Below are positions 1-64,000 of a DNA stretch of 64,000 bases, one piece after another. The stretch comes from Paludisphaera mucosa (GTDB taxonomy: Bacteria; Planctomycetota; Planctomycetia; Isosphaerales; Isosphaeraceae). The notes under the pieces are model-generated. The model saw only the letters and a list, made by a program, of their open reading frames with translations, was not told where the DNA came from and did not search any database. Location: positions 2,098,808 to 2,162,807 of the forward strand of contig NZ_JARRAG010000001.1 in assembly GCF_029589435.1 (NCBI RefSeq), written 5' to 3'. The position numbers and the translations under genes were made by a program. Numbering within the stretch: the stretch's first letter is position 1; every line of letters starts with the position of its first letter.

Positions 1-2
1 TC

Positions 3-278
3 GACCGGCACCCCGAGCCGGCGGACGTCGCCTTGCTCGTCGAGGTCGCCGACTCCAGCCTCGCGCGCGACCGCGGCGAGAAGCGGGACATCTACGCCCG
101 GGCGGGTATTCCCATTTACTGGGTCGTGGACCTGACGGCGCGATGCGTCGAGGTCTACACAGGGCCGCGGGATGGAGCCTACGCCTCGACCCTCGTGATC
201 GCGGAAGACGCCGCGATCGACGTCGTCGTCGAAGGCGAGCCCTGGGGCAGGCTGGTCGTCGCCGCGATCCTCCCTTGA
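3..278 (+). CDS. Uma2 family endonuclease, C-terminal part (5' end outside window)
   Basis: The reading frame is open from the window edge and ends at 278. The visible 91 residues contain VALLVEVADSSLARDRGEK, then a YARAGIPIYWVVDL segment, both typical of the PD-(D/E)XK-like Uma2 (DUF820) family. These proteins are numerous in planctomycetes and cyanobacteria, and their biological role is poorly known. The E of LLVEV and the downstream K of the REK-type helix fit the expected catalytic arrangement. The ATG at 33 is internal to the conserved fold, so it is not the true start. It converges on the DUF1501 gene with about 10 bp between them. Confidence 0.8.
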   Translation, partial: DRHPEPADVALLVEVADSSLARDRGEKRDIYARAGIPIYWVVDLTARCVEVYTGPRDGAYASTLVIAEDAAIDVVVEGEPWGRLVVAAILP

Positions 279-288
279 TCGCGGATCG

Positions 289-1782
289 TCAGGCCAGCAC
301 CTCGGAGATGACCTCGGCGTCGGCGACCAGCGGCAGGGGGCGGCCCAGGCGGTCGCGGATCATGGCGGCGGGGTCGATGCCCAGCAGGTGGTACATCGTG
401 GCGAGCACGTCCTTGGGCGAGACCCGGCGCTCGACGGGGTCGCCGCCGATCTTGTCCGACTTGCCGAGCACGCGCCCCCGGCCGATGCCGCCGCCGGCCA
501 TGACCACCGAATAGCAGCGCGACCAGTGGTCGCGGCCCCCGCCGGGTACGTTGCCGATCTGCGGGGTCCGGCCGTGTTCGCTCAGGAGCACGACCAGGGT
601 CTCGTCGAGCGTCCCCCGGCGGTCGAGGTCCAGGATCAGGCCGGAGAGGGTCCGGTCCAGGCCGGGCAGGAGTTCGTCCTTCATGCGCGGGAAGTGGTCC
701 CAGTGGGTGTCCCAGCCGGTCCCCGCCAGGCCGTACTCGTCCCAGAAGACCGAGACGAAACGGCCGCCGGCCTCGACGAGTCGACGGGCCGTGAGCGTCG
801 CCTGGCCGAACAGGGTCATGCCGTAGAGGGCCCGGGTGTCCCACGTCTCCAGGTCGAGGTCGAAGGCCTGGCGGAACGTCGGCGACTGGAGCAGGCGATA
901 CGCCGTCTCGCGATGGCGGTCGATCGCCGGACCGGCGGAGAGGCCGCGATGGGCGTCTTCGAGCTGCTGGAGCAACGTGCGGCGGCGGTCGAGCTGGTCG
1001 AGGGTGACGGTGCCCGACGGGCCGTTCACGCCGCTGATCTGGAACCGGCTGTCGGGCGTGATCCCGCGATAGGGTTCGAGGTCGTCCCAGGCGAGCGCCG
1101 CCAGGGTCTTGCTCGCCTTTTTCGTCCCCTGGCCGAGGAACTCGGTGCAGATCGGGTCGTAGGCCTGCCCGAGGAACCCGCCGTACGGCCCGGCGCGGGC
1201 GACCTCGCCGATGCGCTGGCTGCTGAAGGCGAACGGGAGCTGCAGGTTCCGCGGCACCTCGGGCCGATCCGCCGCCCCCCCGCCTCGGCCGGCGTCCATG
1301 TAGTCGACGACCGAGCCGATGAAGGGCCAGTGGGCCGGGTCGCGCGGGCTCAGCTCCATGGCGAGCGGGATCGCCGGGTTGCCGGTCGTCGCGTAGGCCA
1401 CGCCGTGGACGGGGAAGGGATGCGAGACCGAGCGGATGACCGTGATCTTGTCCATGATCGCGGCCAGGTTCGGCAGCCCTTCGCAGAAGTTCACGCCGGG
1501 GACGCTGGTCGGGATCGCCCCGAACTCGCCGCGGATCTGCGAGGGGGCGTCGGGCTTGGGGTCGAACGTCTCGATCTGGCTGTGCGACCCGTAGAGGAAG
1601 AGCATGATGCACGACTTCGCCCGGCCGAAGCCCGGAAGCCCCGCGGTCGACGACGCTTCGGGCGCGGCCCCGACCCGGCCGCCGAGCCCCGCGCCGAGCA
1701 CGCCGAGCGATCCCACCTGCAGCAGGTCGCGCCGGGTCAGGCCGTCGCACAACCGTTTGGGACCGCCCAGGACTCGGATCAT
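289..1782 (-). CDS. DUF1501 domain-containing protein (first copy)
   Basis: 497 residues. The chosen ATG at 1782 is preceded by GAGGTGG on the minus strand and starts a Tat-like leader with the motif TRRDLLQVG followed by a Gly/Leu-rich segment. The body matches DUF1501, a sulfatase/alkaline-phosphatase-like family abundant in planctomycetes: a CIMLFLYGSHSQIETFDPKP region near the N-terminus, a WDTHWDHFPRMKDELLPGLD region, LSEHGRTPQIG and GGRDHWSRCYS, and a terminal LGIDP segment. The substrate is unknown. The family usually sits beside DUF1549/DUF1553 cytochrome proteins, which are absent here. It is divergent from the second DUF1501 gene across a 237-bp promoter region. Confidence 0.9.
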   Translation of the reverse strand: MIRVLGGPKRLCDGLTRRDLLQVGSLGVLGAGLGGRVGAAPEASSTAGLPGFGRAKSCIMLFLYGSHSQIETFDPKPDAPSQIRGEFGAIPTSVPGVNFCEGLPNLAAIMDKITVIRSVSHPFPVHGVAYATTGNPAIPLAMELSPRDPAHWPFIGSVVDYMDAGRGGGAADRPEVPRNLQLPFAFSSQRIGEVARAGPYGGFLGQAYDPICTEFLGQGTKKASKTLAALAWDDLEPYRGITPDSRFQISGVNGPSGTVTLDQLDRRRTLLQQLEDAHRGLSAGPAIDRHRETAYRLLQSPTFRQAFDLDLETWDTRALYGMTLFGQATLTARRLVEAGGRFVSVFWDEYGLAGTGWDTHWDHFPRMKDELLPGLDRTLSGLILDLDRRGTLDETLVVLLSEHGRTPQIGNVPGGGRDHWSRCYSVVMAGGGIGRGRVLGKSDKIGGDPVERRVSPKDVLATMYHLLGIDPAAMIRDRLGRPLPLVADAEVISEVLA

Positions 1783-1926
1783 GGACCACCTCGCCTCAGG
1801 GGAAGGGCGGCGTCTTCGCGCGGAGCCCCGTCGATCGGACACCGTCGCAGGATAACCACCTTCCAAGAATTATTCAACAAAGCGACCGCCTGTATCGTCG
1901 GACGTAACCCGGGGCCGCCTGCACCC

Positions 1927-1955
1927 TTGGCAGGGTCGCCATCAATTGTTAAACT
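1927..1955 (+). promoter_or_regulatory. Candidate sigma70-type promoter for the DUF1501 gene at 2020
   Basis: TTGGCA (1927-1932, five of six matches to TTGACA), a 17-bp spacer and TAAACT (1950-1955, four of six). This would start transcription near 1962, about 58 bp before the ATG. The site lies in the AT-richer part of the divergent region 1783-2019. Confidence 0.4.
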
Positions 1956-2019
1956 TCGGCTCGCGTCCCGGGCCGGAGTCGGGTTCATTCGCACGACGCG
2001 ATCGAGGTTCCTTCCCTAG

Positions 2020-3405
2020 ATGAGGACGGCGACGATGGGCCAGCGGAAGTCTCCGAGATCGGTCGGCTCGCGGATCTCGCGGCGGAGCTTCGTGCAGGCG
2101 GGCTCGGGGCTGCTCGGCCTATCGCTGCCCGGTCTTCTGGCGGCGCGGCAGGCCTCGGCGGCGACGACCGGCCGGGCGAAGTCGGTCATCGTGATCCTGC
2201 TCAGCGGCGGCCTGGGCCAGCACGACTCGTTCGACATGAAGCCCGAGGCGACCGAGGGCATCCGCGGCGAGTTCCGGCCGATCCAGACGGCCGTGCCCGG
2301 CGTCCACTTCTGCGAGCACCTGCCGCGGCTCGCGGCGCGGGCGCAGGACCTGGCGGTCGTGCGGTCGATGTCGCACCCCGAGGGGAACCACCTGGTCGCG
2401 GTCCACCACGTGCTGACCGGCCGGCCCTCGTTCCCGCGCGGGGCGAGCGACCTGGACCGCGTGGCCTCGCGCGACGATTTCCCGTGCTACGCGGCCGTGG
2501 TCGACCACCTGCGGACCCGGCAGGAGGGCATCCCCAACGGCGTCGCCCTGCCGCTCAAGCTGATCGAGGGCCCGCTGACCTGGCCGGGCCAGGACGCGGG
2601 CTTCCTGGGGCCGCGTCACGACCCCTGGCAGCTCCGCCTCGATCCCAACAAGCCCGAGGCCCGCGACGACAGCCTGACGCTCCCCGAGGGCCTCGACGCC
2701 GAGCGGCTCCATCGCCGCCGCCACCTGATGACCCAGTCCACGGCCCCGGTCGCGAGCGACGCCTTCCTCGACCAGCAGGACGCCGCGCTCGCCATGCTCT
2801 GCAACAGCAGGGTGGGCCGGGCCCTCGACCCGGACCAGGAGGATCCCCGGCTGGTCGACCGCTACGGCCGCCACGTCTTCGGCCGCTCGCTGCTCATCGC
2901 CCGCCGGCTCGTCGAGATCGGCGTGCCGGTCGTCCAGGCGACGATGGGGATCGTCCAGACCTGGGACACGCACGTCGGCAACTTCCCCCGCCTGAAGGAC
3001 GACCTCCTGCCCGCCCTCGACCGCGCGGTGTCGACCCTGCTCGACGACCTCAAGGCCCGGGGCCTGCTGGACGAGACGCTCGTCATCATGCTGGGCGAGT
3101 TCGGCCGCACGCCGCGGATCTCGCAGCTCACCCCCGGCGCGGTGCCGGGCCGCGACCACTGGCCGGCGGTCTTCCCGGCGGTCTTCGCCGGCGGCGGCGT
3201 GGTGGGCGGCCAGGTGATCGGCAAGTCGGACAAGCTGGGCGCGTACCCGGTCACCAAGACCTTCGGCCCCCCGGACCTCGCCGCCACCGTCTACCGGGCC
3301 CTCGGCATCGACCCGGCCACCGAGATCCGCGACCGCCTCAACCGCCCCCTCCGCCTCTGCACGGGCGAGGCCATCGACCCGCTCTACACGACGGCCGAGG
3401 TCTGA
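2020..3405 (+). CDS. DUF1501 domain-containing protein (second copy)
   Basis: 461 residues with a clear Tat-type signal (SRRSFVQAG followed by a Leu-rich h-region and an ASAAT cleavage region), so export in folded form is likely. Family landmarks are VIVILLSGGLGQHDSFDMKP, TWDTHVGNFPRLKDDLLPALD, MLGEFGRTPRIS, PGRDHWPAVFPAVFAGGG and the terminal ALGIDPATEIRDR. It is homologous to the copies at 289-1782 and 22881-24062. It stops 8 bp before the convergent porin gene. The exact biochemical role is unknown. Confidence 0.9.
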   Translation: MRTATMGQRKSPRSVGSRISRRSFVQAGSGLLGLSLPGLLAARQASAATTGRAKSVIVILLSGGLGQHDSFDMKPEATEGIRGEFRPIQTAVPGVHFCEHLPRLAARAQDLAVVRSMSHPEGNHLVAVHHVLTGRPSFPRGASDLDRVASRDDFPCYAAVVDHLRTRQEGIPNGVALPLKLIEGPLTWPGQDAGFLGPRHDPWQLRLDPNKPEARDDSLTLPEGLDAERLHRRRHLMTQSTAPVASDAFLDQQDAALAMLCNSRVGRALDPDQEDPRLVDRYGRHVFGRSLLIARRLVEIGVPVVQATMGIVQTWDTHVGNFPRLKDDLLPALDRAVSTLLDDLKARGLLDETLVIMLGEFGRTPRISQLTPGAVPGRDHWPAVFPAVFAGGGVVGGQVIGKSDKLGAYPVTKTFGPPDLAATVYRALGIDPATEIRDRLNRPLRLCTGEAIDPLYTTAEV

Positions 3406-3413
3406 GACGAGCC

Positions 3414-5108
3414 TCAGAAGTCCGTCTGCCACTGGACCTGGAAGAGCGTGCCGGTCTCGCCGGCGCGGTAGCCGGTGATGAAGTTCTGGGCCGGCGAGCC
3501 CTGGACCCGCAGGACCTCGAACGTCGTCCGCCAGGTCCGCGCGCCGCGAGGGTACCAGTTCACGCCGCCGCCGTATTCGACGCCGCCGCCGAACCGGCCC
3601 GTCACGAACGACGAGCGGGCGAACGCCTCGAGCTTGTGCGGCTTGAGGAAATATCCCCCCTGCAGCAGGGCCCCGGTGTCGAAGAGCGAGTTGTAGGGCG
3701 AGCGCCCGCCGATGGTCTGGAAGCCGTCCAGCCAGCGGAAGAAGTACTCGCCCGAGATCCCGAAGCCGCGGTGCTTCATGGCCGCGTCGATCGTCCAAAG
3801 CTGCAGGTTGGTCGATTGCAGCTCCACCCCCGGGGCGAGGACATCGGGCCGGAAGAGGGGCGTGCCGTCGGAGAGGCGGATCAGCGTGTCCTCGGGGTTC
3901 CGGACCGCCGCCAGCGAGAATCCCTGGTTCGACTCGTGGGCGATGTTGACGTTGGTCCCGAACCGGAAGCTGCGCTCCTGGTGGAACTCGACGTCCGAGA
4001 CCCCCACGCCGTAATCGTCGGTCGGCTCCCACCAGACCGTCCCGCCGAAGGCCAGCGACGATCCCACGCGCGTCGCCACGCCCTGCGTGAACCGGCTCAG
4101 CGAATTCGCCACCATCGCCACGTAGTTCAGGCCGTCGATCGGCTCGCCCTGGGCCCAGATCCCCGGGCTGATGTTGGGCCGGAAGAAGGTCGTGGCCATC
4201 AGCCGGTCGGCCCCCAGGGTGTGACGGAACGACTCGTACCACTCGCGCGTGCCCGGGATGAGCCAGTTGCCGACGCGGAGGTCGAAGGCGCGGTTGAAGC
4301 GGTAGTTGATCCAACCCAGGTACACGGTGTCGTTGATCGGCGTGGACGAGAACACGATCGCCGTGAACTGGAGCCTGGGATCGATGCCGAACCCCGAGAA
4401 GACCACGAAGTTGCGCGAGACCTCGAACGAATTGAAGCTGCGGATCGGCTCGCGCACGCCCTCGGCGTCGACCCAGGAGTCGCGGCTCTTGGCGAAGTTC
4501 TGGAAGCGGGCCTGGGTGATGAGGTCGAATCGCAGCTCGAAAGGGACGCGCTGGGCGTCGTTGGGCCGGACCAGCACGTAGGCGCCCAGCGCCTCGTCGT
4601 AGTCGCCCACCTTGAACCGGGAGGGGCCCGACGAGTCGTCGAAGGCAGACCCGACGCCGCGGGGCGGGTCGGCGTCGGACTCGCCGCCGACCCCGGCGTC
4701 GGCGTCCAGCTCCGTGCCGGGCGACCGCGGACCGGCGCCGGCCCCGGGCGCGGATGACGAGGGGACGGGAGGGGTTGGGAGCGGCTCCGCGTCGGTCGAC
4801 GATTCGGCCGCGGCCGGCTTCGCCTCTCCCCCGTCCAGGCGGCGGTTCAGCTCGTCGACGCGCTGCGTGAGCGACTGGTTCTGGTCGGCCAGCGCGGCGT
4901 TGCGACGCTCCAGCTCTTCAAGCCGTCGGGCGAGCCGGTCGACCGTCGCCGCGACCTGGTCGCCCGCAGGCGCCTGGGCCTCGACCGGGGCCGGGGCGGC
5001 CAGGAGGGCGAGGCCCAGGAGTCCGCCGGCGATCGATGCGACCGACCGTGGGGGCGGCTTCCCAGCCCCTCCAGGCGGTTTCGTGCGTCGGCGCGACGGG
5101 CGAGTCAT
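3414..5108 (-). CDS. Phosphate-selective porin O/P-like outer membrane protein
   Basis: 564 residues. The start at 5108 has a GAGGAAG ribosome site. The N-terminus holds a signal region ending near APVEAQA. A short coiled coil follows (residues about 50-90, VDRLARRLEELERRNAALAD type), then a low-complexity Pro/Ala/Glu linker and a beta-rich barrel region. The barrel contains RFDLITQARFQNFAKS, RPNISPGIWAQGEPI and VGNWLIPGTREWYESF segments typical of OprO/OprP-like porins in planctomycetes. The last residue is Phe, as in barrels inserted by the Bam machinery. The coiled coil before the barrel may be periplasmic or peptidoglycan-facing; that is inference. The substrate is not predictable. Confidence 0.85.
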   Translation of the reverse strand: MTRPSRRRTKPPGGAGKPPPRSVASIAGGLLGLALLAAPAPVEAQAPAGDQVAATVDRLARRLEELERRNAALADQNQSLTQRVDELNRRLDGGEAKPAAAESSTDAEPLPTPPVPSSSAPGAGAGPRSPGTELDADAGVGGESDADPPRGVGSAFDDSSGPSRFKVGDYDEALGAYVLVRPNDAQRVPFELRFDLITQARFQNFAKSRDSWVDAEGVREPIRSFNSFEVSRNFVVFSGFGIDPRLQFTAIVFSSTPINDTVYLGWINYRFNRAFDLRVGNWLIPGTREWYESFRHTLGADRLMATTFFRPNISPGIWAQGEPIDGLNYVAMVANSLSRFTQGVATRVGSSLAFGGTVWWEPTDDYGVGVSDVEFHQERSFRFGTNVNIAHESNQGFSLAAVRNPEDTLIRLSDGTPLFRPDVLAPGVELQSTNLQLWTIDAAMKHRGFGISGEYFFRWLDGFQTIGGRSPYNSLFDTGALLQGGYFLKPHKLEAFARSSFVTGRFGGGVEYGGGVNWYPRGARTWRTTFEVLRVQGSPAQNFITGYRAGETGTLFQVQWQTDF

Positions 5109-5349
5109 CCGGCTTCCTCGACGGCGGGGCGTCGTCCCGGGCCGACCTCGTCGTCGTATCCCGCCTTCGGACCCGGCTCCGCGCTAGGCGACCCGGCGGC
5201 TTCCGAAGGACGCTCCCGCCCGCTTTATCGGTCGAATCGCCGCGACTCGTCCAGCGAAAGCGGGATTCGGCTCAAGATTCTCCGAGTCCTCGGCCGATGG
5301 CGGCGGTGCTCGGCGTGGGCGGATCGCGAACGAAGAAGGCCGGATGAAA

Positions 5350-5384
5350 GGGCGAGAGCACCTTGATGCGTCTCACCCTCGCCC
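5350..5384 (-). terminator. Hairpin downstream of the DUF11 protein gene
   Basis: GGGCGAG (5350-5356) pairs with CTCGCCC (5378-5384) around a 21-nt loop. On the minus strand the stem is followed by a short T-containing stretch. It sits within the 304-bp gene-free stretch 5109-5412, where nothing else was seen. Confidence 0.3.
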
Positions 5385-5412
5385 GGCCCTCAGGAGGCTG
5401 CGATCGTCCGCC

Positions 5413-7233
5413 TCAGCGGACGACGGCCTGGAACGAGACGTAGCCGGAGGCTCCGGGGGGGATGGTCTCCCGGAGGTCCCACTTCAGCTCGGTGGAGCCG
5501 GCCTGGTTCTCGCCGGCGGTGAACTCCGAGCCCTTCGGGCCCTTGGCGGAGCCGGGGACGTATTCGAGCCTCGGCAGCAGGCTGTCGACGATGCTGACGG
5601 AACGGATCGGCGTGTTGCCCATGTTGCGGTAGGCGATGGCGTAGGTGACGACGTCGCCGGGCTCGGCCTCGGAGACGTCGACCCGCTTGACGACGGCCAG
5701 GCCGGGGCGGTTCGGCGGCGTCTCCACGCCCGTCATCTCCAGCGTGGGCTGGCTGCGGATCGCCTCGGCCGTCCCCTGGACGAGGTCGGCGACGATCGGC
5801 GACTCGGCCGTCTTGATCCCCGACAGCTTGATCTTGTCGCGGGCGACGACCGGCGCCTGGCGGAGCCGCTCGGTCCCGGCGGCCTGGGCCTGCGAGCCGA
5901 TCTTGGCCTGCTGGACGTTGCCGTAGCCCATCGCCCCGCGGACCTCCGAGCCCACGCCGGGGTAGACCTTGCCGAGCGCGGCCTGGACCCTGCGGCGGTC
6001 GCGGGCCAGCTCGGGCGCCTGGTTCTGCACCAGGCGGCGGGAGTCGTCGACCTTCGCGGCCTGGACCGGCTTCTGCGTCAGGGTGTTCAGGTTGAGCCCG
6101 TGGATCTCGACGTTCTCGATGGTCCCGGTGCTCACGCGGACCTCGGCGAAGCGGGGGGCGTAGATGCAGACGCGGTTGGTGGGGAGGACCTTGGGGTCGG
6201 CGTAGTTCTCGATCCCCACGTCGAAGCGGACGACGGCGTCGCGGGGGTCGACGCCCCGCAGCATGCCGCCGGCCCCGACGCCCGCCTTGGCGCCGCGGTC
6301 GCCGCCGTCGCAGAGGTACTCGTCGCGGGGGAGCGTGGGCCGGGCCCCGGGGACGAGCGGCGGGCAGGCCGGGCCGCTGGGGAGCGTGCACGGGTCGCCG
6401 CCGCACGAGAAGGCGCAGCGCCCGCCCGTGGGGGCGGCGATGCGGTCGAGCACGACGTCGCCGGTCGCGCCCGCCTGGATCTCGTCGAGGGTCGGCCGCC
6501 GGCCGCCGATGCGGACGATCGCGACCACCCGCCCCAGCGCCGCGGCCACGCGGACCGGATCCTCGGACGGGTTGATCTGGACGACCGCGATCTTGTCCTT
6601 GCCGAGCTTGAGCGGCAGCGCCTGGTCGGGGTCTTCCAGGTAGACGACCTTCGTGATCATCCGGCCGTGGTCGACGACGTCCCAGAGCTCCTCGTCGCTG
6701 AAGACGACGCGGATGGGGTACTTGCCCGGGTCGATCTCGGCGGGCCGGTGCATGTGGCCCACGACCTCGACGACCGGGAACAGCTCGGCGTCGGGGCGGT
6801 TGGGGATGTTGGCGAGGCGGAGCCGGTAGCCCACGCCGCGCTGGAGGCCGGTCGTCAGGATGCCGCCGCCGTCGCCGACGCTCGCGGCGGTCGGCTGCGG
6901 GGCCAGGACCTCGACCGTCAATTTCTCGGGGCCCTGGAAGCGGACGGTCTGGATGTTGGGATCGGGCAGCGGGCTGACGGGCGGGCCGTGGCCTTCGGGC
7001 GTGACGATCCCGGGCGTCGGGGCCGCCGGCGCGTCGGCCGGGGCGGGCGCGAGGGACTGCGCCGGGGTCGGCTCAGGGACGTCCCCGGCCGGCGCGGGCG
7101 CCGGGGCCGGCGACGGCGCGACGTCCTGGGCGAGCGCGTCGGACCCCCGCGAGGCCGGCGCGAGGCCCAGGGCGACGGCGACGATCCCACCTCTGATCCA
7201 CCGACGGTCGAGTGGTTTTGCGTGTCGGCTCAT
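5413..7233 (-). CDS. Secreted DUF11-domain protein, paralogue of the upstream gene product
   Basis: 606 residues from the ATG at 7233, which begins a signal peptide ([10 protein letters not shown] ending near DALAQD) and a Pro/Ala linker. Residues about 90-250 share a domain with the neighbour at 7376-8406: IP.RP..EL.P.VEV, then a VTKV/ITKV-YL-DP block and a V(A/L)IVR-IG block. A Cys-rich stretch follows (residues about 260-320). The last roughly 100 residues form a DUF11 repeat ([16 protein letters not shown], then [19 protein letters not shown]), an Ig-like fold found in surface proteins. It is probably cell-surface or periplasmic; no enzymatic function is apparent. A naive reading extends this frame to 8406 or beyond; a hairpin and a second signal peptide argue for a separate gene. 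Confidence 0.8.
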
Positions 7234-7294
7234 CGACCAAGATCCTTGCTCGTGGGAAAAGGGAAGGGACGCCCGACGCGGCCGGCCGGTCGGC

Positions 7295-7342
7295 GAAGGC
7301 CCCGCCGGGAGGCGTCGCTGGGACGCTCCCGCCGGGGCCTTC
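7295..7342 (-). terminator. Long GC hairpin between the two paralogous secreted-protein genes
   Basis: Arms 7295-7316 and 7322-7342 pair over about 21 bp with one mismatch and one bulge, with a 5-nt loop. No T-tract follows on the minus strand, so intrinsic termination is uncertain. It lies between the proposed stop at 7376 and the start at 7233 and would be inside a coding region if the two genes were one. Confidence 0.5.
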
Positions 7343-7375
7343 GGGTTCGGGCCGTGGCAGCCGTCGATCCTGGGA

Positions 7376-8406
7376 TCAGGGCTGCGGGGCGGCCGCGGGC
7401 GGCTCGGGGGTCGGGGCGGGCGCGGCGGCCTCGGGGGCCGGGGGACCTCGGCGGCCGGCGCGGGGGGCCTCGGGGCCGGGATCGACGGGGCCGGGGCCGG
7501 CGGCGTGATGCCGGGGGCCGGGGCGGCGTCGACCGGGACGGCCTCGGAGGCCGGGGGGGCGGTCACGCCGGCGGGCAGGGCGCCCGGGGGCAGCTCGGTG
7601 ACCGGCGGGACGATCCCGGCGGACGGGGCGAGCACCGGGGCCGGGTTGACCACGCCGCCCTCGATCGGGGCCCCGACGACCGGGCCCGAAGGCAGGCCGC
7701 CGACCGCGCCCGAGTTGTTCTCCAGGTCGATGGCGCCGAGGCGGACGATCAGCAGGATCGTGCCCCGCTTGTCGGCCTCGATGATCGGGTCGACGCCCGG
7801 CTCCAGGCGCGTCGAGACCAGGGTCTCCACGCCCGAGACGGCCACTTCCTGATACTTGGGATCGGGCAGGTAGATGACCTTGGTGACGAAGTTGCCGCCG
7901 TCGACGACCTGGTCGAAATCCTCGGCCGTGAACTGGACCGGGATCGCGTTGTGCGCCAGGTAGGCGTCGGTGGCCGGCGTGGTCGGGGCGATCTCGACCG
8001 TGGGATAGAGGGCCACGTTGGGCCGGCCCGGGATGGCCGACAGCTTCAACCGGTAGATGTAGCCCTGGTTGAAGTTGTAGCGGCCGGGGACGACCAGCGG
8101 GACGCCGCCGTAGGACCGCTCGCCGGTCGGGCCGGTGCCGGTCTGCCAGCTGATGTTCATCTTGTCCGGGTCGAGGAAGTAGACCTGGCTCTTCGTGTTC
8201 ACGAAGCGGCGGCCCTGCGCGGCGCCCCCGGCCCCGGGTCCGCCCATGGTGGCGGCGCTGTATTGCGGGCCGCCCGGGGGCGGCGTGTGCGAGCTGGCCA
8301 CGACGTGGGGGCGCAGCCACTTCTTCAGGCCGACGCCGGCGTCGCCGTAGCCGAATCCGTCGCCGGTGGCGGCCGCCGCCAGCAGCAGCATACCGATGGT
8401 TTGCAT
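7376..8406 (-). CDS. Secreted paralogue of the DUF11 protein, with apparent frameshift near its 3' end
   Basis: The start ATG at 8406 follows GGAGAGG. A short hydrophobic leader ([15 protein letters not shown]) is followed by a region homologous to the next gene: [28 protein letters not shown] and TILLIVRLG. The C-terminus is Pro/Ala-rich. The frame beginning at 8406 does not stop but runs through an intergenic-looking hairpin into the next gene. One extra C in the C-run around 7440-7444 (minus strand) would give a tail [16 protein letters not shown] ending at TGA 7376-7378. I therefore annotate an end at 7376 with a one-base frameshift, real or from sequencing. Function unknown; likely envelope-associated. 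Confidence 0.65.
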
Positions 8407-8686
8407 GGAAATCCTCTCCAACTCCCACGACCGAAGACGGCCGGCCCGGGGCCGATCGCTTCCGATCTGCCGATCGGGGAGAATGTGTGTCGTCCTGACA
8501 TCCTGTGCGACCGACTCGGCCCGGTCGAGCCGTCGTGCCTGGCGACTCGCCCGCGACCCCAACCTCCGCCAGGGCCCGCCTCCCGGCTGGGCCTGCGGAC
8601 CGTCCGCCGGACTTGCGTCTCCAGACGCCCAGGGATATGATCGGGCATCCTTCCCGTACCCTTGAGAAATTGCGTACACCCCGACT

Positions 8687-9808
8687 ATGCGCACTAACCG
8701 GTTCGCCCGCCAAATCACGCTCGCCGCGGCCCTCGTCGGGGCCTGGATCGCCCCGCCGGCGCACGCCCAGGCGCCGGGCGCTCCGCCCCAACCCCAGCCC
8801 GGGCAAGCTCCTGCGGCGACCGCCCCGGGCGCGCCGGGGGCCGCCCCGGCCGAGAAGCCCGAGGAGCCCCCCACCGAGGCCGAGATCCTGATCGACGTGG
8901 CGATCAAAAAAATCGCCGCCGTCAAGGCCGTTTCGGCGGACCTGGTGCAAGACGTCAAGATGCTGGGGCAGAAGTTCCAGATCAAGGGCCGCTACATCAA
9001 GGCCACGGGCGCTCGCGTCTACCTGCGGCTCGACGTCGCCGGACTCCCCGGGTCGACCGGCACCCTGCTGCAGGTCAGCAACGGCGACGTGCTGTGGGAC
9101 TACCAGAAGATCCTCGACTCCCAGTCGTATCGCAAGCTCAGCGTCAAGCCGATCCTCGAACGCCTCGAGACGCCCGACATCGACAAGACCCTCCGCGAGC
9201 AGATCCTCGCCAGCCTCGGCTTCACCGGGCCCGAGGCGCTCCTCGCCGGCGTCCGCAAGGCCGTCCGGTTCGATCAGAAAGAGGAAGGCGACCTCGAAGG
9301 CAAGGCCGTCTACATCCTCAAGGGCGGCTGGCGCGACCGAGCCGGCCTGGTCACGCCCGACCAGCGCCCCGTCCCCGCCGCCGGCGCCCTCCCGCCGTAC
9401 ATCCCCAGCTTCGCGACGCTCACCATCGACAAGGAGACCGGCTGGCCGTACCGGCTCGAACTCCGGGGCCGCAACGCCACCTCCCTGATCGACACCCGCC
9501 AGGTCGGCTTCGACGGCCGACGGATCGGCGCCAAGAGCAGCATCGAGAGGCAGGATCCCAGCGAGCTGATCCTCGTCTACTCCAACGTCCAGGTCGACCC
9601 CGCCGTCAACGACGCCGACTTCGCCTTCCAGGCCCCGCCCAACGCGAACGTCGAGGACAACACCGAGATCATCCTCCAGTCGCTGAACAAGGCCATCGAA
9701 TTCCAGGCCCAGCAGAAGCGCATCGAGGCCGCCAACGCCGCCGGCTCCGTCCTGCAGCAGCCCATCGACGTCCCCACGCCCCCCCCCGCCGCCGACATCC
9801 CCAAGTAA
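8687..9808 (+). CDS. LolA-like periplasmic protein
   Basis: 373 residues with a signal peptide ([15 protein letters not shown]), a Pro/Ala/Gln linker to about residue 65, then a LolA/LolB-like fold region. The [20 protein letters not shown] start is followed by strands containing [17 protein letters not shown] and [10 protein letters not shown], which resemble outer-membrane lipoprotein-sorting proteins. It is longer than LolA (about 200 residues), and planctomycetes carry many such proteins of unknown cargo. No convincing ribosome site precedes the ATG. It is divergent from the paralogous secreted-protein pair across 280 bp. Confidence 0.6.
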
Positions 9809-9937
9809 TTCGGCGTCGACCCGACGATCGCAGGCCCGGCGGCCGCGTCGTCGGCTTCTTCATCTCCCTGGCGAATACACGACCATGTTCGCTAGGATAG
9901 TCGAGATTCCGTCGAGGCTTCGCGAAGAGGTGCGATC

Positions 9938-11716
9938 ATGACAGAGGCGAACGGGGGTCCGGCCACGCCCAAGCTGAGCAAGAACGAGGGTTTGAAGGCG
10001 GCGAGCGGCTATCTCAAGCAGATGGTGGCCGACGAGCTGCTGAACGACGAGCCGACCTTCTCGGACGACGCCGGGCAGATCCTCAAGTTCCACGGCGCGT
10101 ACATGCAGGACGACCGCGACTTGCGGACGAAGCTCAAGAAAGAGAAGAAGGACAAGGCCTACATGGTCATGGTCCGGATCCGGATGGTCGGCGGCCGGAT
10201 GACCGCCGAGCAGTACGGGGTCTGCGACGAACTGTCCCGGGTGGTCGGCAACGGCACGCTCCGGATCACGACCCGCCAGGAGTTCCAGTTCCACGGCATC
10301 CTGAAGCAGGACCTGGCCGTGGTGATCCGCCACCTCAACGAGAACCTGCTGTCGACGCTCGCGGCCTGCGGCGACGTCGAGCGCAACGTCCTGGCCTGCC
10401 CCGCGCCGATCAAGGATAAGAAGCACGAGCAGTTGAACCACGACGCCCTGGCCTGGGCGTCGCACGTCGCCCCCCGCGCCAGCACCTACTGGGACGTCTG
10501 GCTCGACGGCGAGAAGATCGAGACCCTCCCCCCCGCCGGCCCCCCGCTCGTCAAGCAGGCCGGCGAGGACGCGGTCGAGCCGATCCTGGGCAAGACGTAC
10601 CTGCCGCGCAAGTTCAAGACGGCCTTCGCCTTCCCGGAAGACAACTGCACCGACATCCTCGCCAACGACCTGGGGTTCCTGGCGGTCGTCGAGGGCGACT
10701 CGATCGTCGGCTATAACGTGCTGGTCGGCGGCGGCCTGGGGACCACCCCGAGCGCCGAGAAGACCTTCCCCGCGCTCGCGCTGCCGATGGGTTTCGCCGC
10801 CCGCGACGAGATCCTGGCCGTCGGCGAGGCGGTCGTCCGGGTCTTCCGCGACTTCGGCAACCGCTCCGACCGCAAGCGGGCCCGGATCAAGTACCTGATC
10901 GCCGACTGGGGCATGCCCGCCTTCCGGGCCAAGGTCGAGGAGTACCTCGGCCGCAAGCTCGTCGACCCGAAGGACGTCCACGTCACCGACGTCGACGACC
11001 ACATGGGCTGGCGCGAGCAGGGCGACGGCAAGCTCTACCTGGGCATCCCGGTTCAGAACGGCCGGATCAAGGACGACGGCCCGCTGCGGCTGGCCAGCGG
11101 CCTGAAGGCGTTCTTCGAGAAATACCAGACGCCCGGCCGGCTGACCTGCCAGCAGAAGATGCTGCTCATGGACCTGGAGCCGGCCTGGCGCGACGAGATC
11201 AACGCCTGGCTCGAAGAGTACGGCATCGCCAGCGTCGAGAAGGTCTCGACCGTCCGCCGCTGGTCGATGGCCTGCCCCGCCCTGCCCACCTGCGGCCTCG
11301 CCGTGACCGACGCCGAGCGGGCCCTCCCCTCGGTGATCGACATGCTCGAAGCCGAGCTGCTCCGCCAGGGGCTCGAAAACGAGCGGCTGACCGTCCGCAT
11401 GACCGGCTGCCCCAACGGCTGCGCCCGGCCCTACAACGCCGACGTCGGCCTGGTCGGGCGGTCGGCGAAGATCGGCCCCGACGGCCTCCCCGGCCCCGGG
11501 ACCTACACGGTCTTCCTCGGCGGCCGGACGATCGGCGACCGGATCAACGTCGAGTTCAAGGACTACGTCCCGCACGACCAGATCGCCTTCGAGCTGGCCC
11601 CGATCTTCGCCCGCTTCAAGGCCGAACGCCTGGACGGCGAGACCTTCGGCGACTTCTGCCATCGCGCCGGCGTCTCCGAGCCGGCCCCGGCGGAGGTCGG
11701 CGCGTCGACGGAGTAA
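9938..11716 (+). CDS. Assimilatory sulfite/nitrite reductase, siroheme-[4Fe-4S] subunit
   Basis: 592 residues; GAGGTG precedes the ATG. The protein has the duplicated ferredoxin-like and siroheme-binding halves of the family. Seen directly are TRQEFQFHGILK near residue 110 (siroheme contact region), CPALPTC (C-x5-C) near residue 447 and TGCPNGCARP (C-x3-C) near residue 488, the four cysteines that hold the 4Fe-4S cluster and siroheme. It reduces sulfite to sulfide (or nitrite to ammonia), six electrons, in the cytosol. Length and motif spacing fit the ferredoxin or NADPH-linked sulfite reductase hemoprotein; sulfite versus nitrite cannot be settled from sequence alone. No flavoprotein partner is adjacent. 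Confidence 0.88.
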   Translation: MTEANGGPATPKLSKNEGLKAASGYLKQMVADELLNDEPTFSDDAGQILKFHGAYMQDDRDLRTKLKKEKKDKAYMVMVRIRMVGGRMTAEQYGVCDELSRVVGNGTLRITTRQEFQFHGILKQDLAVVIRHLNENLLSTLAACGDVERNVLACPAPIKDKKHEQLNHDALAWASHVAPRASTYWDVWLDGEKIETLPPAGPPLVKQAGEDAVEPILGKTYLPRKFKTAFAFPEDNCTDILANDLGFLAVVEGDSIVGYNVLVGGGLGTTPSAEKTFPALALPMGFAARDEILAVGEAVVRVFRDFGNRSDRKRARIKYLIADWGMPAFRAKVEEYLGRKLVDPKDVHVTDVDDHMGWREQGDGKLYLGIPVQNGRIKDDGPLRLASGLKAFFEKYQTPGRLTCQQKMLLMDLEPAWRDEINAWLEEYGIASVEKVSTVRRWSMACPALPTCGLAVTDAERALPSVIDMLEAELLRQGLENERLTVRMTGCPNGCARPYNADVGLVGRSAKIGPDGLPGPGTYTVFLGGRTIGDRINVEFKDYVPHDQIAFELAPIFARFKAERLDGETFGDFCHRAGVSEPAPAEVGASTE

Positions 11717-11743
11717 CCTGGAATCCGCGAGGGAGGACCGCCG

Positions 11744-12151
11744 ATGCTCTCCGACGAGGACCGCGTCCGGCTGCTCTCGGCCGCGAAGGCGGCGGCGGCC
11801 CACGCTTATTGCCCGTACAGCAAGTTCCGCGTCGGCGCGGCCGTTCTGGGCGGCGACGGCGCGGTCTTCTCCGGCTGCAACGTCGAGAATGCGTCGTACG
11901 GCCTGACGATCTGCGCCGAGCGGAACGCCGTCTTCCAGCTCGCGGCGGCCGGCGGGACGCCCTCGGTCCGGGCGGTCCTGATCTACACCCCCACGCCGAC
12001 GCCCACCGCCCCCTGCGGCGCCTGCCGCCAGGTGCTCAACGAGTTCGGGCCGACGTGCGTCGTGGTCTCGGCCTGCGACGGCCCCGACGCGATCGAGACG
12101 ACCCTGGACCAGCTCCTCCCGGGGGCGTTCGGCCCCCAGAACCTGGCCTGA
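11744..12151 (+). CDS. cdd: Cytidine deaminase
   Basis: 135 residues, the usual length of the tetrameric class. It hydrolytically deaminates cytidine and deoxycytidine to uridine forms in pyrimidine salvage. The zinc site is complete: CAERNAVF contributes Cys and the proton-shuttling Glu, and PCGACRQVL contributes the other two Cys. The substrate-binding FRVGAAV and GCNVENASYG segments are also present. GGGAGG precedes the ATG. It lies 27 bp after the sulfite reductase gene on the same strand, so cotranscription is possible although the pathways are unrelated. Confidence 0.95.
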   Translation: MLSDEDRVRLLSAAKAAAAHAYCPYSKFRVGAAVLGGDGAVFSGCNVENASYGLTICAERNAVFQLAAAGGTPSVRAVLIYTPTPTPTAPCGACRQVLNEFGPTCVVVSACDGPDAIETTLDQLLPGAFGPQNLA

Positions 12152-12172
12152 CCCACCGTCGAGCCGGCTCGC

Positions 12173-12201
12173 TTGGAATCGCCGGCGGGGCGGACTAGAA
12201 T
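12173..12201 (+). promoter_or_regulatory. Candidate sigma70-type promoter for the dnaJ/cbpA-rnpA cluster
   Basis: TTGGAA (12173-12178), a 17-bp spacer and TAGAAT (12196-12201, five of six matches). Predicted transcription start is near 12208, 35 bp upstream of the DnaJ-family ATG. No CIRCE element or sigma32-like sequence was seen. Confidence 0.5.
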
Positions 12202-12242
12202 GATACGGGTCGATCCCCTGGGCCTAAAGGTCGTAAAGCGTT

Positions 12243-13226
12243 ATGCCTGATCGTGATTACTACGAGGTCCTCGGGGTGGCGCGCGACGCCACCGCCGACG
12301 CCGTCAAGAAAGCCTACCGCAAGCTGGCGCGGCAGTATCATCCCGACGTCAACCCGGGCGACAAGGGCGCGGAGAAGAGCTTCAAGGAAGTCCAGCAGGC
12401 TTACGACATCCTGTCCGATCAGGAAAAGCGGGCCCTGTACGACCGCTACGGCGCGGCCGGCTTCGAGGGCATGGGGTCCGCCGGCCCTCGTACGAGCGCC
12501 TCGGAGTGGACCGCCCGATTCGGCCAGCCGGGCCAGGAGACCGTGGACTTCAGCGACTTCTTCGGCTCGTTCGCCCAGGGCGGCGGCGGGCACGGGGGCG
12601 AAGAAGGGGGCTCGGGCCTGTTCGAGGACCTGATCGGCCGGATGCGCGGCGGCGGCGGGCGGGCGGCCGGCAAGCCCCGCGCCGGCCGCGACGTCGAGGC
12701 CCACCTGTCGATCCCCTTCCTCACGGCCGTCCGCGGCGGCCAGACCTCCATCGACGTCCAGCGCGGCGACGGCAAGCGCGAGAGCCTGGTCGTCAAGGTC
12801 CCGCCCGGCGTCGACGACGGCTCCAAGCTCCGCCTCAAGGGCCAGGGCGAGCCCGGCCCCAAGGGCGCGCCGGCCGGCGACATGACCATCATCCTGACCG
12901 TCGAGCCCCACCCGTACTTCAAGCGCGAGGACCGCAACCTGCTGGTCGAGGTCCCCCTGACGGTGGCCGAGGCCGTCCTGGGCGCGAGGATCGAGGTCCC
13001 GTCGCTCGACGGCATGAAGTCGTTGACGATCCCAGCCGGGACCTCCAGCGGCCAGAAGCTGCGGCTCAAGGGCCAGGGCGTGCCCGGCTCGGGCGGGAAG
13101 CCCGACGGCGACCTGTTCGTCGTCGTCCGGATCGTCGCCCCCAAGAACATCGACGACGAGAGCAAGCGCCTCATCCAGGAATTCGCCGAACTCAACAAGC
13201 AGGACCCGCGGGCGGGGCTCTGGTGA
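12243..13226 (+). CDS. DnaJ C-terminal domain protein (CbpA-type J-domain co-chaperone)
   Basis: 327 residues. The N-terminal J domain (about 1-68) carries the HPD motif in [16 protein letters not shown] and activates the ATPase of a DnaK. A Gly/Phe-type flexible stretch follows (about 75-145), then two beta-sandwich substrate-binding domains. The DnaJ zinc finger (four CxxCxGxG repeats) is absent, making this a type II / CbpA-like protein rather than DnaJ itself. The next gene encodes a MerR-like protein resembling CbpM, the dedicated inhibitor of CbpA, which strengthens the assignment. Confidence 0.9.
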
Positions 13227-13281
13227 AGTTCGTCCCCCATCGGGAGTGAGCGGTCCCCTCGCCCTCTAATCCGAGCCGGCC

Positions 13282-13599
13282 ATGAACGAACGGATCATCC
13301 CCCGAGAAAGCGTCGCCCGGCACCTCTCGATCTCCCCCCAGGTCCTCGTCCGCTACGAGCGGCTGGGCCTGGTCCGGTGCATCCAGGAGGGGGACGTCGA
13401 GGGCTACGAGCCCGCCCAGGTGCGGCGGATCTGGTCGATCATGACCTATCAGCGCGACCTGGGGGTCAACCTGGCGGGGGTCGAGGTGATCCTCCGGCTC
13501 CGCGACCGGATGTCGCACCTGCATCACCATCTCTCGGACCTGGCGGCCGAGCTGCAAAGCCTTGTCGACGCGCCCGACTCCCCCGACAGGCCCTCATGA
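13282..13599 (+). CDS. MerR-type HTH protein, probable CbpM-like chaperone modulator
   Basis: 105 residues. A winged-helix MerR domain fills residues 1-75 (VARHLSISPQVLVRYERLG, then YEPAQVRRIWSIMTYQRDLG), and a short helical tail (RLRDRMSHLHHHLSDLAAEL) would form an antiparallel coiled coil. No effector-binding domain or metal-binding cysteines are present. In E. coli, CbpM has this architecture, is encoded after cbpA and blocks the J domain. Similar short MerR proteins next to dnaJ can instead act as heat-shock repressors (HspR), so DNA binding is also possible. It is 55 bp downstream of the J-domain gene. Confidence 0.75.
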   Translation: MNERIIPRESVARHLSISPQVLVRYERLGLVRCIQEGDVEGYEPAQVRRIWSIMTYQRDLGVNLAGVEVILRLRDRMSHLHHHLSDLAAELQSLVDAPDSPDRPS

Positions 13600-13612
13600 A
13601 CGGCACTCGACC

Positions 13613-13906
13613 ATGCGCCAAGACCCGCCGCCCGACGCCCCGGGGCCGAAGACCCGGCTGGGGCGAATCCTCCGCGAACATCCCGAGGCGCGCGGCCGTC
13701 TGAGTCGCGCCGTGGCCGGCCTGTTGACGGCCCTCCTCGCCACGCTCGCGGCCGTCTGCGCCCTGTTGATCTGGCACCTGAGGCGCCGCGCCGACATCAT
13801 CCGCAGCCGCCTGGGGATGGCCCGCGTCGCCCCCCTGCTCGACCCCTCCCAGCTGCGACCCGAAACCACGCCCAAGCCCGAGACGGAGAAGGATCGACCC
13901 GCGTGA
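13613..13906 (+). CDS. Small single-pass membrane protein of unknown function
   Basis: 97 residues. A basic N-terminus (TRLGRILREHPEARGRLSRA) is followed by one transmembrane helix (LLTALLATLAAVCALLIWHL) and a basic, Pro/Glu-rich tail. The start at 13613 lies 13 bp after the stop of the MerR-like gene. An upstream in-frame ATG at 13562 would overlap that gene and adds a non-hydrophobic Thr/Pro segment. The stop overlaps the GTG of rnpA (GTGA), so it is translationally coupled to rnpA. I do not recognise a family. A role connected to YidD/YidC membrane insertion is only a guess from position. Confidence 0.6.
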   Translation: MRQDPPPDAPGPKTRLGRILREHPEARGRLSRAVAGLLTALLATLAAVCALLIWHLRRRADIIRSRLGMARVAPLLDPSQLRPETTPKPETEKDRPA

Positions 13907-14295
13907 CGACCCCGGACCTGACCTTCCGCCCCCACGAGCGCATCAAGGCCCCCGCCGATTTCCGGCGGGCCTTCGACCGCAAGCGATCGGTCTCCGACGC
14001 CGTGCTGATCGTCTACGGCGCCGAGAACGGCCTCGAACACCCCCGGCTGGGCGTGTCGGTGTCGCGGAAGCGGGTGCGCAAGGCCTCGGCGCGGAACCGG
14101 ATCAAGCGGCTGATCCGCGAGGCCTTCCGGCTGACCAAGGCCGACCTGCCGCCGGGCGTCGACCTGATCGTCCTGCCGCGCGCGCCCCTGGCGAGCTTCG
14201 AGGCCGTCCGCGACTCGCTCTCCGTCCTCGCCCGCGACGCCGCCCGCCGCCTGCGCGCGCCGGCCCGCCCCCGCGATCCGAAGCCCGCGCCGTGA
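13903..14295 (+). CDS. rnpA: Ribonuclease P protein component
   Basis: 130 residues, GTG start inside a GTGA overlap with the previous gene. RnpA binds the RNase P RNA and helps it mature the 5' ends of tRNAs. The conserved RNR-type helix is explicit (SARNRIKRLIREAFR, residues about 64-78), together with RLGVSVSRKRVRKA and the N-terminal ADFRRAFDRKRSV segment. The C-terminus is rich in Arg and Pro. It is followed by yidD with another GTGA overlap, the usual order, but rpmH, normally directly upstream, is not present. Confidence 0.95.
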   Translation: MTTPDLTFRPHERIKAPADFRRAFDRKRSVSDAVLIVYGAENGLEHPRLGVSVSRKRVRKASARNRIKRLIREAFRLTKADLPPGVDLIVLPRAPLASFEAVRDSLSVLARDAARRLRAPARPRDPKPAP

Positions 14296-14552
14296 CCGGG
14301 GCCGCCGGCCTCGCCGGTCGCGTGCTCGCCTTCCCCGGCCGGCTGGCCGTCGGGTTGATCGTCGCCTGCATCCGCGTCTACCAGGTCACGATCAGCCCGC
14401 TGTTCGGCAACGCCTGCCGCTTCCACCCGAGCTGCAGCCGGTACATGATCGAATCCTTGCGCAAATACGGCCTGGTGGTGGGCGTGGCCAGGGGTGTGCG
14501 GCGCGTCCTGCGCTGCCACCCCTGGCACCCCGGCGGCTACGACCCGCCTTGA
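14292..14552 (+). CDS. yidD: Membrane protein insertion efficiency factor YidD
   Basis: 86 residues with the characteristic block CRFHPSCSRYMIESLRKYG and the terminal CHPWHPGGYDPP. YidD is a small inner-face membrane-associated protein that aids YidC-dependent insertion. The GTG start overlaps the rnpA stop (GTGA). The N-terminal amphipathic/hydrophobic region (LAVGLIVACIRVYQVTISPL) fits the family. yidC is not in the window. It ends 4 bp before the convergent DUF1559 gene. Confidence 0.95.
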   Translation: MTGAAGLAGRVLAFPGRLAVGLIVACIRVYQVTISPLFGNACRFHPSCSRYMIESLRKYGLVVGVARGVRRVLRCHPWHPGGYDPP

Positions 14553-14556
14553 CCCG

Positions 14557-15609
<1,053 letters not shown>

Positions 15610-15776
15610 ATCCCAACCCCTCGATGAATGATCACGGGTGCGTACGATCGCGCCGGCGGGGGATTCCTGAGCCCGGCCGGGACGATCGACGTCGAATCGA
15701 GAAACGGACGTGGCGCGGCCCGCCGCTCCGCGATGGAGCGACGGGGCTTCCGCTGCGACGACGTGAGCCGGACGGC

Positions 15777-16247
15777 TCAGGCCGACGCGTCCGCCTTGGG
15801 GGGTCGATCGAGGCGGACGGATCCGCGCGAAGCGTGACGATCGGAGGTGGGAGGGGCGACGAGGCCGCCCAGACGTACGCCGCGGGCGACGAGGAAGGTG
15901 GAGAGCGCGGCCTCGCCCGACGCGCCCGTGACGGCCGGCGCCGGCGCGGCGGGGTCGCCGCAGGGCGTGGAGCCGAGGCACGGGCCGTTCGAGGCCGGGT
16001 CGATCGTCGCCCGGGCGGGCCGCTTCTCGGGCGCGCGCCCGGGTGCCCGGGGCCGGTCCGCCTTCGACCCGCAGCAGCAGGCGGCGCCCCGGCAGCGGGG
16101 CCCGCACTTGCAGACCGCGCTGTGCGCGTCCGTCGCCGAGGCCGACGCCGTCGGCCCGAACGCCGCGACGAGCGCGAGCGCGACCAGCGTCGCGACGAGT
16201 CGCGAGCCGGAGCGGGACCAGGATCGACGCTGGGGCGGGGCGGGCAT
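15777..16247 (-). CDS. Small secreted Cys-rich protein, unknown
   Basis: 156 residues from the ATG at 16247, preceded by GAGGAT. A basic N-terminus and hydrophobic helix ([15 protein letters not shown]) form a signal peptide. Right after the likely cleavage site is a cluster of seven cysteines ([16 protein letters not shown]), and a second pair (PCLGSTPCG) lies near residue 100; the rest is Pro/Ala/Arg-rich. The pattern suggests metal binding or a disulfide knot in the envelope, but I recognise no family. It is divergent from the PPC protein gene. Confidence 0.55.
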
Positions 16248-16493
16248 GATCCTCAGGTCGACCGTCGTGGAGAGGTTCGGGGCGGACGCATGTGCGATGG
16301 TCTCAGCTTTCTCCCGCGGGGCGTCCGTGTCAAGCGTCCACCCCGGCGGCGTGGGTGCGATCCTTGACAAACCGGCGACGGCGTGCGACGTTGAACCGAC
16401 GTTGGAGACTTCTTCAAACCGCTTCCTCCCCCCGCAGCGTCCTCCCCCTTGGCCTCGACGGGCCCGTACGAACAAAGGTATGGAGCTGGATCC

Positions 16494-18824
16494 ATGAACC
16501 GACCTCGTCGTTGCGCCCTGCTGGCGTCGGGCTTCCTCGTCGCGGCGACGGCGGCGACGGCGGCCCCTCCGAAGCTGAGCGACGCCGCCCCGTTCGGCGT
16601 GCGTCGCGGCGAGGCCGCCGAGGTCACGCTCACGGGGACCGACCTGGGGGCCAACCCCCGTCTGATCGCCCCCTTCCCGTTCCAGGTCGAGGCCCTGCCC
16701 CCCGAGCGCAGCAAGCCCGAGGCCTGGGCCTTCAAGATCGTCGTGCCCGCGACGGTCGCCGTCGGCGCGTATCCGATCCGCGTGCAGACCGACGACGGCG
16801 TGTCGAGCCCCCTGCTCTTCGCGGTCGGGCAGTTGCCGCAGGTCGCCGAGGTCGAGGAGAACAGCCGGTTCGAGGCCCCTCAGGCGCTCGCGGCGACGCC
16901 CGTGGACGTCGAAGGCCGCGTCGCCGGCAACGACGTGGACTTCTACAAGTTCGCGGGCAAGAAGGGCCAGCGGATCGTCGTCGACGCCCAGTGCGCACGA
17001 GTCGGCTCGGGCATCGACCCGTCGATCAAGCTGTCGCAGGCGACCCCGACGCGGCGATTCATGGCCGCGGCCGACGACACGCCGGGCCTGCTGACCGACG
17101 CCCGGCTGACGACCGAGCTGCCCGAGGACGGCGACTACGTCGTCGAGCTCTCCGACTCGCGATACGCGGGCGGCGGCCGGCCCATCTATCGCCTGCTGAT
17201 CGGCGAGATCCCCATCGCCGACGAAGTCTACCCCCTCGGCGGCCGGGCCGGCGAGACCGACGGCTTCGAGCTGCGCGGCGGGACCTCGGCCGAGATCCGG
17301 ACGGCCGTCGCTCGGCTCGTCCCCCTGCCGAACACCGCCATCCATCCGCCCCTGTTCGCCGGGGCGAACGGCCTCGACGTGGAATCGCTGCGGCCGCTGG
17401 TGGTCTCGGACGCCCCCGAGATTCGCGAGCCGGCCGATCCGGCCGCCGCGCCGGTCCGGGTCGCCGCGCCCGTCGTGCTCAACGGCCGCATCGATACCCC
17501 GGGCGACGAGGACCGCTTCGTCGTGGCGACCAAGCCGGGCGCCAAGCTGAAGATTCGGGTCGACGCCGGCCGGCTGGGTTCGAGCCTCGACGGCGTGCTG
17601 CAGGTGCTGAACGCCAAGGGCGCCGCCATCGCCAACGCCGACGACCAGTCGACGCCCGGGCCGATGAAGAACGGCGTCGCCGTGAAGATGATCGACCCCG
17701 ACCCGGCCCTGACGGTCGACGTCCCCGCCGACGTCGACGAGATCACGCTCGTCCTGCGCGACCTGGAGAAGCGCGGGGGGGTCGGCTTCCCGTATCGGAT
17801 CGTCGTCGAGCCCGCCGCGCCGGGTTTCGAAATCGCACTCGACGCCTCCGAGTCGAACGTGCCCCGCGGCGGCTCCGCGGTCGTCGCCGTGACGCTCGAC
17901 CGCAAGGGCTACGACGGGCCGGTTACGCTTTCCGTGCTCGACCCGCCCGCGGGGCTGACGTTCCGGCCGGGCAGCATCGCGGCGGGCCAGGCGATCGGGA
18001 GGATCTCGCTGGCGGCGGCCGGCGACGCCGCGTTCGCCGTCGCCGACCTCAAGATCGTCGGCGAGGCCGCCGGCCCGGCCGGGCCGATACGGCGCATCGC
18101 CTCGCGCCGGGACGTCTTCGCCCAGCAGGATTACCTGGCGACGAACGTCCGCGAACGCGAGGCCCTGGCGACGGCCCCGACGCTGCCGGGGCTCGTCACG
18201 CTCGACGCGCCCGCCGGGCCGATCGAGGCCGTCCACGGCCAGCCGGCGACGATCCCGGTCAAGATCGCGCGCACGGCCGGGGCCGACGCGGCGATGGACC
18301 TGACCGCCCTGACCTTGCCGGCCGGGTTCACGGCCGCGGTCGTCAAGGTCGCCGAGAAGGCCGACCAGGCGGCGCTCGTCGTCGCCGTCGGGGCCGACGC
18401 GGCGCTCGGGGCCACGACGATCGGCTTCAACGCCAAGGGCAAGTTCGCGCCCGGCGAGCGGACGATCGACGCCCCCGTCGTCGCCCTCAACGTCGTCCGG
18501 CCGATCGAACTGACCCTGGAGAAGCCGGCCTACGAGGCGGCCCCCGGCGCGACGGTGGAACTCAAGGGCAAGGTCGTCCGCAAGGGGGCCTTCAAGGACC
18601 CCGTCGTCGTGAAGCTGGATGGGCTCCCCGCGGGCCTCAAGGCCGAGCCGACCACCGTCGCCCCCGAGGCGACGGACTTCGTCGTCAAGGTCGTCGCCGA
18701 CGCCGACGCCAAGCCGGCCGAGGCCGCCGCCAAGGCCCTCGCCGCGTTCCAGATCGACAAGAAGGACTACGCCTTCCCCCCCGCCCCGGTCGCCTTCAAG
18801 ATCGTCGCGGCCCAGCCGAAATGA
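16494..18824 (+). CDS. Secreted PPC-domain protein with Ig-like repeats
   Basis: 776 residues, signal peptide (LASGFLVAATAATA). The N-terminal part has an IPT/TIG-like segment (FGVRRGEAAEVTLTGTDLG). Two bacterial pre-peptidase C-terminal (PPC) beta domains follow, one near residues 120-245 (NDVDFYKFAGKKGQRIVVDA, then LPEDGDYVVELSDSRYAGGG) and one near 325-450 (DEDRFVVATKPGAKLKIRV). Several Ig-like strands then form the C-terminus. This architecture is common in planctomycetes beside cytochrome c/WD40 or DUF1549 genes. It is probably a binding scaffold; no catalytic residues are evident. Its stop forms an ATGA with a possible start of the next gene, indicating an operon. Confidence 0.85.
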   Translation: MNRPRRCALLASGFLVAATAATAAPPKLSDAAPFGVRRGEAAEVTLTGTDLGANPRLIAPFPFQVEALPPERSKPEAWAFKIVVPATVAVGAYPIRVQTDDGVSSPLLFAVGQLPQVAEVEENSRFEAPQALAATPVDVEGRVAGNDVDFYKFAGKKGQRIVVDAQCARVGSGIDPSIKLSQATPTRRFMAAADDTPGLLTDARLTTELPEDGDYVVELSDSRYAGGGRPIYRLLIGEIPIADEVYPLGGRAGETDGFELRGGTSAEIRTAVARLVPLPNTAIHPPLFAGANGLDVESLRPLVVSDAPEIREPADPAAAPVRVAAPVVLNGRIDTPGDEDRFVVATKPGAKLKIRVDAGRLGSSLDGVLQVLNAKGAAIANADDQSTPGPMKNGVAVKMIDPDPALTVDVPADVDEITLVLRDLEKRGGVGFPYRIVVEPAAPGFEIALDASESNVPRGGSAVVAVTLDRKGYDGPVTLSVLDPPAGLTFRPGSIAAGQAIGRISLAAAGDAAFAVADLKIVGEAAGPAGPIRRIASRRDVFAQQDYLATNVREREALATAPTLPGLVTLDAPAGPIEAVHGQPATIPVKIARTAGADAAMDLTALTLPAGFTAAVVKVAEKADQAALVVAVGADAALGATTIGFNAKGKFAPGERTIDAPVVALNVVRPIELTLEKPAYEAAPGATVELKGKVVRKGAFKDPVVVKLDGLPAGLKAEPTTVAPEATDFVVKVVADADAKPAEAAAKALAAFQIDKKDYAFPPAPVAFKIVAAQPK

Positions 18825-18850
18825 TTATCCCCAGCCCCGGGAGCCCGCGC

Positions 18851-20263
18851 ATGCCCCGCCCCTCCTCGTCGCGACGGTCCCTGCTCGCCGCGGTCCTGAT
18901 CTCGTCGTCCGCGCCCGCCCTCCCGGCGCTCGCCGAGGAGCCGCCGCCGGCCCCGAAGCCGGTCAGCTTCATGACCGACGTCGCGCCGATCCTGGTGCGG
19001 AACTGCATCGCCTGCCACAACCCCAAGAAGCCCGAGAGCAAGTACGTGATGACGAGCTTCGCCAAGCTCGCCAAGGGGGGGAAGGTCGGCGAGGACGTCA
19101 CGCTGGAGCCCGGCAAGCCCGACGAGAGCTACCTCGTCGAGCTGATCCGCCCCGCCGGCGAGCCCCGCATGCCGTTCAAGCAGGAGCCCCTGCCCGCCGC
19201 CGAGATCGCCCTGCTCGAGCGCTGGGTGACCGAAGGCGCCAAGTACGACGGCCAGTCGCCCGACGAGGACTGGACGTTCCTGCTCCGCAAGACCCGGAAG
19301 GTGGAGGCCCCCGAGGCCTACCCGGTCGCGGTCCCGATCACGGCGGTCGCCTTCACGCCCGACGGCCGCGTCGAGGCCTCGGGCTACCACGAGGTGACGG
19401 CCTGGAAGCCCGACGGCGCTCTCGACGGCCGAGTCAAGGGGCTCCCCGAGCGGACCTACGACGTCGCCTTCAGCCGCGACGGCAAGTGGATGGCCGCGGC
19501 CTGCGGCGACCCCGGGCTCTACGGGCTCGCCAAGCTCTACTCGGTCGAGCCGGGCGCCCCGCCGAAGTTCGTCCGCGACATGGCCGAGGCCCAGGACGCC
19601 GTCTTCGCCGTCGCCTTCTCGCCCGACGGCGCCAGGGTCGCCACGGCCGGCGCGGATCGCGTCCTGCGGGTCTACGACACGGCGAAGGGCGACCTGCTCT
19701 TCCAGGTGGAGGACCACGCCGACTGGGTCCTCGACGTCGCCTTCAGCCCCGACGGCAAGCTGCTCGCCACGGCCAGCCGCGACAAGACGAGCAAGGTCTT
19801 CGACGTCGAGAAGAAGGAGTCGCTGGTGACGTTCCCGGGCCACGCCCAGTCGGTCTACGGCGTCCTCTTCGCGGCCGACGGCAAGTCGGTGGCCTCGGCC
19901 GGCGGCGACGCCCAGGTGCGGGTCTGGACCATCGACGGCGAGGCCAAGGAGGTCCGCAAGTTCGGCGGCTTCGGCGGCGCGGTGTTCGCCGTGGCCCTCA
20001 CCCCCGACGGCAAGACGCTCGCCGCGGCCGGCGCCGACAATAAGGTCCGCACGTTCAACTTCGACGACGCCAAGGCCCTCAAGACGCTCGAAGGCCACAA
20101 GGATTGGATCTACGCCCTGGCCGTCTCGCCCGACGGCAAGCAGGCCGCCTCCGGCGGCTGGGACGGCGAGGTCCGGATCTGGAACCTCGAAGACGGCAAG
20201 CCGGTGGCGAACTTCCTCGCCGCGCCCGGCTACAAGCCCGCCGGGCCGCAGGCCGCCCGCTGA
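18851..20263 (+). CDS. Planctomycete-type cytochrome c domain plus WD40 repeat protein
   Basis: 470 residues. The start at 18851 has GGGAG eight bases upstream and gives a signal peptide; an ATG at 18821 overlapping the previous stop is the alternative. The mature N-terminus has one heme c motif, CIACH (residues 52-56), followed by a PSCyt1-like domain with Met ligand candidates (EPRMPFKQEPLP). Residues about 150-460 are WD40 repeats, recognisable by repeated AFSPDGK/AVSPDGK strands, and form a beta-propeller. It is exported and probably mediates electron transfer or protein-protein contact on the cell surface, together with the PPC protein encoded just upstream. Confidence 0.88.
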   Translation: MPRPSSSRRSLLAAVLISSSAPALPALAEEPPPAPKPVSFMTDVAPILVRNCIACHNPKKPESKYVMTSFAKLAKGGKVGEDVTLEPGKPDESYLVELIRPAGEPRMPFKQEPLPAAEIALLERWVTEGAKYDGQSPDEDWTFLLRKTRKVEAPEAYPVAVPITAVAFTPDGRVEASGYHEVTAWKPDGALDGRVKGLPERTYDVAFSRDGKWMAAACGDPGLYGLAKLYSVEPGAPPKFVRDMAEAQDAVFAVAFSPDGARVATAGADRVLRVYDTAKGDLLFQVEDHADWVLDVAFSPDGKLLATASRDKTSKVFDVEKKESLVTFPGHAQSVYGVLFAADGKSVASAGGDAQVRVWTIDGEAKEVRKFGGFGGAVFAVALTPDGKTLAAAGADNKVRTFNFDDAKALKTLEGHKDWIYALAVSPDGKQAASGGWDGEVRIWNLEDGKPVANFLAAPGYKPAGPQAAR

Positions 20264-20279
20264 GCCGGCCGGACGCCGC

Positions 20280-21962
20280 TCACGTCGTCGCGACGGGGGC
20301 GGCGACGGGCTGGACGAGCGAGTTCCACCACTGCTCGGCCCGGTCCTCGTCCCAGTCGGCCGCCGACGAGCACTTGGCCAGCTCTCGGCCCAGGGTGCGG
20401 ACGTCGGGGTAGCGGTCGTCGGGGTTCTTGGAGAGGCAGCGGAGGATGATCCGCTCCAGGTCCTCGGGGACCCCCTCCTTCACCTTCGACGGCGGGACGA
20501 CCGGGTCGCGGACCTGGGCGATCATGATGGCCATGGCCGTCGTCCCCTGGAACGGCAGCTTGGCGGTCAGGGCGTAGTAGGCGATCGCGCCCAGGGCGTA
20601 GATGTCGGTGCGGGGGTCGACGGGGCTTTCGCCGGTGGCCTGCTCGGGGGCCATGAACGAGGGCGTGCCGCTGACGGTCCGGTCGGTCGTCAGCTCGGGG
20701 GCGTTGGGGTCGGCCGTGAGCTTCACCAGGCCGAAGTCGAGGACCTTGGCGACGTCGGCCTCGCCCCCCCGCAGGGCGACGAAGATGTTGGCCGGCTTCA
20801 GGTCGCGGTGGATGATCCCCAGCGAGTGCGCCTCGGCCAGCCCCGCGCAGACCTGCCGCATCAGGTAGACGAGCCGGCCGGCGGGGAGCGCCCCGTACTG
20901 GCCGACCAGGTCGTGCAGGCTCATCCCGGGGAGGTATTCCATCACGTAGTAGAACGTCCCCTCGTCGGTCCGGCCGTAGTCGTAGATGGCGATCGTGTTC
21001 GGGTGCGACAGCCGGGCCGCCGACTTGACCTCGCGCTCGAACCGGGCCAGGGCGAGCGGGTCGGCCCCGGAGTCGGGCTTGATCAGCTTCAGGGCGCAGG
21101 GACGCTTGAGCAGCTGGTGCTCGGCCATGAAGACCTCGCCCATGCCGCCGACCCCGAGCCGGCGGCCGAGCTGGTACTGGCCGAACTTGCGGGCGTCGTG
21201 CAGCTCCCTCCGCAGGCCGTTGAGGACGTGCGCCACGTAGATCGCCAGCGACGCGCCGATGAGCAGCGAGATCGCGTTCGAGCCGGCGTGCTCGGCCGAC
21301 CGCATCGTCTCCAGGTCCTCGATCAGCTCGGGGTGCTCGACCTCCATCAGCAGGGCGAACGAGAGGACGGGGACGAGGGCCATCGTCAGGATGACCTTGG
21401 CGGCCGTGATCGCGTCGTTGGGGATGATGGCGCCGTAGAGCAGCATCAGCATGATCGCGCCGATGACGCCGTTCTTGATGTAGGTCGCCATCCCCAGCGC
21501 GTCGCCCTCGCGGAGGAAGTCGATGCTCACCAGGTATTCGGAGATCCCTAGCATCACCACCATCGAGCCGAAGAGGCCGTATTCGATCGCCTTCAACCAG
21601 GTCCCCGACAGGGGCCTCCGGCTGGACAGCAACGCGGCGACCGCGACCGCGATGACGACGCGCGCCACCCGCAGCACGCCCATCCCGGGATTCTTCACGA
21701 TGACGCCCGTGTAAAGGCCCCAGACCAGGAGCACCGTCGAGATCGCCGCCAGGAAGACGGCCGCCGACGCCAGCCGACTCCGACGCAGGCCGTGGGTCTC
21801 GGCCACCAGGCTCCCCGCGAGCGACCCTTCGACGCCGGCCGAGCGCTCCAGGAGCAGCGTGGCCTCGTCGTCGGCGACGGGAGCCATGTGGGCCTCGGTC
21901 GGGATCAGGTCGATGAAGGAATCCGCTTCGGCCGGGGCCGAGTTCTTCTGATCCGTGCTCAT
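20280..21962 (-). CDS. Membrane Ser/Thr protein kinase with N-terminal six-TM domain
   Basis: 560 residues. Residues about 65-245 hold six hydrophobic segments (for example ASAAVFLAAISTVLLVWGLY and SNAISLLIGASLAIYVAHVL). The C-terminal kinase domain (about 258-530) is complete: Gly loop LGVGGMGEV, Lys in CALKLIKP, IIHRDLKPANIF catalytic loop (RD type), DFGLVKL, and SFMAPEQATG. A polytopic membrane part placed before the kinase is the reverse of the usual PknB layout and suggests a membrane-state or ligand sensor. It starts 22 bp after the zinc-ribbon membrane protein gene and is probably cotranscribed. It is convergent with the WD40 gene, 16 bp apart. Confidence 0.92.
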   Translation of the reverse strand: MSTDQKNSAPAEADSFIDLIPTEAHMAPVADDEATLLLERSAGVEGSLAGSLVAETHGLRRSRLASAAVFLAAISTVLLVWGLYTGVIVKNPGMGVLRVARVVIAVAVAALLSSRRPLSGTWLKAIEYGLFGSMVVMLGISEYLVSIDFLREGDALGMATYIKNGVIGAIMLMLLYGAIIPNDAITAAKVILTMALVPVLSFALLMEVEHPELIEDLETMRSAEHAGSNAISLLIGASLAIYVAHVLNGLRRELHDARKFGQYQLGRRLGVGGMGEVFMAEHQLLKRPCALKLIKPDSGADPLALARFEREVKSAARLSHPNTIAIYDYGRTDEGTFYYVMEYLPGMSLHDLVGQYGALPAGRLVYLMRQVCAGLAEAHSLGIIHRDLKPANIFVALRGGEADVAKVLDFGLVKLTADPNAPELTTDRTVSGTPSFMAPEQATGESPVDPRTDIYALGAIAYYALTAKLPFQGTTAMAIMIAQVRDPVVPPSKVKEGVPEDLERIILRCLSKNPDDRYPDVRTLGRELAKCSSAADWDEDRAEQWWNSLVQPVAAPVATT

Positions 21963-21984
21963 ATTCGGACTCGATGGGGGTGGG

Positions 21985-22806
21985 TCAGCGTCCCAGGATG
22001 ACGGACTTCGGTCGCGCTTCGGCCTTCGCGTCCGACCCGCCCGAGAGCGAGGGGAGGAAGGTGAACGCCAGGATGACCGCGCCGATCGTCAAGAGCGGGG
22101 TCACGACGCGTTGGGTGGGCCGCTTGAGCCGCTTCCAGTGGTCGATCATGTACTTGATCGTGTAGGGCGGGAACAGGAAGAGCAGCCCCGTGGCGGGCCC
22201 CTCGCGGAAGGGGACGGCCAGGATGTTCGCCAGGCCCGTGAGGACCCGGCCGATGTTCAGCAGCACGACGGCCTCCCCGCCCAGCAGCGCCAGGCCGCGA
22301 TTGTGCATCGTTGCGCCGATGAGCAGGAGGATCAGGAAGGGGACCGACAGCAGGTAGGCGAACTCGTTGAGCCTCCGGAAGAGCTTCTGGATCGTGCCCC
22401 ACCAGCCCCGCCAGGCGATCTTGACCTCGCCCGCCGCGCGCGACCCGCCGGGGACGATGTCGGTGGCCGGGACCTTCCAGGTCTCCACGACGGCGTAGGG
22501 TTTCGAGTCCCCCAGGTCGTCGTCCATGGGCGTCGCCTTCGGTTTCGGCTTGCGCAAGCCCGGCATCCCCTCCATCGTCAGGGGCGCCAGCGCGACCTGG
22601 CTGGTCACCTGCGCGAGCCAGGCCGGCCCCCCGCCCTCCGAAACGGCCGCGGCCGGAGCGCGGGCCGGAGCCGCAGCAGCGACGGCAGCCGGGGGCGGCA
22701 CGGTGATTTTCTCGCCGCAGCGCTTGCAGCGGCCCACCTTGCCCGCCGCCTGTTCGCCGATCTCGAATCGGGCCCCGCAATGGGAGCAGAAGAAGACGAT
22801 GCTCAT
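21985..22806 (-). CDS. MJ0042-type zinc-ribbon membrane protein
   Basis: 273 residues. The N-terminus (about 5-37) is an MJ0042-like zinc ribbon with FCSHCGARFEIG and RCKRCGEKI, giving two CxxC pairs. An Ala/Pro-rich linker leads to about four hydrophobic segments (YLLSVPFLILLLIGA, GEAVVLLNIGRVLTGLANIL, GLLFLFPPYTIKYMI, LLTIGAVILAFTFL). Such proteins are frequent in planctomycetes and have no assigned role. The gene sits 22 bp upstream of the kinase gene on the same strand, so the two products may work together in the membrane; that is inferred from position only. Confidence 0.75.
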   Translation of the reverse strand: MSIVFFCSHCGARFEIGEQAAGKVGRCKRCGEKITVPPPAAVAAAAPARAPAAAVSEGGGPAWLAQVTSQVALAPLTMEGMPGLRKPKPKATPMDDDLGDSKPYAVVETWKVPATDIVPGGSRAAGEVKIAWRGWWGTIQKLFRRLNEFAYLLSVPFLILLLIGATMHNRGLALLGGEAVVLLNIGRVLTGLANILAVPFREGPATGLLFLFPPYTIKYMIDHWKRLKRPTQRVVTPLLTIGAVILAFTFLPSLSGGSDAKAEARPKSVILGR

Positions 22807-22880
22807 CCCGGACGTCCTCCACGAACCTTCATCGGCCCGCGCCTCGCTTCACCACGTCGTTCGTTCGATCGTCCGGCCGC

Positions 22881-24062
22881 TCAGGAGAACAGCTCGTGCA
22901 CCGGGGCCGCGCCCGTCGGTTCGACGACCGAGGACGGATCGACGCCGAGCGCGAACTCCATCGTCGCCAACCATTCCTGCGGGGTGACGGGCCGATCGGC
23001 GGGCTGCGCCGCCCGTCCGTCGCTGGCCCCGACCACCCGGCCCCCCTGCACTCCCCCGCCGGCCAGCGCCGCGCTCCAGACGCCCGGCCAGTGGTCGCGG
23101 CCCCCCGACGCGTTGATCCGCGGCGTGCGGCCGAACTCTCCCACCGCCGCCACCAGGGTCGTCTCCAACATCCCCCGCGCCTGGAGGTCGTCGATCAGGG
23201 CCGAGAACGCCCGGTCGAACGTCGGCAGGACCTCGCGGCGGTAGTCGTCGAGCGTGCTGAACGGCCGCGCGCCGTGGCAGTCCCACGAGACGCGGTCGAA
23301 CACCGTGTCGTACATGTTCACCGTCACGACCCGGACGCCCGCCTCGACCAGCCGTCGCGCCATCAGGCAGTCGCGGCCGAAGCGCGTCGCACCGTAGGCG
23401 TCTCGCGACCGCGACGACTCGGCGCCGAGGTCCATCGCCCTGCGGACCGCCGGGTCGAGCGAGGACACGGACCTCCGCTCGGCATCGAGTATCGTCGGTT
23501 CGCACGCGGGACCGAGCCGGCCGGCCTTCTGGCCCCGCGGCAGCTCGACGCCCGTGTTCCCGAGGGGGCCGGGGACCACCGCGAACGCAGGCGGGGCCCC
23601 ATCGCGTCGTCCCAGTAGGCTGGCGGCGGTCGATCCGAAATGGGGGTGATCGTCCTCGCGGCTCAGGCGACCGGTCTGGAGCAGTTGCAGGCCCGTCTCG
23701 TGGATGGGGGCCTCGTCGTGATGCAGCGAACGGATCAGCGCCAGTTGGTCCATTCGGGCCGCGAGCCGGGGCAGGTGCTCGTTGATCCGCACGCCCGCGA
23801 CGCGGGTCGCGATCGAGCCGAACGGGCCCCGGACGTCCTCGGGGGCGTCGGGCTTCGGATCCCACGTTTCGAGCTGGCTGGGCCCGCCGACGAGCATCAG
23901 GAGGATCACCGCGCGATCGCCGGGCGTGAGGGGCCCCGCCGACATCCGAGCCGCGCCGGCCAGGCTCCAGGCCCCGAATCCCAGGCCGCCGGCCCGCAAG
24001 AACTCGCGTCGATCGATCCCGCCCCGTCCGGGCTCGTCACGACTCGGTCGAGTGAGACTCAT
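22881..24062 (-). CDS. DUF1501 domain-containing protein (third copy)
   Basis: 393 residues, shorter than the other two copies. A Tat-type leader (GIDRREFLRAGGLGFGAWSL) is followed by family landmarks VILLMLVGGPSQLETWDPKP, WDCHGARPFSTLDDYRREV, AVGEFGRTPRIN, GGRDHWPGVWSAALAGGG and the terminal EFALGVDP. The catalytic details of the family are not established. It lies 74 bp upstream of the zinc-ribbon and kinase genes on the same strand, so the three may share a transcript. No DUF1549/DUF1553 partner is encoded nearby. Confidence 0.9.
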   Translation of the reverse strand: MSLTRPSRDEPGRGGIDRREFLRAGGLGFGAWSLAGAARMSAGPLTPGDRAVILLMLVGGPSQLETWDPKPDAPEDVRGPFGSIATRVAGVRINEHLPRLAARMDQLALIRSLHHDEAPIHETGLQLLQTGRLSREDDHPHFGSTAASLLGRRDGAPPAFAVVPGPLGNTGVELPRGQKAGRLGPACEPTILDAERRSVSSLDPAVRRAMDLGAESSRSRDAYGATRFGRDCLMARRLVEAGVRVVTVNMYDTVFDRVSWDCHGARPFSTLDDYRREVLPTFDRAFSALIDDLQARGMLETTLVAAVGEFGRTPRINASGGRDHWPGVWSAALAGGGVQGGRVVGASDGRAAQPADRPVTPQEWLATMEFALGVDPSSVVEPTGAAPVHELFS

Positions 24063-24437
24063 CTGCGATGTCGCCCCCCAGCCGGACTCACGCCCACGCA
24101 GGTCCTGAGTTCGCCGCTCCCCGATAACGTAACCATCAAGTCATCCGCAGGATAGTGCACGCCACCGGACTCATGGCGGTTTCCGGCGATTTGAACCCCC
24201 TTACGCGCCACATCATGGTCAAGTAACCCTGGCGACCCTGCGGGTCGCAGCGATTTCGGGGACGACAGGGTTTTTATGAAAACAGGGTAATGCAGGTTGG
24301 ATGGTCAAGAACGATTCAATGCGTTTCCCGGTCCCGGCCGATAAGCCAGACGGAGCAGGAAGCTCGGCGGACCTGGTTTGGGCTCTGGCGCGGACGCGGC
24401 ACGCGTCCTCGGCGATCAGCAGGAGGAGGAGGCGCAG
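24063..24437. other. Intergenic region between divergent DUF1501 and TolC-like genes
   Basis: 375 bp without a gene, less GC-rich than its surroundings. It contains a perfect 7-bp hairpin (24232-24238 with 24242-24248, loop TGC) and an AGGAGGAGGA ribosome site at 24421-24430 serving the GTG at 24438. No convincing promoter pair was found. Confidence 0.5.
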
Positions 24438-26072
24438 GTGACGACCCGAAGCGACGGGAGGTCGAGGGGATCGCGGACCGTGATCCTGGGGGCGTTGGGC
24501 TTCGTCCTGATGCAGGTTGTGCTCGTTGCGGCTGCGCGCTCTCAGAGCACGGGCGCGCAGATGGAGGAGTCGCTGCCGCAGGCCCTGGGCGGTTTGACGC
24601 CCGGCTCGCAGGAGTCGCGCCTGGGGACGGCGCCCGGGACCGACCAGGGTCCGTTCGGCATCCAGCCCGGCCGCGACCAGCCCCTGATGGGGGCCGGCGG
24701 GGGGACGAACGTCCCGCGCGTGCCGTCGTCGATCAGCGCGCCTGACGCGGGCCCCACGCCCCGGCCCCGGGCCATCGGCGCGCCCGAGTCCCTGCCGATC
24801 CCCCGCGCCTCGCTCTACGGGACGTTGGCCCTCCCCGAGGGCGAAGAGGCGGAGGCGCCGCCCGGGGGGATGACGATCGACGAGGCGATCGAGCGGCTGG
24901 TCCACGAGAACCTGGACCTCCGCTCGAAGTCGCTGGAGATCCCCCAGGCCCGCGCCGACGTCTTGACGGCCAGCCTGCGGGCGAACCCCATCTTCTTCGC
25001 CGACGCCCAGCTCGTCCCCTACGGCAATTACACGACCCAGCGGCCCGGCGGGCAGACCCAGTATGACGTGAACATCTCCCACCCGGTCGATTTTTCGCTC
25101 AAGCGTCGCGCCCGCACCAACTACGCCACCCAGGCGCTGCACGTCACCGAGGCCCAGTACCAGGACGCGGTCCGGATCGAGATCAACAACCTCTACACGG
25201 CCTACGTGGACATCCTGTCGGCCCGCCAGATCGCCCGCTACGCCCAGGCGAGCACCGAGGGCTTCGATCGCCTCATCCGGGCCACCAACCTCCTCTACGA
25301 GAAGGACATGGCCTCGCGGGCCGACGTGAGCCAGGTGCGGTCGCAGCAGCAGATCGCCGCCGTCGGCCTGCAGGACTCGCAGGAGAACCTCCGCCGCGCG
25401 AAGCGGACGCTCGGCGTCCTCCTGAACATCCCCCCCGAGCAGGCGGAGGCGATGGACTTCGGCGGCTCGATCGAGGATCGCGCCCCCGAGCCGCCGCCCG
25501 TCGAAGAGCTGGTGCGGATGGCCCTGTCCTGCCGCCCCGACGTCGTCTCGTTCCGGCTCGGGGTCCGGGCCGCCGAGGCGGGGTACAAGCTGGCGACGGC
25601 GAACCGCTACCAGGACGCCTACGTCCTCTATCAGCCCTACACCTTCCAGAACAACGCCCCCAACGGCCTCAAGAGCGCCTATTCCTGGGGGGTGGGCCTG
25701 ACGGTCCCCATGCCGATCTACAACCGCAACCAGGGGAACATCGAGCGGGCGCGGATCAACATCCAGCAATCCAAGATCGAGCTGGCGAACATCGAACGCC
25801 GGGTCGTCACCGAGGTCGTCCAGGCGGCCCGCGAATACGCCGTCACCCGCGACATCGTGAAGCGGATCCGGTCCGAGATCATCCCGTCGTCCGAGCAGTC
25901 GAAGAACGACCGCTTCATCCTCTTCCAGAGCGGGGAGGCGAACGTCGTCTCGTACCTGGAAGCCCAACGCGTCTACAACGACAACGTCAAGGCGTACCTG
26001 GATACGGCGGTCCGGCACCGGCGGAGCATGCTGAACCTCAACACCGTCGTCGGCCAGCGGCTGCTGCCCTGA
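24438..26072 (+). CDS. TolC family outer membrane efflux protein
   Basis: 544 residues from GTG 24438, chosen because AGGAGGAGGA lies 7-8 bases upstream and the product then begins with a basic stretch and a hydrophobic signal (VILGALGFVLMQVVLVAAA). Residues about 20-150 are a low-complexity Pro/Gly region. The rest follows the outer-membrane-factor plan of two repeats: MTIDEAIERLVHENLDLRSK, a long coiled-coil region with LYTAYVDILSARQIARYAQ, then the second repeat with VEELVRMALSCRPDVVSFRL and IYNRNQGNIERARINIQQSK. It forms the trimeric outer-membrane tunnel of type I secretion or RND/heavy-metal efflux. No inner-membrane pump or adaptor gene is adjacent; an ArsR regulator and a copper-related SCO gene follow convergently. 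Confidence 0.88.
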   Translation: MTTRSDGRSRGSRTVILGALGFVLMQVVLVAAARSQSTGAQMEESLPQALGGLTPGSQESRLGTAPGTDQGPFGIQPGRDQPLMGAGGGTNVPRVPSSISAPDAGPTPRPRAIGAPESLPIPRASLYGTLALPEGEEAEAPPGGMTIDEAIERLVHENLDLRSKSLEIPQARADVLTASLRANPIFFADAQLVPYGNYTTQRPGGQTQYDVNISHPVDFSLKRRARTNYATQALHVTEAQYQDAVRIEINNLYTAYVDILSARQIARYAQASTEGFDRLIRATNLLYEKDMASRADVSQVRSQQQIAAVGLQDSQENLRRAKRTLGVLLNIPPEQAEAMDFGGSIEDRAPEPPPVEELVRMALSCRPDVVSFRLGVRAAEAGYKLATANRYQDAYVLYQPYTFQNNAPNGLKSAYSWGVGLTVPMPIYNRNQGNIERARINIQQSKIELANIERRVVTEVVQAAREYAVTRDIVKRIRSEIIPSSEQSKNDRFILFQSGEANVVSYLEAQRVYNDNVKAYLDTAVRHRRSMLNLNTVVGQRLLP

Positions 26073-26111
26073 GCGGGCCGTCCGGGCGGTTTCGCACGGC
26101 CCTCGACGCGA

Positions 26112-26145
26112 CGAGGCCGGGCCGACGACGTCGGGCCCGGCCTCG
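26112..26145. terminator. Bidirectional hairpin between TolC-like and ArsR genes
   Basis: Arms 26112-26126 and 26130-26145 form a GC-rich stem with one bulged base and a 3-nt loop, followed on the plus strand by a T/C-rich stretch. It is placed between two convergent genes. Confidence 0.55.
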
Positions 26146-26187
26146 TTCGCATTCGCTTTCGAGCCGATGAACATAGGAACCGCGGGT

Positions 26188-26547
26188 TCAGGCGATCAGG
26201 TTCTTGACCACCCGGGCCAGCTCCGAGCCGGTGTCGGTGAGGCTGTAGAAGTTGTTCTTGCCCTGGCGGCGGGGGGCGATGATGTTGCCGTGCCGCAGGA
26301 GGGCCAGGTGGTGGCTGACGGCCGGCTGGCTCTGGCTGAGCTGGGCGCAGAGGGCGCCGACGTGGCGCTCGCCCTCGGCCAGGATCAGGATGACCTGGAG
26401 CCGGGTGGGGTCGCTGACGTGCTTGAGCAGGATCGAGGCCCGCTTGGCCTGCTGGAACCGCTGGTCGGCGGCCTTCACCGACTTGGAACGACTCGGGGCC
26501 GCCGTCTTGGGCGCGGCCGACTTGGGGACTGCTTTGGCGACTGCCAT
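26188..26547 (-). CDS. ArsR family winged-helix transcriptional regulator
   Basis: 119 residues. A Lys/Ala-rich N-terminal tail of about 35 residues precedes the ArsR HTH: LKHVSDPTRLQVILILAEGE, then HVGALCAQLSQSQPAVSHHLALLRHGNII and the wing GKNNFYSLTDTG. Only one Cys is present, in the helix before the recognition helix (GALCAQLSQS), so the classical ArsR/SmtB alpha-3 CxC metal site is missing; the inducer may not be a metal. A strong AGGAGG precedes the ATG. The neighbours (TolC-like efflux, CusF-SCO) suggest metal or envelope stress targets, an inference only. Confidence 0.88.
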   Translation of the reverse strand: MAVAKAVPKSAAPKTAAPSRSKSVKAADQRFQQAKRASILLKHVSDPTRLQVILILAEGERHVGALCAQLSQSQPAVSHHLALLRHGNIIAPRRQGKNNFYSLTDTGSELARVVKNLIA

Positions 26548-26948
26548 GACTCCGACCTCCTAAGCTGTACGGGACTCGGGCGATGCGTCGTCGGCGGCGA
26601 TCGACGCCCCGGGCGGGCCCGCGACCCGCGGCGGGCGGGGGCCGCGGGGACGATCGGCGCGAGGGCGGTCGGCGACGAGGCCGACGGCCGCCCGCGACGG
26701 GCCCGCGGGGGCGGGTCGGGACGGCGGCACGCACAACAAGACGCTCACACCTTTGCGCGAACGTATCTCAACGTGGGTGCTTGTCGACATCTTATGGTTC
26801 GTTGATCTCATGTCAATCGCAATCTGCAAACTTTAATCGCGTAGATTCGTCTATTTGTTGGCGCGTGCCGCGGCGGCCTCCCGCGCGCATGCGGGCCCCC
26901 GGCCCGCGGCGGCGCCGCAAGCGGTTGCCGCCCCGGGCGTTCCGCCCC
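26548..26948. other. Gene-free 401-bp region upstream of the ArsR gene
   Basis: The left half is extremely GC-rich and shows no supported gene. The right half (about 26760-26870) is AT-rich and carries the promoter candidate described separately. An 89-codon minus-strand frame ending at 26560 has no family features. Confidence 0.4.
26789..26816 (-). promoter_or_regulatory. Candidate promoter and operator upstream of the ArsR regulator gene
   Basis: On the minus strand TTGACA (26816-26811, perfect), a 16-bp spacer and TAAGAT (26794-26789). The palindrome TGTCGACA (26782-26789) overlaps the -10 edge and the predicted start and could be an operator. The leader to the ArsR ATG would be about 235 nt. 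Confidence 0.4.
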
Positions 26949-27926
26949 TCAGCGGGCGTCGGGGATCAGGCCGGCGATGGTCTTCAGCAGGTCGGACGCG
27001 GCCCAGGCGTTGGCCCGCGTCCCCACCTCCAGGCGGGCCAGCCGGCCGTCGGGGCCGATCACGGCCGTGCACAGGTTGTGCACGATCTCGCCCTTGACCG
27101 GCCCGAAGACCAGCCCCAGGGGCGGGGCGATCTTCGCCAGATCCTCGTGCGAGGCCGCGGCGTACGTCCAGACCGGCGGCTTCGCCCCTCGGATCGCCGC
27201 ATGCTTGCGCAAGACCTCCGGCGTGTCGTGGTCAGGGTCGAACGAGAGCGAGACCAGCCGCACCTTCGCCGCCCGGCTCGCCGTCGCCGCCACCGACCGG
27301 GAAAGCTCGGAGAACTTGCGATCCATCGTCGGACAGAATTCCGGGAGCGGGCAACGCGTGTAGATGAACGTCAGGACCACGACATATCCCCGCAGATCCG
27401 ACAACTTCCGCGCGCCGCCGTCCTGGTCGATCATCGCGAAGTCCGGCACCTCGTCCCCCGGCTGCAGTCGTCTCGGCTGGGCGACGAGCCGGGGCAGGCC
27501 CTTGGTCAGCTCCAGCACGAGCGGGGAGCCGATCGCCGGCTTCACGACCTCCAGGTCCAGGAGCTGGTAGTCGATCGTCAATCCATCCCGCGACTGCACC
27601 CGCAGCTTCCCCTCGACCACGTCGCCGGCCTGGAAGTCGGCGAAATCCGTCCCCTCGGGCATCTTGAACGGCATCGTCATGGCCGGCATGAAGCCCGCGA
27701 TCTCCTCGTGGCGGATCTGCAGCTCGCGGGCCTGGACGTCGACCTTGCGCACCTCGCCCTTGAGCGGATAATCCTTGACCTCGACGCTCTCAGCTTTTTT
27801 AGACTGAAGGCCATCTTTGGTAGGCGGAGCCGCGGGATCGGCGACGGGACGCGAGCAGGCGACGAGGGCGGCCGCGACGGCGAGCGTCGCCAACCTCAGC
27901 CCGGCGAAAGCCAAGTGCCACGTCAT
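26949..27926 (-). CDS. SCO/SenC family protein fused to an N-terminal CusF-like copper-binding domain (lipoprotein)
   Basis: 325 residues; GGAGGT precedes the ATG at 27926. The leader ends in a lipobox (AALVAC, Cys 24), so the protein is probably membrane-anchored. Residues about 50-125 form a CusF_Ec-like domain with HEEIAGFMPAMTMPFKM, supplying Met and His ligands for Cu(I). Residues about 145-320 are a thioredoxin-fold SCO domain with the copper/redox motif as C-x5-C (CPLPEFC) rather than C-x3-C, plus the conserved His in EIVHNL. SCO proteins deliver copper to cytochrome oxidase CuA. The fused domain probably loads copper intramolecularly (inference). Confidence 0.88.
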   Translation of the reverse strand: MTWHLAFAGLRLATLAVAAALVACSRPVADPAAPPTKDGLQSKKAESVEVKDYPLKGEVRKVDVQARELQIRHEEIAGFMPAMTMPFKMPEGTDFADFQAGDVVEGKLRVQSRDGLTIDYQLLDLEVVKPAIGSPLVLELTKGLPRLVAQPRRLQPGDEVPDFAMIDQDGGARKLSDLRGYVVVLTFIYTRCPLPEFCPTMDRKFSELSRSVAATASRAAKVRLVSLSFDPDHDTPEVLRKHAAIRGAKPPVWTYAAASHEDLAKIAPPLGLVFGPVKGEIVHNLCTAVIGPDGRLARLEVGTRANAWAASDLLKTIAGLIPDAR

Positions 27927-27990
27927 GTTCCGACCTCCAGGGATGAATTCGCTTGGATTCGTCGACGCGTGGCGGCGCGGTCGCGGCCGA

Positions 27991-28770
27991 TCAGGACCCC
28001 TTCTGGAACGGGAAGTCGGCGTCGAGGGGCGAATCGGACAGCTCGGCCAGGAACGCGCCGAGGCGGTCGGCGACGAGTTCCGTGTAGGCCTCGCCCTTCG
28101 CCGCACTGGCGGCGCGGGGGTCGCCGGAGCCCGAGTTCGTGGTGAGCAGGTGCCAGGGGCGGGTGATCTCGACCCATCCCTTCGCGACGGCGTCGAACCG
28201 GGTCGTCCGCACGGATCCCTCGTCGGCCTCGTCGAGCTTCACCAGGTCCGGGAAGAAGGCCAGGCCCATGCTGGTCTCCATCTCGCCGGCGTGGTCGTCC
28301 TTCTCGGCGAAGATTCCGGGCGAGCGGTCGAGGCCGACGCGGAACCAGCTGCACAGGAACAAGTGCACGGGCGTCGATCCGTGCAGCTCGCGGAGCACCC
28401 ATTTCAGGTCGTTGCCGCCGTGGCCGTTGAGGAGCAGGAGCTTGTGCACGCCGTGCTTGGCGAGCGACGCGACCAGGTCGCCGATCACCCGGGCGAGGGT
28501 CGACGGGTTGAGGTTCATCGCCAGCGGGAATTCCATCTGGTTGGTCTCGGTCCCGTAGGGGATCGCGGGCAGTTGGAGGATCCGGGCGCCCCGGGCGGCG
28601 GCGCGCTCGCAGGCGCGGGCGGCGACGACCTCGACCTGGAAGGTGTCGGTGCCGTAGGGCAGGTGCAGGTTGTGGGGCTCGGTGGCCCCCAGCGGGAGGA
28701 CGGCGACCTGGGGGAGCGGGCCGACCTTGACCTGTCCATACGTGATCTCGGCGAGCTTCCAGGGGGTCAT
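27991..28770 (-). CDS. Creatininase family protein
   Basis: 259 residues, the usual family length. The binuclear metal and catalytic motifs are visible: PLGATEPHNLHLPYGTD (Glu, His and Asp ligands), LLLNGHGGN and DDHAGEMETS. The family includes creatininase and amidohydrolases such as the formamide hydrolase of riboflavin/F420 biosynthesis and MftE peptidase; the substrate here cannot be assigned. It lies upstream of the SCO gene on the same strand (64 bp gap) and is divergent from the amino-acid dehydrogenase gene. Confidence 0.9.
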   Translation of the reverse strand: MTPWKLAEITYGQVKVGPLPQVAVLPLGATEPHNLHLPYGTDTFQVEVVAARACERAAARGARILQLPAIPYGTETNQMEFPLAMNLNPSTLARVIGDLVASLAKHGVHKLLLLNGHGGNDLKWVLRELHGSTPVHLFLCSWFRVGLDRSPGIFAEKDDHAGEMETSMGLAFFPDLVKLDEADEGSVRTTRFDAVAKGWVEITRPWHLLTTNSGSGDPRAASAAKGEAYTELVADRLGAFLAELSDSPLDADFPFQKGS

Positions 28771-28872
28771 CGCGCGGGCGCCTCTCGGGATGGTTCGCCG
28801 ATCGATCGCGGCGGGCGGCGCGGGCTCGGCGGGGATGGGCCCGGGCCCCCATTGCCGTTGCGGGTGGGGGGG

Positions 28873-28893
28873 CGGTCCGTTACGATCGGACCG
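28873..28893. promoter_or_regulatory. Inverted repeat in the creatininase/dehydrogenase divergent region
   Basis: CGGTCCG (28873-28879) and CGGACCG (28887-28893) form a perfect 7-bp dyad around TTACGAT. It is centrally placed in the 187-bp region between the two divergent starts (28770 and 28958), so a shared operator is plausible. Confidence 0.3.
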
Positions 28894-28957
28894 GGTCGTC
28901 GCCCCCGTCCGTCCGTGCTTGACCTCTCCGCTCCGTTATCCCGAGATCGGCGTCGCG

Positions 28958-30187
28958 ATGCAAGCGTTCGAGGCCACCAGCCATTATTTCGACCAGGCCG
29001 CCAAGCTCCTCGACCTGTCCGACAACATCCGGACGCTGCTGATCACGCCCGACCGCGAGGTCCGCGTCGAGGTCGTCATCGAGATGGACTCCGGCCGGAT
29101 CGGCAACTTCATCGGCTATCGCGTCCAGCACGACAACGCCCGGGGCCCGTTCAAGGGGGGCCTGCGCTACCATCCCCTGGTGGACGAGGACGAGGCGCGG
29201 TCGCTCGCCAGCCTGATGACCTGGAAGACGGCGCTGGTCGACATCCCCTTCGGCGGCGCCAAGGGGGGGATCAACTGCGACCCGACGAAGATCTCCCGCG
29301 GCGAGATCGAGCGGCTGACGCGGCGGTTCACCGAGAAGATCCACGACGTCATCGGCCCGGTGAAGGACATCCCCGCCCCCGACATGGGGACCGACGCCCA
29401 GGTGATGGCCTGGATCATGAACGAGTACGGCAAGTACGCGGGCTTCAACCCGGCCGTCGTGACCGGCAAGCCCGTCGAGCTGCACGGCTCGGCCGGGCGC
29501 GAGGCCGCCACCGGCTACGGCGTGGCGATCGTCGCCCGCGAGATGCTGTCCGAGCTGGGCCGGACGATCGGCGGCTCGACGGTCGCGATCCAGGGCTTCG
29601 GCAACGTCGGCGGTTTCACGGCGCGCTACCTGGCGAAGGAGGGGGCGAAGGTCGTCGCCGTCTCCGACGCCTACGGGGCCCTCTTCAACCCCGAGGGGAT
29701 CGACGTCGCCGCCCTCGACCGCCACGTCGCCGCGACCCGCAAGGTCGTCGGCTTCGAGGGCGCCCGGCCGACGACCAACGAGGAGCTGCTTCGAATGGAC
29801 GTCGACGTCCTGATCCCCGCGGCGCTCGGCGGCGTCTTCGACAAGTCGACGGCCGAGGCGGTGCGGGCGAGGCTGATCGTCGAGGCCGCCAACAGCCCCA
29901 CCTGGCCCGAGGCCGACGAGGTCTTCAACGCCCGCGGCATCCCCGTCGTCCCCGACATCCTCGCCAACGCCGGCGGCGTGATCGTCAGCTACTTCGAGTG
30001 GGTGCAGAACCTCCAGAACTTCAAGTGGCCCCTTGAGCAGATCCAACGCGAGGAAGAAAAGAAGCTCGTGGACGCCTTCCACGACATCCACGACCTCGCC
30101 CGCCGCAAGAAGATCTCGATGCGGACGGCCGCCTTCTACCGGGCCATCGCCCGCGTGGGCCGGGCGCACGCCCTGGCCGGCATCTGA
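28958..30187 (+). CDS. Glu/Leu/Phe/Val dehydrogenase (probable glutamate dehydrogenase)
   Basis: 409 residues from the ATG at 28958, chosen because homologous sequence begins there; the longer frame reads through promoter-like sequence. It catalyses reversible oxidative deamination of an amino acid with NAD(P). The catalytic Lys regions are present ([11 protein letters not shown] and PFGGAKGGI), as is [19 protein letters not shown], and the Rossmann glycine motif is [10 protein letters not shown] near residue 210. [12 protein letters not shown] and [15 protein letters not shown] near the C-terminus fit RocG/GudB-like glutamate dehydrogenases by length and motif. Specificity for Glu versus Leu/Phe is not certain. 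Confidence 0.9.
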
Positions 30188-30228
30188 CGACTTCCGCCCC
30201 CCCTTCCCCCCTCGCCACCGATCGACGC

Positions 30229-31659
30229 ATGAAAGACTATCAGACTTACGACAACCCGCTGATCGAACGTTACGCCAGTCGCAGAATGGCCCGCCTCTGG
30301 TCGCCGCAGGTCAAATTCTCGACCTGGCGGCGGCTCTGGGTCGCCCTCGCCGAGGCCGAGCGCGCCATGGGCCTGAACATCGCCGAGGACCAGATCGAGG
30401 CCATGCGGGCCGCCGTCGAGGCGATCGACTTCCCCGCCGCCGAGGCCTACGAGCGACGGTTCCGCCACGACGTGATGGCGCATGTCCACGCCTTCGGCGA
30501 CGCCGCGCCCGCCGCGCGGGCGATCATCCACCTGGGGGCGACGAGCTGCTACGTCACCGACAACACCGACCTGATCCTGACCCGCGAGGCCCTGACCCTG
30601 GTCCGCGACCAGCTCGTCGGCGCGATCGAGGCCCTGGCCGACTTCGCCGCGAAGTGGAAGGACCTCCCCTGTCTCGGCTACACCCACTTCCAGCCGGCCC
30701 AGCTCGTGACGGTCGGCAAGCGGGCGACCCTCTGGTGCTATGAGCTCGTCCTGGACCTCGGCGAGGTCGAGCGCCGGCTGGCCGACCTGAGGTTCCTGGG
30801 CGTCAAGGGGACGACCGGCACCCAGGCCAGCTTCCTCGCCCTCTTCGACGGCGACCACGCCAAGGTCCGCGAGCTGGACTCGCGGGTGGCTGCGGCCTTC
30901 GATTTCGACAAGACGTATGCTGTCTCGGGCCAGACGTATTCCCGGAAGGTCGACTCGCTGACCGTGGCCACGCTGGCGTCGATCGCCGAGTCGGCCCACC
31001 GGTTCGGCATGGACCTGCGTCTGCTGGCGCACGAACGGGAAGTCGAGGAGCCGTTCGAGGCCGAACAGATCGGCTCGTCGGCGATGGCGTACAAGCGCAA
31101 CCCCATGCGAGCGGAGCGGATGTGCTCGCTCGCCCGGTACGTCATGAGCCAGGTCCCGGGCATCGCCGACACGGCCGCGACCCAGTGGCTGGAGCGGACC
31201 CTCGACGACAGCGCCATCCGTCGGCTGATCCTGCCCCAGGCCTTCCTGGGGATCGACGCCGTGCTCACGCTGTACAACAACGTCGTCCCGGGGCTGGTCG
31301 TCCACCCGCCGGTGACGGCGAGGAACATCGCCGAGCACCTGCCGTTCATGGCGACCGAGAACCTGCTCATGGCCGCCGTGCAGGCGGGGGGCGACCGCCA
31401 GGCGCTCCACGAGCAGATTCGGGTGCATTCGCTGGCGGCCGCGGCGAGCCTCAAGGCCGGCGGCGGCTCGAACGACCTGATCGATCGTCTGCGCGACGAC
31501 CCGACCTTCCCGAAGCTGGACTTCGAGGGGGTCCTCGACCCGGCGCAGTTCACCGGCCGATCTTCCGCCCAGGTCGACGAGTTCCTGGAGGCCGAGATCG
31601 AGCCCATCCGTCGCCGCTACGCCGGCCGGGTCGCGACGACGACCGAGGTCCACGTCTGA
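30229..31659 (+). CDS. purB: Adenylosuccinate lyase
   Basis: 476 residues. It catalyses two steps of purine synthesis, cleavage of SAICAR and of adenylosuccinate, each releasing fumarate. The fumarase/aspartase superfamily signature is [16 protein letters not shown] (residues about 283-298). Also present are [10 protein letters not shown] and the catalytic His segment in [17 protein letters not shown]. The length and the early [17 protein letters not shown] segment match the short eukaryote-like PurB class. It lies 41 bp after the dehydrogenase gene on the same strand and is followed by a strong hairpin. Confidence 0.95.
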
Positions 31660-31680
31660 GCCGAGTCTTCGAAACGGCGT

Positions 31681-31722
31681 CCGGCGACCGCGAAGGGGGA
31701 TTCGTCCCCTCGGCGTCGCCGG
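31681..31722 (+). terminator. Terminator hairpin after purB
   Basis: CCGGCGAC (31681-31688) pairs with GTCGCCGG (31715-31722), extended inward by a GGGG/CCCC stem. It is followed by a short T-containing stretch. It lies between convergent purB and rpsU. Confidence 0.5.
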
Positions 31723-31830
31723 GCGTCTTGATTCGGGGTGCGGGGCGTCGAGGATCGCCGCGGGGGATGCGGCGGGAACGCCCGGCTGTGACGTGAAGGG
31801 AGGGCTGCCGTCGAGTCGAGATCGCTGGGA

Positions 31831-32025
31831 TCAGACCCGGGAGCTCTGGTGCTGGCGGGCCTTGCGGAGTCGCTTCAGTTCCTCGCGACGGCGCCGCTCG
31901 CTGGGCTTCTCGTAATACGCCTTGCGACGCATCTCTTTGCGGAGGCCGCTGCGCTCGCAGAGCTTCCGGAACCGTCGGACCGCTTCCTGGATCGACTCTC
32001 CCGCGCGAACCCGTAACTTCACCAC
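31831..32025 (-). CDS. rpsU: 30S ribosomal protein S21
   Basis: 64 residues, typical length. Small-subunit protein that helps 16S rRNA contact mRNA during initiation. The sequence shows [19 protein letters not shown], then [20 protein letters not shown], the standard bS21 pattern with a very basic C-terminal half. It follows csrA on the same strand with a 433-bp gap that carries its own promoter candidate. E. coli-type rpsU-dnaG-rpoD linkage is absent. Confidence 0.96.
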
Positions 32026-32458
32026 GTTGATTTTCCCTCTTTCCCTTCGAACTGGATCGGACCGGTATCGCCCTCCGAACCGGCGGCCCCGAGGAATCCG
32101 TCAGACGCCCGCCCTGCGAGCGATCGCGACCCGGTTACCGACGCGGCCCTCAGGCCGAGTCGGGAGCGGTCGCCGGGCCAGGCCCGGCGCTCCACCTCGA
32201 GCGTCGCGATTCGCACGAACCGGCGGGAAACCCAAAGTATATCGAAGGCCTCGGCCTTTGGCTAGCTTTGGATCCGGCCCTTCGCCGCGAATTCCCCAAT
32301 GTATCCGAAGGGTTGCGGGTCGTCGATCCGAGGACGGGCCGGAGACCCTGCTCCTCCTCGAAGCTCCTCCGCGAAGGCCCCAATCCCTCGGCGCGGGACG
32401 CCGGGTTGCTTGGTCGTTCGCGGACGTCGAGTTCTCTTCTCGGCGAGAGAGGTCGACC
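32026..32458. other. Intergenic region between csrA and rpsU
   Basis: 433 bp without a supported gene. It holds the promoter/dyad at 32236-32264 and a 12-bp palindrome GAGGTCGACCTC at 32448-32459 at the very end of csrA. The remainder would be a leader of about 200 nt for rpsU. Confidence 0.4.
32236..32264 (-). promoter_or_regulatory. Candidate rpsU promoter with a dyad in its spacer
   Basis: On the minus strand TAGCCA (32264-32259), a 17-bp spacer and TATACT (32241-32236, five of six). The spacer contains the perfect dyad AAGGCC-TC-GGCCTT (32245-32258), placed where a repressor would block polymerase. Confidence 0.4.
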
Positions 32459-32656
32459 TCAGACCCCGGCGAGGGCGGCCTCTTCGGCGTGGCTGGCGGC
32501 GGCCTTGCGGACGAGCAGCTCTTCGCGGTAGACCTTGACGTCGCTCGGGGCCTCGATGCCGAGGCGGACCTGTCCACCCTCGATCTTGACCACGGTCACG
32601 ACGATCCCGCCATCGATGACGATCTTCTCGTTGATCTTGCGGCTGAGTACCAGCAT
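32459..32656 (-). CDS. csrA: Carbon storage regulator CsrA
   Basis: 65 residues. CsrA dimers bind GGA motifs in mRNA leaders and alter translation and stability. The sequence has the full CsrA pattern: MLVLSRKINEKIVIDGGIVV, then VKIEGGQVRLGIEAP and VKVYREELLVRKAA. The RNA-binding Arg of VYREEL (R44-equivalent) and the N-terminal LVLSR strand are intact. FliW, a usual antagonist, is not encoded in the window. The ribosome site (GGAGGA, just upstream) itself contains GGA motifs. Confidence 0.97.
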   Translation of the reverse strand: MLVLSRKINEKIVIDGGIVVTVVKIEGGQVRLGIEAPSDVKVYREELLVRKAAASHAEEAALAGV

Positions 32657-32672
32657 GACATTCCTCCGTGCT
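32657..32672 (-). promoter_or_regulatory. Possible CsrA autoregulatory site over the csrA ribosome site
   Basis: Read on the minus strand, the sequence before the ATG is CACGGAGGAATGTC. It contains two GGA triplets and approximates the ACARGGAUGU consensus for CsrA binding while overlapping the Shine-Dalgarno region. This is a consensus-based suggestion only. Confidence 0.3.
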
Positions 32673-33120
32673 CGTTGGCTGTAGCGTCTTGCGTTCGGTT
32701 GGGTGCGTCCTTTGCCGGGTCCTTACGAAGCCTTACTGGCTTTGTGTCCTGGACCCACAGCCCTGGTCGCCGACGGAAGTAACCATAAGCACGGCGGGTG
32801 CCGACGTCCACGACCGGACTCTCAGTTCAGATCGCAAACTATTTCCAGGAAAGACTTAGAATTTTTATCGAGGTTTGCTCAAGTCCCATCCTCGGTCTAG
32901 TCAAAAGTACAGGACTTGAACCCTTTCTTCCCAAAATTCCCGAGGCCGTCGGCAAAATGGGAACGGCCGCCGGGAAAAGTCGTTGGGATGGTCAGGCGCG
33001 GGCGGACCGGTTACCATCGCGTGCGCCTGGCGAACCACCCATGGTCAGGCCCCGAGTTCGGGGCGGCCCGGGGTCGGGCGACGTCGTCGGGTCGGACGAG
33101 TGGGGGTGGGAAGCGGACCC
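32673..33120. other. Divergent leader region between csrA and ispF
   Basis: 448 bp without a supported gene. The part 32820-32950 is notably AT-rich for this genome (runs of A and T around 32860 and 32930) and probably holds the csrA promoter on the minus strand. The right part is GC-rich and ends in GGGAAG before the ispF GTG. Confidence 0.4.
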
Positions 33121-33606
33121 GTGCGCGTAGGAATCGGTCACGACACGCATCGCCTGGTCGAGGGGCGGCCGCTGATCCTGGGCGGCCTGCGGATCGAGCA
33201 CCCGCTCGGGCTGGCGGGGCACTCCGACGCCGACGTCGTCTGCCACGCCGTGGCCGACGCCCTGCTGGGCGCCGCGGCGCTCGGCGACATCGGCGAGCAC
33301 TACCCCGACACCGACCCCGAATGGCGCGACCTGGACAGCACCCGGCTCCTGGCCGAGGTCGTCACGCTCGTCGCGGCCCGGGGCTGGCGGCCGGTCAACT
33401 GCGACGTCATCGTCCACGCCCAGGCCCCCAAGCTCGGCCCCCACAAGGCGACCATCCGCGACAACCTGGCCCGGCTCCTCGGGCTCCCGGAGACGGCCGT
33501 CAACGTGAAGGCCAAGACCGGCGAGCACGTCGGCCCGGTCGGCCGCGCCGAGGCCGTCTGTTGTCACGCCGTCGTCCTGATCGAGCCGATCCCGCCCGGT
33601 CGTTGA
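33121..33606 (+). CDS. ispF: 2-C-methyl-D-erythritol 2,4-cyclodiphosphate synthase
   Basis: 161 residues from GTG 33121, the point where homology starts (VRVGIGHDTHRLVEGRPLILGG); an upstream ATG at 32983 adds 46 low-quality residues. IspF forms the cyclic diphosphate in the MEP isoprenoid pathway. The zinc ligands are visible in GHDTHRL (Asp, His) and HSDADVVCHAVADALLGAAAL. The family signature continues with GDIGEHYPDTDPEW, and KAKTGEHVGPVGR closes the substrate pocket. cysS follows 60 bp downstream. Confidence 0.96.
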   Translation: MRVGIGHDTHRLVEGRPLILGGLRIEHPLGLAGHSDADVVCHAVADALLGAAALGDIGEHYPDTDPEWRDLDSTRLLAEVVTLVAARGWRPVNCDVIVHAQAPKLGPHKATIRDNLARLLGLPETAVNVKAKTGEHVGPVGRAEAVCCHAVVLIEPIPPGR

Positions 33607-33666
33607 CGGCCCGGTCGACCTCGACACTCGACCTCCCCAACCTTCCCGCAAGAGAATGCTCATCCC

Positions 33667-35145
33667 ATGGCGCTTCGAGTCTACAACACCCTGAGCCGGA
33701 CCAAGGAGCCGTTCCAGACCGTCACGCCGGGCAAGGTCGGCATGTACGTCTGCGGGCCCACGGTCTATTCCAACAGCCACATCGGCCACATGGTCGGCCC
33801 GGTGATCTTCGACACCGTCAAGCGCTACCTGGCCTACCTGGGCTACGAGGTCTCCTGGGTCGTCAACATCACCGACGTCGACGACAAGTTGATCGTCCAG
33901 GCCCTGAAGGACGGCACCACGGTCAAGGCCCTCGCCGAGCAGGTCACGGCCGACTACCTCGCGTGTCTCGCCGCCCTCAACGTGACCGGCATCGACCACA
34001 TGCCGCGGGCGACCGAGCACATCGGCGACATCATCGCCATCAACGCGGGCCTGATCGACAAAGGGTTCGCCTACGCCTCGGGCGGCGACGTCTACTTCGA
34101 CGTCGCCAGGGCCTCCTCGTACGGCAAGCTCAGCCACCGCGACCCCGAGGAGTTGCAAGCCGGCGCCCGCATCGAGCCCACCGCGCTCAAGCGGAACCCC
34201 GGCGACTTCGCGCTCTGGAAGGCGTCCAAGCCCGGCGAGCCCTCGTGGGAGAGCCCCTGGGGGCCGGGCCGGCCGGGGTGGCACATCGAGTGCTCGGCGA
34301 TGAGCCTGAAGCTCCTGGGCGAGCACTTCGACATCCACGGCGGCGGCCTCGACCTGGTCTTCCCGCATCACGAGAACGAGCTGGTCCAGTCCGAGTCGTT
34401 CACGGGCGTCCCCTTCGCGTCGTACTGGATGCACAACGGCCTGCTCACGCGCGAAGGCCGCAAGATCTCCAAGTCCGACCCCGACACGATCGTTCTCATG
34501 AGCGACCTGCTTCGGGAGTACGACCCCGACGTCATCCGCCTGCTCCTGCTCTCCAGCCACTACCGCCGGCCGATCGACTACGGCCCGAACCGCCTGACCG
34601 AGATCGCCCGCAGCCTGCAGACGTTCCACCACGCCTTCGAACGCCTGGAAGAGCTGACGGGCCAGGGCTTCGACACCCTCGAAGCCCCCTCCCGCCGCCA
34701 CGAGGCGGAGCCGTCCGCGAATCCCGCCCTCAAGGAGGTCGCCGAGCTGCGCCAGGGCTTCCTGGACGCGATGGACGACGACTTCAACACGGGCGGCGCG
34801 GTGGGCGAGCTGTTCGAGATCGTCCGCGTCCTCAACCGGACGGCCGCCGGTCTCACCGCGGGCTCGTCCCCGCAGGACCTGGCCGACTACCGCGCGGGGA
34901 TGGTGGTCCTGAAGGAGCTGAGCAACCTTCTGGGCCTCTTCGGCAAGCTCCCCGAGAAGGTCAAGGCCGGCGGCGACGCCCTGACCGGCGACCTGATGAG
35001 CCTCCTGATCGAGCTTCGGGCCCGCCTCCGCAAGGAGAAGCACTACGCCCTGGCCGACGAGATCCGCAACCGCCTCACCGGCCTCGGCGTCGTGCTCGAA
35101 GACGGGCCCGAGGGGACGCGATGGCGCGTGGAATCGAAGCGCTGA
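33667..35145 (+). CDS. cysS: Cysteinyl-tRNA synthetase
   Basis: 492 residues, class I synthetase charging tRNA-Cys. Zinc and substrate Cys are seen in MYVCGPTVY. The HIGH-type motif is SHIGHM, and WHIECSAMS and FPHHENELVQSE provide the other zinc ligands. The KMSKS equivalent is KISKS in GRKISKSDPDTIV. A DALR-like helical C-terminal domain follows. ispF-cysS proximity is common in bacteria. A GC hairpin follows the stop. Confidence 0.97.
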   Translation: MALRVYNTLSRTKEPFQTVTPGKVGMYVCGPTVYSNSHIGHMVGPVIFDTVKRYLAYLGYEVSWVVNITDVDDKLIVQALKDGTTVKALAEQVTADYLACLAALNVTGIDHMPRATEHIGDIIAINAGLIDKGFAYASGGDVYFDVARASSYGKLSHRDPEELQAGARIEPTALKRNPGDFALWKASKPGEPSWESPWGPGRPGWHIECSAMSLKLLGEHFDIHGGGLDLVFPHHENELVQSESFTGVPFASYWMHNGLLTREGRKISKSDPDTIVLMSDLLREYDPDVIRLLLLSSHYRRPIDYGPNRLTEIARSLQTFHHAFERLEELTGQGFDTLEAPSRRHEAEPSANPALKEVAELRQGFLDAMDDDFNTGGAVGELFEIVRVLNRTAAGLTAGSSPQDLADYRAGMVVLKELSNLLGLFGKLPEKVKAGGDALTGDLMSLLIELRARLRKEKHYALADEIRNRLTGLGVVLEDGPEGTRWRVESKR

Positions 35146-35153
35146 GAGCACGG

Positions 35154-35174
35154 GGGGCGGCATGAGGCCGCCCC
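35154..35174. other. Hairpin between cysS and ruvC
   Basis: GGGGCGGC (35154-35161) pairs perfectly with GCCGCCCC (35167-35174) around ATGAG. There is no T-tract, so it may stabilise or attenuate rather than terminate. Confidence 0.4.
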
Positions 35175-35199
35175 GGCACCGGACGAAGGAGTCGGCCTC

Positions 35200-35778
35200 A
35201 TGACGTCCCAATCGTGCGAATCCGAAGCCGGCGACGGCGTGGCGAAGGTCGGCGACGGCGGCCCCCCGCCGGTCTGGGGACGGGTCGTCGGCATCGACCC
35301 GGGACTGAACGTCACGGGCTACGCGGTGGTCGACCCCGGCCCCCGCGGGCCGATCGTCGTCGAGGCCGGCGTGATCCGGCCGGGCTCGTCGGATCGGGCC
35401 CTCGGCCAGCGGCTTGACCATCTCTACCGCAACGTCCTGGAGCTGCTGGCGGCCTATCCCCCGGGCGCCCTGGCGCTCGAGAAGGTCCACAGCCACGCCA
35501 AGTTCCCCCGCACCGCGATCCTGATGGGCCACGCCCGCGGCGTGATCGTGCTGGCCGCCGCGTCGAAGGGGATCCCCGTCTTCGGCTACGCCGCCGCCCG
35601 CGTGAAGAAGACCCTCACCGGCAGCGGCCGGGCCCCCAAGGAGCAGATGCAGCGCGCCATCCAGGTGGAGCTGCGCCTGGCCGAACTCCCCGAGCCCCAC
35701 GACGTCGCCGACGCCTGCGCCATCGCCCTCTGCCACTACCAGATCGGCCGGTCCGTCCGCGGCCTGAAAGGCCTCTGA
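35200..35778 (+). CDS. ruvC: Crossover junction endodeoxyribonuclease RuvC
   Basis: 192 residues, resolves Holliday junctions in complex with RuvAB. The four acidic catalytic residues are recognisable: Asp in VVGIDPGLNVTGYAVVD, Glu in LALEKVHS, and the Asp pair in HDVADACAIALCHY. The basic patch around ARVKKTLTGSGRAPKEQMQ matches the family. The ATG has GAAGGAG upstream. An N-terminal extension of about 26 residues precedes the nuclease fold and may be dispensable. ruvA and ruvB are not nearby. Confidence 0.95.
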   Translation: MTSQSCESEAGDGVAKVGDGGPPPVWGRVVGIDPGLNVTGYAVVDPGPRGPIVVEAGVIRPGSSDRALGQRLDHLYRNVLELLAAYPPGALALEKVHSHAKFPRTAILMGHARGVIVLAAASKGIPVFGYAAARVKKTLTGSGRAPKEQMQRAIQVELRLAELPEPHDVADACAIALCHYQIGRSVRGLKGL

Positions 35779-36274
35779 GGAAGCCCGCCGAACGCTGGTA
35801 AGTTGTTTCTCCTCCCTCCCCCGGGAGAAGGTGGCCGGAACGGCCGGATGAGGGTCGTCGCGCTTCGCACGGACCGGCGCTTCCCGAACCGTTCACTTCA
35901 GCCGAGTCGGCCGCCCCCCCCCAAGTCCAGCGCGCAATCGGCTTCGCTCTCGAAACCGAACCCGAACGAAGCCAGGGCCCAAATCGACCCTCAAACACGC
36001 TTCGCCTGCTGCGGGCAGCGGCCGACTCGATTTCGGCCCCTCCCGCAAGTCGGCTTCATTCGTCGTATTCGACATGCATTTTTCCGCGTCCGCCCCCGTC
36101 TTGATCGCCCCGACCGCCGCGGCGACAATGCCGAGGCACCGTCGAACGACGGAGCCTTCCAACCTGACCATGCATCAAGTCCGCCGGCCCGAGAGGGTTG
36201 GCCGGACGAAACGCGACGTTCCCGCCCCGATCCGCCCCCCCCGCCCCGCCCGCCGCACCACGAGGACGCCTCTC
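35779..36274. other. Gene-free region between ruvC and the GH99-like gene
   Basis: 496 bp with no supported gene. The first 80 bp contain the palindromic element listed separately. The remainder has lower GC, a C9 homopolymer near 35913-35922 and no convincing promoter. Small frames here (for example on the minus strand 35893-36171) lack family features. Confidence 0.4.
35811..35854. repeat. REP-like palindromic intergenic element
   Basis: The element has two consecutive palindromes, CTCCC-N-GGGAG and GGCCG-GAA-CGGCC, followed by GATGAGGG. This arrangement resembles the dispersed palindromic elements seen between genes in many GC-rich bacterial genomes. Only one copy was noticed in this window. 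Confidence 0.4.
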
Positions 36275-38038
36275 ATGAAGGTCAGCGCGACGATCCTGGC
36301 CCTGATCGCGGCGACGTCCGCCGCGGGCGCGAACGCCCTCGGCGACGACCTCGCCTGGGACGTCATGGCCGACACCTGGACGGCGACCGACGGGCTCGGC
36401 CGCAAGGTCCCGGGCTTCGACGAGGTCGGCCCCGCCCGCGAGAACCGGACGACGGGGATCTTCTACTTCCTCTGGAGCGAGGGCCAGAACCCGGTCTACG
36501 ACCTTTCGAAGCTGCTGGCGGCGGACCCGGAAGATCCGAAATTCGGCCCCCAGGGCGCGTTCCACCACTGGGCGGAGCCGCTGTTTGGGCATTATCGGGA
36601 CGACGACCCGTACGTGATCCGCAAGCACATCGCCCTGCTCACCAACGCCGGCGTCGACGTATTGTTCTTCGACGTCACCAACGCCCTGACCTACGACCCC
36701 GTCCGCGAGGCCATTCTGAAGGTCATGGACGACGTCCGCGCCTCGGGCGGGCGGACGCCCCGGATCGCCTTCCTGGCGAACTCGGCGAGCGCGAAGACGA
36801 TCGAGCATCTCTACCAGACGTTCTACAAGCCGGGCCGGGCCCGCGAGCATTGGTTCCTCTGGAACGGCAAGCCCCTGATCCTCACCCCGCCCGACGGGCT
36901 GAGCGACGAAGTCAGAAGCTTCTTCACGATCCGCCACTCCTGGGCCTGGACGAAGGGGCACGCCTGGTTCGGCGACGGCCGCGACAAGTGGCCGTGGCTC
37001 GACAACTCGCCCCAGACGCCGGGCTGGCACGATTCGCCCGACAGGCCCGAGCAGATCAGCGTCGCGGTCGCGCAGCATCCGACCGGGAACATCGGCCGCA
37101 GCTTCCACGACGGCGCGCAGCCCCCGCCGGCCGAACGTCACTCCGAGCGCGGGCTCTACTTCGCCGAGCAGTGGAAGCGGGCCCGCGAGGTCGACCCGCC
37201 GTTCGTCTTCATCACCGGCTGGAACGAATGGGTCGCGCAGCGGTTCGTCGACCCCAAGGGGACCACGTCGATGGGGGGCGTCCGCATCAAGCCCGGCGGC
37301 ACGTTCTTCGTCGACACCTACTCGGCCGAGTACAGCCGCGACATCGAGCCCGTGAAGGGGGGCTTCGGCGACGCGTATTACTATCAGCTCGTCTCCGAGA
37401 TCCGCCGCTACAAGGGCGTGCGCAAGCCGGCCGACGTCGCGCGGGCGAAGGTGCGCGTCGACGGCTCGTTCGCCGACTGGAAGGCCGCCGGCCCCGAGTT
37501 CCGCGACACCCTCGGCGACCCCGCACGTCGCCGGCACGCCGGCTGGAAGGGCGAGCCCGACTTCGTCAACGAGACCGGCCGCAACGACCTGGCGGTCGCC
37601 AAGGTCGCCCCCGGCGACGAGTTCGTCTCGTTCTACATCAGGACCCGCCGGCCCCTCACGGCCCCGTCCGACCGCTGGATGACGCTCTGCCTGGACGTGG
37701 ACGCCGACGCGAAGACCGGCTGGCTGGGCTACGACGTCGTCGTGAACCGCGAGAAGCCGGCCGACGGCATAGCGACGATCGAGCGCCTCAAGCCCGACGG
37801 CTCGCGCGAGCCGATGGACGCCGCCGCCGCGATCGCCTTCGACGGCGAAGAACTGGAGCTGGCCGTCCCCCGCGCCGCCCTGCGCCTCGGTCCGCCCGGC
37901 GACGGCTCGAAACGGGTCGCGTTCGACTTCAAGTGGCTCGACGCGATCCCCGTCGGCGGCGACGCCTCGGCGTTGACCCTCGACGGCGACGCCGCGCCCG
38001 ACGACCGGTTCAATTTCCGGGCGGCTTGGGGGGAGTGA
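36275..38038 (+). CDS. Secreted GH99-like (WbsX-type) protein with C-terminal CBM9-like domain
   Basis: 587 residues from the ATG at 36275, which begins a signal peptide (ATILALIAATSAAGANA). Residues about 40-390 match the glycoside hydrolase family 71/99-like TIM-barrel domain: TTGIFYFLWSEGQNP, AGVDVLFFDVTNALTYD, and the conserved FITGWNEWVAQRF with acidic residues at the expected strand end. From about residue 395, VRVDGSFADWKAAGPEFRDT starts a CBM9/DOMON-like beta-sandwich seen at the end of many planctomycete glycan-degrading enzymes. Likely an exported endo-mannanase/alpha-glycan enzyme; the substrate is unknown. It ends 30 bp from a convergent gene. Confidence 0.82.
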   Translation: MKVSATILALIAATSAAGANALGDDLAWDVMADTWTATDGLGRKVPGFDEVGPARENRTTGIFYFLWSEGQNPVYDLSKLLAADPEDPKFGPQGAFHHWAEPLFGHYRDDDPYVIRKHIALLTNAGVDVLFFDVTNALTYDPVREAILKVMDDVRASGGRTPRIAFLANSASAKTIEHLYQTFYKPGRAREHWFLWNGKPLILTPPDGLSDEVRSFFTIRHSWAWTKGHAWFGDGRDKWPWLDNSPQTPGWHDSPDRPEQISVAVAQHPTGNIGRSFHDGAQPPPAERHSERGLYFAEQWKRAREVDPPFVFITGWNEWVAQRFVDPKGTTSMGGVRIKPGGTFFVDTYSAEYSRDIEPVKGGFGDAYYYQLVSEIRRYKGVRKPADVARAKVRVDGSFADWKAAGPEFRDTLGDPARRRHAGWKGEPDFVNETGRNDLAVAKVAPGDEFVSFYIRTRRPLTAPSDRWMTLCLDVDADAKTGWLGYDVVVNREKPADGIATIERLKPDGSREPMDAAAAIAFDGEELELAVPRAALRLGPPGDGSKRVAFDFKWLDAIPVGGDASALTLDGDAAPDDRFNFRAAWGE

Positions 38039-38068
38039 ACCCGAGGCCGCCGGCTCAGCCCCCTCGCG

Positions 38069-38815
38069 TCATCGTCGGTCGACGGAACCGCCGATTCGCG
38101 CCAGGTCGTCGAAGGTCCGATGCTCCTGTTCGAGGAGCCTCGTCACGCGCATTCGGTACTGGAAATATCGGAACGCGGGCGAGGGGTGGGTCTCGCCGGC
38201 GACGTCCAGCCTGCGGCCTTCCGCTTCCGGGAAGCTGCCGCCGCCGGCGACGTAGTCGCAGTAGCCCTCGACCAGCCAAAGGGGCAGCCGGGACGCGCGC
38301 CAGAGGCCCAGGCGTCGGCGGATGAGGCCGTGCGTCGCCTCGTGGGCGACGAGGCCGGTGAAGGCCCGCGTACGGTACTCGGCGGCGAGGCTGCAGGCCA
38401 CGTCCGCGTCGAGGTCGGCCGCGGCGACGAAGACGTTGTCGGTCAAGGGCGCCGACACGGCGAAGGCGCCGCCGGACAGCGGCGCGAAGAAGCGATAGAG
38501 CCAGGGCGAGTTGCACAGGAAGATCCGCTCGGTCCGGCCGGGCGCGGCCAGCTCGCAGCGGTCGATCAGGTCGCGGGCCTTCCCGAGCCGTTCGGCGGCC
38601 GCCGGCGGGATCGGTCGGCTCGAATAGAGCGTGATCCCGCGCTCGCGGATGCTGTGGGCGAAGAGCACCTGCGGGAAGGCGTGGAGGGCCGCATACGCCA
38701 GCGTCAACGCCACGAACGGCCGCTCGAATCGACGCAGCACGCGCCCGAGCCGCGTCCTGGGCGCGGGCCGGCCGATGCCGAGGATGCGAAGCAGGCCCCG
38801 AGCCGTCCGGTTCAT
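38069..38815 (-). CDS. Membrane-anchored metallopeptidase-like protein with HExxH motif
   Basis: 248 residues. GGGAAGG precedes the ATG at 38815. One N-terminal hydrophobic segment (FVALTLAYAALHAFPQVLF) is followed by an extracytoplasmic region. A zincin-like helix with HEATHGLIRRRL (HExxH, residues about 162-166) and a downstream acidic helix (WLVEGYCDYVAGGG), whose Glu may be the third ligand, give a gluzincin-like arrangement. I do not recognise a named family. The neighbour upstream on the same strand is the phytochrome gene, 167 bp away. Confidence 0.65.
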   Translation of the reverse strand: MNRTARGLLRILGIGRPAPRTRLGRVLRRFERPFVALTLAYAALHAFPQVLFAHSIRERGITLYSSRPIPPAAAERLGKARDLIDRCELAAPGRTERIFLCNSPWLYRFFAPLSGGAFAVSAPLTDNVFVAAADLDADVACSLAAEYRTRAFTGLVAHEATHGLIRRRLGLWRASRLPLWLVEGYCDYVAGGGSFPEAEGRRLDVAGETHPSPAFRYFQYRMRVTRLLEQEHRTFDDLARIGGSVDRR

Positions 38816-38982
38816 CTTCGCCTTCCCCTTCGGCCCTGCATCGGACGCGTCCAATCCCCTGGTCGATGGTGCGGTTCCTATCGTATCGCATTCGAATCGG
38901 CGGCGGACCTCGCCGCCGTCGGCCACGAGCGAACATCGGAGGCCTTCGCCAGTCGATCCTTGCGAAGGGCCCAAAGAACTTG

Positions 38983-41900
38983 TCACGCCCGGCCGACCGG
39001 TCGCTTGCGATCGACGGAGGGAATCCTCCGCGGCTCCGGACGCCCCTGGTTTGGAGACGCCGACGAGGCGGGCGGGACGTCGACCGCGAAGTCTTCCTCG
39101 GGCATGGGACGGCCGATGTAGTAGCCCTGCGCCTGGTCGCAGCGCATCGCGGCGAGCCGTTCGAGCGTGTCGCCGTCCTCGATCCCCTCGGCGACGACCC
39201 GCAGCCCGAGTTCGTGGCCCATGGTGATGATCGCCTTGACGATCGCGGCGTCGGCGTTGGAGGTGATCATCTCCTGGACGAACGCCCGGTCGATCTTCAG
39301 CTCGTCCACGGGGAGTCGGCGGAGACAGGCCAGGGACGAGCAGCCGATCCCGAAGTCGTCGACCGAGACCCTCAGGCCGAAGTCGGATCGCAGGCGGGTC
39401 AGGGCGCGGGCGGCGCCCGCCGGGTCTTGCATCAGGGCGCTCTCGGTGATCTCCAGGGTGAGCCACGAGGCCGGCAGGTCGGCCTTCACGAGTCGGCCGG
39501 CGAGCGCCTGGTAGGGCGTGTCGCGGTGCAGGAACCGGGGGGCGACGTTCACGGCGACGCCCAGGGCGACCCCCTGATCGCGCCAGCGACGGTGCCGGTC
39601 GATCGCCTGGCCGAACGCCCAGTGCTCCAGGCGGCCGGTCAGGTCGCCGTGCTCCGCCAGCGGGATGAAGCTGGAGGGAGGGATCATGCCCAGTCGGGGA
39701 TGCGGCCAACGCGCCAGGGCCTCGACCCCTTCGATCCGACGGGTCGCGAGGTTCATCTTGGGCTGGTAGTGCAGGACCAGCCCGCCGGTCTCGATCGCCT
39801 CCCGGAGATCGCTCATCAGGGCCAGCCGCCGCGGGCTGTCGTCGTCCGGATCGGCCGAGTAGACCGCGAAGCCCCCGCCGGAACGCTTCGCGGCGTACAT
39901 GGCGACGTCCGCGCGGCGCAGGAGCGTCTCGGGGTCGTCGCCGTGACGCGGGGCCAGGGCGACGCCGATGCTGCCGCCGACGTCGCAGTTCCGCTCGTCG
40001 ATCTGGAACGGAGCCTCCAATTCGTACAAAAGCCGTCGGGCGATGGCGACGGCGTCGCGCTCGCACGTGCGGGGCAGCAGCATCACGAATTCGTCGCCGC
40101 CCAGGCGGGCCAGCGTGTCGGTCGCCCGCAGGAGCTCTCGGAACCGCGCGGCGACCTGCTGGAGCAAAAGGTCGCCGAAATGGTGGCCCAGCGTGTCGTT
40201 CACCTCCTTGAAGCGGTCGAGGTCGATCAGCAGGAGCGCGGGGGGCGACGTCACGTTCAGGATCGCCTGCTCCAGCCGCTCCATGAACAGCAGGCGGTTG
40301 GGCAGGCCGGTGAGGGCGTCGTGCCGCGACTGGTGGTCGAGCTTCTCCTCGATCCGCTTCCGGCGGACGGCCGCCATGAGGACGTTGGCGATGAGCTGGA
40401 GGAAGTGCTCGTCCTCCGCGTCGAACCGGCCCGCGCGATGGGCGTAGGCGACCAGGACGCCGTAGGTCGCGTCGGAATCCTTCACCGGGACGGCGATCCC
40501 GCTCACGACGCCCAGCCGCGCGTGCAGCCGGCAGCCCTCGAACCGGTCCTCGTCGCGCAGGTCGGCGGCCACGACCGGGCGGTCCGCAGAGACGGCGAAA
40601 GCGGCCAGGGGGTCGTCGATCGTCGCCGAAGCCGGGGCGGCCTCGGCGATGTCGGGCGGCGCGACCTCGGCGCGGATCACCAGCGCCTCGCGGCCGGGGA
40701 CCGCCTGGAAGAGGCGGCAGATCTCGACGTCGAGGGTCTGCGCGATGAGCGCGACGGCCTCGGCGAACAGGCTCTCGGTGTCGGTCGAGGCCAGCGCCCG
40801 GTTCCCCAGCTCGGTGATCGCATCCTTCCGCCGCGCACGGGCCCGGAGTTCGTCCTCGCCCGTCAACAGGTGCTGGATGGTCTCCTTGAGCTCGACGGCC
40901 GCCGCCGTCTCGGACGACTTCCAGCGTTTCGAATGCAGGGTGACGGCCTTCCGCCAGAGGTCGAACGATTTTCGGGGGTGCAGGCGGGCCTCGCCGTTCA
41001 CGCGGCTCATCGGCTTGTCGGGATCGCCGGCCCAGTTCATCACGCGGACGACCTCGGGGCGGAACCAGAGGAGATAGTCGCCCCGGTCGCGCGAGATCTC
41101 CACGCCGAGCATGCCGCTGGCCTCGTCCTTGAAGGCGACGGCCGGTGGATAGGCGGCCGCGAGCGATTCCGAGGCGAAGGACCCCCGGTCGAGCGAGCCG
41201 GTCATCATCTTGATCAGGCCGGGGATCTCCGTCTCGTCGGGGGTCCGGCCGACGAGGGTGCATTTCATCCCCTCGACGACTGCGGCGCCCTGGGCGTCGA
41301 CGAAGTCCAGGAGGCTCGTCGGATCCGCCGCCAGGCCCTTGAGGGAGGACGCGCGCGACAGGGCGTTGAGGAAGCGGATCTGGATGGCCGAGGTCTGCAC
41401 GCGGTAGGCGCGCTCGGCGCCGTCTTCACGCATGTTGAGCTGGGTCTCGATGATCTCGGCGAGGAACGAGCAGGTGAGCCGCCGCTCGGGGCAGACGCGC
41501 CTGGGGGTGTAGTGATGGCAGGCGATCAGGCCCCAGAGCGCCCCGTTCTTCAGGAGGGACACGCTCATGGTGGCCGCGACGCCCATATTCCGGAGGTACT
41601 CCAGGTGCACCGGCGAGACGCTCCGCAGCACGCACTGGCTCATGTCAAGCGGGCGGCCGCGGGCCTCGCCCTCGCCGTCGACCAGGCCCGCGGGGGCGTA
41701 GCCGACGTCCGGGATGCAGCGTAGCCGGTTCGTCGTGTAGAGCCGTCGCGCCTGCTCGGGGATGTCCGACGCCGGGAAGTGGAGCCCCAGGTAGGACGAC
41801 GCGATCCGGGCGTCCCGCGACTCGGCGATCACCTCGCCGTTCCATACCGCGTCGAAGCGATAGACCATGACGCGGTCGTAGCCGATGATCCGGCGCACCT

Positions 41901-42402
41901 CGTCGGCCGCCGCCTGGCAGAGCGTCTCCTCGCTCTCGGTCGCCTGCAGCCGGGCGGTCGCCAGCCGGACCTCCTGGTAGAAGGTGTGGAAGTCCCCCAC
42001 CTCCCCCGGCTCGATCGGCTCGGCCTCGACCACCAGCTCGCCGTCGCTCCCGTGCACCAGCACGTTGAACGCGCGGCCCCCCTCTCGACCAGGCAGCGTC
42101 AGCTTCAACGGGTTGGCTCGGATGAGGTCGTCCCCCCGCAGGATCATCCGCAGGTGGGCGCCCTGATCCTCGCCGAGGAGCGATTCCAGCGGTCGATCGA
42201 CCAGTTCCTCGGCCGGGACGCCCACCAGGAACGCCGAATTCGCGCTGGCGCGGCGGACCCGGAAGCTCGCCTCGTCGACGACCAGCAACAGGCCGTGGGG
42301 CTGGATCTTCTCGGGGATGTGGATCGGCTCGCGGGAGCAGTTCGTCAGGTCGACCGCGGCGCCGGCCGGGGATTTCCCATCGGATCGCGATTCATGCAGC
42401 AT
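38983..42402 (-). CDS. Bacteriophytochrome with GAF, GGDEF and EAL domains
   Basis: 1139 residues from the ATG at 42402. PAS domain with the biliverdin-binding Cys 22 (DLTNCSREPIHIPEKIQPHG), then a phytochrome GAF with PASDIPEQARRLY and DPV/PDV-region segments, then PHY. A second GAF lies at about 530-690. The GGDEF domain (about residue 766, RLGGDEFVMLLPR) has an I-site RATD five residues upstream. The EAL domain (from about 893, GVEALARW) keeps LEITES, DDFGIG, KIDR, AEGIE and QGYYIGRP. Both catalytic sites look intact, so red/far-red light probably switches between making and degrading cyclic di-GMP. The start overlaps the preceding gene by 11 bp. No bphO heme oxygenase gene is adjacent. 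Confidence 0.93.
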   Translation of the reverse strand: MLHESRSDGKSPAGAAVDLTNCSREPIHIPEKIQPHGLLLVVDEASFRVRRASANSAFLVGVPAEELVDRPLESLLGEDQGAHLRMILRGDDLIRANPLKLTLPGREGGRAFNVLVHGSDGELVVEAEPIEPGEVGDFHTFYQEVRLATARLQATESEETLCQAAADEVRRIIGYDRVMVYRFDAVWNGEVIAESRDARIASSYLGLHFPASDIPEQARRLYTTNRLRCIPDVGYAPAGLVDGEGEARGRPLDMSQCVLRSVSPVHLEYLRNMGVAATMSVSLLKNGALWGLIACHHYTPRRVCPERRLTCSFLAEIIETQLNMREDGAERAYRVQTSAIQIRFLNALSRASSLKGLAADPTSLLDFVDAQGAAVVEGMKCTLVGRTPDETEIPGLIKMMTGSLDRGSFASESLAAAYPPAVAFKDEASGMLGVEISRDRGDYLLWFRPEVVRVMNWAGDPDKPMSRVNGEARLHPRKSFDLWRKAVTLHSKRWKSSETAAAVELKETIQHLLTGEDELRARARRKDAITELGNRALASTDTESLFAEAVALIAQTLDVEICRLFQAVPGREALVIRAEVAPPDIAEAAPASATIDDPLAAFAVSADRPVVAADLRDEDRFEGCRLHARLGVVSGIAVPVKDSDATYGVLVAYAHRAGRFDAEDEHFLQLIANVLMAAVRRKRIEEKLDHQSRHDALTGLPNRLLFMERLEQAILNVTSPPALLLIDLDRFKEVNDTLGHHFGDLLLQQVAARFRELLRATDTLARLGGDEFVMLLPRTCERDAVAIARRLLYELEAPFQIDERNCDVGGSIGVALAPRHGDDPETLLRRADVAMYAAKRSGGGFAVYSADPDDDSPRRLALMSDLREAIETGGLVLHYQPKMNLATRRIEGVEALARWPHPRLGMIPPSSFIPLAEHGDLTGRLEHWAFGQAIDRHRRWRDQGVALGVAVNVAPRFLHRDTPYQALAGRLVKADLPASWLTLEITESALMQDPAGAARALTRLRSDFGLRVSVDDFGIGCSSLACLRRLPVDELKIDRAFVQEMITSNADAAIVKAIITMGHELGLRVVAEGIEDGDTLERLAAMRCDQAQGYYIGRPMPEEDFAVDVPPASSASPNQGRPEPRRIPSVDRKRPVGRA

Positions 42403-42913
42403 GGGAGAGCCACCGATCCAGGGCCGCGAACGTCCGACGGGCGGGATGGACCACGAGGTCGGAATCGCCGCAGCGGTGACAGGGCCGGGCCGGGGCCGCC
42501 GGGAAGGACGACCACGTGGGCCTGACTTCGGCCCCGTAGCCATGGAAGAACGAACAGCCCCGGGCCTCGTCCCCGGGCAGGACGTCGCAGACGTGTGCGG
42601 CGATGATCCGGCCGCCGAGCGGAGGCCGCCCGCATCCGGGCGACCGCTCGACTTCCTCGCGTTCGCCGGCGAGCGCGGCCAGGTCCTCGCTCAACTGCGG
42701 GAGTTTGACGTGGTCCCGGAGGTGGAACTCCGGATCGTCCCGGCTCTCGAACGACGCCAGACGGTCCTCGATCGGCCTGTCGAAGTCGGAATGCGGATTC
42801 TCGATCGCGGCAAGCTCGCGCAGCGTGAGATCGGCGGTCGGCGAGCCTCGCGTCCGGGAACCCATGGCGCCGTGGAGGCCGCGGGCGCCCTCTCGAAACT
42901 TCGCGCGGATCAT
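42392..42913 (-). CDS. Unknown protein encoded upstream of and overlapping the phytochrome gene
   Basis: 173 residues; the ATG at 42913 has GGAGGAT upstream. The N-terminus is basic, the middle is charged (LRELAAIENPHSDFDRPIED, then DHVKLPQLSEDLAAL), and the C-terminal third has several Cys/His residues (GCGRPP, AAHVCDVLPGDEARGCSFFHG, CHRCGDSD) that could form a zinc site. Its stop lies 11 bp inside the phytochrome gene, so translation is coupled. It is not a heme oxygenase and has no response-regulator receiver motif. Possibly a partner or regulator of the photoreceptor; no family recognised. Confidence 0.65.
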   Translation of the reverse strand: MIRAKFREGARGLHGAMGSRTRGSPTADLTLRELAAIENPHSDFDRPIEDRLASFESRDDPEFHLRDHVKLPQLSEDLAALAGEREEVERSPGCGRPPLGGRIIAAHVCDVLPGDEARGCSFFHGYGAEVRPTWSSFPAAPARPCHRCGDSDLVVHPARRTFAALDRWLSHAA

Positions 42914-43304
42914 GCGTCGATCCTCCGACGGCCGACGCGCCCGCCGCGTCGCGAGGCGCCGTCACCCGAGCTGCGGCGAAGTCATGCGTCCCCGCCGCCC
43001 TGATCATCCACCACGTCCTCATCGAAAAGATAGGACATGGAAAGCTCCAGCCCAATCTCGGCCGCCGACCGAGCGGAACCGACTCGGATGGCCAGGATGA
43101 AACCGATCGGTCGATCTGATCCGCCCGGGAAACCTCGCCAGGGGCCGATGCGGCGGCCGGAGCGTTTAGAAAATGCATCAACCTAGGAATTTCGTCCTAT
43201 CATTCACACGTTTTTTTTGCATTGATGCTTCAAGGCGTTACGATGCGTCCCGCGGCGCTCCTGTCGGCCCGCCCCACGGAAGTCTTGCCTGCCGGAGTCC
43301 GTCC
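42914..43304. other. Divergent control region, phytochrome operon / PEP-CTERM gene
   Basis: 391 bp without a gene, AT-rich from 43150 to 43230. It contains inverted copies GATAGGAC (43029-43036) and GTCCTATC (43194-43201), a hairpin TAGGA-N6-TCCTA (43184-43199) and an outer repeat GCATCAA (43175-43181) / TTGATGC (43222-43228) with a T8 run between. A TATCAT box (43198-43203) could serve the PEP-CTERM gene. Confidence 0.35.
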
Positions 43305-44168
43305 ATGCGATCCATCCTCACCGCGTCATTCGCCCGCGTTTCCGCTTTGTCGTTGGCGGCTGCGGTCTCGCTGGCGCCGGGCGTCGCCCACGCCGGCATC
43401 GAATTCGTCGATCAATTCCGCTCGCGCTTTTCCACGCAGACCGGCGACGGCCCCGCCGTGACCGACCTCGGCTACGCCTTCTCGACGAGGCTCTTCGCCA
43501 GCGCCCCGAACTTCTACAACACCGTGGGCATGACCGGCCCCGGCGGCACGGTCGACCTCACGGCCGACGTCTCGAATCCCTCGGTCTACAGCTACGGGTC
43601 CAGCCTGTTCGCCAGCAAGTCGGACATGGACGCGGCCTTCCCGATCGCCGCGACCTACGACTACCTGGCGACCTCCGGGTCCGGGCCGGATGCGACGAGC
43701 CTGACGCCCGGGGCCGACGATTATCCCCAGTCGACGCCCTACCTGGCCGGCACGACCTACTCCGATCTCCAGGGTGTGAACGCCGGGCAGGCCATCCAGG
43801 TCGCCTTCAGCTCGTTCGACACCGGGGGGAGCGCCAGCGAGTCGTTCATCTTCTTCACGATCTTCGACCTCACGCTGGGCCAGTCGGTTTACGACGCGGG
43901 ATTCCTCCCCGCCACGACGACCGGAGTCACGCTCGGGGCCGGCGTCCTGCAGGCCGGGCACTCGTTCAGCTACGAGCTGAACTTCTCCAACCGGGAACTC
44001 GTCTCGACGCCGGGCACCGGGTTCGACTCGCAGCTCGGGTTCGACTACCGGACCAGCGGGACCTTCTCGACGTCCGCGGTCCCCGAGCCCTCCACGCTGG
44101 TCCTGGCCGGCATCGGCGCGGTGGGAATCCTCGTCTCCAGCCGCCGCGGCCGTCGCACGGCCCGCTGA
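43305..44168 (+). CDS. PEP-CTERM sorting domain protein (first)
   Basis: 287 residues from ATG 43305, giving a signal peptide (LSLAAAVSLAPGVAHA). The body is beta-rich, Ser/Thr/Gly-rich and has no recognised catalytic motif. The C-terminus has the complete PEP-CTERM signal: VPEPST, a hydrophobic helix (LVLAGIGAVGILV) and the basic tail SSRRGRR. Such proteins are processed by an exosortase and often exported to the outer surface or matrix. No exosortase is encoded in the window. It is followed by a 14-bp perfect hairpin. Confidence 0.85.
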   Translation: MRSILTASFARVSALSLAAAVSLAPGVAHAGIEFVDQFRSRFSTQTGDGPAVTDLGYAFSTRLFASAPNFYNTVGMTGPGGTVDLTADVSNPSVYSYGSSLFASKSDMDAAFPIAATYDYLATSGSGPDATSLTPGADDYPQSTPYLAGTTYSDLQGVNAGQAIQVAFSSFDTGGSASESFIFFTIFDLTLGQSVYDAGFLPATTTGVTLGAGVLQAGHSFSYELNFSNRELVSTPGTGFDSQLGFDYRTSGTFSTSAVPEPSTLVLAGIGAVGILVSSRRGRRTAR

Positions 44169-44204
44169 AACGACCGTCGCCAGGCCCATCACCGGCTTTC
44201 GAGT

Positions 44205-44237
44205 CCCCGGCGCGTCCGACATGCGGACGCGCCGGGG
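44205..44237 (+). terminator. Terminator hairpin after the first PEP-CTERM gene
   Basis: Perfect 14-bp stem, 44205-44218 with 44224-44237, loop ACATG, followed by CTTTCG. Confidence 0.65.
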
Positions 44238-44453
44238 CTTTCGCGTTCCGTCGCCCAAACCCCGGCCTCGGGCTTCTCCCGGAATCAGGCGATCCGCCGC
44301 GATACGCTCGACGTAGAATAGGCTTCGACCGCCCCATCGGCCGGGCCGATCCGGCTGCCGGACGCCGCCCGGGGCGAGGAATGGGCGGCCGGGCGTCCCA
44401 TGAGGGGACCATGAAAGCCGCGGGGCCGGCGTCCAGCGACGCGCCGGGCGCGG

Positions 44454-44483
44454 TTGACGTAATCCTGATGTCCGTTGTAAGAT
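44454..44483 (+). promoter_or_regulatory. Candidate secA promoter
   Basis: TTGACG (44454-44459, five of six), an 18-bp spacer and TAAGAT (44478-44483). Transcription would start near 44490, about 48 bp before the secA ATG. Confidence 0.5.
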
Positions 44484-44537
44484 GCCGTATTGCAATGACT
44501 TGCTGCATCGCATCATTCGCACGGGGACCACGCGGCA

Positions 44538-48188
<3,651 letters not shown>

Positions 48189-48504
48189 ATCGCGGTCGGA
48201 GACGACGTCGATCGCCCAGGTCCCCGGCACGGATGCCGGAAGGCCGGGTCGGTCGGCCCCCGGCTTCTCGCTCGCGACCCCCGGGCGGGCGTCCTAACCG
48301 TTTAGGCCGAAGCCCTTGCGGAGATCCGGCCGGCGCCGAATCGGCCCGCGTCGCCGCGATCGCCGACCGCGGGGATCGCCCGAGGCCGCGGGCCGCGGCC
48401 GGGACCTCGGGACGGGCGGACGGCGGCGGGCACGGCGATTGCTGAAGGGTCTCGCGTCTCGTCGAGAGGACCACTCGCCCTCTATCGGGAAAGGATTCCC
48501 CGGG
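48189..48504. other. Intergenic region between secA and waaA
   Basis: 316 bp without a gene. Two small hairpins are present: CCGGCA-CGGA-TGCCGG (48224-48239) and CCTAA-CCGT-TTAGG (48293-48306). No clear T-tract or promoter was found. Confidence 0.4.
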
Positions 48505-49809
48505 ATGCCGCTGGTTTTGAATGTGATCTACGTCGCGACGCTGATCCTGCTGTCGCCGTTCCTCGTGTATCGGATGGTGCGGTCGGGCAAGTATCGCGAC
48601 GGCCTCTGGGAGAAGTTCTCGGGGGACGCCCCCAACCGGATCGGCGAGGGGCCCTGCCTCTGGTTCCACGCGGTCAGCGTCGGCGAGGTCTTGCTCCTCC
48701 GCCCCCTGGTCCGCGAGATGGCCCGGCGGCGGCCGAACTGGGAGGTCGTGATCTCGACGACCACCCCCACGGGCCTCGCGGTCGCCCGACGGACCTTCCC
48801 GGAGCTGATCACCTTCTACGCCCCCTTCGACTTCAGCTGGGCGACCCGTCGCGCCCTGGGGCGGATCCGGCCCTCCGTGCTGGCCCTCGTCGAGCTGGAA
48901 GTCTGGCCGAACCTGATCCGATCGGCCAAGAAGTCGGGCGCCAAGGTGGCGATCATCAACGCCCGGCTCAGCGAGCGGAGCCATCGCGGCTACCGCCGGC
49001 TGAAGGGACCGCTCGGCCCCACGCTGCACCGGATCGACGCCGTCGCCGCTCAGGACGAGGACTACGCCCGCCGCTTCGTCGACCTGGGCGTGCCGATCGA
49101 TCGGGTGAGCGTCACCGGGTCGGTGAAGTTCGACGGCCTGGAGAGCGACCGCAACAACGCCCGGACCCGCGAGCTGCGGGCCGAGCTGGGGCTCTCGCCC
49201 GCGGACCTCGTGTTCGTCGCCGGCAGCACGATGGAGGGGGAAGAGGCCGCGGCGCTGGCCGCTTATCGGGCGGCGCGTCGGGACCATCCTCGGCTCCGGC
49301 TGGTCCTGGTCCCCCGCCACGCCGAGCGGTTCGAGGCCGTCGCCCGCTGGCTCGAGGCCGAGGGCGAGGCGGTCGTCCGCCGCAGCGGCGGGCCGACGGC
49401 CGCCGGCGGCAAGCCGACGCCGATCATCCTGATCGACAGCCTGGGCGAGCTGGGGGCGGTCTGGGGCCTGGCCGACGTGGCGTTCGTCGGCGGCAGCCTG
49501 CTCCCCGGCCGGGGCGGCCAGAACATGATGGAGCCGGCCGCCTACGGGGCGTCGGTGATGTTCGGGCCCCACACGGCCAACTTCCGCGAGACCGTCGCCC
49601 AGCTCCTGGCCCGCAACGCCGCGCGGCGGGTGGCCGGGGCCGGCGACCTGGCGGTGAGGCTCCGCGAGGACCTCGACGATCCCGAGGTCGCCGCGGCGCG
49701 AGGCGAGGCCGGCAGGCGGTTCGTGCTGGCCCAGCATGGCGCCTCGGGGCGGACGCTCCTCGAGCTGGACCGCCTGGTGGAATCGTCGCACGCGCAAAAA
49801 TCGGCTTGA
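48505..49809 (+). CDS. waaA: 3-deoxy-D-manno-octulosonic acid (Kdo) transferase
   Basis: 434 residues from the ATG at 48505, giving an N-terminal membrane anchor (VLNVIYVATLILLSPFLVY). WaaA/KdtA transfers Kdo from CMP-Kdo to lipid A precursor at the inner face of the inner membrane (GT30, GT-B fold). Diagnostic segments are LWFHAVSVGEVLLLRPLV, STTTPTGLAVARRTFP, LVELEVWPNLIRSAKKSGAK, VTGSVKFDG and the C-terminal VGGSLLPGRGGQNMMEPAAY. Its presence supports a Gram-negative lipid A envelope in this planctomycete. Confidence 0.95.
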   Translation: MPLVLNVIYVATLILLSPFLVYRMVRSGKYRDGLWEKFSGDAPNRIGEGPCLWFHAVSVGEVLLLRPLVREMARRRPNWEVVISTTTPTGLAVARRTFPELITFYAPFDFSWATRRALGRIRPSVLALVELEVWPNLIRSAKKSGAKVAIINARLSERSHRGYRRLKGPLGPTLHRIDAVAAQDEDYARRFVDLGVPIDRVSVTGSVKFDGLESDRNNARTRELRAELGLSPADLVFVAGSTMEGEEAAALAAYRAARRDHPRLRLVLVPRHAERFEAVARWLEAEGEAVVRRSGGPTAAGGKPTPIILIDSLGELGAVWGLADVAFVGGSLLPGRGGQNMMEPAAYGASVMFGPHTANFRETVAQLLARNAARRVAGAGDLAVRLREDLDDPEVAAARGEAGRRFVLAQHGASGRTLLELDRLVESSHAQKSA

Positions 49810-49833
49810 TCGGAATTTCCGTTTCGCGATAGT
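49806..49833 (+). promoter_or_regulatory. Weak promoter candidate for the DUF3467 gene
   Basis: TTGATC (49806-49811), a 16-bp spacer containing the palindrome CGGAATTTCCG, and GATAGT (49828-49833). The -35 box overlaps the waaA stop codon. Confidence 0.25.
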
Positions 49834-49948
49834 CTGCACCTGATATCGTGGACCAGGGACCGAGAGATCGCCGTGTGCTCTCTTCTCCTGGGCACGGCCC
49901 TGGAACGCCGCACGGCGGCCTACGACCGAAAATAGGATGGATCTGGTA

Positions 49949-50302
49949 ATGAGCGAGCCCGAAACCCCCACGCCGCACGCCCAGCAAGTCACCACCGAGG
50001 TCGTCGTCGACGATTCCGGCACGGTGCCGTCGTACTCGAACTTCTGCCGCGTCACGGCCACGCCCGAGGAAGTCATCCTCGACTTCGGCCTGAACCCGCA
50101 GCCGTTCGCCCAGGGCCGGCAGGACGTGAAGGCCAACCAGCGGCTGGTCATGAACTTCTACACCGCCAAGCGGCTCCTGACCGCCCTGAGCATGACGATC
50201 CAGCGCCACGAGGGGACCTTCGGCTCGATCGAGCTCGACGTCCGTCGCCGGGCCCACGTGCCCCAGCAGGCGCAGACCGGCCCCAAGGGCGTCGTCGAGT
50301 AA
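49949..50302 (+). CDS. DUF3467 domain-containing protein
   Basis: 117 residues from ATG 49949 (AGGATGG lies about 11 bases upstream); an ATG at 49937 with no usable ribosome site is the alternative. The core PSYSNFCRVTATPEEVILDF, then LVMNFYTAKRLLTALSMTIQ matches DUF3467, a small immunoglobulin-like cytosolic family of unknown function, frequent in planctomycetes, cyanobacteria and Bacteroidetes. The C-terminal tail (after RRRAHVPQQAQ) is disordered. It is followed by a very strong terminator. Confidence 0.88.
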   Translation: MSEPETPTPHAQQVTTEVVVDDSGTVPSYSNFCRVTATPEEVILDFGLNPQPFAQGRQDVKANQRLVMNFYTAKRLLTALSMTIQRHEGTFGSIELDVRRRAHVPQQAQTGPKGVVE

Positions 50303-50651
50303 GTCGACGGCCCCGCCGATCCACTCCGACGCATCCGCCAGAGGCCGCGGCGAGGATTCCCCCTCGCCGCGGCCTCTGGCCGTTTCTCGCCCCAATCTCC
50401 CCGCTCTTGCCCCGCCCCCCGCCGGAAATGACGATAATTCGGCTTGCATCGCCCCTTTCCCTGATCGCGGGCGCGTCCCCCGGCCGATGCTGGTGGTGAG
50501 AAAAGATCCGTGTGCGCCGGTCGCAGCCCGGGATCGGGTCTTGCCGGATGTTTCGACTCATCGTCAAACGCCAGGTGCGCCGATACTGAGGATTGCCGGG
50601 CGTCTCGGCCTCGGTTCAGGACGGACGAGTCCAGCGTTAGGAGATAATGGA
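50303..50651. other. Intergenic region between DUF3467 and the subtilase-like gene
   Basis: 349 bp. It contains the terminator at 50337-50380 and, at its right end, AGGAGAT before the ATG at 50652. The frame of the next gene stays open back to 50487, but that extension has no signal or domain features. Confidence 0.45.
50337..50380 (+). terminator. Very strong hairpin after the DUF3467 gene
   Basis: Perfect 19-bp stem: 50337-50355 with 50362-50380, loop ATTCCC, followed by CGTTTCTCG. Confidence 0.7.
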
Positions 50652-53600
50652 ATGTCTCAGCCATCCCGACCGCGGGCGCAAGGCCCAGCGCAGCGGCGAA
50701 ATCGCAGCATCAAGCTCGAAGGACCGACCCCGCTCGAGGGGCGGGCCCTGCTGGCTCCCGTCGTGCCGGTCTTTCCGCTGCAGGCCGTCTTCACGGCGGC
50801 CGCCACGCCCACGAACGCGTTCCTGGGGACGGTCGTGGTCAGCTCGGACACGACGGCCACCGCCCTCACGAGCGCCGCTCCGATCACCTCGGTGGCCGAG
50901 CTCACGCCGCTGACGTCGTTCGGCGGCGACATGGTCCGGATCCAGGCCGGGCCGGGCGGGGTGTTCGGCAACGGCCTCTACGCGATCTCGCGGGGGAGCG
51001 GCGGGGTCGATTCGGCCATCGACCGCCCCGGCGTGATCTACCGGATCGACCCGGCGACCGGCAAGGCCAGCGTGTTCTTCGACCTGAACACGGTGATGAA
51101 CCAGCTCGACCCCAACGCCCTGAGCACCGACGGGGTCAACCCGGCGGCCAACTCGCTGGGCGGGGCCACCGGGGGCGCGACCGACCCGACCGGCTTCACC
51201 AACTGGTACGACATCGCCTTCGACGCGGAAGGCTACATCGACGGCAAGCCCTCGATGCTGGTGACCACGTCCGACCGCTCCGACCCGGCCAAGAACGCCA
51301 TCTATCGGATCGCGGCCGACGGCACGTTCCTGGGCGCCTACGTCACCCTGACCGACGGCCAGGCGGCGACCAAGTTCAACATCAACCCGACGGCCGTCGC
51401 GGTCCCCGGGCCCGAGATGCAGTCGTTCCTCCGCGGGATCGTCGCCGGCAGCGGGATCAGCTCGACGGGCGGGACGATGGCCGCCCTGTTCTTCAACGCC
51501 AACCAGTACTCGCCGGGCCAGGTGATCTCGAACGCGTCGAGCCTGCCGAAGGGGGTCTCGGCGACCGGCATGACCGCCGGGCCGATCGCCGGCATCACCC
51601 CGGCCAACATCGACTACTTCTCGCCCCTGTACTCGGTCTTCACCGACTTCGGGACGGCCACCGGCGGCGGCATCCCCGCCACGCCCGGCTTCAGCGGCGT
51701 CCAGGGTTCCAACGGCGACCTGCTGATCGCCGCGCCGGCGACGACCGACACGACCACCGACACGCTGGTCGTCGACCAGGCGCCGTTCCTGACCACGCCC
51801 TTCCGGCGGTTCGAGGACGTCGCGTTCGACCAGTACAGCTACTTCGCCCAGTCCGTCGGCCTGACCTCGTCCGACACGACCACGGCCACGGGCGGCACCA
51901 CGACCGCCTTCACCGTGAACGGCCAGCCGACCTACGCCGGCAACCTGTTCGTCAGCGACCTGGCGTCGGGCCTGTTCGTCGCGGTCACCTCGGTGGCCGA
52001 GGGCGACGTGCCGGCGGGCGTCGTCGTCAACGTGCCGGTCCAGGGCAGCGGCGTCCTGGGCATCCAGAAGGCCGACCCCTCGCTCCCGTACGACGCCGTG
52101 ACCAACCCGCTGGTGCCGATCGTCACCAACGGCAACACCACCGGCGGCAGCAACTCCACCGGCGGCCGGGTCATCCGGATCACGCCCGGGGGCATCGTGT
52201 CGACCTTCGCCCAGGGCTTCAACACCTCGGGCGCCCAGGATTCGACCAGCTTCATGGATTCGACCCTGAGCATCACGTTCTCGGCCGACGGCACGGTCTT
52301 CTACGCCTCGGACGGCGACGGCATCTGGCAGTTCAAGACGACCGCCAGCCTCGCCGGCTCGACCTCGGGCACGATCATCGGCCTGAACGACCTGCGGACC
52401 CTGGGCGTGCCCTACGACGGCCGCGGCAGCGCGGTGGCGGTGGTCGACACCGGCGTGGACGGGCTCTCCTCGCCCTTCCGGGGCCGCGTCGGGGCCGGCA
52501 AGAACCTCTACACCGGCGGCAACGGCAACGTCGACGTCGCCTCGCTGGACATCGGCACGACCAACACCGGGGGCGGGACCGGCGGCGGCACGACCGGCAC
52601 CGGCACGAACACGATCCTGTCCAACAGCTTCGACGGCCACGGCACGCCGGTCGCGGGCGTCGTCGCCCAGTTCGTCCCCCAGGCCACGATCGACCCCGTC
52701 TCGATCTTCTCCCCCTACGTCGGGCTCACCACCACCAACGGCGGGACCACCGGCGGGGGCACGGGCGGCGGGACCGGCGGCGGCACAGGCGGCGGCACCA
52801 CCGGTACGGCCCTGACCGCCCAGTCGAACGCCCTGACGACCAACAACGCCGTCTACAACGGCCTGGCGTACGTCGCCTCGCACCCGTTCGTGAACGACCC
52901 GGTTCGACCGGGTCAGGTCTCGCGGGTCGTCGCCTCGACGCTGGCCTTCGGCACCACCCAGACCTGGACCAGCGAGGCCCAGGCCTACAAGAACTACCCC
53001 CAGATCGTCATCGCCCTGAAGCTCCAGCTCAAGAAGTTCCGCTCGCTCGGGATCGCGCCGATCGCGGCCGCCGGCCAGTTCGGCTCGCCCCTGGGGCTGG
53101 GCTCGGGCGGGACCAACACGGGCGGCGGCACCGGCGGCGGGACCACCGGGACCACCACCACCGGGCTGGTCCGGAGCGCGGCCGACAACGCCTCCGCGGG
53201 CGACAACAACGGCATGTCGCTGCCCGCCATCCTGAACGAGACCATCTCGGTCACCGGCACCTATCCGTTCCCCTACTTCACCGACGCCACCACGACGCCG
53301 GTGAACACGGCCGTCGGCGTCATCCCCAACCCGCAGGGGCCGGTCCTGGTCTTCCAGAACCAGCTCTCGATCGGCGGCACCGCGACGACCGGGACCGGCG
53401 GCGGCGGCGGCACCGGCGGCGGCGGCGGCACCGGCGGCGGCGGCGGCACGGGCACCGGCACCGTGGCGCCGAACGTCGAGACCTTCGCGGCGGCCGACAA
53501 CGCCATCTGGAGCGACCGCATCCCGGGCGCCGTCAACCGCGGCATCGCGACCGACTTCGGGGCGCCGGCGATCGACGTGCCCACGTTCCGGCGGCGGTTC

Positions 53601-55253
53601 TCCGACCTCCAGGCCGCGACGTCGACCGACACGACCTCCGGCGACCCGGCCAACCGGCTGACCTTCACCCAGGTCGGGACCTCGATGTCGACCGGCATCC
53701 TGACCGGCGCCTACTCGATGGTCTCGTCGGCCCTCGACTACTGGACCAACCTGAACAAGGACCAGGGGATCACCTCGGACGCCTACCTGACGACCCCCGT
53801 CGGCGTCCGCAGCCTGAACTTCGGAGTCCACGGCGTCGGCGACCTCTCGGCGTACAACACGCCCGACGGGATCAACGGCATCCTGGCCTGGACGGCCGTC
53901 CCCGCCTTCGACCTCAACGACGGCGGCAGCATCGCCACGCCCGCCCTCATCAGCACGACCGACAAGCAGAACAACTTCGTCGGCGGCGAAGACGCCCCGG
54001 CCTACGCCCGCGTCTCGATCAGCAACGCCATCGCCGCCATCGAGGGCACCGAGGCGCTGAATTACCTGATCAGCAACAACATCCTGCCGATCATCGACGC
54101 CAACAACGACGGCGTGCTGACCGCCCAGGAGGTCCAGGACTTCACCGACACGGCCGCGACCAAGGGCCTGCCCGAGGCCGGCGCCATGGCCCGGCTGCTG
54201 GGCGGCACCGCGACCTACGCCCAGGAAAACGCCGGCATCAACAACCTCCTCTTCGACGAGACCCCGGACTCGGCCGGCGCCCTCCAGCGCCGCTTCAACT
54301 TCTTCGACTACGTGGCCAACGGCCAGCTCAAGGGGGCCGTCAGCATCGACAGCCTCAAGATGCTGTCCGGCACCCTGCTGCCCAAGCCGGACGACTACGT
54401 CATCGTCGACCGGCAGCGGGCCTCGGTCAACGGCTTCCTCGTCGACCCCACGGCCCAGCGGAACACCACGGCCCTGCAGCACAAGCTGCCGCGGTACATG
54501 TGGGTCCCCGCCTCGGCCGTCGCCAAGTACCGGGGCATGTCGCCGGCCCGGTTCAAGATCAACCGCAACGAGGCGCCCGGCTCGTCCTTCCCCGTCTACA
54601 CGCTCTTCGACGGCGGCGGCCCGGCCGTGCAGCGCACGGGGACCAAGATCGTGACGACCAAGGTCGTCAACGGCCAGACCATCCGGGTGGCCTCGATCAA
54701 GCCGGGCGCGGCGATCGCCGCCAACTCGGGATCGAATTCCGCCACGACCCCGGCGACCACCCCGGCGACGACCCCCGCCGCGACGACGACCAAGCCGTCG
54801 ACGGCCACGCCGGCCACGACCACCCCCGCGGCCTCCACGACCACCCCCGCGGCCACGACGACCACCCCCGCGGCCTCCACGACGACCCAGGACCAGAGCA
54901 GCCAGGTGGTGGCCGCCCTCGTGAACCTGGCGAATCAGAATCAGGCGGCCAAGCCCACGACCTCGCTGCCGGCGGCCACCCCGCTGGTGGCCGACGCCGC
55001 CAACGCGACGACGACCCCGGCCGCCACGCCGCCCCCGACGGCCGCGGTCTCCACCGACGTGCCGACGACGCCGGCGGCGACCAACACGACCGCCGCCGCG
55101 TCCGCCGCGGCCGAGTTGGCCGCCCAGCAGCAGGCTGCCGCCCAGGCCCAGGCCGCCAAGCTCCTGGCCCAGAAGAAGGCCCAGGCCGCTTCCAACAGCA
55201 AGTCCTCGCTGGAGAAGCTCTGGGACGACGTCAAGAAGCCCTTCGGCCTCTGA
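50652..55253 (+). CDS. Giant secreted subtilase-like (S8) protein with Gly/Thr linkers and EF-hand
   Basis: 1533 residues from ATG 50652 (AGGAGAT upstream). The N-terminus shows the planctomycete surface-protein motif RNRSIKLEGPTPLEGRALLA rather than a normal signal peptide. A beta-rich region resembling a propeller covers about 40-580. An S8 peptidase-like domain follows with Asp 599 (VAVVDTGVDG), His 663 (DGHGTPVAGVVAQ) and Ser 1011 (GTSMSTGILTG). The oxyanion-hole position (normally AAGN) reads AAGQFG, Gln 809. GGGTGGG linkers interrupt the domain. A calcium-binding loop DANNDGVLTAQE lies near 1150, and the C-terminal 250 residues are Thr/Ala/Pro-rich. Likely a cell-surface protease or inactive adhesin. 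Confidence 0.85.
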   Translation: MSQPSRPRAQGPAQRRNRSIKLEGPTPLEGRALLAPVVPVFPLQAVFTAAATPTNAFLGTVVVSSDTTATALTSAAPITSVAELTPLTSFGGDMVRIQAGPGGVFGNGLYAISRGSGGVDSAIDRPGVIYRIDPATGKASVFFDLNTVMNQLDPNALSTDGVNPAANSLGGATGGATDPTGFTNWYDIAFDAEGYIDGKPSMLVTTSDRSDPAKNAIYRIAADGTFLGAYVTLTDGQAATKFNINPTAVAVPGPEMQSFLRGIVAGSGISSTGGTMAALFFNANQYSPGQVISNASSLPKGVSATGMTAGPIAGITPANIDYFSPLYSVFTDFGTATGGGIPATPGFSGVQGSNGDLLIAAPATTDTTTDTLVVDQAPFLTTPFRRFEDVAFDQYSYFAQSVGLTSSDTTTATGGTTTAFTVNGQPTYAGNLFVSDLASGLFVAVTSVAEGDVPAGVVVNVPVQGSGVLGIQKADPSLPYDAVTNPLVPIVTNGNTTGGSNSTGGRVIRITPGGIVSTFAQGFNTSGAQDSTSFMDSTLSITFSADGTVFYASDGDGIWQFKTTASLAGSTSGTIIGLNDLRTLGVPYDGRGSAVAVVDTGVDGLSSPFRGRVGAGKNLYTGGNGNVDVASLDIGTTNTGGGTGGGTTGTGTNTILSNSFDGHGTPVAGVVAQFVPQATIDPVSIFSPYVGLTTTNGGTTGGGTGGGTGGGTGGGTTGTALTAQSNALTTNNAVYNGLAYVASHPFVNDPVRPGQVSRVVASTLAFGTTQTWTSEAQAYKNYPQIVIALKLQLKKFRSLGIAPIAAAGQFGSPLGLGSGGTNTGGGTGGGTTGTTTTGLVRSAADNASAGDNNGMSLPAILNETISVTGTYPFPYFTDATTTPVNTAVGVIPNPQGPVLVFQNQLSIGGTATTGTGGGGGTGGGGGTGGGGGTGTGTVAPNVETFAAADNAIWSDRIPGAVNRGIATDFGAPAIDVPTFRRRFSDLQAATSTDTTSGDPANRLTFTQVGTSMSTGILTGAYSMVSSALDYWTNLNKDQGITSDAYLTTPVGVRSLNFGVHGVGDLSAYNTPDGINGILAWTAVPAFDLNDGGSIATPALISTTDKQNNFVGGEDAPAYARVSISNAIAAIEGTEALNYLISNNILPIIDANNDGVLTAQEVQDFTDTAATKGLPEAGAMARLLGGTATYAQENAGINNLLFDETPDSAGALQRRFNFFDYVANGQLKGAVSIDSLKMLSGTLLPKPDDYVIVDRQRASVNGFLVDPTAQRNTTALQHKLPRYMWVPASAVAKYRGMSPARFKINRNEAPGSSFPVYTLFDGGGPAVQRTGTKIVTTKVVNGQTIRVASIKPGAAIAANSGSNSATTPATTPATTPAATTTKPSTATPATTTPAASTTTPAATTTTPAASTTTQDQSSQVVAALVNLANQNQAAKPTTSLPAATPLVADAANATTTPAATPPPTAAVSTDVPTTPAATNTTAAASAAAELAAQQQAAAQAQAAKLLAQKKAQAASNSKSSLEKLWDDVKKPFGL
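52751..52800 (+). repeat. Gly/Thr-encoding tandem repeat inside the subtilase-like gene
   Basis: Short GGCGGNACC-type units encode GGGTGGGTGGGT-like linkers between His 663 and the next core segment. They are probably length-variable. Confidence 0.7.
53394..53463 (+). repeat. GGGGGT-encoding 18-bp tandem repeat (about three units)
   Basis: Three near-identical 18-bp units encode GGGGGT, followed by GTGTG. They form a flexible linker within the peptidase-like domain and are prone to slippage. Confidence 0.75.
54740..54892 (+). repeat. Thr/Ala/Pro-encoding tandem repeats near the C-terminus
   Basis: Reiterated ACGACC and CCCGCGGCC units encode TTPAATTTTPAAS-type repeats. They are predicted to be disordered and would be O-glycosylation-prone in surface proteins (inference). 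Confidence 0.65.
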
Positions 55254-55286
55254 TCGACGACGAACCAAACCCGACGAACCCCGGCG

Positions 55287-55323
55287 CGGCCGGCCCTGGA
55301 CCCAAGAGGACCAGGGCCGGCCG
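55287..55323. terminator. Bidirectional terminator between the subtilase-like gene and fucI
   Basis: Perfect 13-bp stem, 55287-55299 with 55311-55323, 11-nt loop, followed by TTT on the plus strand. It lies between convergent genes. Confidence 0.65.
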
Positions 55324-55337
55324 TTTCGCGTTGCGGC

Positions 55338-57131
55338 TCAGCCGTAGAGCGGGCCGAAGCTCGTGCAGGCCCGGTAGTCGGCGGCCTGCGGCTCCAGGGC
55401 GCCGAACAGGCCCCAGGCGCTGGGGCGGAACAGCCTCTCGGGCGGGACGTTGTGCATCGCCACCGGGATCCGCAGCATCGAGGCCAGCGTGACCAGGTCG
55501 GCCCCGATGTGGCCGTAGCTGATCGCCCCGTGGTTCGCGCTCCAGTTCGCCATGACGCTGTACACGTCGGCGAACGGGCCCTCGCCGGTCGTGTTGGGCA
55601 CGAACCAGGTCGTCGGCCAGGTGGGGTTCGTCCGCTCGTTGAGGACCTCGTGGACCGCCGGCGGCAGGTCGATCGACCAGCCCTCGGCGATCTGCAGCAC
55701 CGGGCCGACGCCGTGGACCAGGCTGAGCCGGTTCATCGTCATCGGCATCCCCCCCTTCGAAAGGTAGCACGACGAATAGCCGCCGCCCCGGAAGTACTCC
55801 GAGACCGCCGCCGGCCAGGTCGTCGCCTTGAGGCAGCGGTCGACCTCCTCGGGGGCGATCTCCCAGAACGGCTTCATCGCAGGCTTGCCGTCGCGGGTCT
55901 GCTCGCCGCTGCCGTCGAGCGTGGCCGCGCCCGAGTTGATCAGGTGGATGAAGCCGCCGGCCGCCCGGCCTTCGAGCGTCGCGCCGGTGACTCGCTTCAC
56001 GGCCTCGGCGCTCCAGAACGTCCGCACGTCGGCGAAGAGCTGCGCCGTGTTCGTCAGCAGGTAGCCCAGCAGCATGCCGACGCCGTTGAGGCAGTCGTTC
56101 TCGGTGGCGAACTGGAAGGGCATGCGGACGCCGTTCCAGTCGAACGACGAGGTCAGGATCGCTTCCGAGAAGTCGCCGTTGGGGGCGTGGTCGGTCCAGG
56201 CCCGCTGGCCCTGGAAGCCCCCCGCGATGGCGTTGCGGCCCAGGGCCTCCTCGCCGTAGCCCAGCTCGGCGAGCCGGGGGTTGCCGATCATCAGGTCGCG
56301 GAAGATGAGCGTCATCTTGACGACCGTCCGCCAGTCGGCGGCCTTGGCCTCGGCCGACTTCCGCGCCGCGGGGGGGTTGTAATCCTTCCCCTCCTTGCAG
56401 TGGGCGCCGACCCAGGCGAGGGCCTTCTCGAACTCGTCGGGGTCGTAGATCTCCTCGTCGATCCGCCGGGCGACCTCGCTCATGTCGACGCACTCGACGC
56501 GCATGCCGAGGTGGCGTTCGAACAGCGGCTGGTCGACGATCGAGCCGGCGATGCCCATCGAGACGCCGCCCAGCGAGAGGTACGACTTGCCGCGCATCGT
56601 GGCGACCGCCAGCCCCGCTCGGGCGAACCGCAGGAGCTTCTCCTGGACGTCGTCGGGGATGGTGGAGTCGCCGGCGTCCTGGACCTCGCGGCCGTAGATG
56701 CCGAAGGCCGGCAGGCCCTTCTGGTTGTGCGCCGCCAGGACCGCCGCCAGGTAGACCGCGCCGGGCCGCTCGGTGCCGTTGAAGCCCCAGACGGCCTTGG
56801 GGATCAGCGGGTCCATGTCCATGGTCTCGCTGCCGTAGCACCAGCAGGGGGTGACGGTCAGCGAGACGCCCACGCCTTCGCGGGCGAACTTGTCGGCGCA
56901 GGCGGCGGCCTCGGCCACGCCGCCGATGCAGGTGTCGGCCACCACGCACTGCACCGGCTCGCCCGTCGGGTGCTTCAGGCGGGACGACAGGAACTCGGCC
57001 GCGTTGCGGGCCATCGCCATGACCTGGCCGTCCAGCGATTCCCGCACCCCTCGCCGCCGGCCGTCGATCGCCGGCCGAATGCCGATCTTGGGGAGCCGAC
57101 CGATCCACGGACTCTTCACGCTCGCGCTCAT
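55338..57131 (-). CDS. fucI: L-fucose isomerase
   Basis: 597 residues, close to the E. coli enzyme length of about 590. It interconverts L-fucose (and D-arabinose) with the ketose in the cytosol using Mn2+. The N-terminal domain has [20 protein letters not shown], and the second domain has [18 protein letters not shown] and [16 protein letters not shown]. The active-site region includes [19 protein letters not shown] with the Glu and Asp metal ligands, and a C-terminal His is in the [11 protein letters not shown] area. No fucose kinase or aldolase gene is adjacent, but planctomycetes commonly degrade fucose-containing sulfated glycans. Confidence 0.93.
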
Positions 57132-57728
57132 GACTCGCTTCCTTCAAGACATGCAGTCGGCGCGCGGGACGTCTCGGCGGGAATACCGCGAGCGCCTCCG
57201 CGACGCGCTTTCTTCCCTTGTACAGCCCGCAAGGTCCCGGCGAAACGGCGCGGCACCGGCGGCGTCGAGGAAACGCCGCGTGGCGCAAAGATCCGGCGGG
57301 ATCGGCGGGCCGAGCATGCCGACCCGGGTCCAGCGGGATGCGGGAACCAAGGGTCGACGACCGCAGATAGATGCAAGGGAGCCTTCGACCGGATCGACGT
57401 CAGCTTGATGACCGGATCCGGCGACAGGAGGGCCAGAGTCGACCAGGAGCATGAAGAGGCCAGGTCGCAAGGCTCGGTTCGGATGGAATGGGTCGCCAGG
57501 CCGGCGTTAAGTTGATTTCACCCTTGAGCTGTGCCGTCGGACCGTTCGACCAATGCCACAGCAAAGTGCCGATTTTTTCATGAAGATGATTAAATTTCTG
57601 ATGTCCTGGTCGCGATCCGGTCTTACCTTGACCGAATCACCTACGCCCACTACCGTTTCCGAAACGGATAAGACAACATTGTCCGCACGCAAGAATCGAT
57701 GCAGGCGTCTCACAAGGATTGTCGACGC
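57132..57728. other. Gene-free region between fucI and the second PEP-CTERM gene
   Basis: 597 bp. The right 200 bp (57540-57728) are AT-rich relative to the genome and hold the promoter/palindrome listed separately. The remainder shows no gene with family features. Confidence 0.45.
57628..57667 (+). promoter_or_regulatory. Promoter candidate overlapped by a palindrome, second PEP-CTERM gene
   Basis: TTGACC (57628-57633), a 17-bp spacer and a poor -10 TACCGT (57651-57656). The -10 is overlapped by the perfect palindrome CCGTTTC-C-GAAACGG (57653-57667), the geometry of a repressor site. Confidence 0.35.
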
Positions 57729-58508
57729 ATGTCTCACATCGTTCATCCTCATCGCTTTCGTTGGATCGTCGCGATCGGCCTGCTAGCCCTCGCCCCGGCC
57801 GTCGAAGCCGCTCCTCTTCGGGGCTACACCCTCACCGACCTGGGATTCGTCCCTGGGACGGGTCTCGATAACGACGGCAACGTCATCGACCAGCCCGTCA
57901 GAACCCTCGTCGGCGACGTCCCCACGTTTGACCTGGGATGGGACGGGGGATCGGACCCACGCCTGCCGCCCGGACGCGTCATCCGATGGGCCGAGGTCGT
58001 GGACGGAACCCCAGACGGCCGATTCCTGATTTACACGCAGGGTGCCGGGTCTCCCTCCCGCGAAATCATGCAGACCTTCGTCGCCGACCCCAACAACCCT
58101 CACGTCCCGAGTGGTCTATGGGTGACGCTAAGGCTCCACGACGACTACTGGAGCTCCATACGAGGCACCGACGTCAACGCCTCTGGAGAGGTCATCGGCG
58201 AACTTGGTCGAATCGGCGCGGACGGCCACACGACGATGAGGTGGGATCCCAGGTACTTTTATGCCGCAGCGGGCGAAACGACCATCCACGAGCTGGCCGA
58301 ACTCCTTCCCCCCGGATCGGGCTGGAGGCATTTGAGCCTGCAGAGCATCAACGACAATGGTCAGATCCTCGGCTGGGGTGTGAACCCCGAAGGCGAATCC
58401 TCAAGATTCATCCTGACGCCGAACGCCGTGCCCGAGCCCGGGACGTGGGCCATCTTCGGGCTGGCCTCGGCCGCGGTGGGCTGGCGGACGCGACGTCGTA
58501 AACGCTGA
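57729..58508 (+). CDS. PEP-CTERM sorting domain protein (second)
   Basis: 259 residues from ATG 57729 (AAGGATT upstream); an ATG at 57699 is the alternative. Signal peptide WIVAIGLLALAPAVEA. The body looks like the extracellular-repeat (HAF-type) proteins of planctomycetes, with LRGYTLTDLGFVPG, then DVNASGEVIG and SINDNGQILGWGVN, two D/N-NG repeats of a beta-propeller-like fold. The C-terminus is VPEPGTWAIFGLASAAVGW followed by RTRRRKR, a full PEP-CTERM signal. Role unknown, probably exported and exosortase-processed. Confidence 0.8.
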   Translation: MSHIVHPHRFRWIVAIGLLALAPAVEAAPLRGYTLTDLGFVPGTGLDNDGNVIDQPVRTLVGDVPTFDLGWDGGSDPRLPPGRVIRWAEVVDGTPDGRFLIYTQGAGSPSREIMQTFVADPNNPHVPSGLWVTLRLHDDYWSSIRGTDVNASGEVIGELGRIGADGHTTMRWDPRYFYAAAGETTIHELAELLPPGSGWRHLSLQSINDNGQILGWGVNPEGESSRFILTPNAVPEPGTWAIFGLASAAVGWRTRRRKR

Positions 58509-58588
58509 GCGACTCGCCCGTTCCTGGCGAAACATCGCGATGAACGTGCACGAATGGCGGGAGCCGAGACCGAGTGCCGGCTGGAATC

Positions 58589-59887
58589 TCAGCGTTCGAG
58601 GATGCCCGGGCGGGGGAGCGAGTAGCCCTTGACCGAGATGTCGATGAGCGGCCAGTCCTGGGCGGCGGTGACGATGTCGAAGCCGCGGGAATCGACCACG
58701 ATCGTGTCTTCCGAACGCGCCGAGCCGACGCTGGGGTTCCAGCAGACGGCCATGTTCGGCTCGAGGATCATCGGGCTGTCCGGGGTGAGCAGGGCCTCGC
58801 GCGGGGAATAGCCGATGAGGACGCCCTGATAATCGAGCGTCCACTCGTGGGGGGCGTCGTACTTCTCGTAGATGCGGCGGGCGCGGCGGAAGACCTCGGC
58901 GATCGGCTCGCCGGGACGCGAGAAGTAGATGCACGTCGCGTCGACCATCGCGGCGAGCGTGTGATTGGCCCGGAACTCGGTCTCGGGGGGGCCGAACGTC
59001 ACGGTGCGGGTGACCGAGGCGCAGAGCCCGTGACGCCGGCCGGTGACGGCGATCGTCGCCTTCTTGAGGATCGGCGCGGCCTTGAAGGTCGGCTGGCGAT
59101 AGCGGGCCAGGCGATCGTCGCTGGCGACCCGCAGGTCCACCGGCGCGACCCCTTCGCGGATCAGCCGATGCGCCAGGTGGCCGGCGACGTCCGCCTCGCG
59201 CTCGCCGCGGTCGAAGTTGCGGCATGTGGCCTCGACGGCCAACGAGAGGGTCCGCCCCAGCTCGCGATAACGCTGACGTTCCAGTGGCGTCAACTGCCGC
59301 CGCAGGTCGCGCAAGGGGTCGAGCGCCCGCCGCCACTGCGAGCAGCCTTCCGACGCCAGGTCGGTCGCGATCTTCTTGTTGTGGCAGAGTTCGGCCACCA
59401 CCCTCAGCGGGTCGTCGTACCAGGGCCGCTCCTTGAGCTGGAAGCCCAGGCCCGCCAGCTCCTCCTCGAAGACCCGCGAACTCTGCACGTTGTCGGCGAG
59501 CACCGCCCGGCTGTTGCGGTTGATGTAGAGCAGGACCGAGCTGTTGTCCGAGCCGTAATCCTGCGCCAGGTCGCCGCCCGACGTGAACCAGGCGATCGAG
59601 TCGGCGCGGCCGAGCACGACGGCGTCCTGATTCGTGCGGTCCAGGAAGTCGCGGATCCGCTGATGCTTCAGCTCGACGTCGTCACGTCGCCGCTTGCGGT
59701 CGACGTCGCCGTGGTCGCAGGCGGGGTCCGGGACGTCGGGCAGCGAGTCCACGGCGGGGCGGTCGGCGGCGGTCTCCAGAACCCGGTCGTAGACCTCGGT
59801 TTCCGGGCCGTCCTCCGTCATCAACCCGATCGGACCGCCGACATACAGCTCGGTTGACACGACCTGATTCCCCCGGACAGGAAACAT
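58589..59887 (-). CDS. Degenerate M24 (creatinase/prolidase-fold) protein
   Basis: 432 residues from the ATG at 59887; 59821 and 60043 are alternative starts and none has a strong ribosome site. A creatinase_N-like domain (RIRDFLDRTNQDAVVLGRAD, then IAWFTSGG) precedes a pita-bread domain. The usual five metal ligands are mostly lost: the first two Asp positions read VTGRRHG and ASVTRT, the His region reads LDYQGVLIGYSPRE, and the EPG Glu is Asn in CWNPSVGSARSED; only the last Glu (SED) remains. It is therefore probably not a metallopeptidase; metal-free creatinase-like chemistry or a binding role is possible. Confidence 0.75.
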   Translation of the reverse strand: MFPVRGNQVVSTELYVGGPIGLMTEDGPETEVYDRVLETAADRPAVDSLPDVPDPACDHGDVDRKRRRDDVELKHQRIRDFLDRTNQDAVVLGRADSIAWFTSGGDLAQDYGSDNSSVLLYINRNSRAVLADNVQSSRVFEEELAGLGFQLKERPWYDDPLRVVAELCHNKKIATDLASEGCSQWRRALDPLRDLRRQLTPLERQRYRELGRTLSLAVEATCRNFDRGEREADVAGHLAHRLIREGVAPVDLRVASDDRLARYRQPTFKAAPILKKATIAVTGRRHGLCASVTRTVTFGPPETEFRANHTLAAMVDATCIYFSRPGEPIAEVFRRARRIYEKYDAPHEWTLDYQGVLIGYSPREALLTPDSPMILEPNMAVCWNPSVGSARSEDTIVVDSRGFDIVTAAQDWPLIDISVKGYSLPRPGILER

Positions 59888-60064
59888 CCCCGGCCGCCCC
59901 GGAACGGGACGGTTGAACGACGAGGAATCCGAGTGGCTTTTGTATCTTAATGCTTTCGGGAATGGTGCCCTTATCGTTCCACCTCGACCCGACGATTGCA
60001 AGAAGCAAGAAGTGCAAAATCCCAAAAGCCTACATGGCATCAAGCAATCAAGACGTCTGTTGTC

Positions 60065-60946
60065 TCAGTGGCCCTGGACCCGCCCTCGCCAGGCCTCGTC
60101 CAGGAACCGTCGCACGTCCGGGTTCAGGTCGCGCGGAACCGGCGATCCGACATCCAGTTCGAAGCCATGGCGCGCCCCTGATATTTCGATGAGCTGGTGC
60201 ACGCCGCCGACTTCTTCCAACCTCTTCTGCATCTTTCGTGCCTGGTTGACCGAAACCCACGCGTCGTCGCTTCCATGAATTAAGAGAAGGGCCGGACCAC
60301 CGGCGGCCGCCCGTTCGATCGGCGACGCCGCGCGGGCGGGCGATTCCATTCGGCTCGGCTCGCCGCCGAGGAACGCGGCGGTCGGCTCGTGCGGCAACCT
60401 GCGATCGACGGCGAGGTCGAGCAGCGAATAAGGGGTCGACAGGCAGACCGCCGCGGCGATGCGAGGGTCTTCCTGCGCCGCGAGCGCCGCCAGCAGCCCG
60501 CCCGAGGACGTCCCGACGGCGGCGACCCGACGGCGGTCCAGGTGATACTCGTCGCCGTGGTCGTGCAGCCAGTCGAGGGCCGCGAGCACGTCGCCCAGCG
60601 CGCCGTCCCAGCTAGGCGCGCCGGGGCGCGCCAGCCGATAATCGACGACCGCGACGGCGATCCCGGCTCGCGCCAGGGACGCGAACTGGGGGCCGTAGTC
60701 CCGCTTCGATCCGCCCGTCCAGCTCCCGCCGTGGACGGCGATCAGGACCGGCCGGTCGATCAGGGACGATCGGTCGGGCAAGATCAGGTCGAGCTTCAGG
60801 GAACGGCCGTCGACCGTGCGATAGGTCAGATCTCGCACGACGACCAGACCCGCGAACGGGTCGGTCGATGGCCCCGACGACGCGTTCCAGGCCGCGAACG
60901 TCGCCGCCGCGACGACCAACCAGCAGAACGGTCGCAGCATCGCCAC
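60065..60946 (-). CDS. Alpha/beta hydrolase, esterase/dienelactone-like, exported
   Basis: 293 residues with an N-terminal hydrophobic signal (PFCWLVVAAATFAAW). The BD-FAE/S9-like esterase pattern is complete: oxyanion HGGSW, nucleophile GTSSGG (Ser near residue 146), an acid in HGSDDAWVSVNQA and the catalytic His in SGARHGFELD. A YRTVDGRSLKLDLILP strand pair opens the domain. It probably hydrolyses acetyl or feruloyl esters on polysaccharides outside the cytoplasm; the substrate is an inference. Confidence 0.88.
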   Translation of the reverse strand: MAMLRPFCWLVVAAATFAAWNASSGPSTDPFAGLVVVRDLTYRTVDGRSLKLDLILPDRSSLIDRPVLIAVHGGSWTGGSKRDYGPQFASLARAGIAVAVVDYRLARPGAPSWDGALGDVLAALDWLHDHGDEYHLDRRRVAAVGTSSGGLLAALAAQEDPRIAAAVCLSTPYSLLDLAVDRRLPHEPTAAFLGGEPSRMESPARAASPIERAAAGGPALLLIHGSDDAWVSVNQARKMQKRLEEVGGVHQLIEISGARHGFELDVGSPVPRDLNPDVRRFLDEAWRGRVQGH

Positions 60947-60990
60947 GCTTCGCGTCCCTCCTGGATCCTAGTACGTACGGAGCCGGCCCG

Positions 60991-61482
60991 ATGGCGGATC
61001 AGAAACCAAACATCCCCCTGCTCCAGCAGCGCGAGATCGAAGCCAAGATCGTCGGCCCGCTGGTCCGGGCCTTCACCGACGCCTTCGGCCGGGAGGCGAC
61101 CCTCGACGTCCTCCGCGGCGTGATCGTCGACCTCGCCCGCCAGGGCGGCGCCGAGCTGGCGCGGTCGCTGGGCGAGCAGTCCCTGGAGGCCTTCGCGACG
61201 ACCCTCGGACGCTGGAAGGAGAACGACGCCCTCCAAATCGACGTGCTCGAAAGCACCCCCGACCGGCTCTCGTTCAACGTCGTCCGCTGCCGTTACGCCG
61301 AAATGTATCGGCGACTCGGCCTCGAAGACTTGGGGGCCACGCTCTCCTGCCAGCGCGATTTCGCCCTGGCCGAGGGCTTCAGCCCCGACATCGAGCTGGA
61401 GCGCACCCAGACCCTCATGCAAGGCGCCCCGTTCTGCGACTTCCGCTTCCGCCGCGTCCCGCGGGACGAACAACCGGGCTGA
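60991..61482 (+). CDS. L-2-amino-thiazoline-4-carboxylate hydrolase family protein (ATC hydrolase)
   Basis: 163 residues from the ATG at 60991. It matches the ATC hydrolase family, in which a cysteine-precursor ring (ATC) is opened on the way to L-cysteine in Pseudomonas. Family markers are LLQQREIEAKIVGPLVRAF, then FNVVRCRYAEMYRRLGLEDL, GATLSCQRDFALAEGF and ELERTQTLMQGAPFCDFRF. Two conserved Cys (RCRYAEM, SCQRDF) and a terminal CDFR segment are present. Most family members are only distantly related to the characterised enzyme, so the substrate is uncertain. It is divergent from the esterase gene by 44 bp. Confidence 0.85.
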   Translation: MADQKPNIPLLQQREIEAKIVGPLVRAFTDAFGREATLDVLRGVIVDLARQGGAELARSLGEQSLEAFATTLGRWKENDALQIDVLESTPDRLSFNVVRCRYAEMYRRLGLEDLGATLSCQRDFALAEGFSPDIELERTQTLMQGAPFCDFRFRRVPRDEQPG

Positions 61483-61519
61483 GGCCGGCGAACGCCGAGC
61501 CCCGCACGCTTGTCGAACA

Positions 61520-61528
61520 TGATATAAT
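61520..61528 (+). promoter_or_regulatory. Extended -10 promoter of the peroxiredoxin-kinase gene
   Basis: TG-A-TATAAT: a TG dinucleotide (61520-61521) one base before a perfect TATAAT (61523-61528), the extended -10 type that does not require a -35. Start near 61535, 68 bp before the ATG at 61603. Confidence 0.55.
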
Positions 61529-61602
61529 GAGCGGAAGATTCGAAAACCCCGAAGACGGCGTCCGCGAGGCCGCCGGGGGTGTTCCGCGGTAATCGGATTT
61601 CG

Positions 61603-62991
61603 ATGCCAACCACCTTCGTCGGCAATCCCGCCCCGTCCTTCGACCTGCCCTGCACGCGGCAGCCCGACCCGACGCGAGGCCGGGCCCGGTTGCTGGATTA
61701 CAAAGGGCGCTGGCTCGTCCTGGTCTTCTATCCCCGCGATTTCTCGATGGTCTGCCCCACCGAGCTGATCGGCCTCAGCCAGCGCCGCGAGGAGTTCGCC
61801 GAGCACGACTGCGACCTACTCGCTATCAGCTGCGACCCGGTCGAGCTGCACGAGCGCTGGCTGGCCACGCCCAAGACCCAGGGGGGCCTCGGCGGCCTGA
61901 GCTTCCCGCTCGCCAGCGACCTCGACGGCTCGGTCTCGGCGGCCTACGGGGTCTTCGAGCCCCGTCAGAACCTGGCGGTCCGGGGGACGTTCATCGTCGA
62001 CCCCGACGGCCGGATCCAGTACCAGGTCGTCCACAGCCTGAGCGTCGGCCGCCGCAGCCAGGAAGTGCTGCGCGTGCTCTCGGCGCTCCAGTCGGGCGGG
62101 CTCTGCCGGGAAGACTGGATGACCGACGGCTCGCACATCGACCCGTACACGGTCCTCCAGCCGGGTAACATCTTCTCGCACTATTACATGGATTCGGAGA
62201 TCGGCGCGGGGACGTTCGCGCGGGTCTATCTGGCCCGCGACCTCCAGCTCGACCGCCCGGTCGCGCTGAAGGTCTTCAACCGCGACTGCCCGGTCACGCC
62301 CAGCTCGGTCCTGGCCGAGGCCCGGTCGGTCGCGGCGCTCAACCATCCCAACATCTGCACGATCTACGCCGTCGACGACACGGCGGGCCTGCCGGTCATC
62401 GCGATGGAGTACGTCCAGGGCCTCTCGCTGGCGAACCGGCTTCGCGGCGAGCCGGCGGCGATCGACGAGCTGCTGGCCATCGCCAGGCAGATCGCGGGGG
62501 GGATGGCCGCGGCCCACGACGCCGGCATCGTCCACGGCGACCTGAAGCCGGAGAACATCATGGTCGGCGACGACGGCCTCGTGAAGGTCCTCGATTTCGG
62601 CCTGGCGCGGCGGATCAACCGCGTCAACGCGACCGAATTGGAAGAGACCAGCGAGCTGGGCCTGGCCGAGGGGGGCGACGGCGTCTTCGGCACCCCGCGC
62701 TACCTCGCGCCCGAGCAGACCCGGGGCGAGCCGGCGACCTTCGCCAGCGACGTCTTCGCGCTGGGCGTCGTCTTCTTCGAGATGGCGACCCGCCGGCCGG
62801 CGTTCGCCGAGGGGAATGTGCTGCAGGTCATGGACCGGATCCGCAACGTCGACCCCGAGGCCATGGCCGCCGAGGCCGGCGAGCCGTTCACCCCCCTGCT
62901 CCGCTCCATGCTCCTCGCCGACCCCACCCGGCGCGACGTCGCGATGCGACGGATCGTCGCCGAGATCGACGCCGTCTGCGAGTCGGTCTGA
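61603..62991 (+). CDS. Peroxiredoxin (AhpC/TSA, 2-Cys) fused to a Ser/Thr protein kinase
   Basis: 462 residues from ATG 61603 (GTG 61579 is an alternative). Residues 1-175 form a complete typical 2-Cys peroxiredoxin: peroxidatic Cys 51 in FYPRDFSMVCPTE and resolving Cys 168 in GGLCREDW at the family's usual spacing. The TFIVDPDGRIQYQVVH segment is also conserved. Residues about 200-455 form a protein kinase: IGAGTFARVYLARD Gly loop, Lys 223 (VALKVF), catalytic loop HGDLKPEN (311-318; Gly replaces the Arg of HRD, so a non-RD kinase), DFGLARR from Asp 331, and YLAPEQTRG. No transmembrane segment is evident, so it is cytosolic. An H2O2-gated kinase is the obvious inference; enzymatic activity of either half is not proven by sequence. 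Confidence 0.95.
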   Translation: MPTTFVGNPAPSFDLPCTRQPDPTRGRARLLDYKGRWLVLVFYPRDFSMVCPTELIGLSQRREEFAEHDCDLLAISCDPVELHERWLATPKTQGGLGGLSFPLASDLDGSVSAAYGVFEPRQNLAVRGTFIVDPDGRIQYQVVHSLSVGRRSQEVLRVLSALQSGGLCREDWMTDGSHIDPYTVLQPGNIFSHYYMDSEIGAGTFARVYLARDLQLDRPVALKVFNRDCPVTPSSVLAEARSVAALNHPNICTIYAVDDTAGLPVIAMEYVQGLSLANRLRGEPAAIDELLAIARQIAGGMAAAHDAGIVHGDLKPENIMVGDDGLVKVLDFGLARRINRVNATELEETSELGLAEGGDGVFGTPRYLAPEQTRGEPATFASDVFALGVVFFEMATRRPAFAEGNVLQVMDRIRNVDPEAMAAEAGEPFTPLLRSMLLADPTRRDVAMRRIVAEIDAVCESV

Positions 62992-63048
62992 TGCGACGAG
63001 CCCGGCCCTCCCGCCCCATTCCTCCCCCGCCACCGATCGGAGCCCTCC

Positions 63049-63726
63049 GTGCCGCTTCCCGCCTCCGCGCCCCTCGCCATCTTCGACCATGACGGCGTGC
63101 TCGTGGACACCCTCAAGCTCCACCAGGACTCCTGGGTGGCCATGGGCCGCGAGACCGGCCTGGCCGTGACGCCCGAGCTGATCCTCGAGACGTTCGGGAT
63201 GACCAACGCCACGATCCTCCGGAAGATCCTGGGCGAGTCGCTCTCCGACGCCGACGTCCTGGCGTACTCCGACCGCAAGGAACACATCTATCGCGAGCTG
63301 GCCCGGGGCCGGATCGTGCTGATGGACGGGGCTCGCGAGTTCCTCGACGCCATGACCGAGGCCGGGGCGCTCTTGGCGATCGGCTCCAGCGGCGTCCGCC
63401 TCAACCTAGAGCTGACCGTCGAGGAGTGCGGCCTGCACGGCCGGTTCGCGACGATCGTCGCGGGCGAGGACGTCACCCGGGGCAAGCCCGACCCCCAGGT
63501 CTTCCTGCTGGCGGCCTCGCGCTCGGGCGTCCCGGCCGCGCGGTCGATCGTCTTCGAGGACGCCCCGGTGGGCATCCGCGCCGCGAAGGCCGCGGGCATG
63601 CTCGCCGTGGGGGTCACGTCGAGCCACGACGCCGCGGCTCTGCATGCCGCCGGGGCCGACCTGATCGTCCCCGACCTGAGCCGCTGCGACGCCCGCGAGC
63701 TGCTCGCCCGGCTCGATCAATCCTGA
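63049..63726 (+). CDS. HAD family hydrolase, beta-phosphoglucomutase/sugar-phosphatase-like
   Basis: 225 residues from GTG 63049. The HAD motifs are all present: FDHDGVLVDT (nucleophile and general acid Asp), IGSSGV (motif II Ser), Lys in GKPDPQVF (motif III) and FEDAPVGIRAAKAAGM (motif IV acids). The helical cap between motifs I and II is the type seen in beta-phosphoglucomutase and phosphoglycolate phosphatases. The exact substrate is not predictable. It follows the peroxiredoxin-kinase gene by 57 bp on the same strand and could be cotranscribed. Its 3' end overlaps the convergent PNP gene by 10 bp. Confidence 0.88.
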   Translation: MPLPASAPLAIFDHDGVLVDTLKLHQDSWVAMGRETGLAVTPELILETFGMTNATILRKILGESLSDADVLAYSDRKEHIYRELARGRIVLMDGAREFLDAMTEAGALLAIGSSGVRLNLELTVEECGLHGRFATIVAGEDVTRGKPDPQVFLLAASRSGVPAARSIVFEDAPVGIRAAKAAGMLAVGVTSSHDAAALHAAGADLIVPDLSRCDARELLARLDQS

Positions 63727-64000
63727 CGATAGGTCGGGAACTCGCCGCTGAAGCCGACGTTGCCGGGGGCGACGCCGGCCAGCCGCAGGACGACGCGGCG
63801 GATCAGCTTGCCGAGCATCGGCGTGGCCTTGCGGCCGGCTTCCAGGACGTCCTCGTGGCGGATCGGCGCGGGGAGCACGCCCGCCGCCGCGTTCGTGACG
63901 AGGGCCAGGCCCAGGACGTCCATGCCGCCGTGCCTCGCGACGATCGCCTCGGGGACGGTCGACATGCCCACCACGTCGGCCCCGAGCGTCCGGAGCATGC
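63717..64000 (-). CDS. Purine nucleoside phosphorylase, C-terminal part (5' end outside window)
   Basis: About 93 C-terminal residues are visible. VVGMSTVPEAIVARHGGMDV, then LGLALVTNAAAG, HEDVLEAGRK and the terminal helices match the trimeric PNP-I (PunA/DeoD-like human type) family. These enzymes cleave purine nucleosides with phosphate to the base and ribose-1-phosphate. The conserved VTNAAAG Asn contacts the purine. The stop is at 63717 on the minus strand, overlapping the HAD gene end. The remainder lies beyond the window. Confidence 0.88.
   Translation of the reverse strand, partial: MLRTLGADVVGMSTVPEAIVARHGGMDVLGLALVTNAAAGVLPAPIRHEDVLEAGRKATPMLGKLIRRVVLRLAGVAPGNVGFSGEFPTYRQD

Follow-up and report, generated by a model that had tools for sequence, protein, structure and literature searches.

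A 173-codon open frame directly ahead of a predicted light-responsive cyclic-di-GMP (c-di-GMP) enzyme in Paludisphaera mucosa descends, judged from its sequence, from the heme oxygenase gene bphO, and most likely represents a bphO in decay. We regard it as quite probable that the pair is a bphO-bphP operon with a decaying first gene, and that the phytochrome is now fed with biliverdin in trans. The window analysed is the whole 64,000-nucleotide stretch of DNA that contains both genes. A first-pass annotation of this window had described the frame as an unknown partner and had taken bphO to be absent. The gene taken to be missing and the supposed partner are one and the same decayed-looking gene, which the profiles of Pfam and NCBIfam fail to recognise.

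The phytochrome and its output module

The second gene of the pair encodes a predicted biliverdin-binding bacteriophytochrome with a GGDEF-EAL output (Table 1). It combines the PAS-GAF-PHY core (PF08446, PF01590, PF00360) with the N-terminal biliverdin-binding Cys of the BphPs. In the motif scan Cys22 sits within NCSREPIHIPEKIQPHG, before PIHxP; it aligns with the equivalent Cys of the solved BphPs 9jry and 6bap, and the DIP, SPVH, CHH and PRKSF motifs are all found. On the output side, the scan places RATDTLARLGGDEF at residue 759, with RATD-x5-GGDEF as I-site and active site, and the EAL set (EAL..N..E..DDFG..K..E..Q) is complete, also when aligned to MorA 4rnh. Motifs and Pfam domains agree with the biliverdin Cys, the intact GGDEF with I-site and the intact EAL set of the first-pass annotation. 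Its view that both synthesis and breakdown of c-di-GMP are possible fares equally well, as a light-regulated enzyme able in principle to make and to degrade c-di-GMP is consistent with every motif tested. We infer that light switches this enzyme: red or far-red light would isomerise biliverdin on Cys22, the change would reach the GGDEF-EAL pair by way of PHY and then the second GAF, and c-di-GMP synthesis, breakdown or both would shift.

Table 1. Features of the phytochrome gene and of the frame ahead of it, in positions of the window
Feature	Position	Strand	Basis
Bacteriophytochrome, 1139 aa, PAS-GAF-PHY-GAF-GGDEF-EAL	38983..42402	(-)	ATG at 42402
EAL domain, conserved acidic/Asn/Lys/Gln residues kept	39106..39810	(-)	Pfam PF00563, E 5.5e-66; MorA 4rnh alignment; motifs
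GGDEF domain, RxxD I-site and GGDEF active site	39877..40326	(-)	Pfam PF00990, E 9.2e-47
Second GAF, between PHY and GGDEF	40366..40785	(-)	PF13185, E 1.2e-11; PF13492, E 5e-9
PHY domain with PRKSF tongue motif	40861..41385	(-)	Pfam PF00360, E 2.4e-48; motif
Chromophore-pocket GAF with DIP motif	41458..41928	(-)	Pfam PF01590, E 3.8e-30; motif
PAS_2 domain	42016..42339	(-)	Pfam PF08446, E 4.8e-22
Cys22, predicted biliverdin attachment residue	42337..42339	(-)	Motif NCSREPIH at residue 21
Putative bphO (heme oxygenase) remnant, 173-codon open frame	42392..42913	(-)	BphO profile
Junction, 19 BphO-profile residues (positions 98-116) missing	42619..42620	(-)	Profile alignment; AlphaFold2
His14, position of the proximal heme-ligand His	42872..42874	(-)	Column His in 15/15 intact BphOs
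GGAGG, Shine-Dalgarno-like, 8 nt before the remnant ATG	42922..42926	(-)	Motif scan

Among known systems, BphG1 of Rhodobacter sphaeroides and PadC-EAL, as described in passages of PMC9587094, likewise carry the biliverdin Cys, DIP, PRxSF, GGDEF and EAL motifs and likewise have a phytochrome core driving a GGDEF-EAL pair. Every motif of the PadC-EAL list in those passages (NTS Cys, DIP, PRxSF, GGDEF/GGEEF, EAL/ExL) is found in the P. mucosa phytochrome. However, the same passages describe a coiled-coil linker element that joins photoreceptor and output module in the PadCs, PadC-EAL among them, whereas here a GAF domain (PF13185/PF13492) separates PHY from GGDEF. By Pfam this second GAF spans residues 540-679, a range converted from a 1186-aa reading of the phytochrome ORF to numbering from the ATG at 42402. 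The phytochrome may work like PadC-EAL, and it is because of the intervening GAF domain that it is not filed as one.

Origin of the upstream frame

The ORF and the phytochrome start share 11 bp (42392-42402), just as the first-pass annotation had noted. Against an HMM built from the BphOs of 13 relatives, the ORF scores 73.0 bits (E 1.2e-21), the sole significant match in the window, and it follows the profile collinearly in two segments, positions 3-97 and 117-189; in 2000 versions of the ORF with its residues shuffled, the score never rose above 6.4 bits. The profile match and the shuffle control together rule out a chance ORF. No Pfam or NCBIfam model matches the ORF, PF01126 included, and a PDB sequence search returned a single line of E 2.1 and nothing meaningful. 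An unknown family was considered and rejected; by the profile match, the supposed unknown partner is a BphO homologue. Moreover, a search with the 173-aa product matched 15 genomes, and at E 1.4e-4 it found the same genomic place as the Pfam model Heme_oxygenase. Its matches in genomes G004 (with a stop inside, E 0.0018) and G022 (E 0.0063) come without a heme oxygenase match and are probably due to chance.

In several relatives, too, bphO lies ahead of the phytochrome. In Erythrobacter flavus 21-3, a passage of PMC12172448 likewise places a heme oxygenase gene directly ahead of a phytochrome, immediately upstream of BPHP-15570, in a bphO-bphP operon. Unlike in that strain as described there, the upstream gene of P. 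mucosa appears defective, its intact counterpart being found at another place in the genome.

The ORF does contain Cys and His residues, and the first-pass annotation had read some of them as a possible zinc-binding cluster. This claim is not supported, as the columns of Cys145, His146 and Cys148 hold no Cys or His in any of the 15 intact BphOs, while Cys94 (Cys in 12/15), Cys120 (Cys in 7/15) and His14 are all residues often seen in BphOs. As almost the entire ORF aligns to BphO, it is hardly credible as a small unrelated partner that binds zinc through a Cys/His cluster.

Losses in the putative remnant

The gap in the alignment is clean and spans the first half of the distal helix, so that no complete distal helix with the consensus YVLEG(A/S)TLGG is left. 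Six invariant residues are lost with these 19 positions, including the EG of the consensus, and four more are substituted, at Leu6, Thr10, Tyr33 and Arg67 in the numbering of the intact BphO of the same genome. Overall, 10 of 24 invariant columns are broken, whereas the 15 intact BphOs, each left out in turn, violate 0-2 of 24-26 columns apiece. The remnant shares with BphO-type heme oxygenases its collinearity and the His at position 14, the place of the proximal heme ligand, and it keeps 14 of the 18 undeleted invariant residues. A distal helix hidden by a frameshift was considered and rejected: when the window was scanned in six frames against the BphO profile (open stretches of at least 30 residues, E <= 1), no additional segment turned up near the ORF, and the one remaining line lay at 18134-18529 (6.9 bits, E 0.23).

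AlphaFold2 models, from input alignments of 16 rows for the intact BphO and 15 for the remnant, differ in quality. The intact BphO, whose nearest solved relatives by sequence are 1sk7 (pa-HO) and 1j77 (HemO), is modelled with pLDDT 91.9 and pTM 0.89, with helices at 102-117 and 119-130, and reaches Z 23.0 to 1j77 (rmsd 2.1 over 186 residues). The remnant reaches pLDDT 64.6 and pTM 0.53 and has just one helix, 101-111, in the distal region. Its best structural match, 1wnw, has a VIA Z of 11.8 (rmsd 3.3 over 166 residues), short of the value of 13 given by the tool for helical bundles, and comes from a model whose input alignment consisted of heme oxygenases.

Because 19 distal-helix residues and several invariant residues are lost, the remnant probably no longer cleaves heme. 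A still-working, divergent heme oxygenase feeding the overlapping phytochrome would fit the nearly full-length collinear homology, the kept proximal-His position and the place ahead of the phytochrome, but the six missing and four replaced invariants make it highly improbable.

The frame nonetheless has features that count against decay: it is open, with no stop or frameshift, the deletion is in-frame, a well-spaced GGAGG stands before it, and most undeleted invariants are kept. Its GC3 of 0.844, against 0.969 in the intact bphO of the genome, lies about one SD below the mean of 37 window ORFs chosen for strong GC3 periodicity (0.906, SD 0.057), and 4 of 14 intact BphOs of relatives lie lower still. 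Given the open frame, the GGAGG spacing, the kept invariants and a GC3 near that of the window ORFs, a still-selected, altered protein from this frame is possible.

The ortholog in a second genus

A full-length ortholog of the phytochrome was found in another genus (G001:C1:7423919-7427284, 50% identity), and the two phytochromes form one clade in the tree (support 100/99). Ahead of it lies a C-terminal piece of bphO (34.5 bits, profile 143-192); an N-terminal frame that scores just 0.4 bits, and was read by eye as the start of a remnant, terminates ahead of the phytochrome start. The first-pass annotation had let its reading depend on conservation of the small ORF. Such conservation is lacking only in part, since a remnant of the same kind of gene precedes the sole ortholog found.

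This comparison bears on what the 173-aa protein could still do. Selection might maintain it as a heme oxygenase descendant without catalysis, which would bind heme or biliverdin, or dock on the phytochrome, and thereby modulate chromophore loading or signalling. The open frame, the good ribosome-binding site, the in-frame deletion, the overlap with the phytochrome start and the retained proximal-His position and invariants would agree with this. However, the distal helix has lost half of its length, the fold is poorly predicted, and what can be recognised ahead of the ortholog is limited to the final 50 positions of the profile, so that the two genomes share no conserved altered protein. We consider such a pseudoenzyme quite unlikely, and its more specific form, in which it would bind heme or biliverdin made elsewhere and hand it over to, or gate, the c-di-GMP enzyme, very unlikely.

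Alternatively, the frame could be kept merely to deliver ribosomes to the phytochrome start, the protein itself being irrelevant. A GGAGG precedes the remnant and just a GGTGG the phytochrome, and the two genes overlap. In the ortholog, however, the frame with the 0.4-bit start stops before the phytochrome, and coupling would therefore not be conserved there. Such translational coupling is unlikely as the sole reason for keeping the frame, and it is compatible with a decaying bphO.

Probable biliverdin supply in trans and apparent loss of the operon gene

The first gene would formerly have been the heme oxygenase producing the biliverdin of its phytochrome. One heme oxygenase of the P. mucosa genome exceeds the Pfam cut-off (G000:C2:3948799-3949353); it is intact and adjoins a histidine-kinase phytochrome on a different contig. 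The genome with the ortholog likewise has one intact heme oxygenase, adjoining another phytochrome, and it is for this reason that biliverdin is probably supplied in trans in both. In its outcome, the earlier view of biliverdin as coming from elsewhere is probably right, with the local bphO looking broken, though its premise of an absent bphO is not. Another chromophore made by a bilin reductase was rejected, as PF05996 has no match in the P. mucosa genome.

In the decaying-bphO explanation, redundancy with the intact bphO may have relaxed selection on the local copy. An operon gene with a redundant copy in trans would appear to have been lost twice, in P. mucosa and in the genus of the ortholog, which offers a natural case of such loss in two genera. 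Further, since the Pfam and NCBIfam profiles miss this remnant, other phytochromes reported without bphO may hide similar ones. The open-licence PMC literature yielded nothing on a bphO pseudogene with a bacteriophytochrome and biliverdin; nothing was found on Isosphaeraceae phytochromes, and the passages retrieved on planctomycete bacteriophytochromes or heme oxygenases held nothing relevant.

Survey of relatives

At E <= 1e-150, the phytochrome has matches in 2 of the 45 genomes of the family, its own included, and the order-level search covered the same 45 genomes. Searches of the class (397 genomes) and the phylum (392), with two candidates scored per listed genome, gave no full-length ortholog beyond the one above, whose genome does not appear among those shown for the phylum. 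None of the genomes searched proved to be a close relative that carries this same remnant. In PLSDB, 19 plasmid records matched at E <= 1e-100, none covering 80% of the phytochrome query in one place. A contig scan with the whole phytochrome, for which 80 of 182 relatives were kept, gave no phytochrome orthologs among the matches listed; none of these begins before query residue 496, and their starts fall within the GGDEF-EAL half or shortly ahead of it.

Phytochrome and output domains

The window's phytochrome appears, from its sequence, to be an intact BphP with a GGDEF-EAL output. Pfam gives the order PAS_2, GAF, PHY, second GAF, GGDEF and EAL, and a motif scan located Cys22 within NCSREPIHIPEKIQPHG together with DIP, SPVH, CHH, PRKSF, RATD-x5-GGDEF and the EAL residues, in agreement with the first-pass annotation, which had claimed Cys22, a GGDEF with I-site and an EAL set. 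Among solved structures the best sequence relatives are the BphP-type photosensory module 9jry (E 5.6e-127) and, on the output side, the GGDEF-EAL protein MorA, 4rnh (E 6.6e-100), listed as 'Motility regulator'. The second GAF ahead of GGDEF is a variation; GGDEF-EAL outputs on phytochromes are already known from BphG1, and in such tandems one of the two domains is often inactive (excerpt of PMC9587094). Both motif sets are present here, so either activity might dominate. For the product of the gene 3' of the phytochrome Pfam offers nothing clear, BSP matching weakly at E 0.32; it contains VAHEATHGLIRRR and WLVEGYCDY and looks like a small metallopeptidase.

Location of the features discussed (G000, P. 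mucosa; G001, G024, G028 and G040, other family genomes; L046 and L063, loci of G024 and G000)
Feature	Location	Strand	Details
Phytochrome gene	42402 to 38983	minus	1139 aa
Small frame (bphO remnant)	42392-42913	minus	173 codons; GGAGG 8 nt ahead of ATG; 11 bp common with phytochrome start
Gene 3' of phytochrome	about 38069-38800	minus	about 243 aa
Gene divergent from remnant	43173-44168	plus	C-terminal PEP-CTERM motif in product (E 2.7e-6)
Intact P. mucosa bphO	G000:C2:3948799-3949353		
Third P. mucosa phytochrome	G000:C2:2448051-2449532 (L063:2673-6800)	minus (L063)	hybrid histidine kinase
Orthologous phytochrome	G001:C1:7423919-7427284		
BphO adjoining a phytochrome (G024)	L046:3036-3611		intact-looking
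BphO, G028	G028:C1:916841-917410		no PHY match in genome
BphO, G040	G040:C1:656621-657181		no PHY match in genome

The small frame as a bphO derivative

The overlapping 173-residue gene of the first-pass annotation was likewise recovered; its view of an unknown partner, with bphO absent, was overturned. When the six-frame window was searched with a BphO HMM built from 13 BphOs of family genomes, the frame itself left out, that frame was the single significant match (E 1.2e-21, 73.0 bits, profile 3-97 and 117-189). These 13 were reached through the search with the frame itself; they are mutually alike (42.9-61.6% to the seed, across the whole or most of its length), and all except that of G040, missed by Pfam, have a Pfam heme oxygenase match (12/13). 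In that search of 45 family genomes the 173 residues found matches in 15, P. mucosa included; in 13 of them the match falls on a BphO-type heme oxygenase, whereas the G004 and G022 matches are weak and lie away from any heme oxygenase. Within P. mucosa, residues 98-169 matched, besides the frame itself, at the intact bphO, where Pfam places Heme_oxygenase. Of 2000 shuffled frames 1170 were reported, with a top score of 6.4 bits. Genome-wide, a profile of 15 intact BphOs recovered the two halves of the frame at 49.7 bits (E 1.7e-12) and 20.8 bits (E 0.00118), the 15 other matches being the alignment's own rows. Pfam can under-report this family, as its heme oxygenase search misses the BphO adjoining the G024 phytochrome.

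Evidence for and against decay

This bphO copy is probably broken. Nineteen residues are gone, including G107, Y110, V111, E113, G114 and T116 (numbering of the intact P. mucosa BphO), all invariant in 15/15, and four further invariant positions are substituted; the frame loses 10 of 24 invariants, against 0-2 of 24-26 for any intact protein in a leave-one-out comparison. The fraction of its residues that recur in other family members at the aligned position, 0.616, is the lowest of 16, but the most distant intact BphO has only 0.658. The predicted structure of the intact BphO (Z up to 23.0 against heme oxygenases) has helices 102-117 and 119-130 in the gap region, corresponding to the distal helix that lies over the heme in heme oxygenases; that of the remnant, a poor model, lacks the first of them and reaches Z 11.8, a fold favoured by the input alignment. 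Counting against decay are the open frame, the in-frame deletion, the good ribosome-binding site and the retention of 14 of 18 undeleted invariants. GC3 decides little, since the frame (0.844) lies between the intact P. mucosa bphO (0.969) and several relatives' intact BphOs (as low as 0.66). While a heme oxygenase gene immediately 5' of a BphP is already known (excerpt of PMC12172448), the new detail is its probable decay here; no description of a decayed bphO was found among the listed titles and abstract starts of open-licence PMC papers.

Distribution across the family

PHY matches occur in 17 of the 45 family genomes and BphO matches in 16, the two together in 14; in this profile search G010, G043 and G044 gave no BphO match despite a PHY match, and G028 and G040 no PHY match despite a BphO match, so in the latter two BphO may function in recovering iron or supply some other user of bilin. 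Upstream of 24 of the 27 PHY matches, covering up to 3 kb (only 1.4-2.2 kb at seven loci), bphO was intact at nine, a remnant at two and not found at 13, one of which (G011) has a heme oxygenase on the downstream side, some 2 kb from the phytochrome frame. Looking for the 173-residue family beside other phytochromes, as had been proposed, gave a second remnant at one locus, in front of the G001 ortholog in another genus.

The two phytochromes form a clade (support 100/99) and share the PAS-GAF-PHY-GAF-GGDEF-EAL order. In G001 a C-terminal bphO piece (profile 143-192) lies in a different frame from an N-terminal-like stretch, which begins after GGGGGAGG, scores only 0.4 bits and was read by eye. 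With 50% identity and branch lengths of 0.74 and 0.62, the two would have diverged too long ago for neutral remnants dating from their split to be recognisable today, and two separate, later decays are therefore likely.

Biliverdin supply

Looking for bphO in the genome, as had been proposed, revealed one intact copy, in divergent orientation to a phytochrome of the histidine-kinase type that has the same Cys. Each of the three P. mucosa phytochromes has a Cys before PIH, and the genome gave no match to the bilin reductase family PF05996. Biliverdin from the intact BphO would load all three, and light would control the c-di-GMP output of the window's phytochrome. The third phytochrome, with no bphO found in the 3 kb upstream, carries an additional PAS together with two response-regulator stretches and an Hpt, and sits on a long tree branch.
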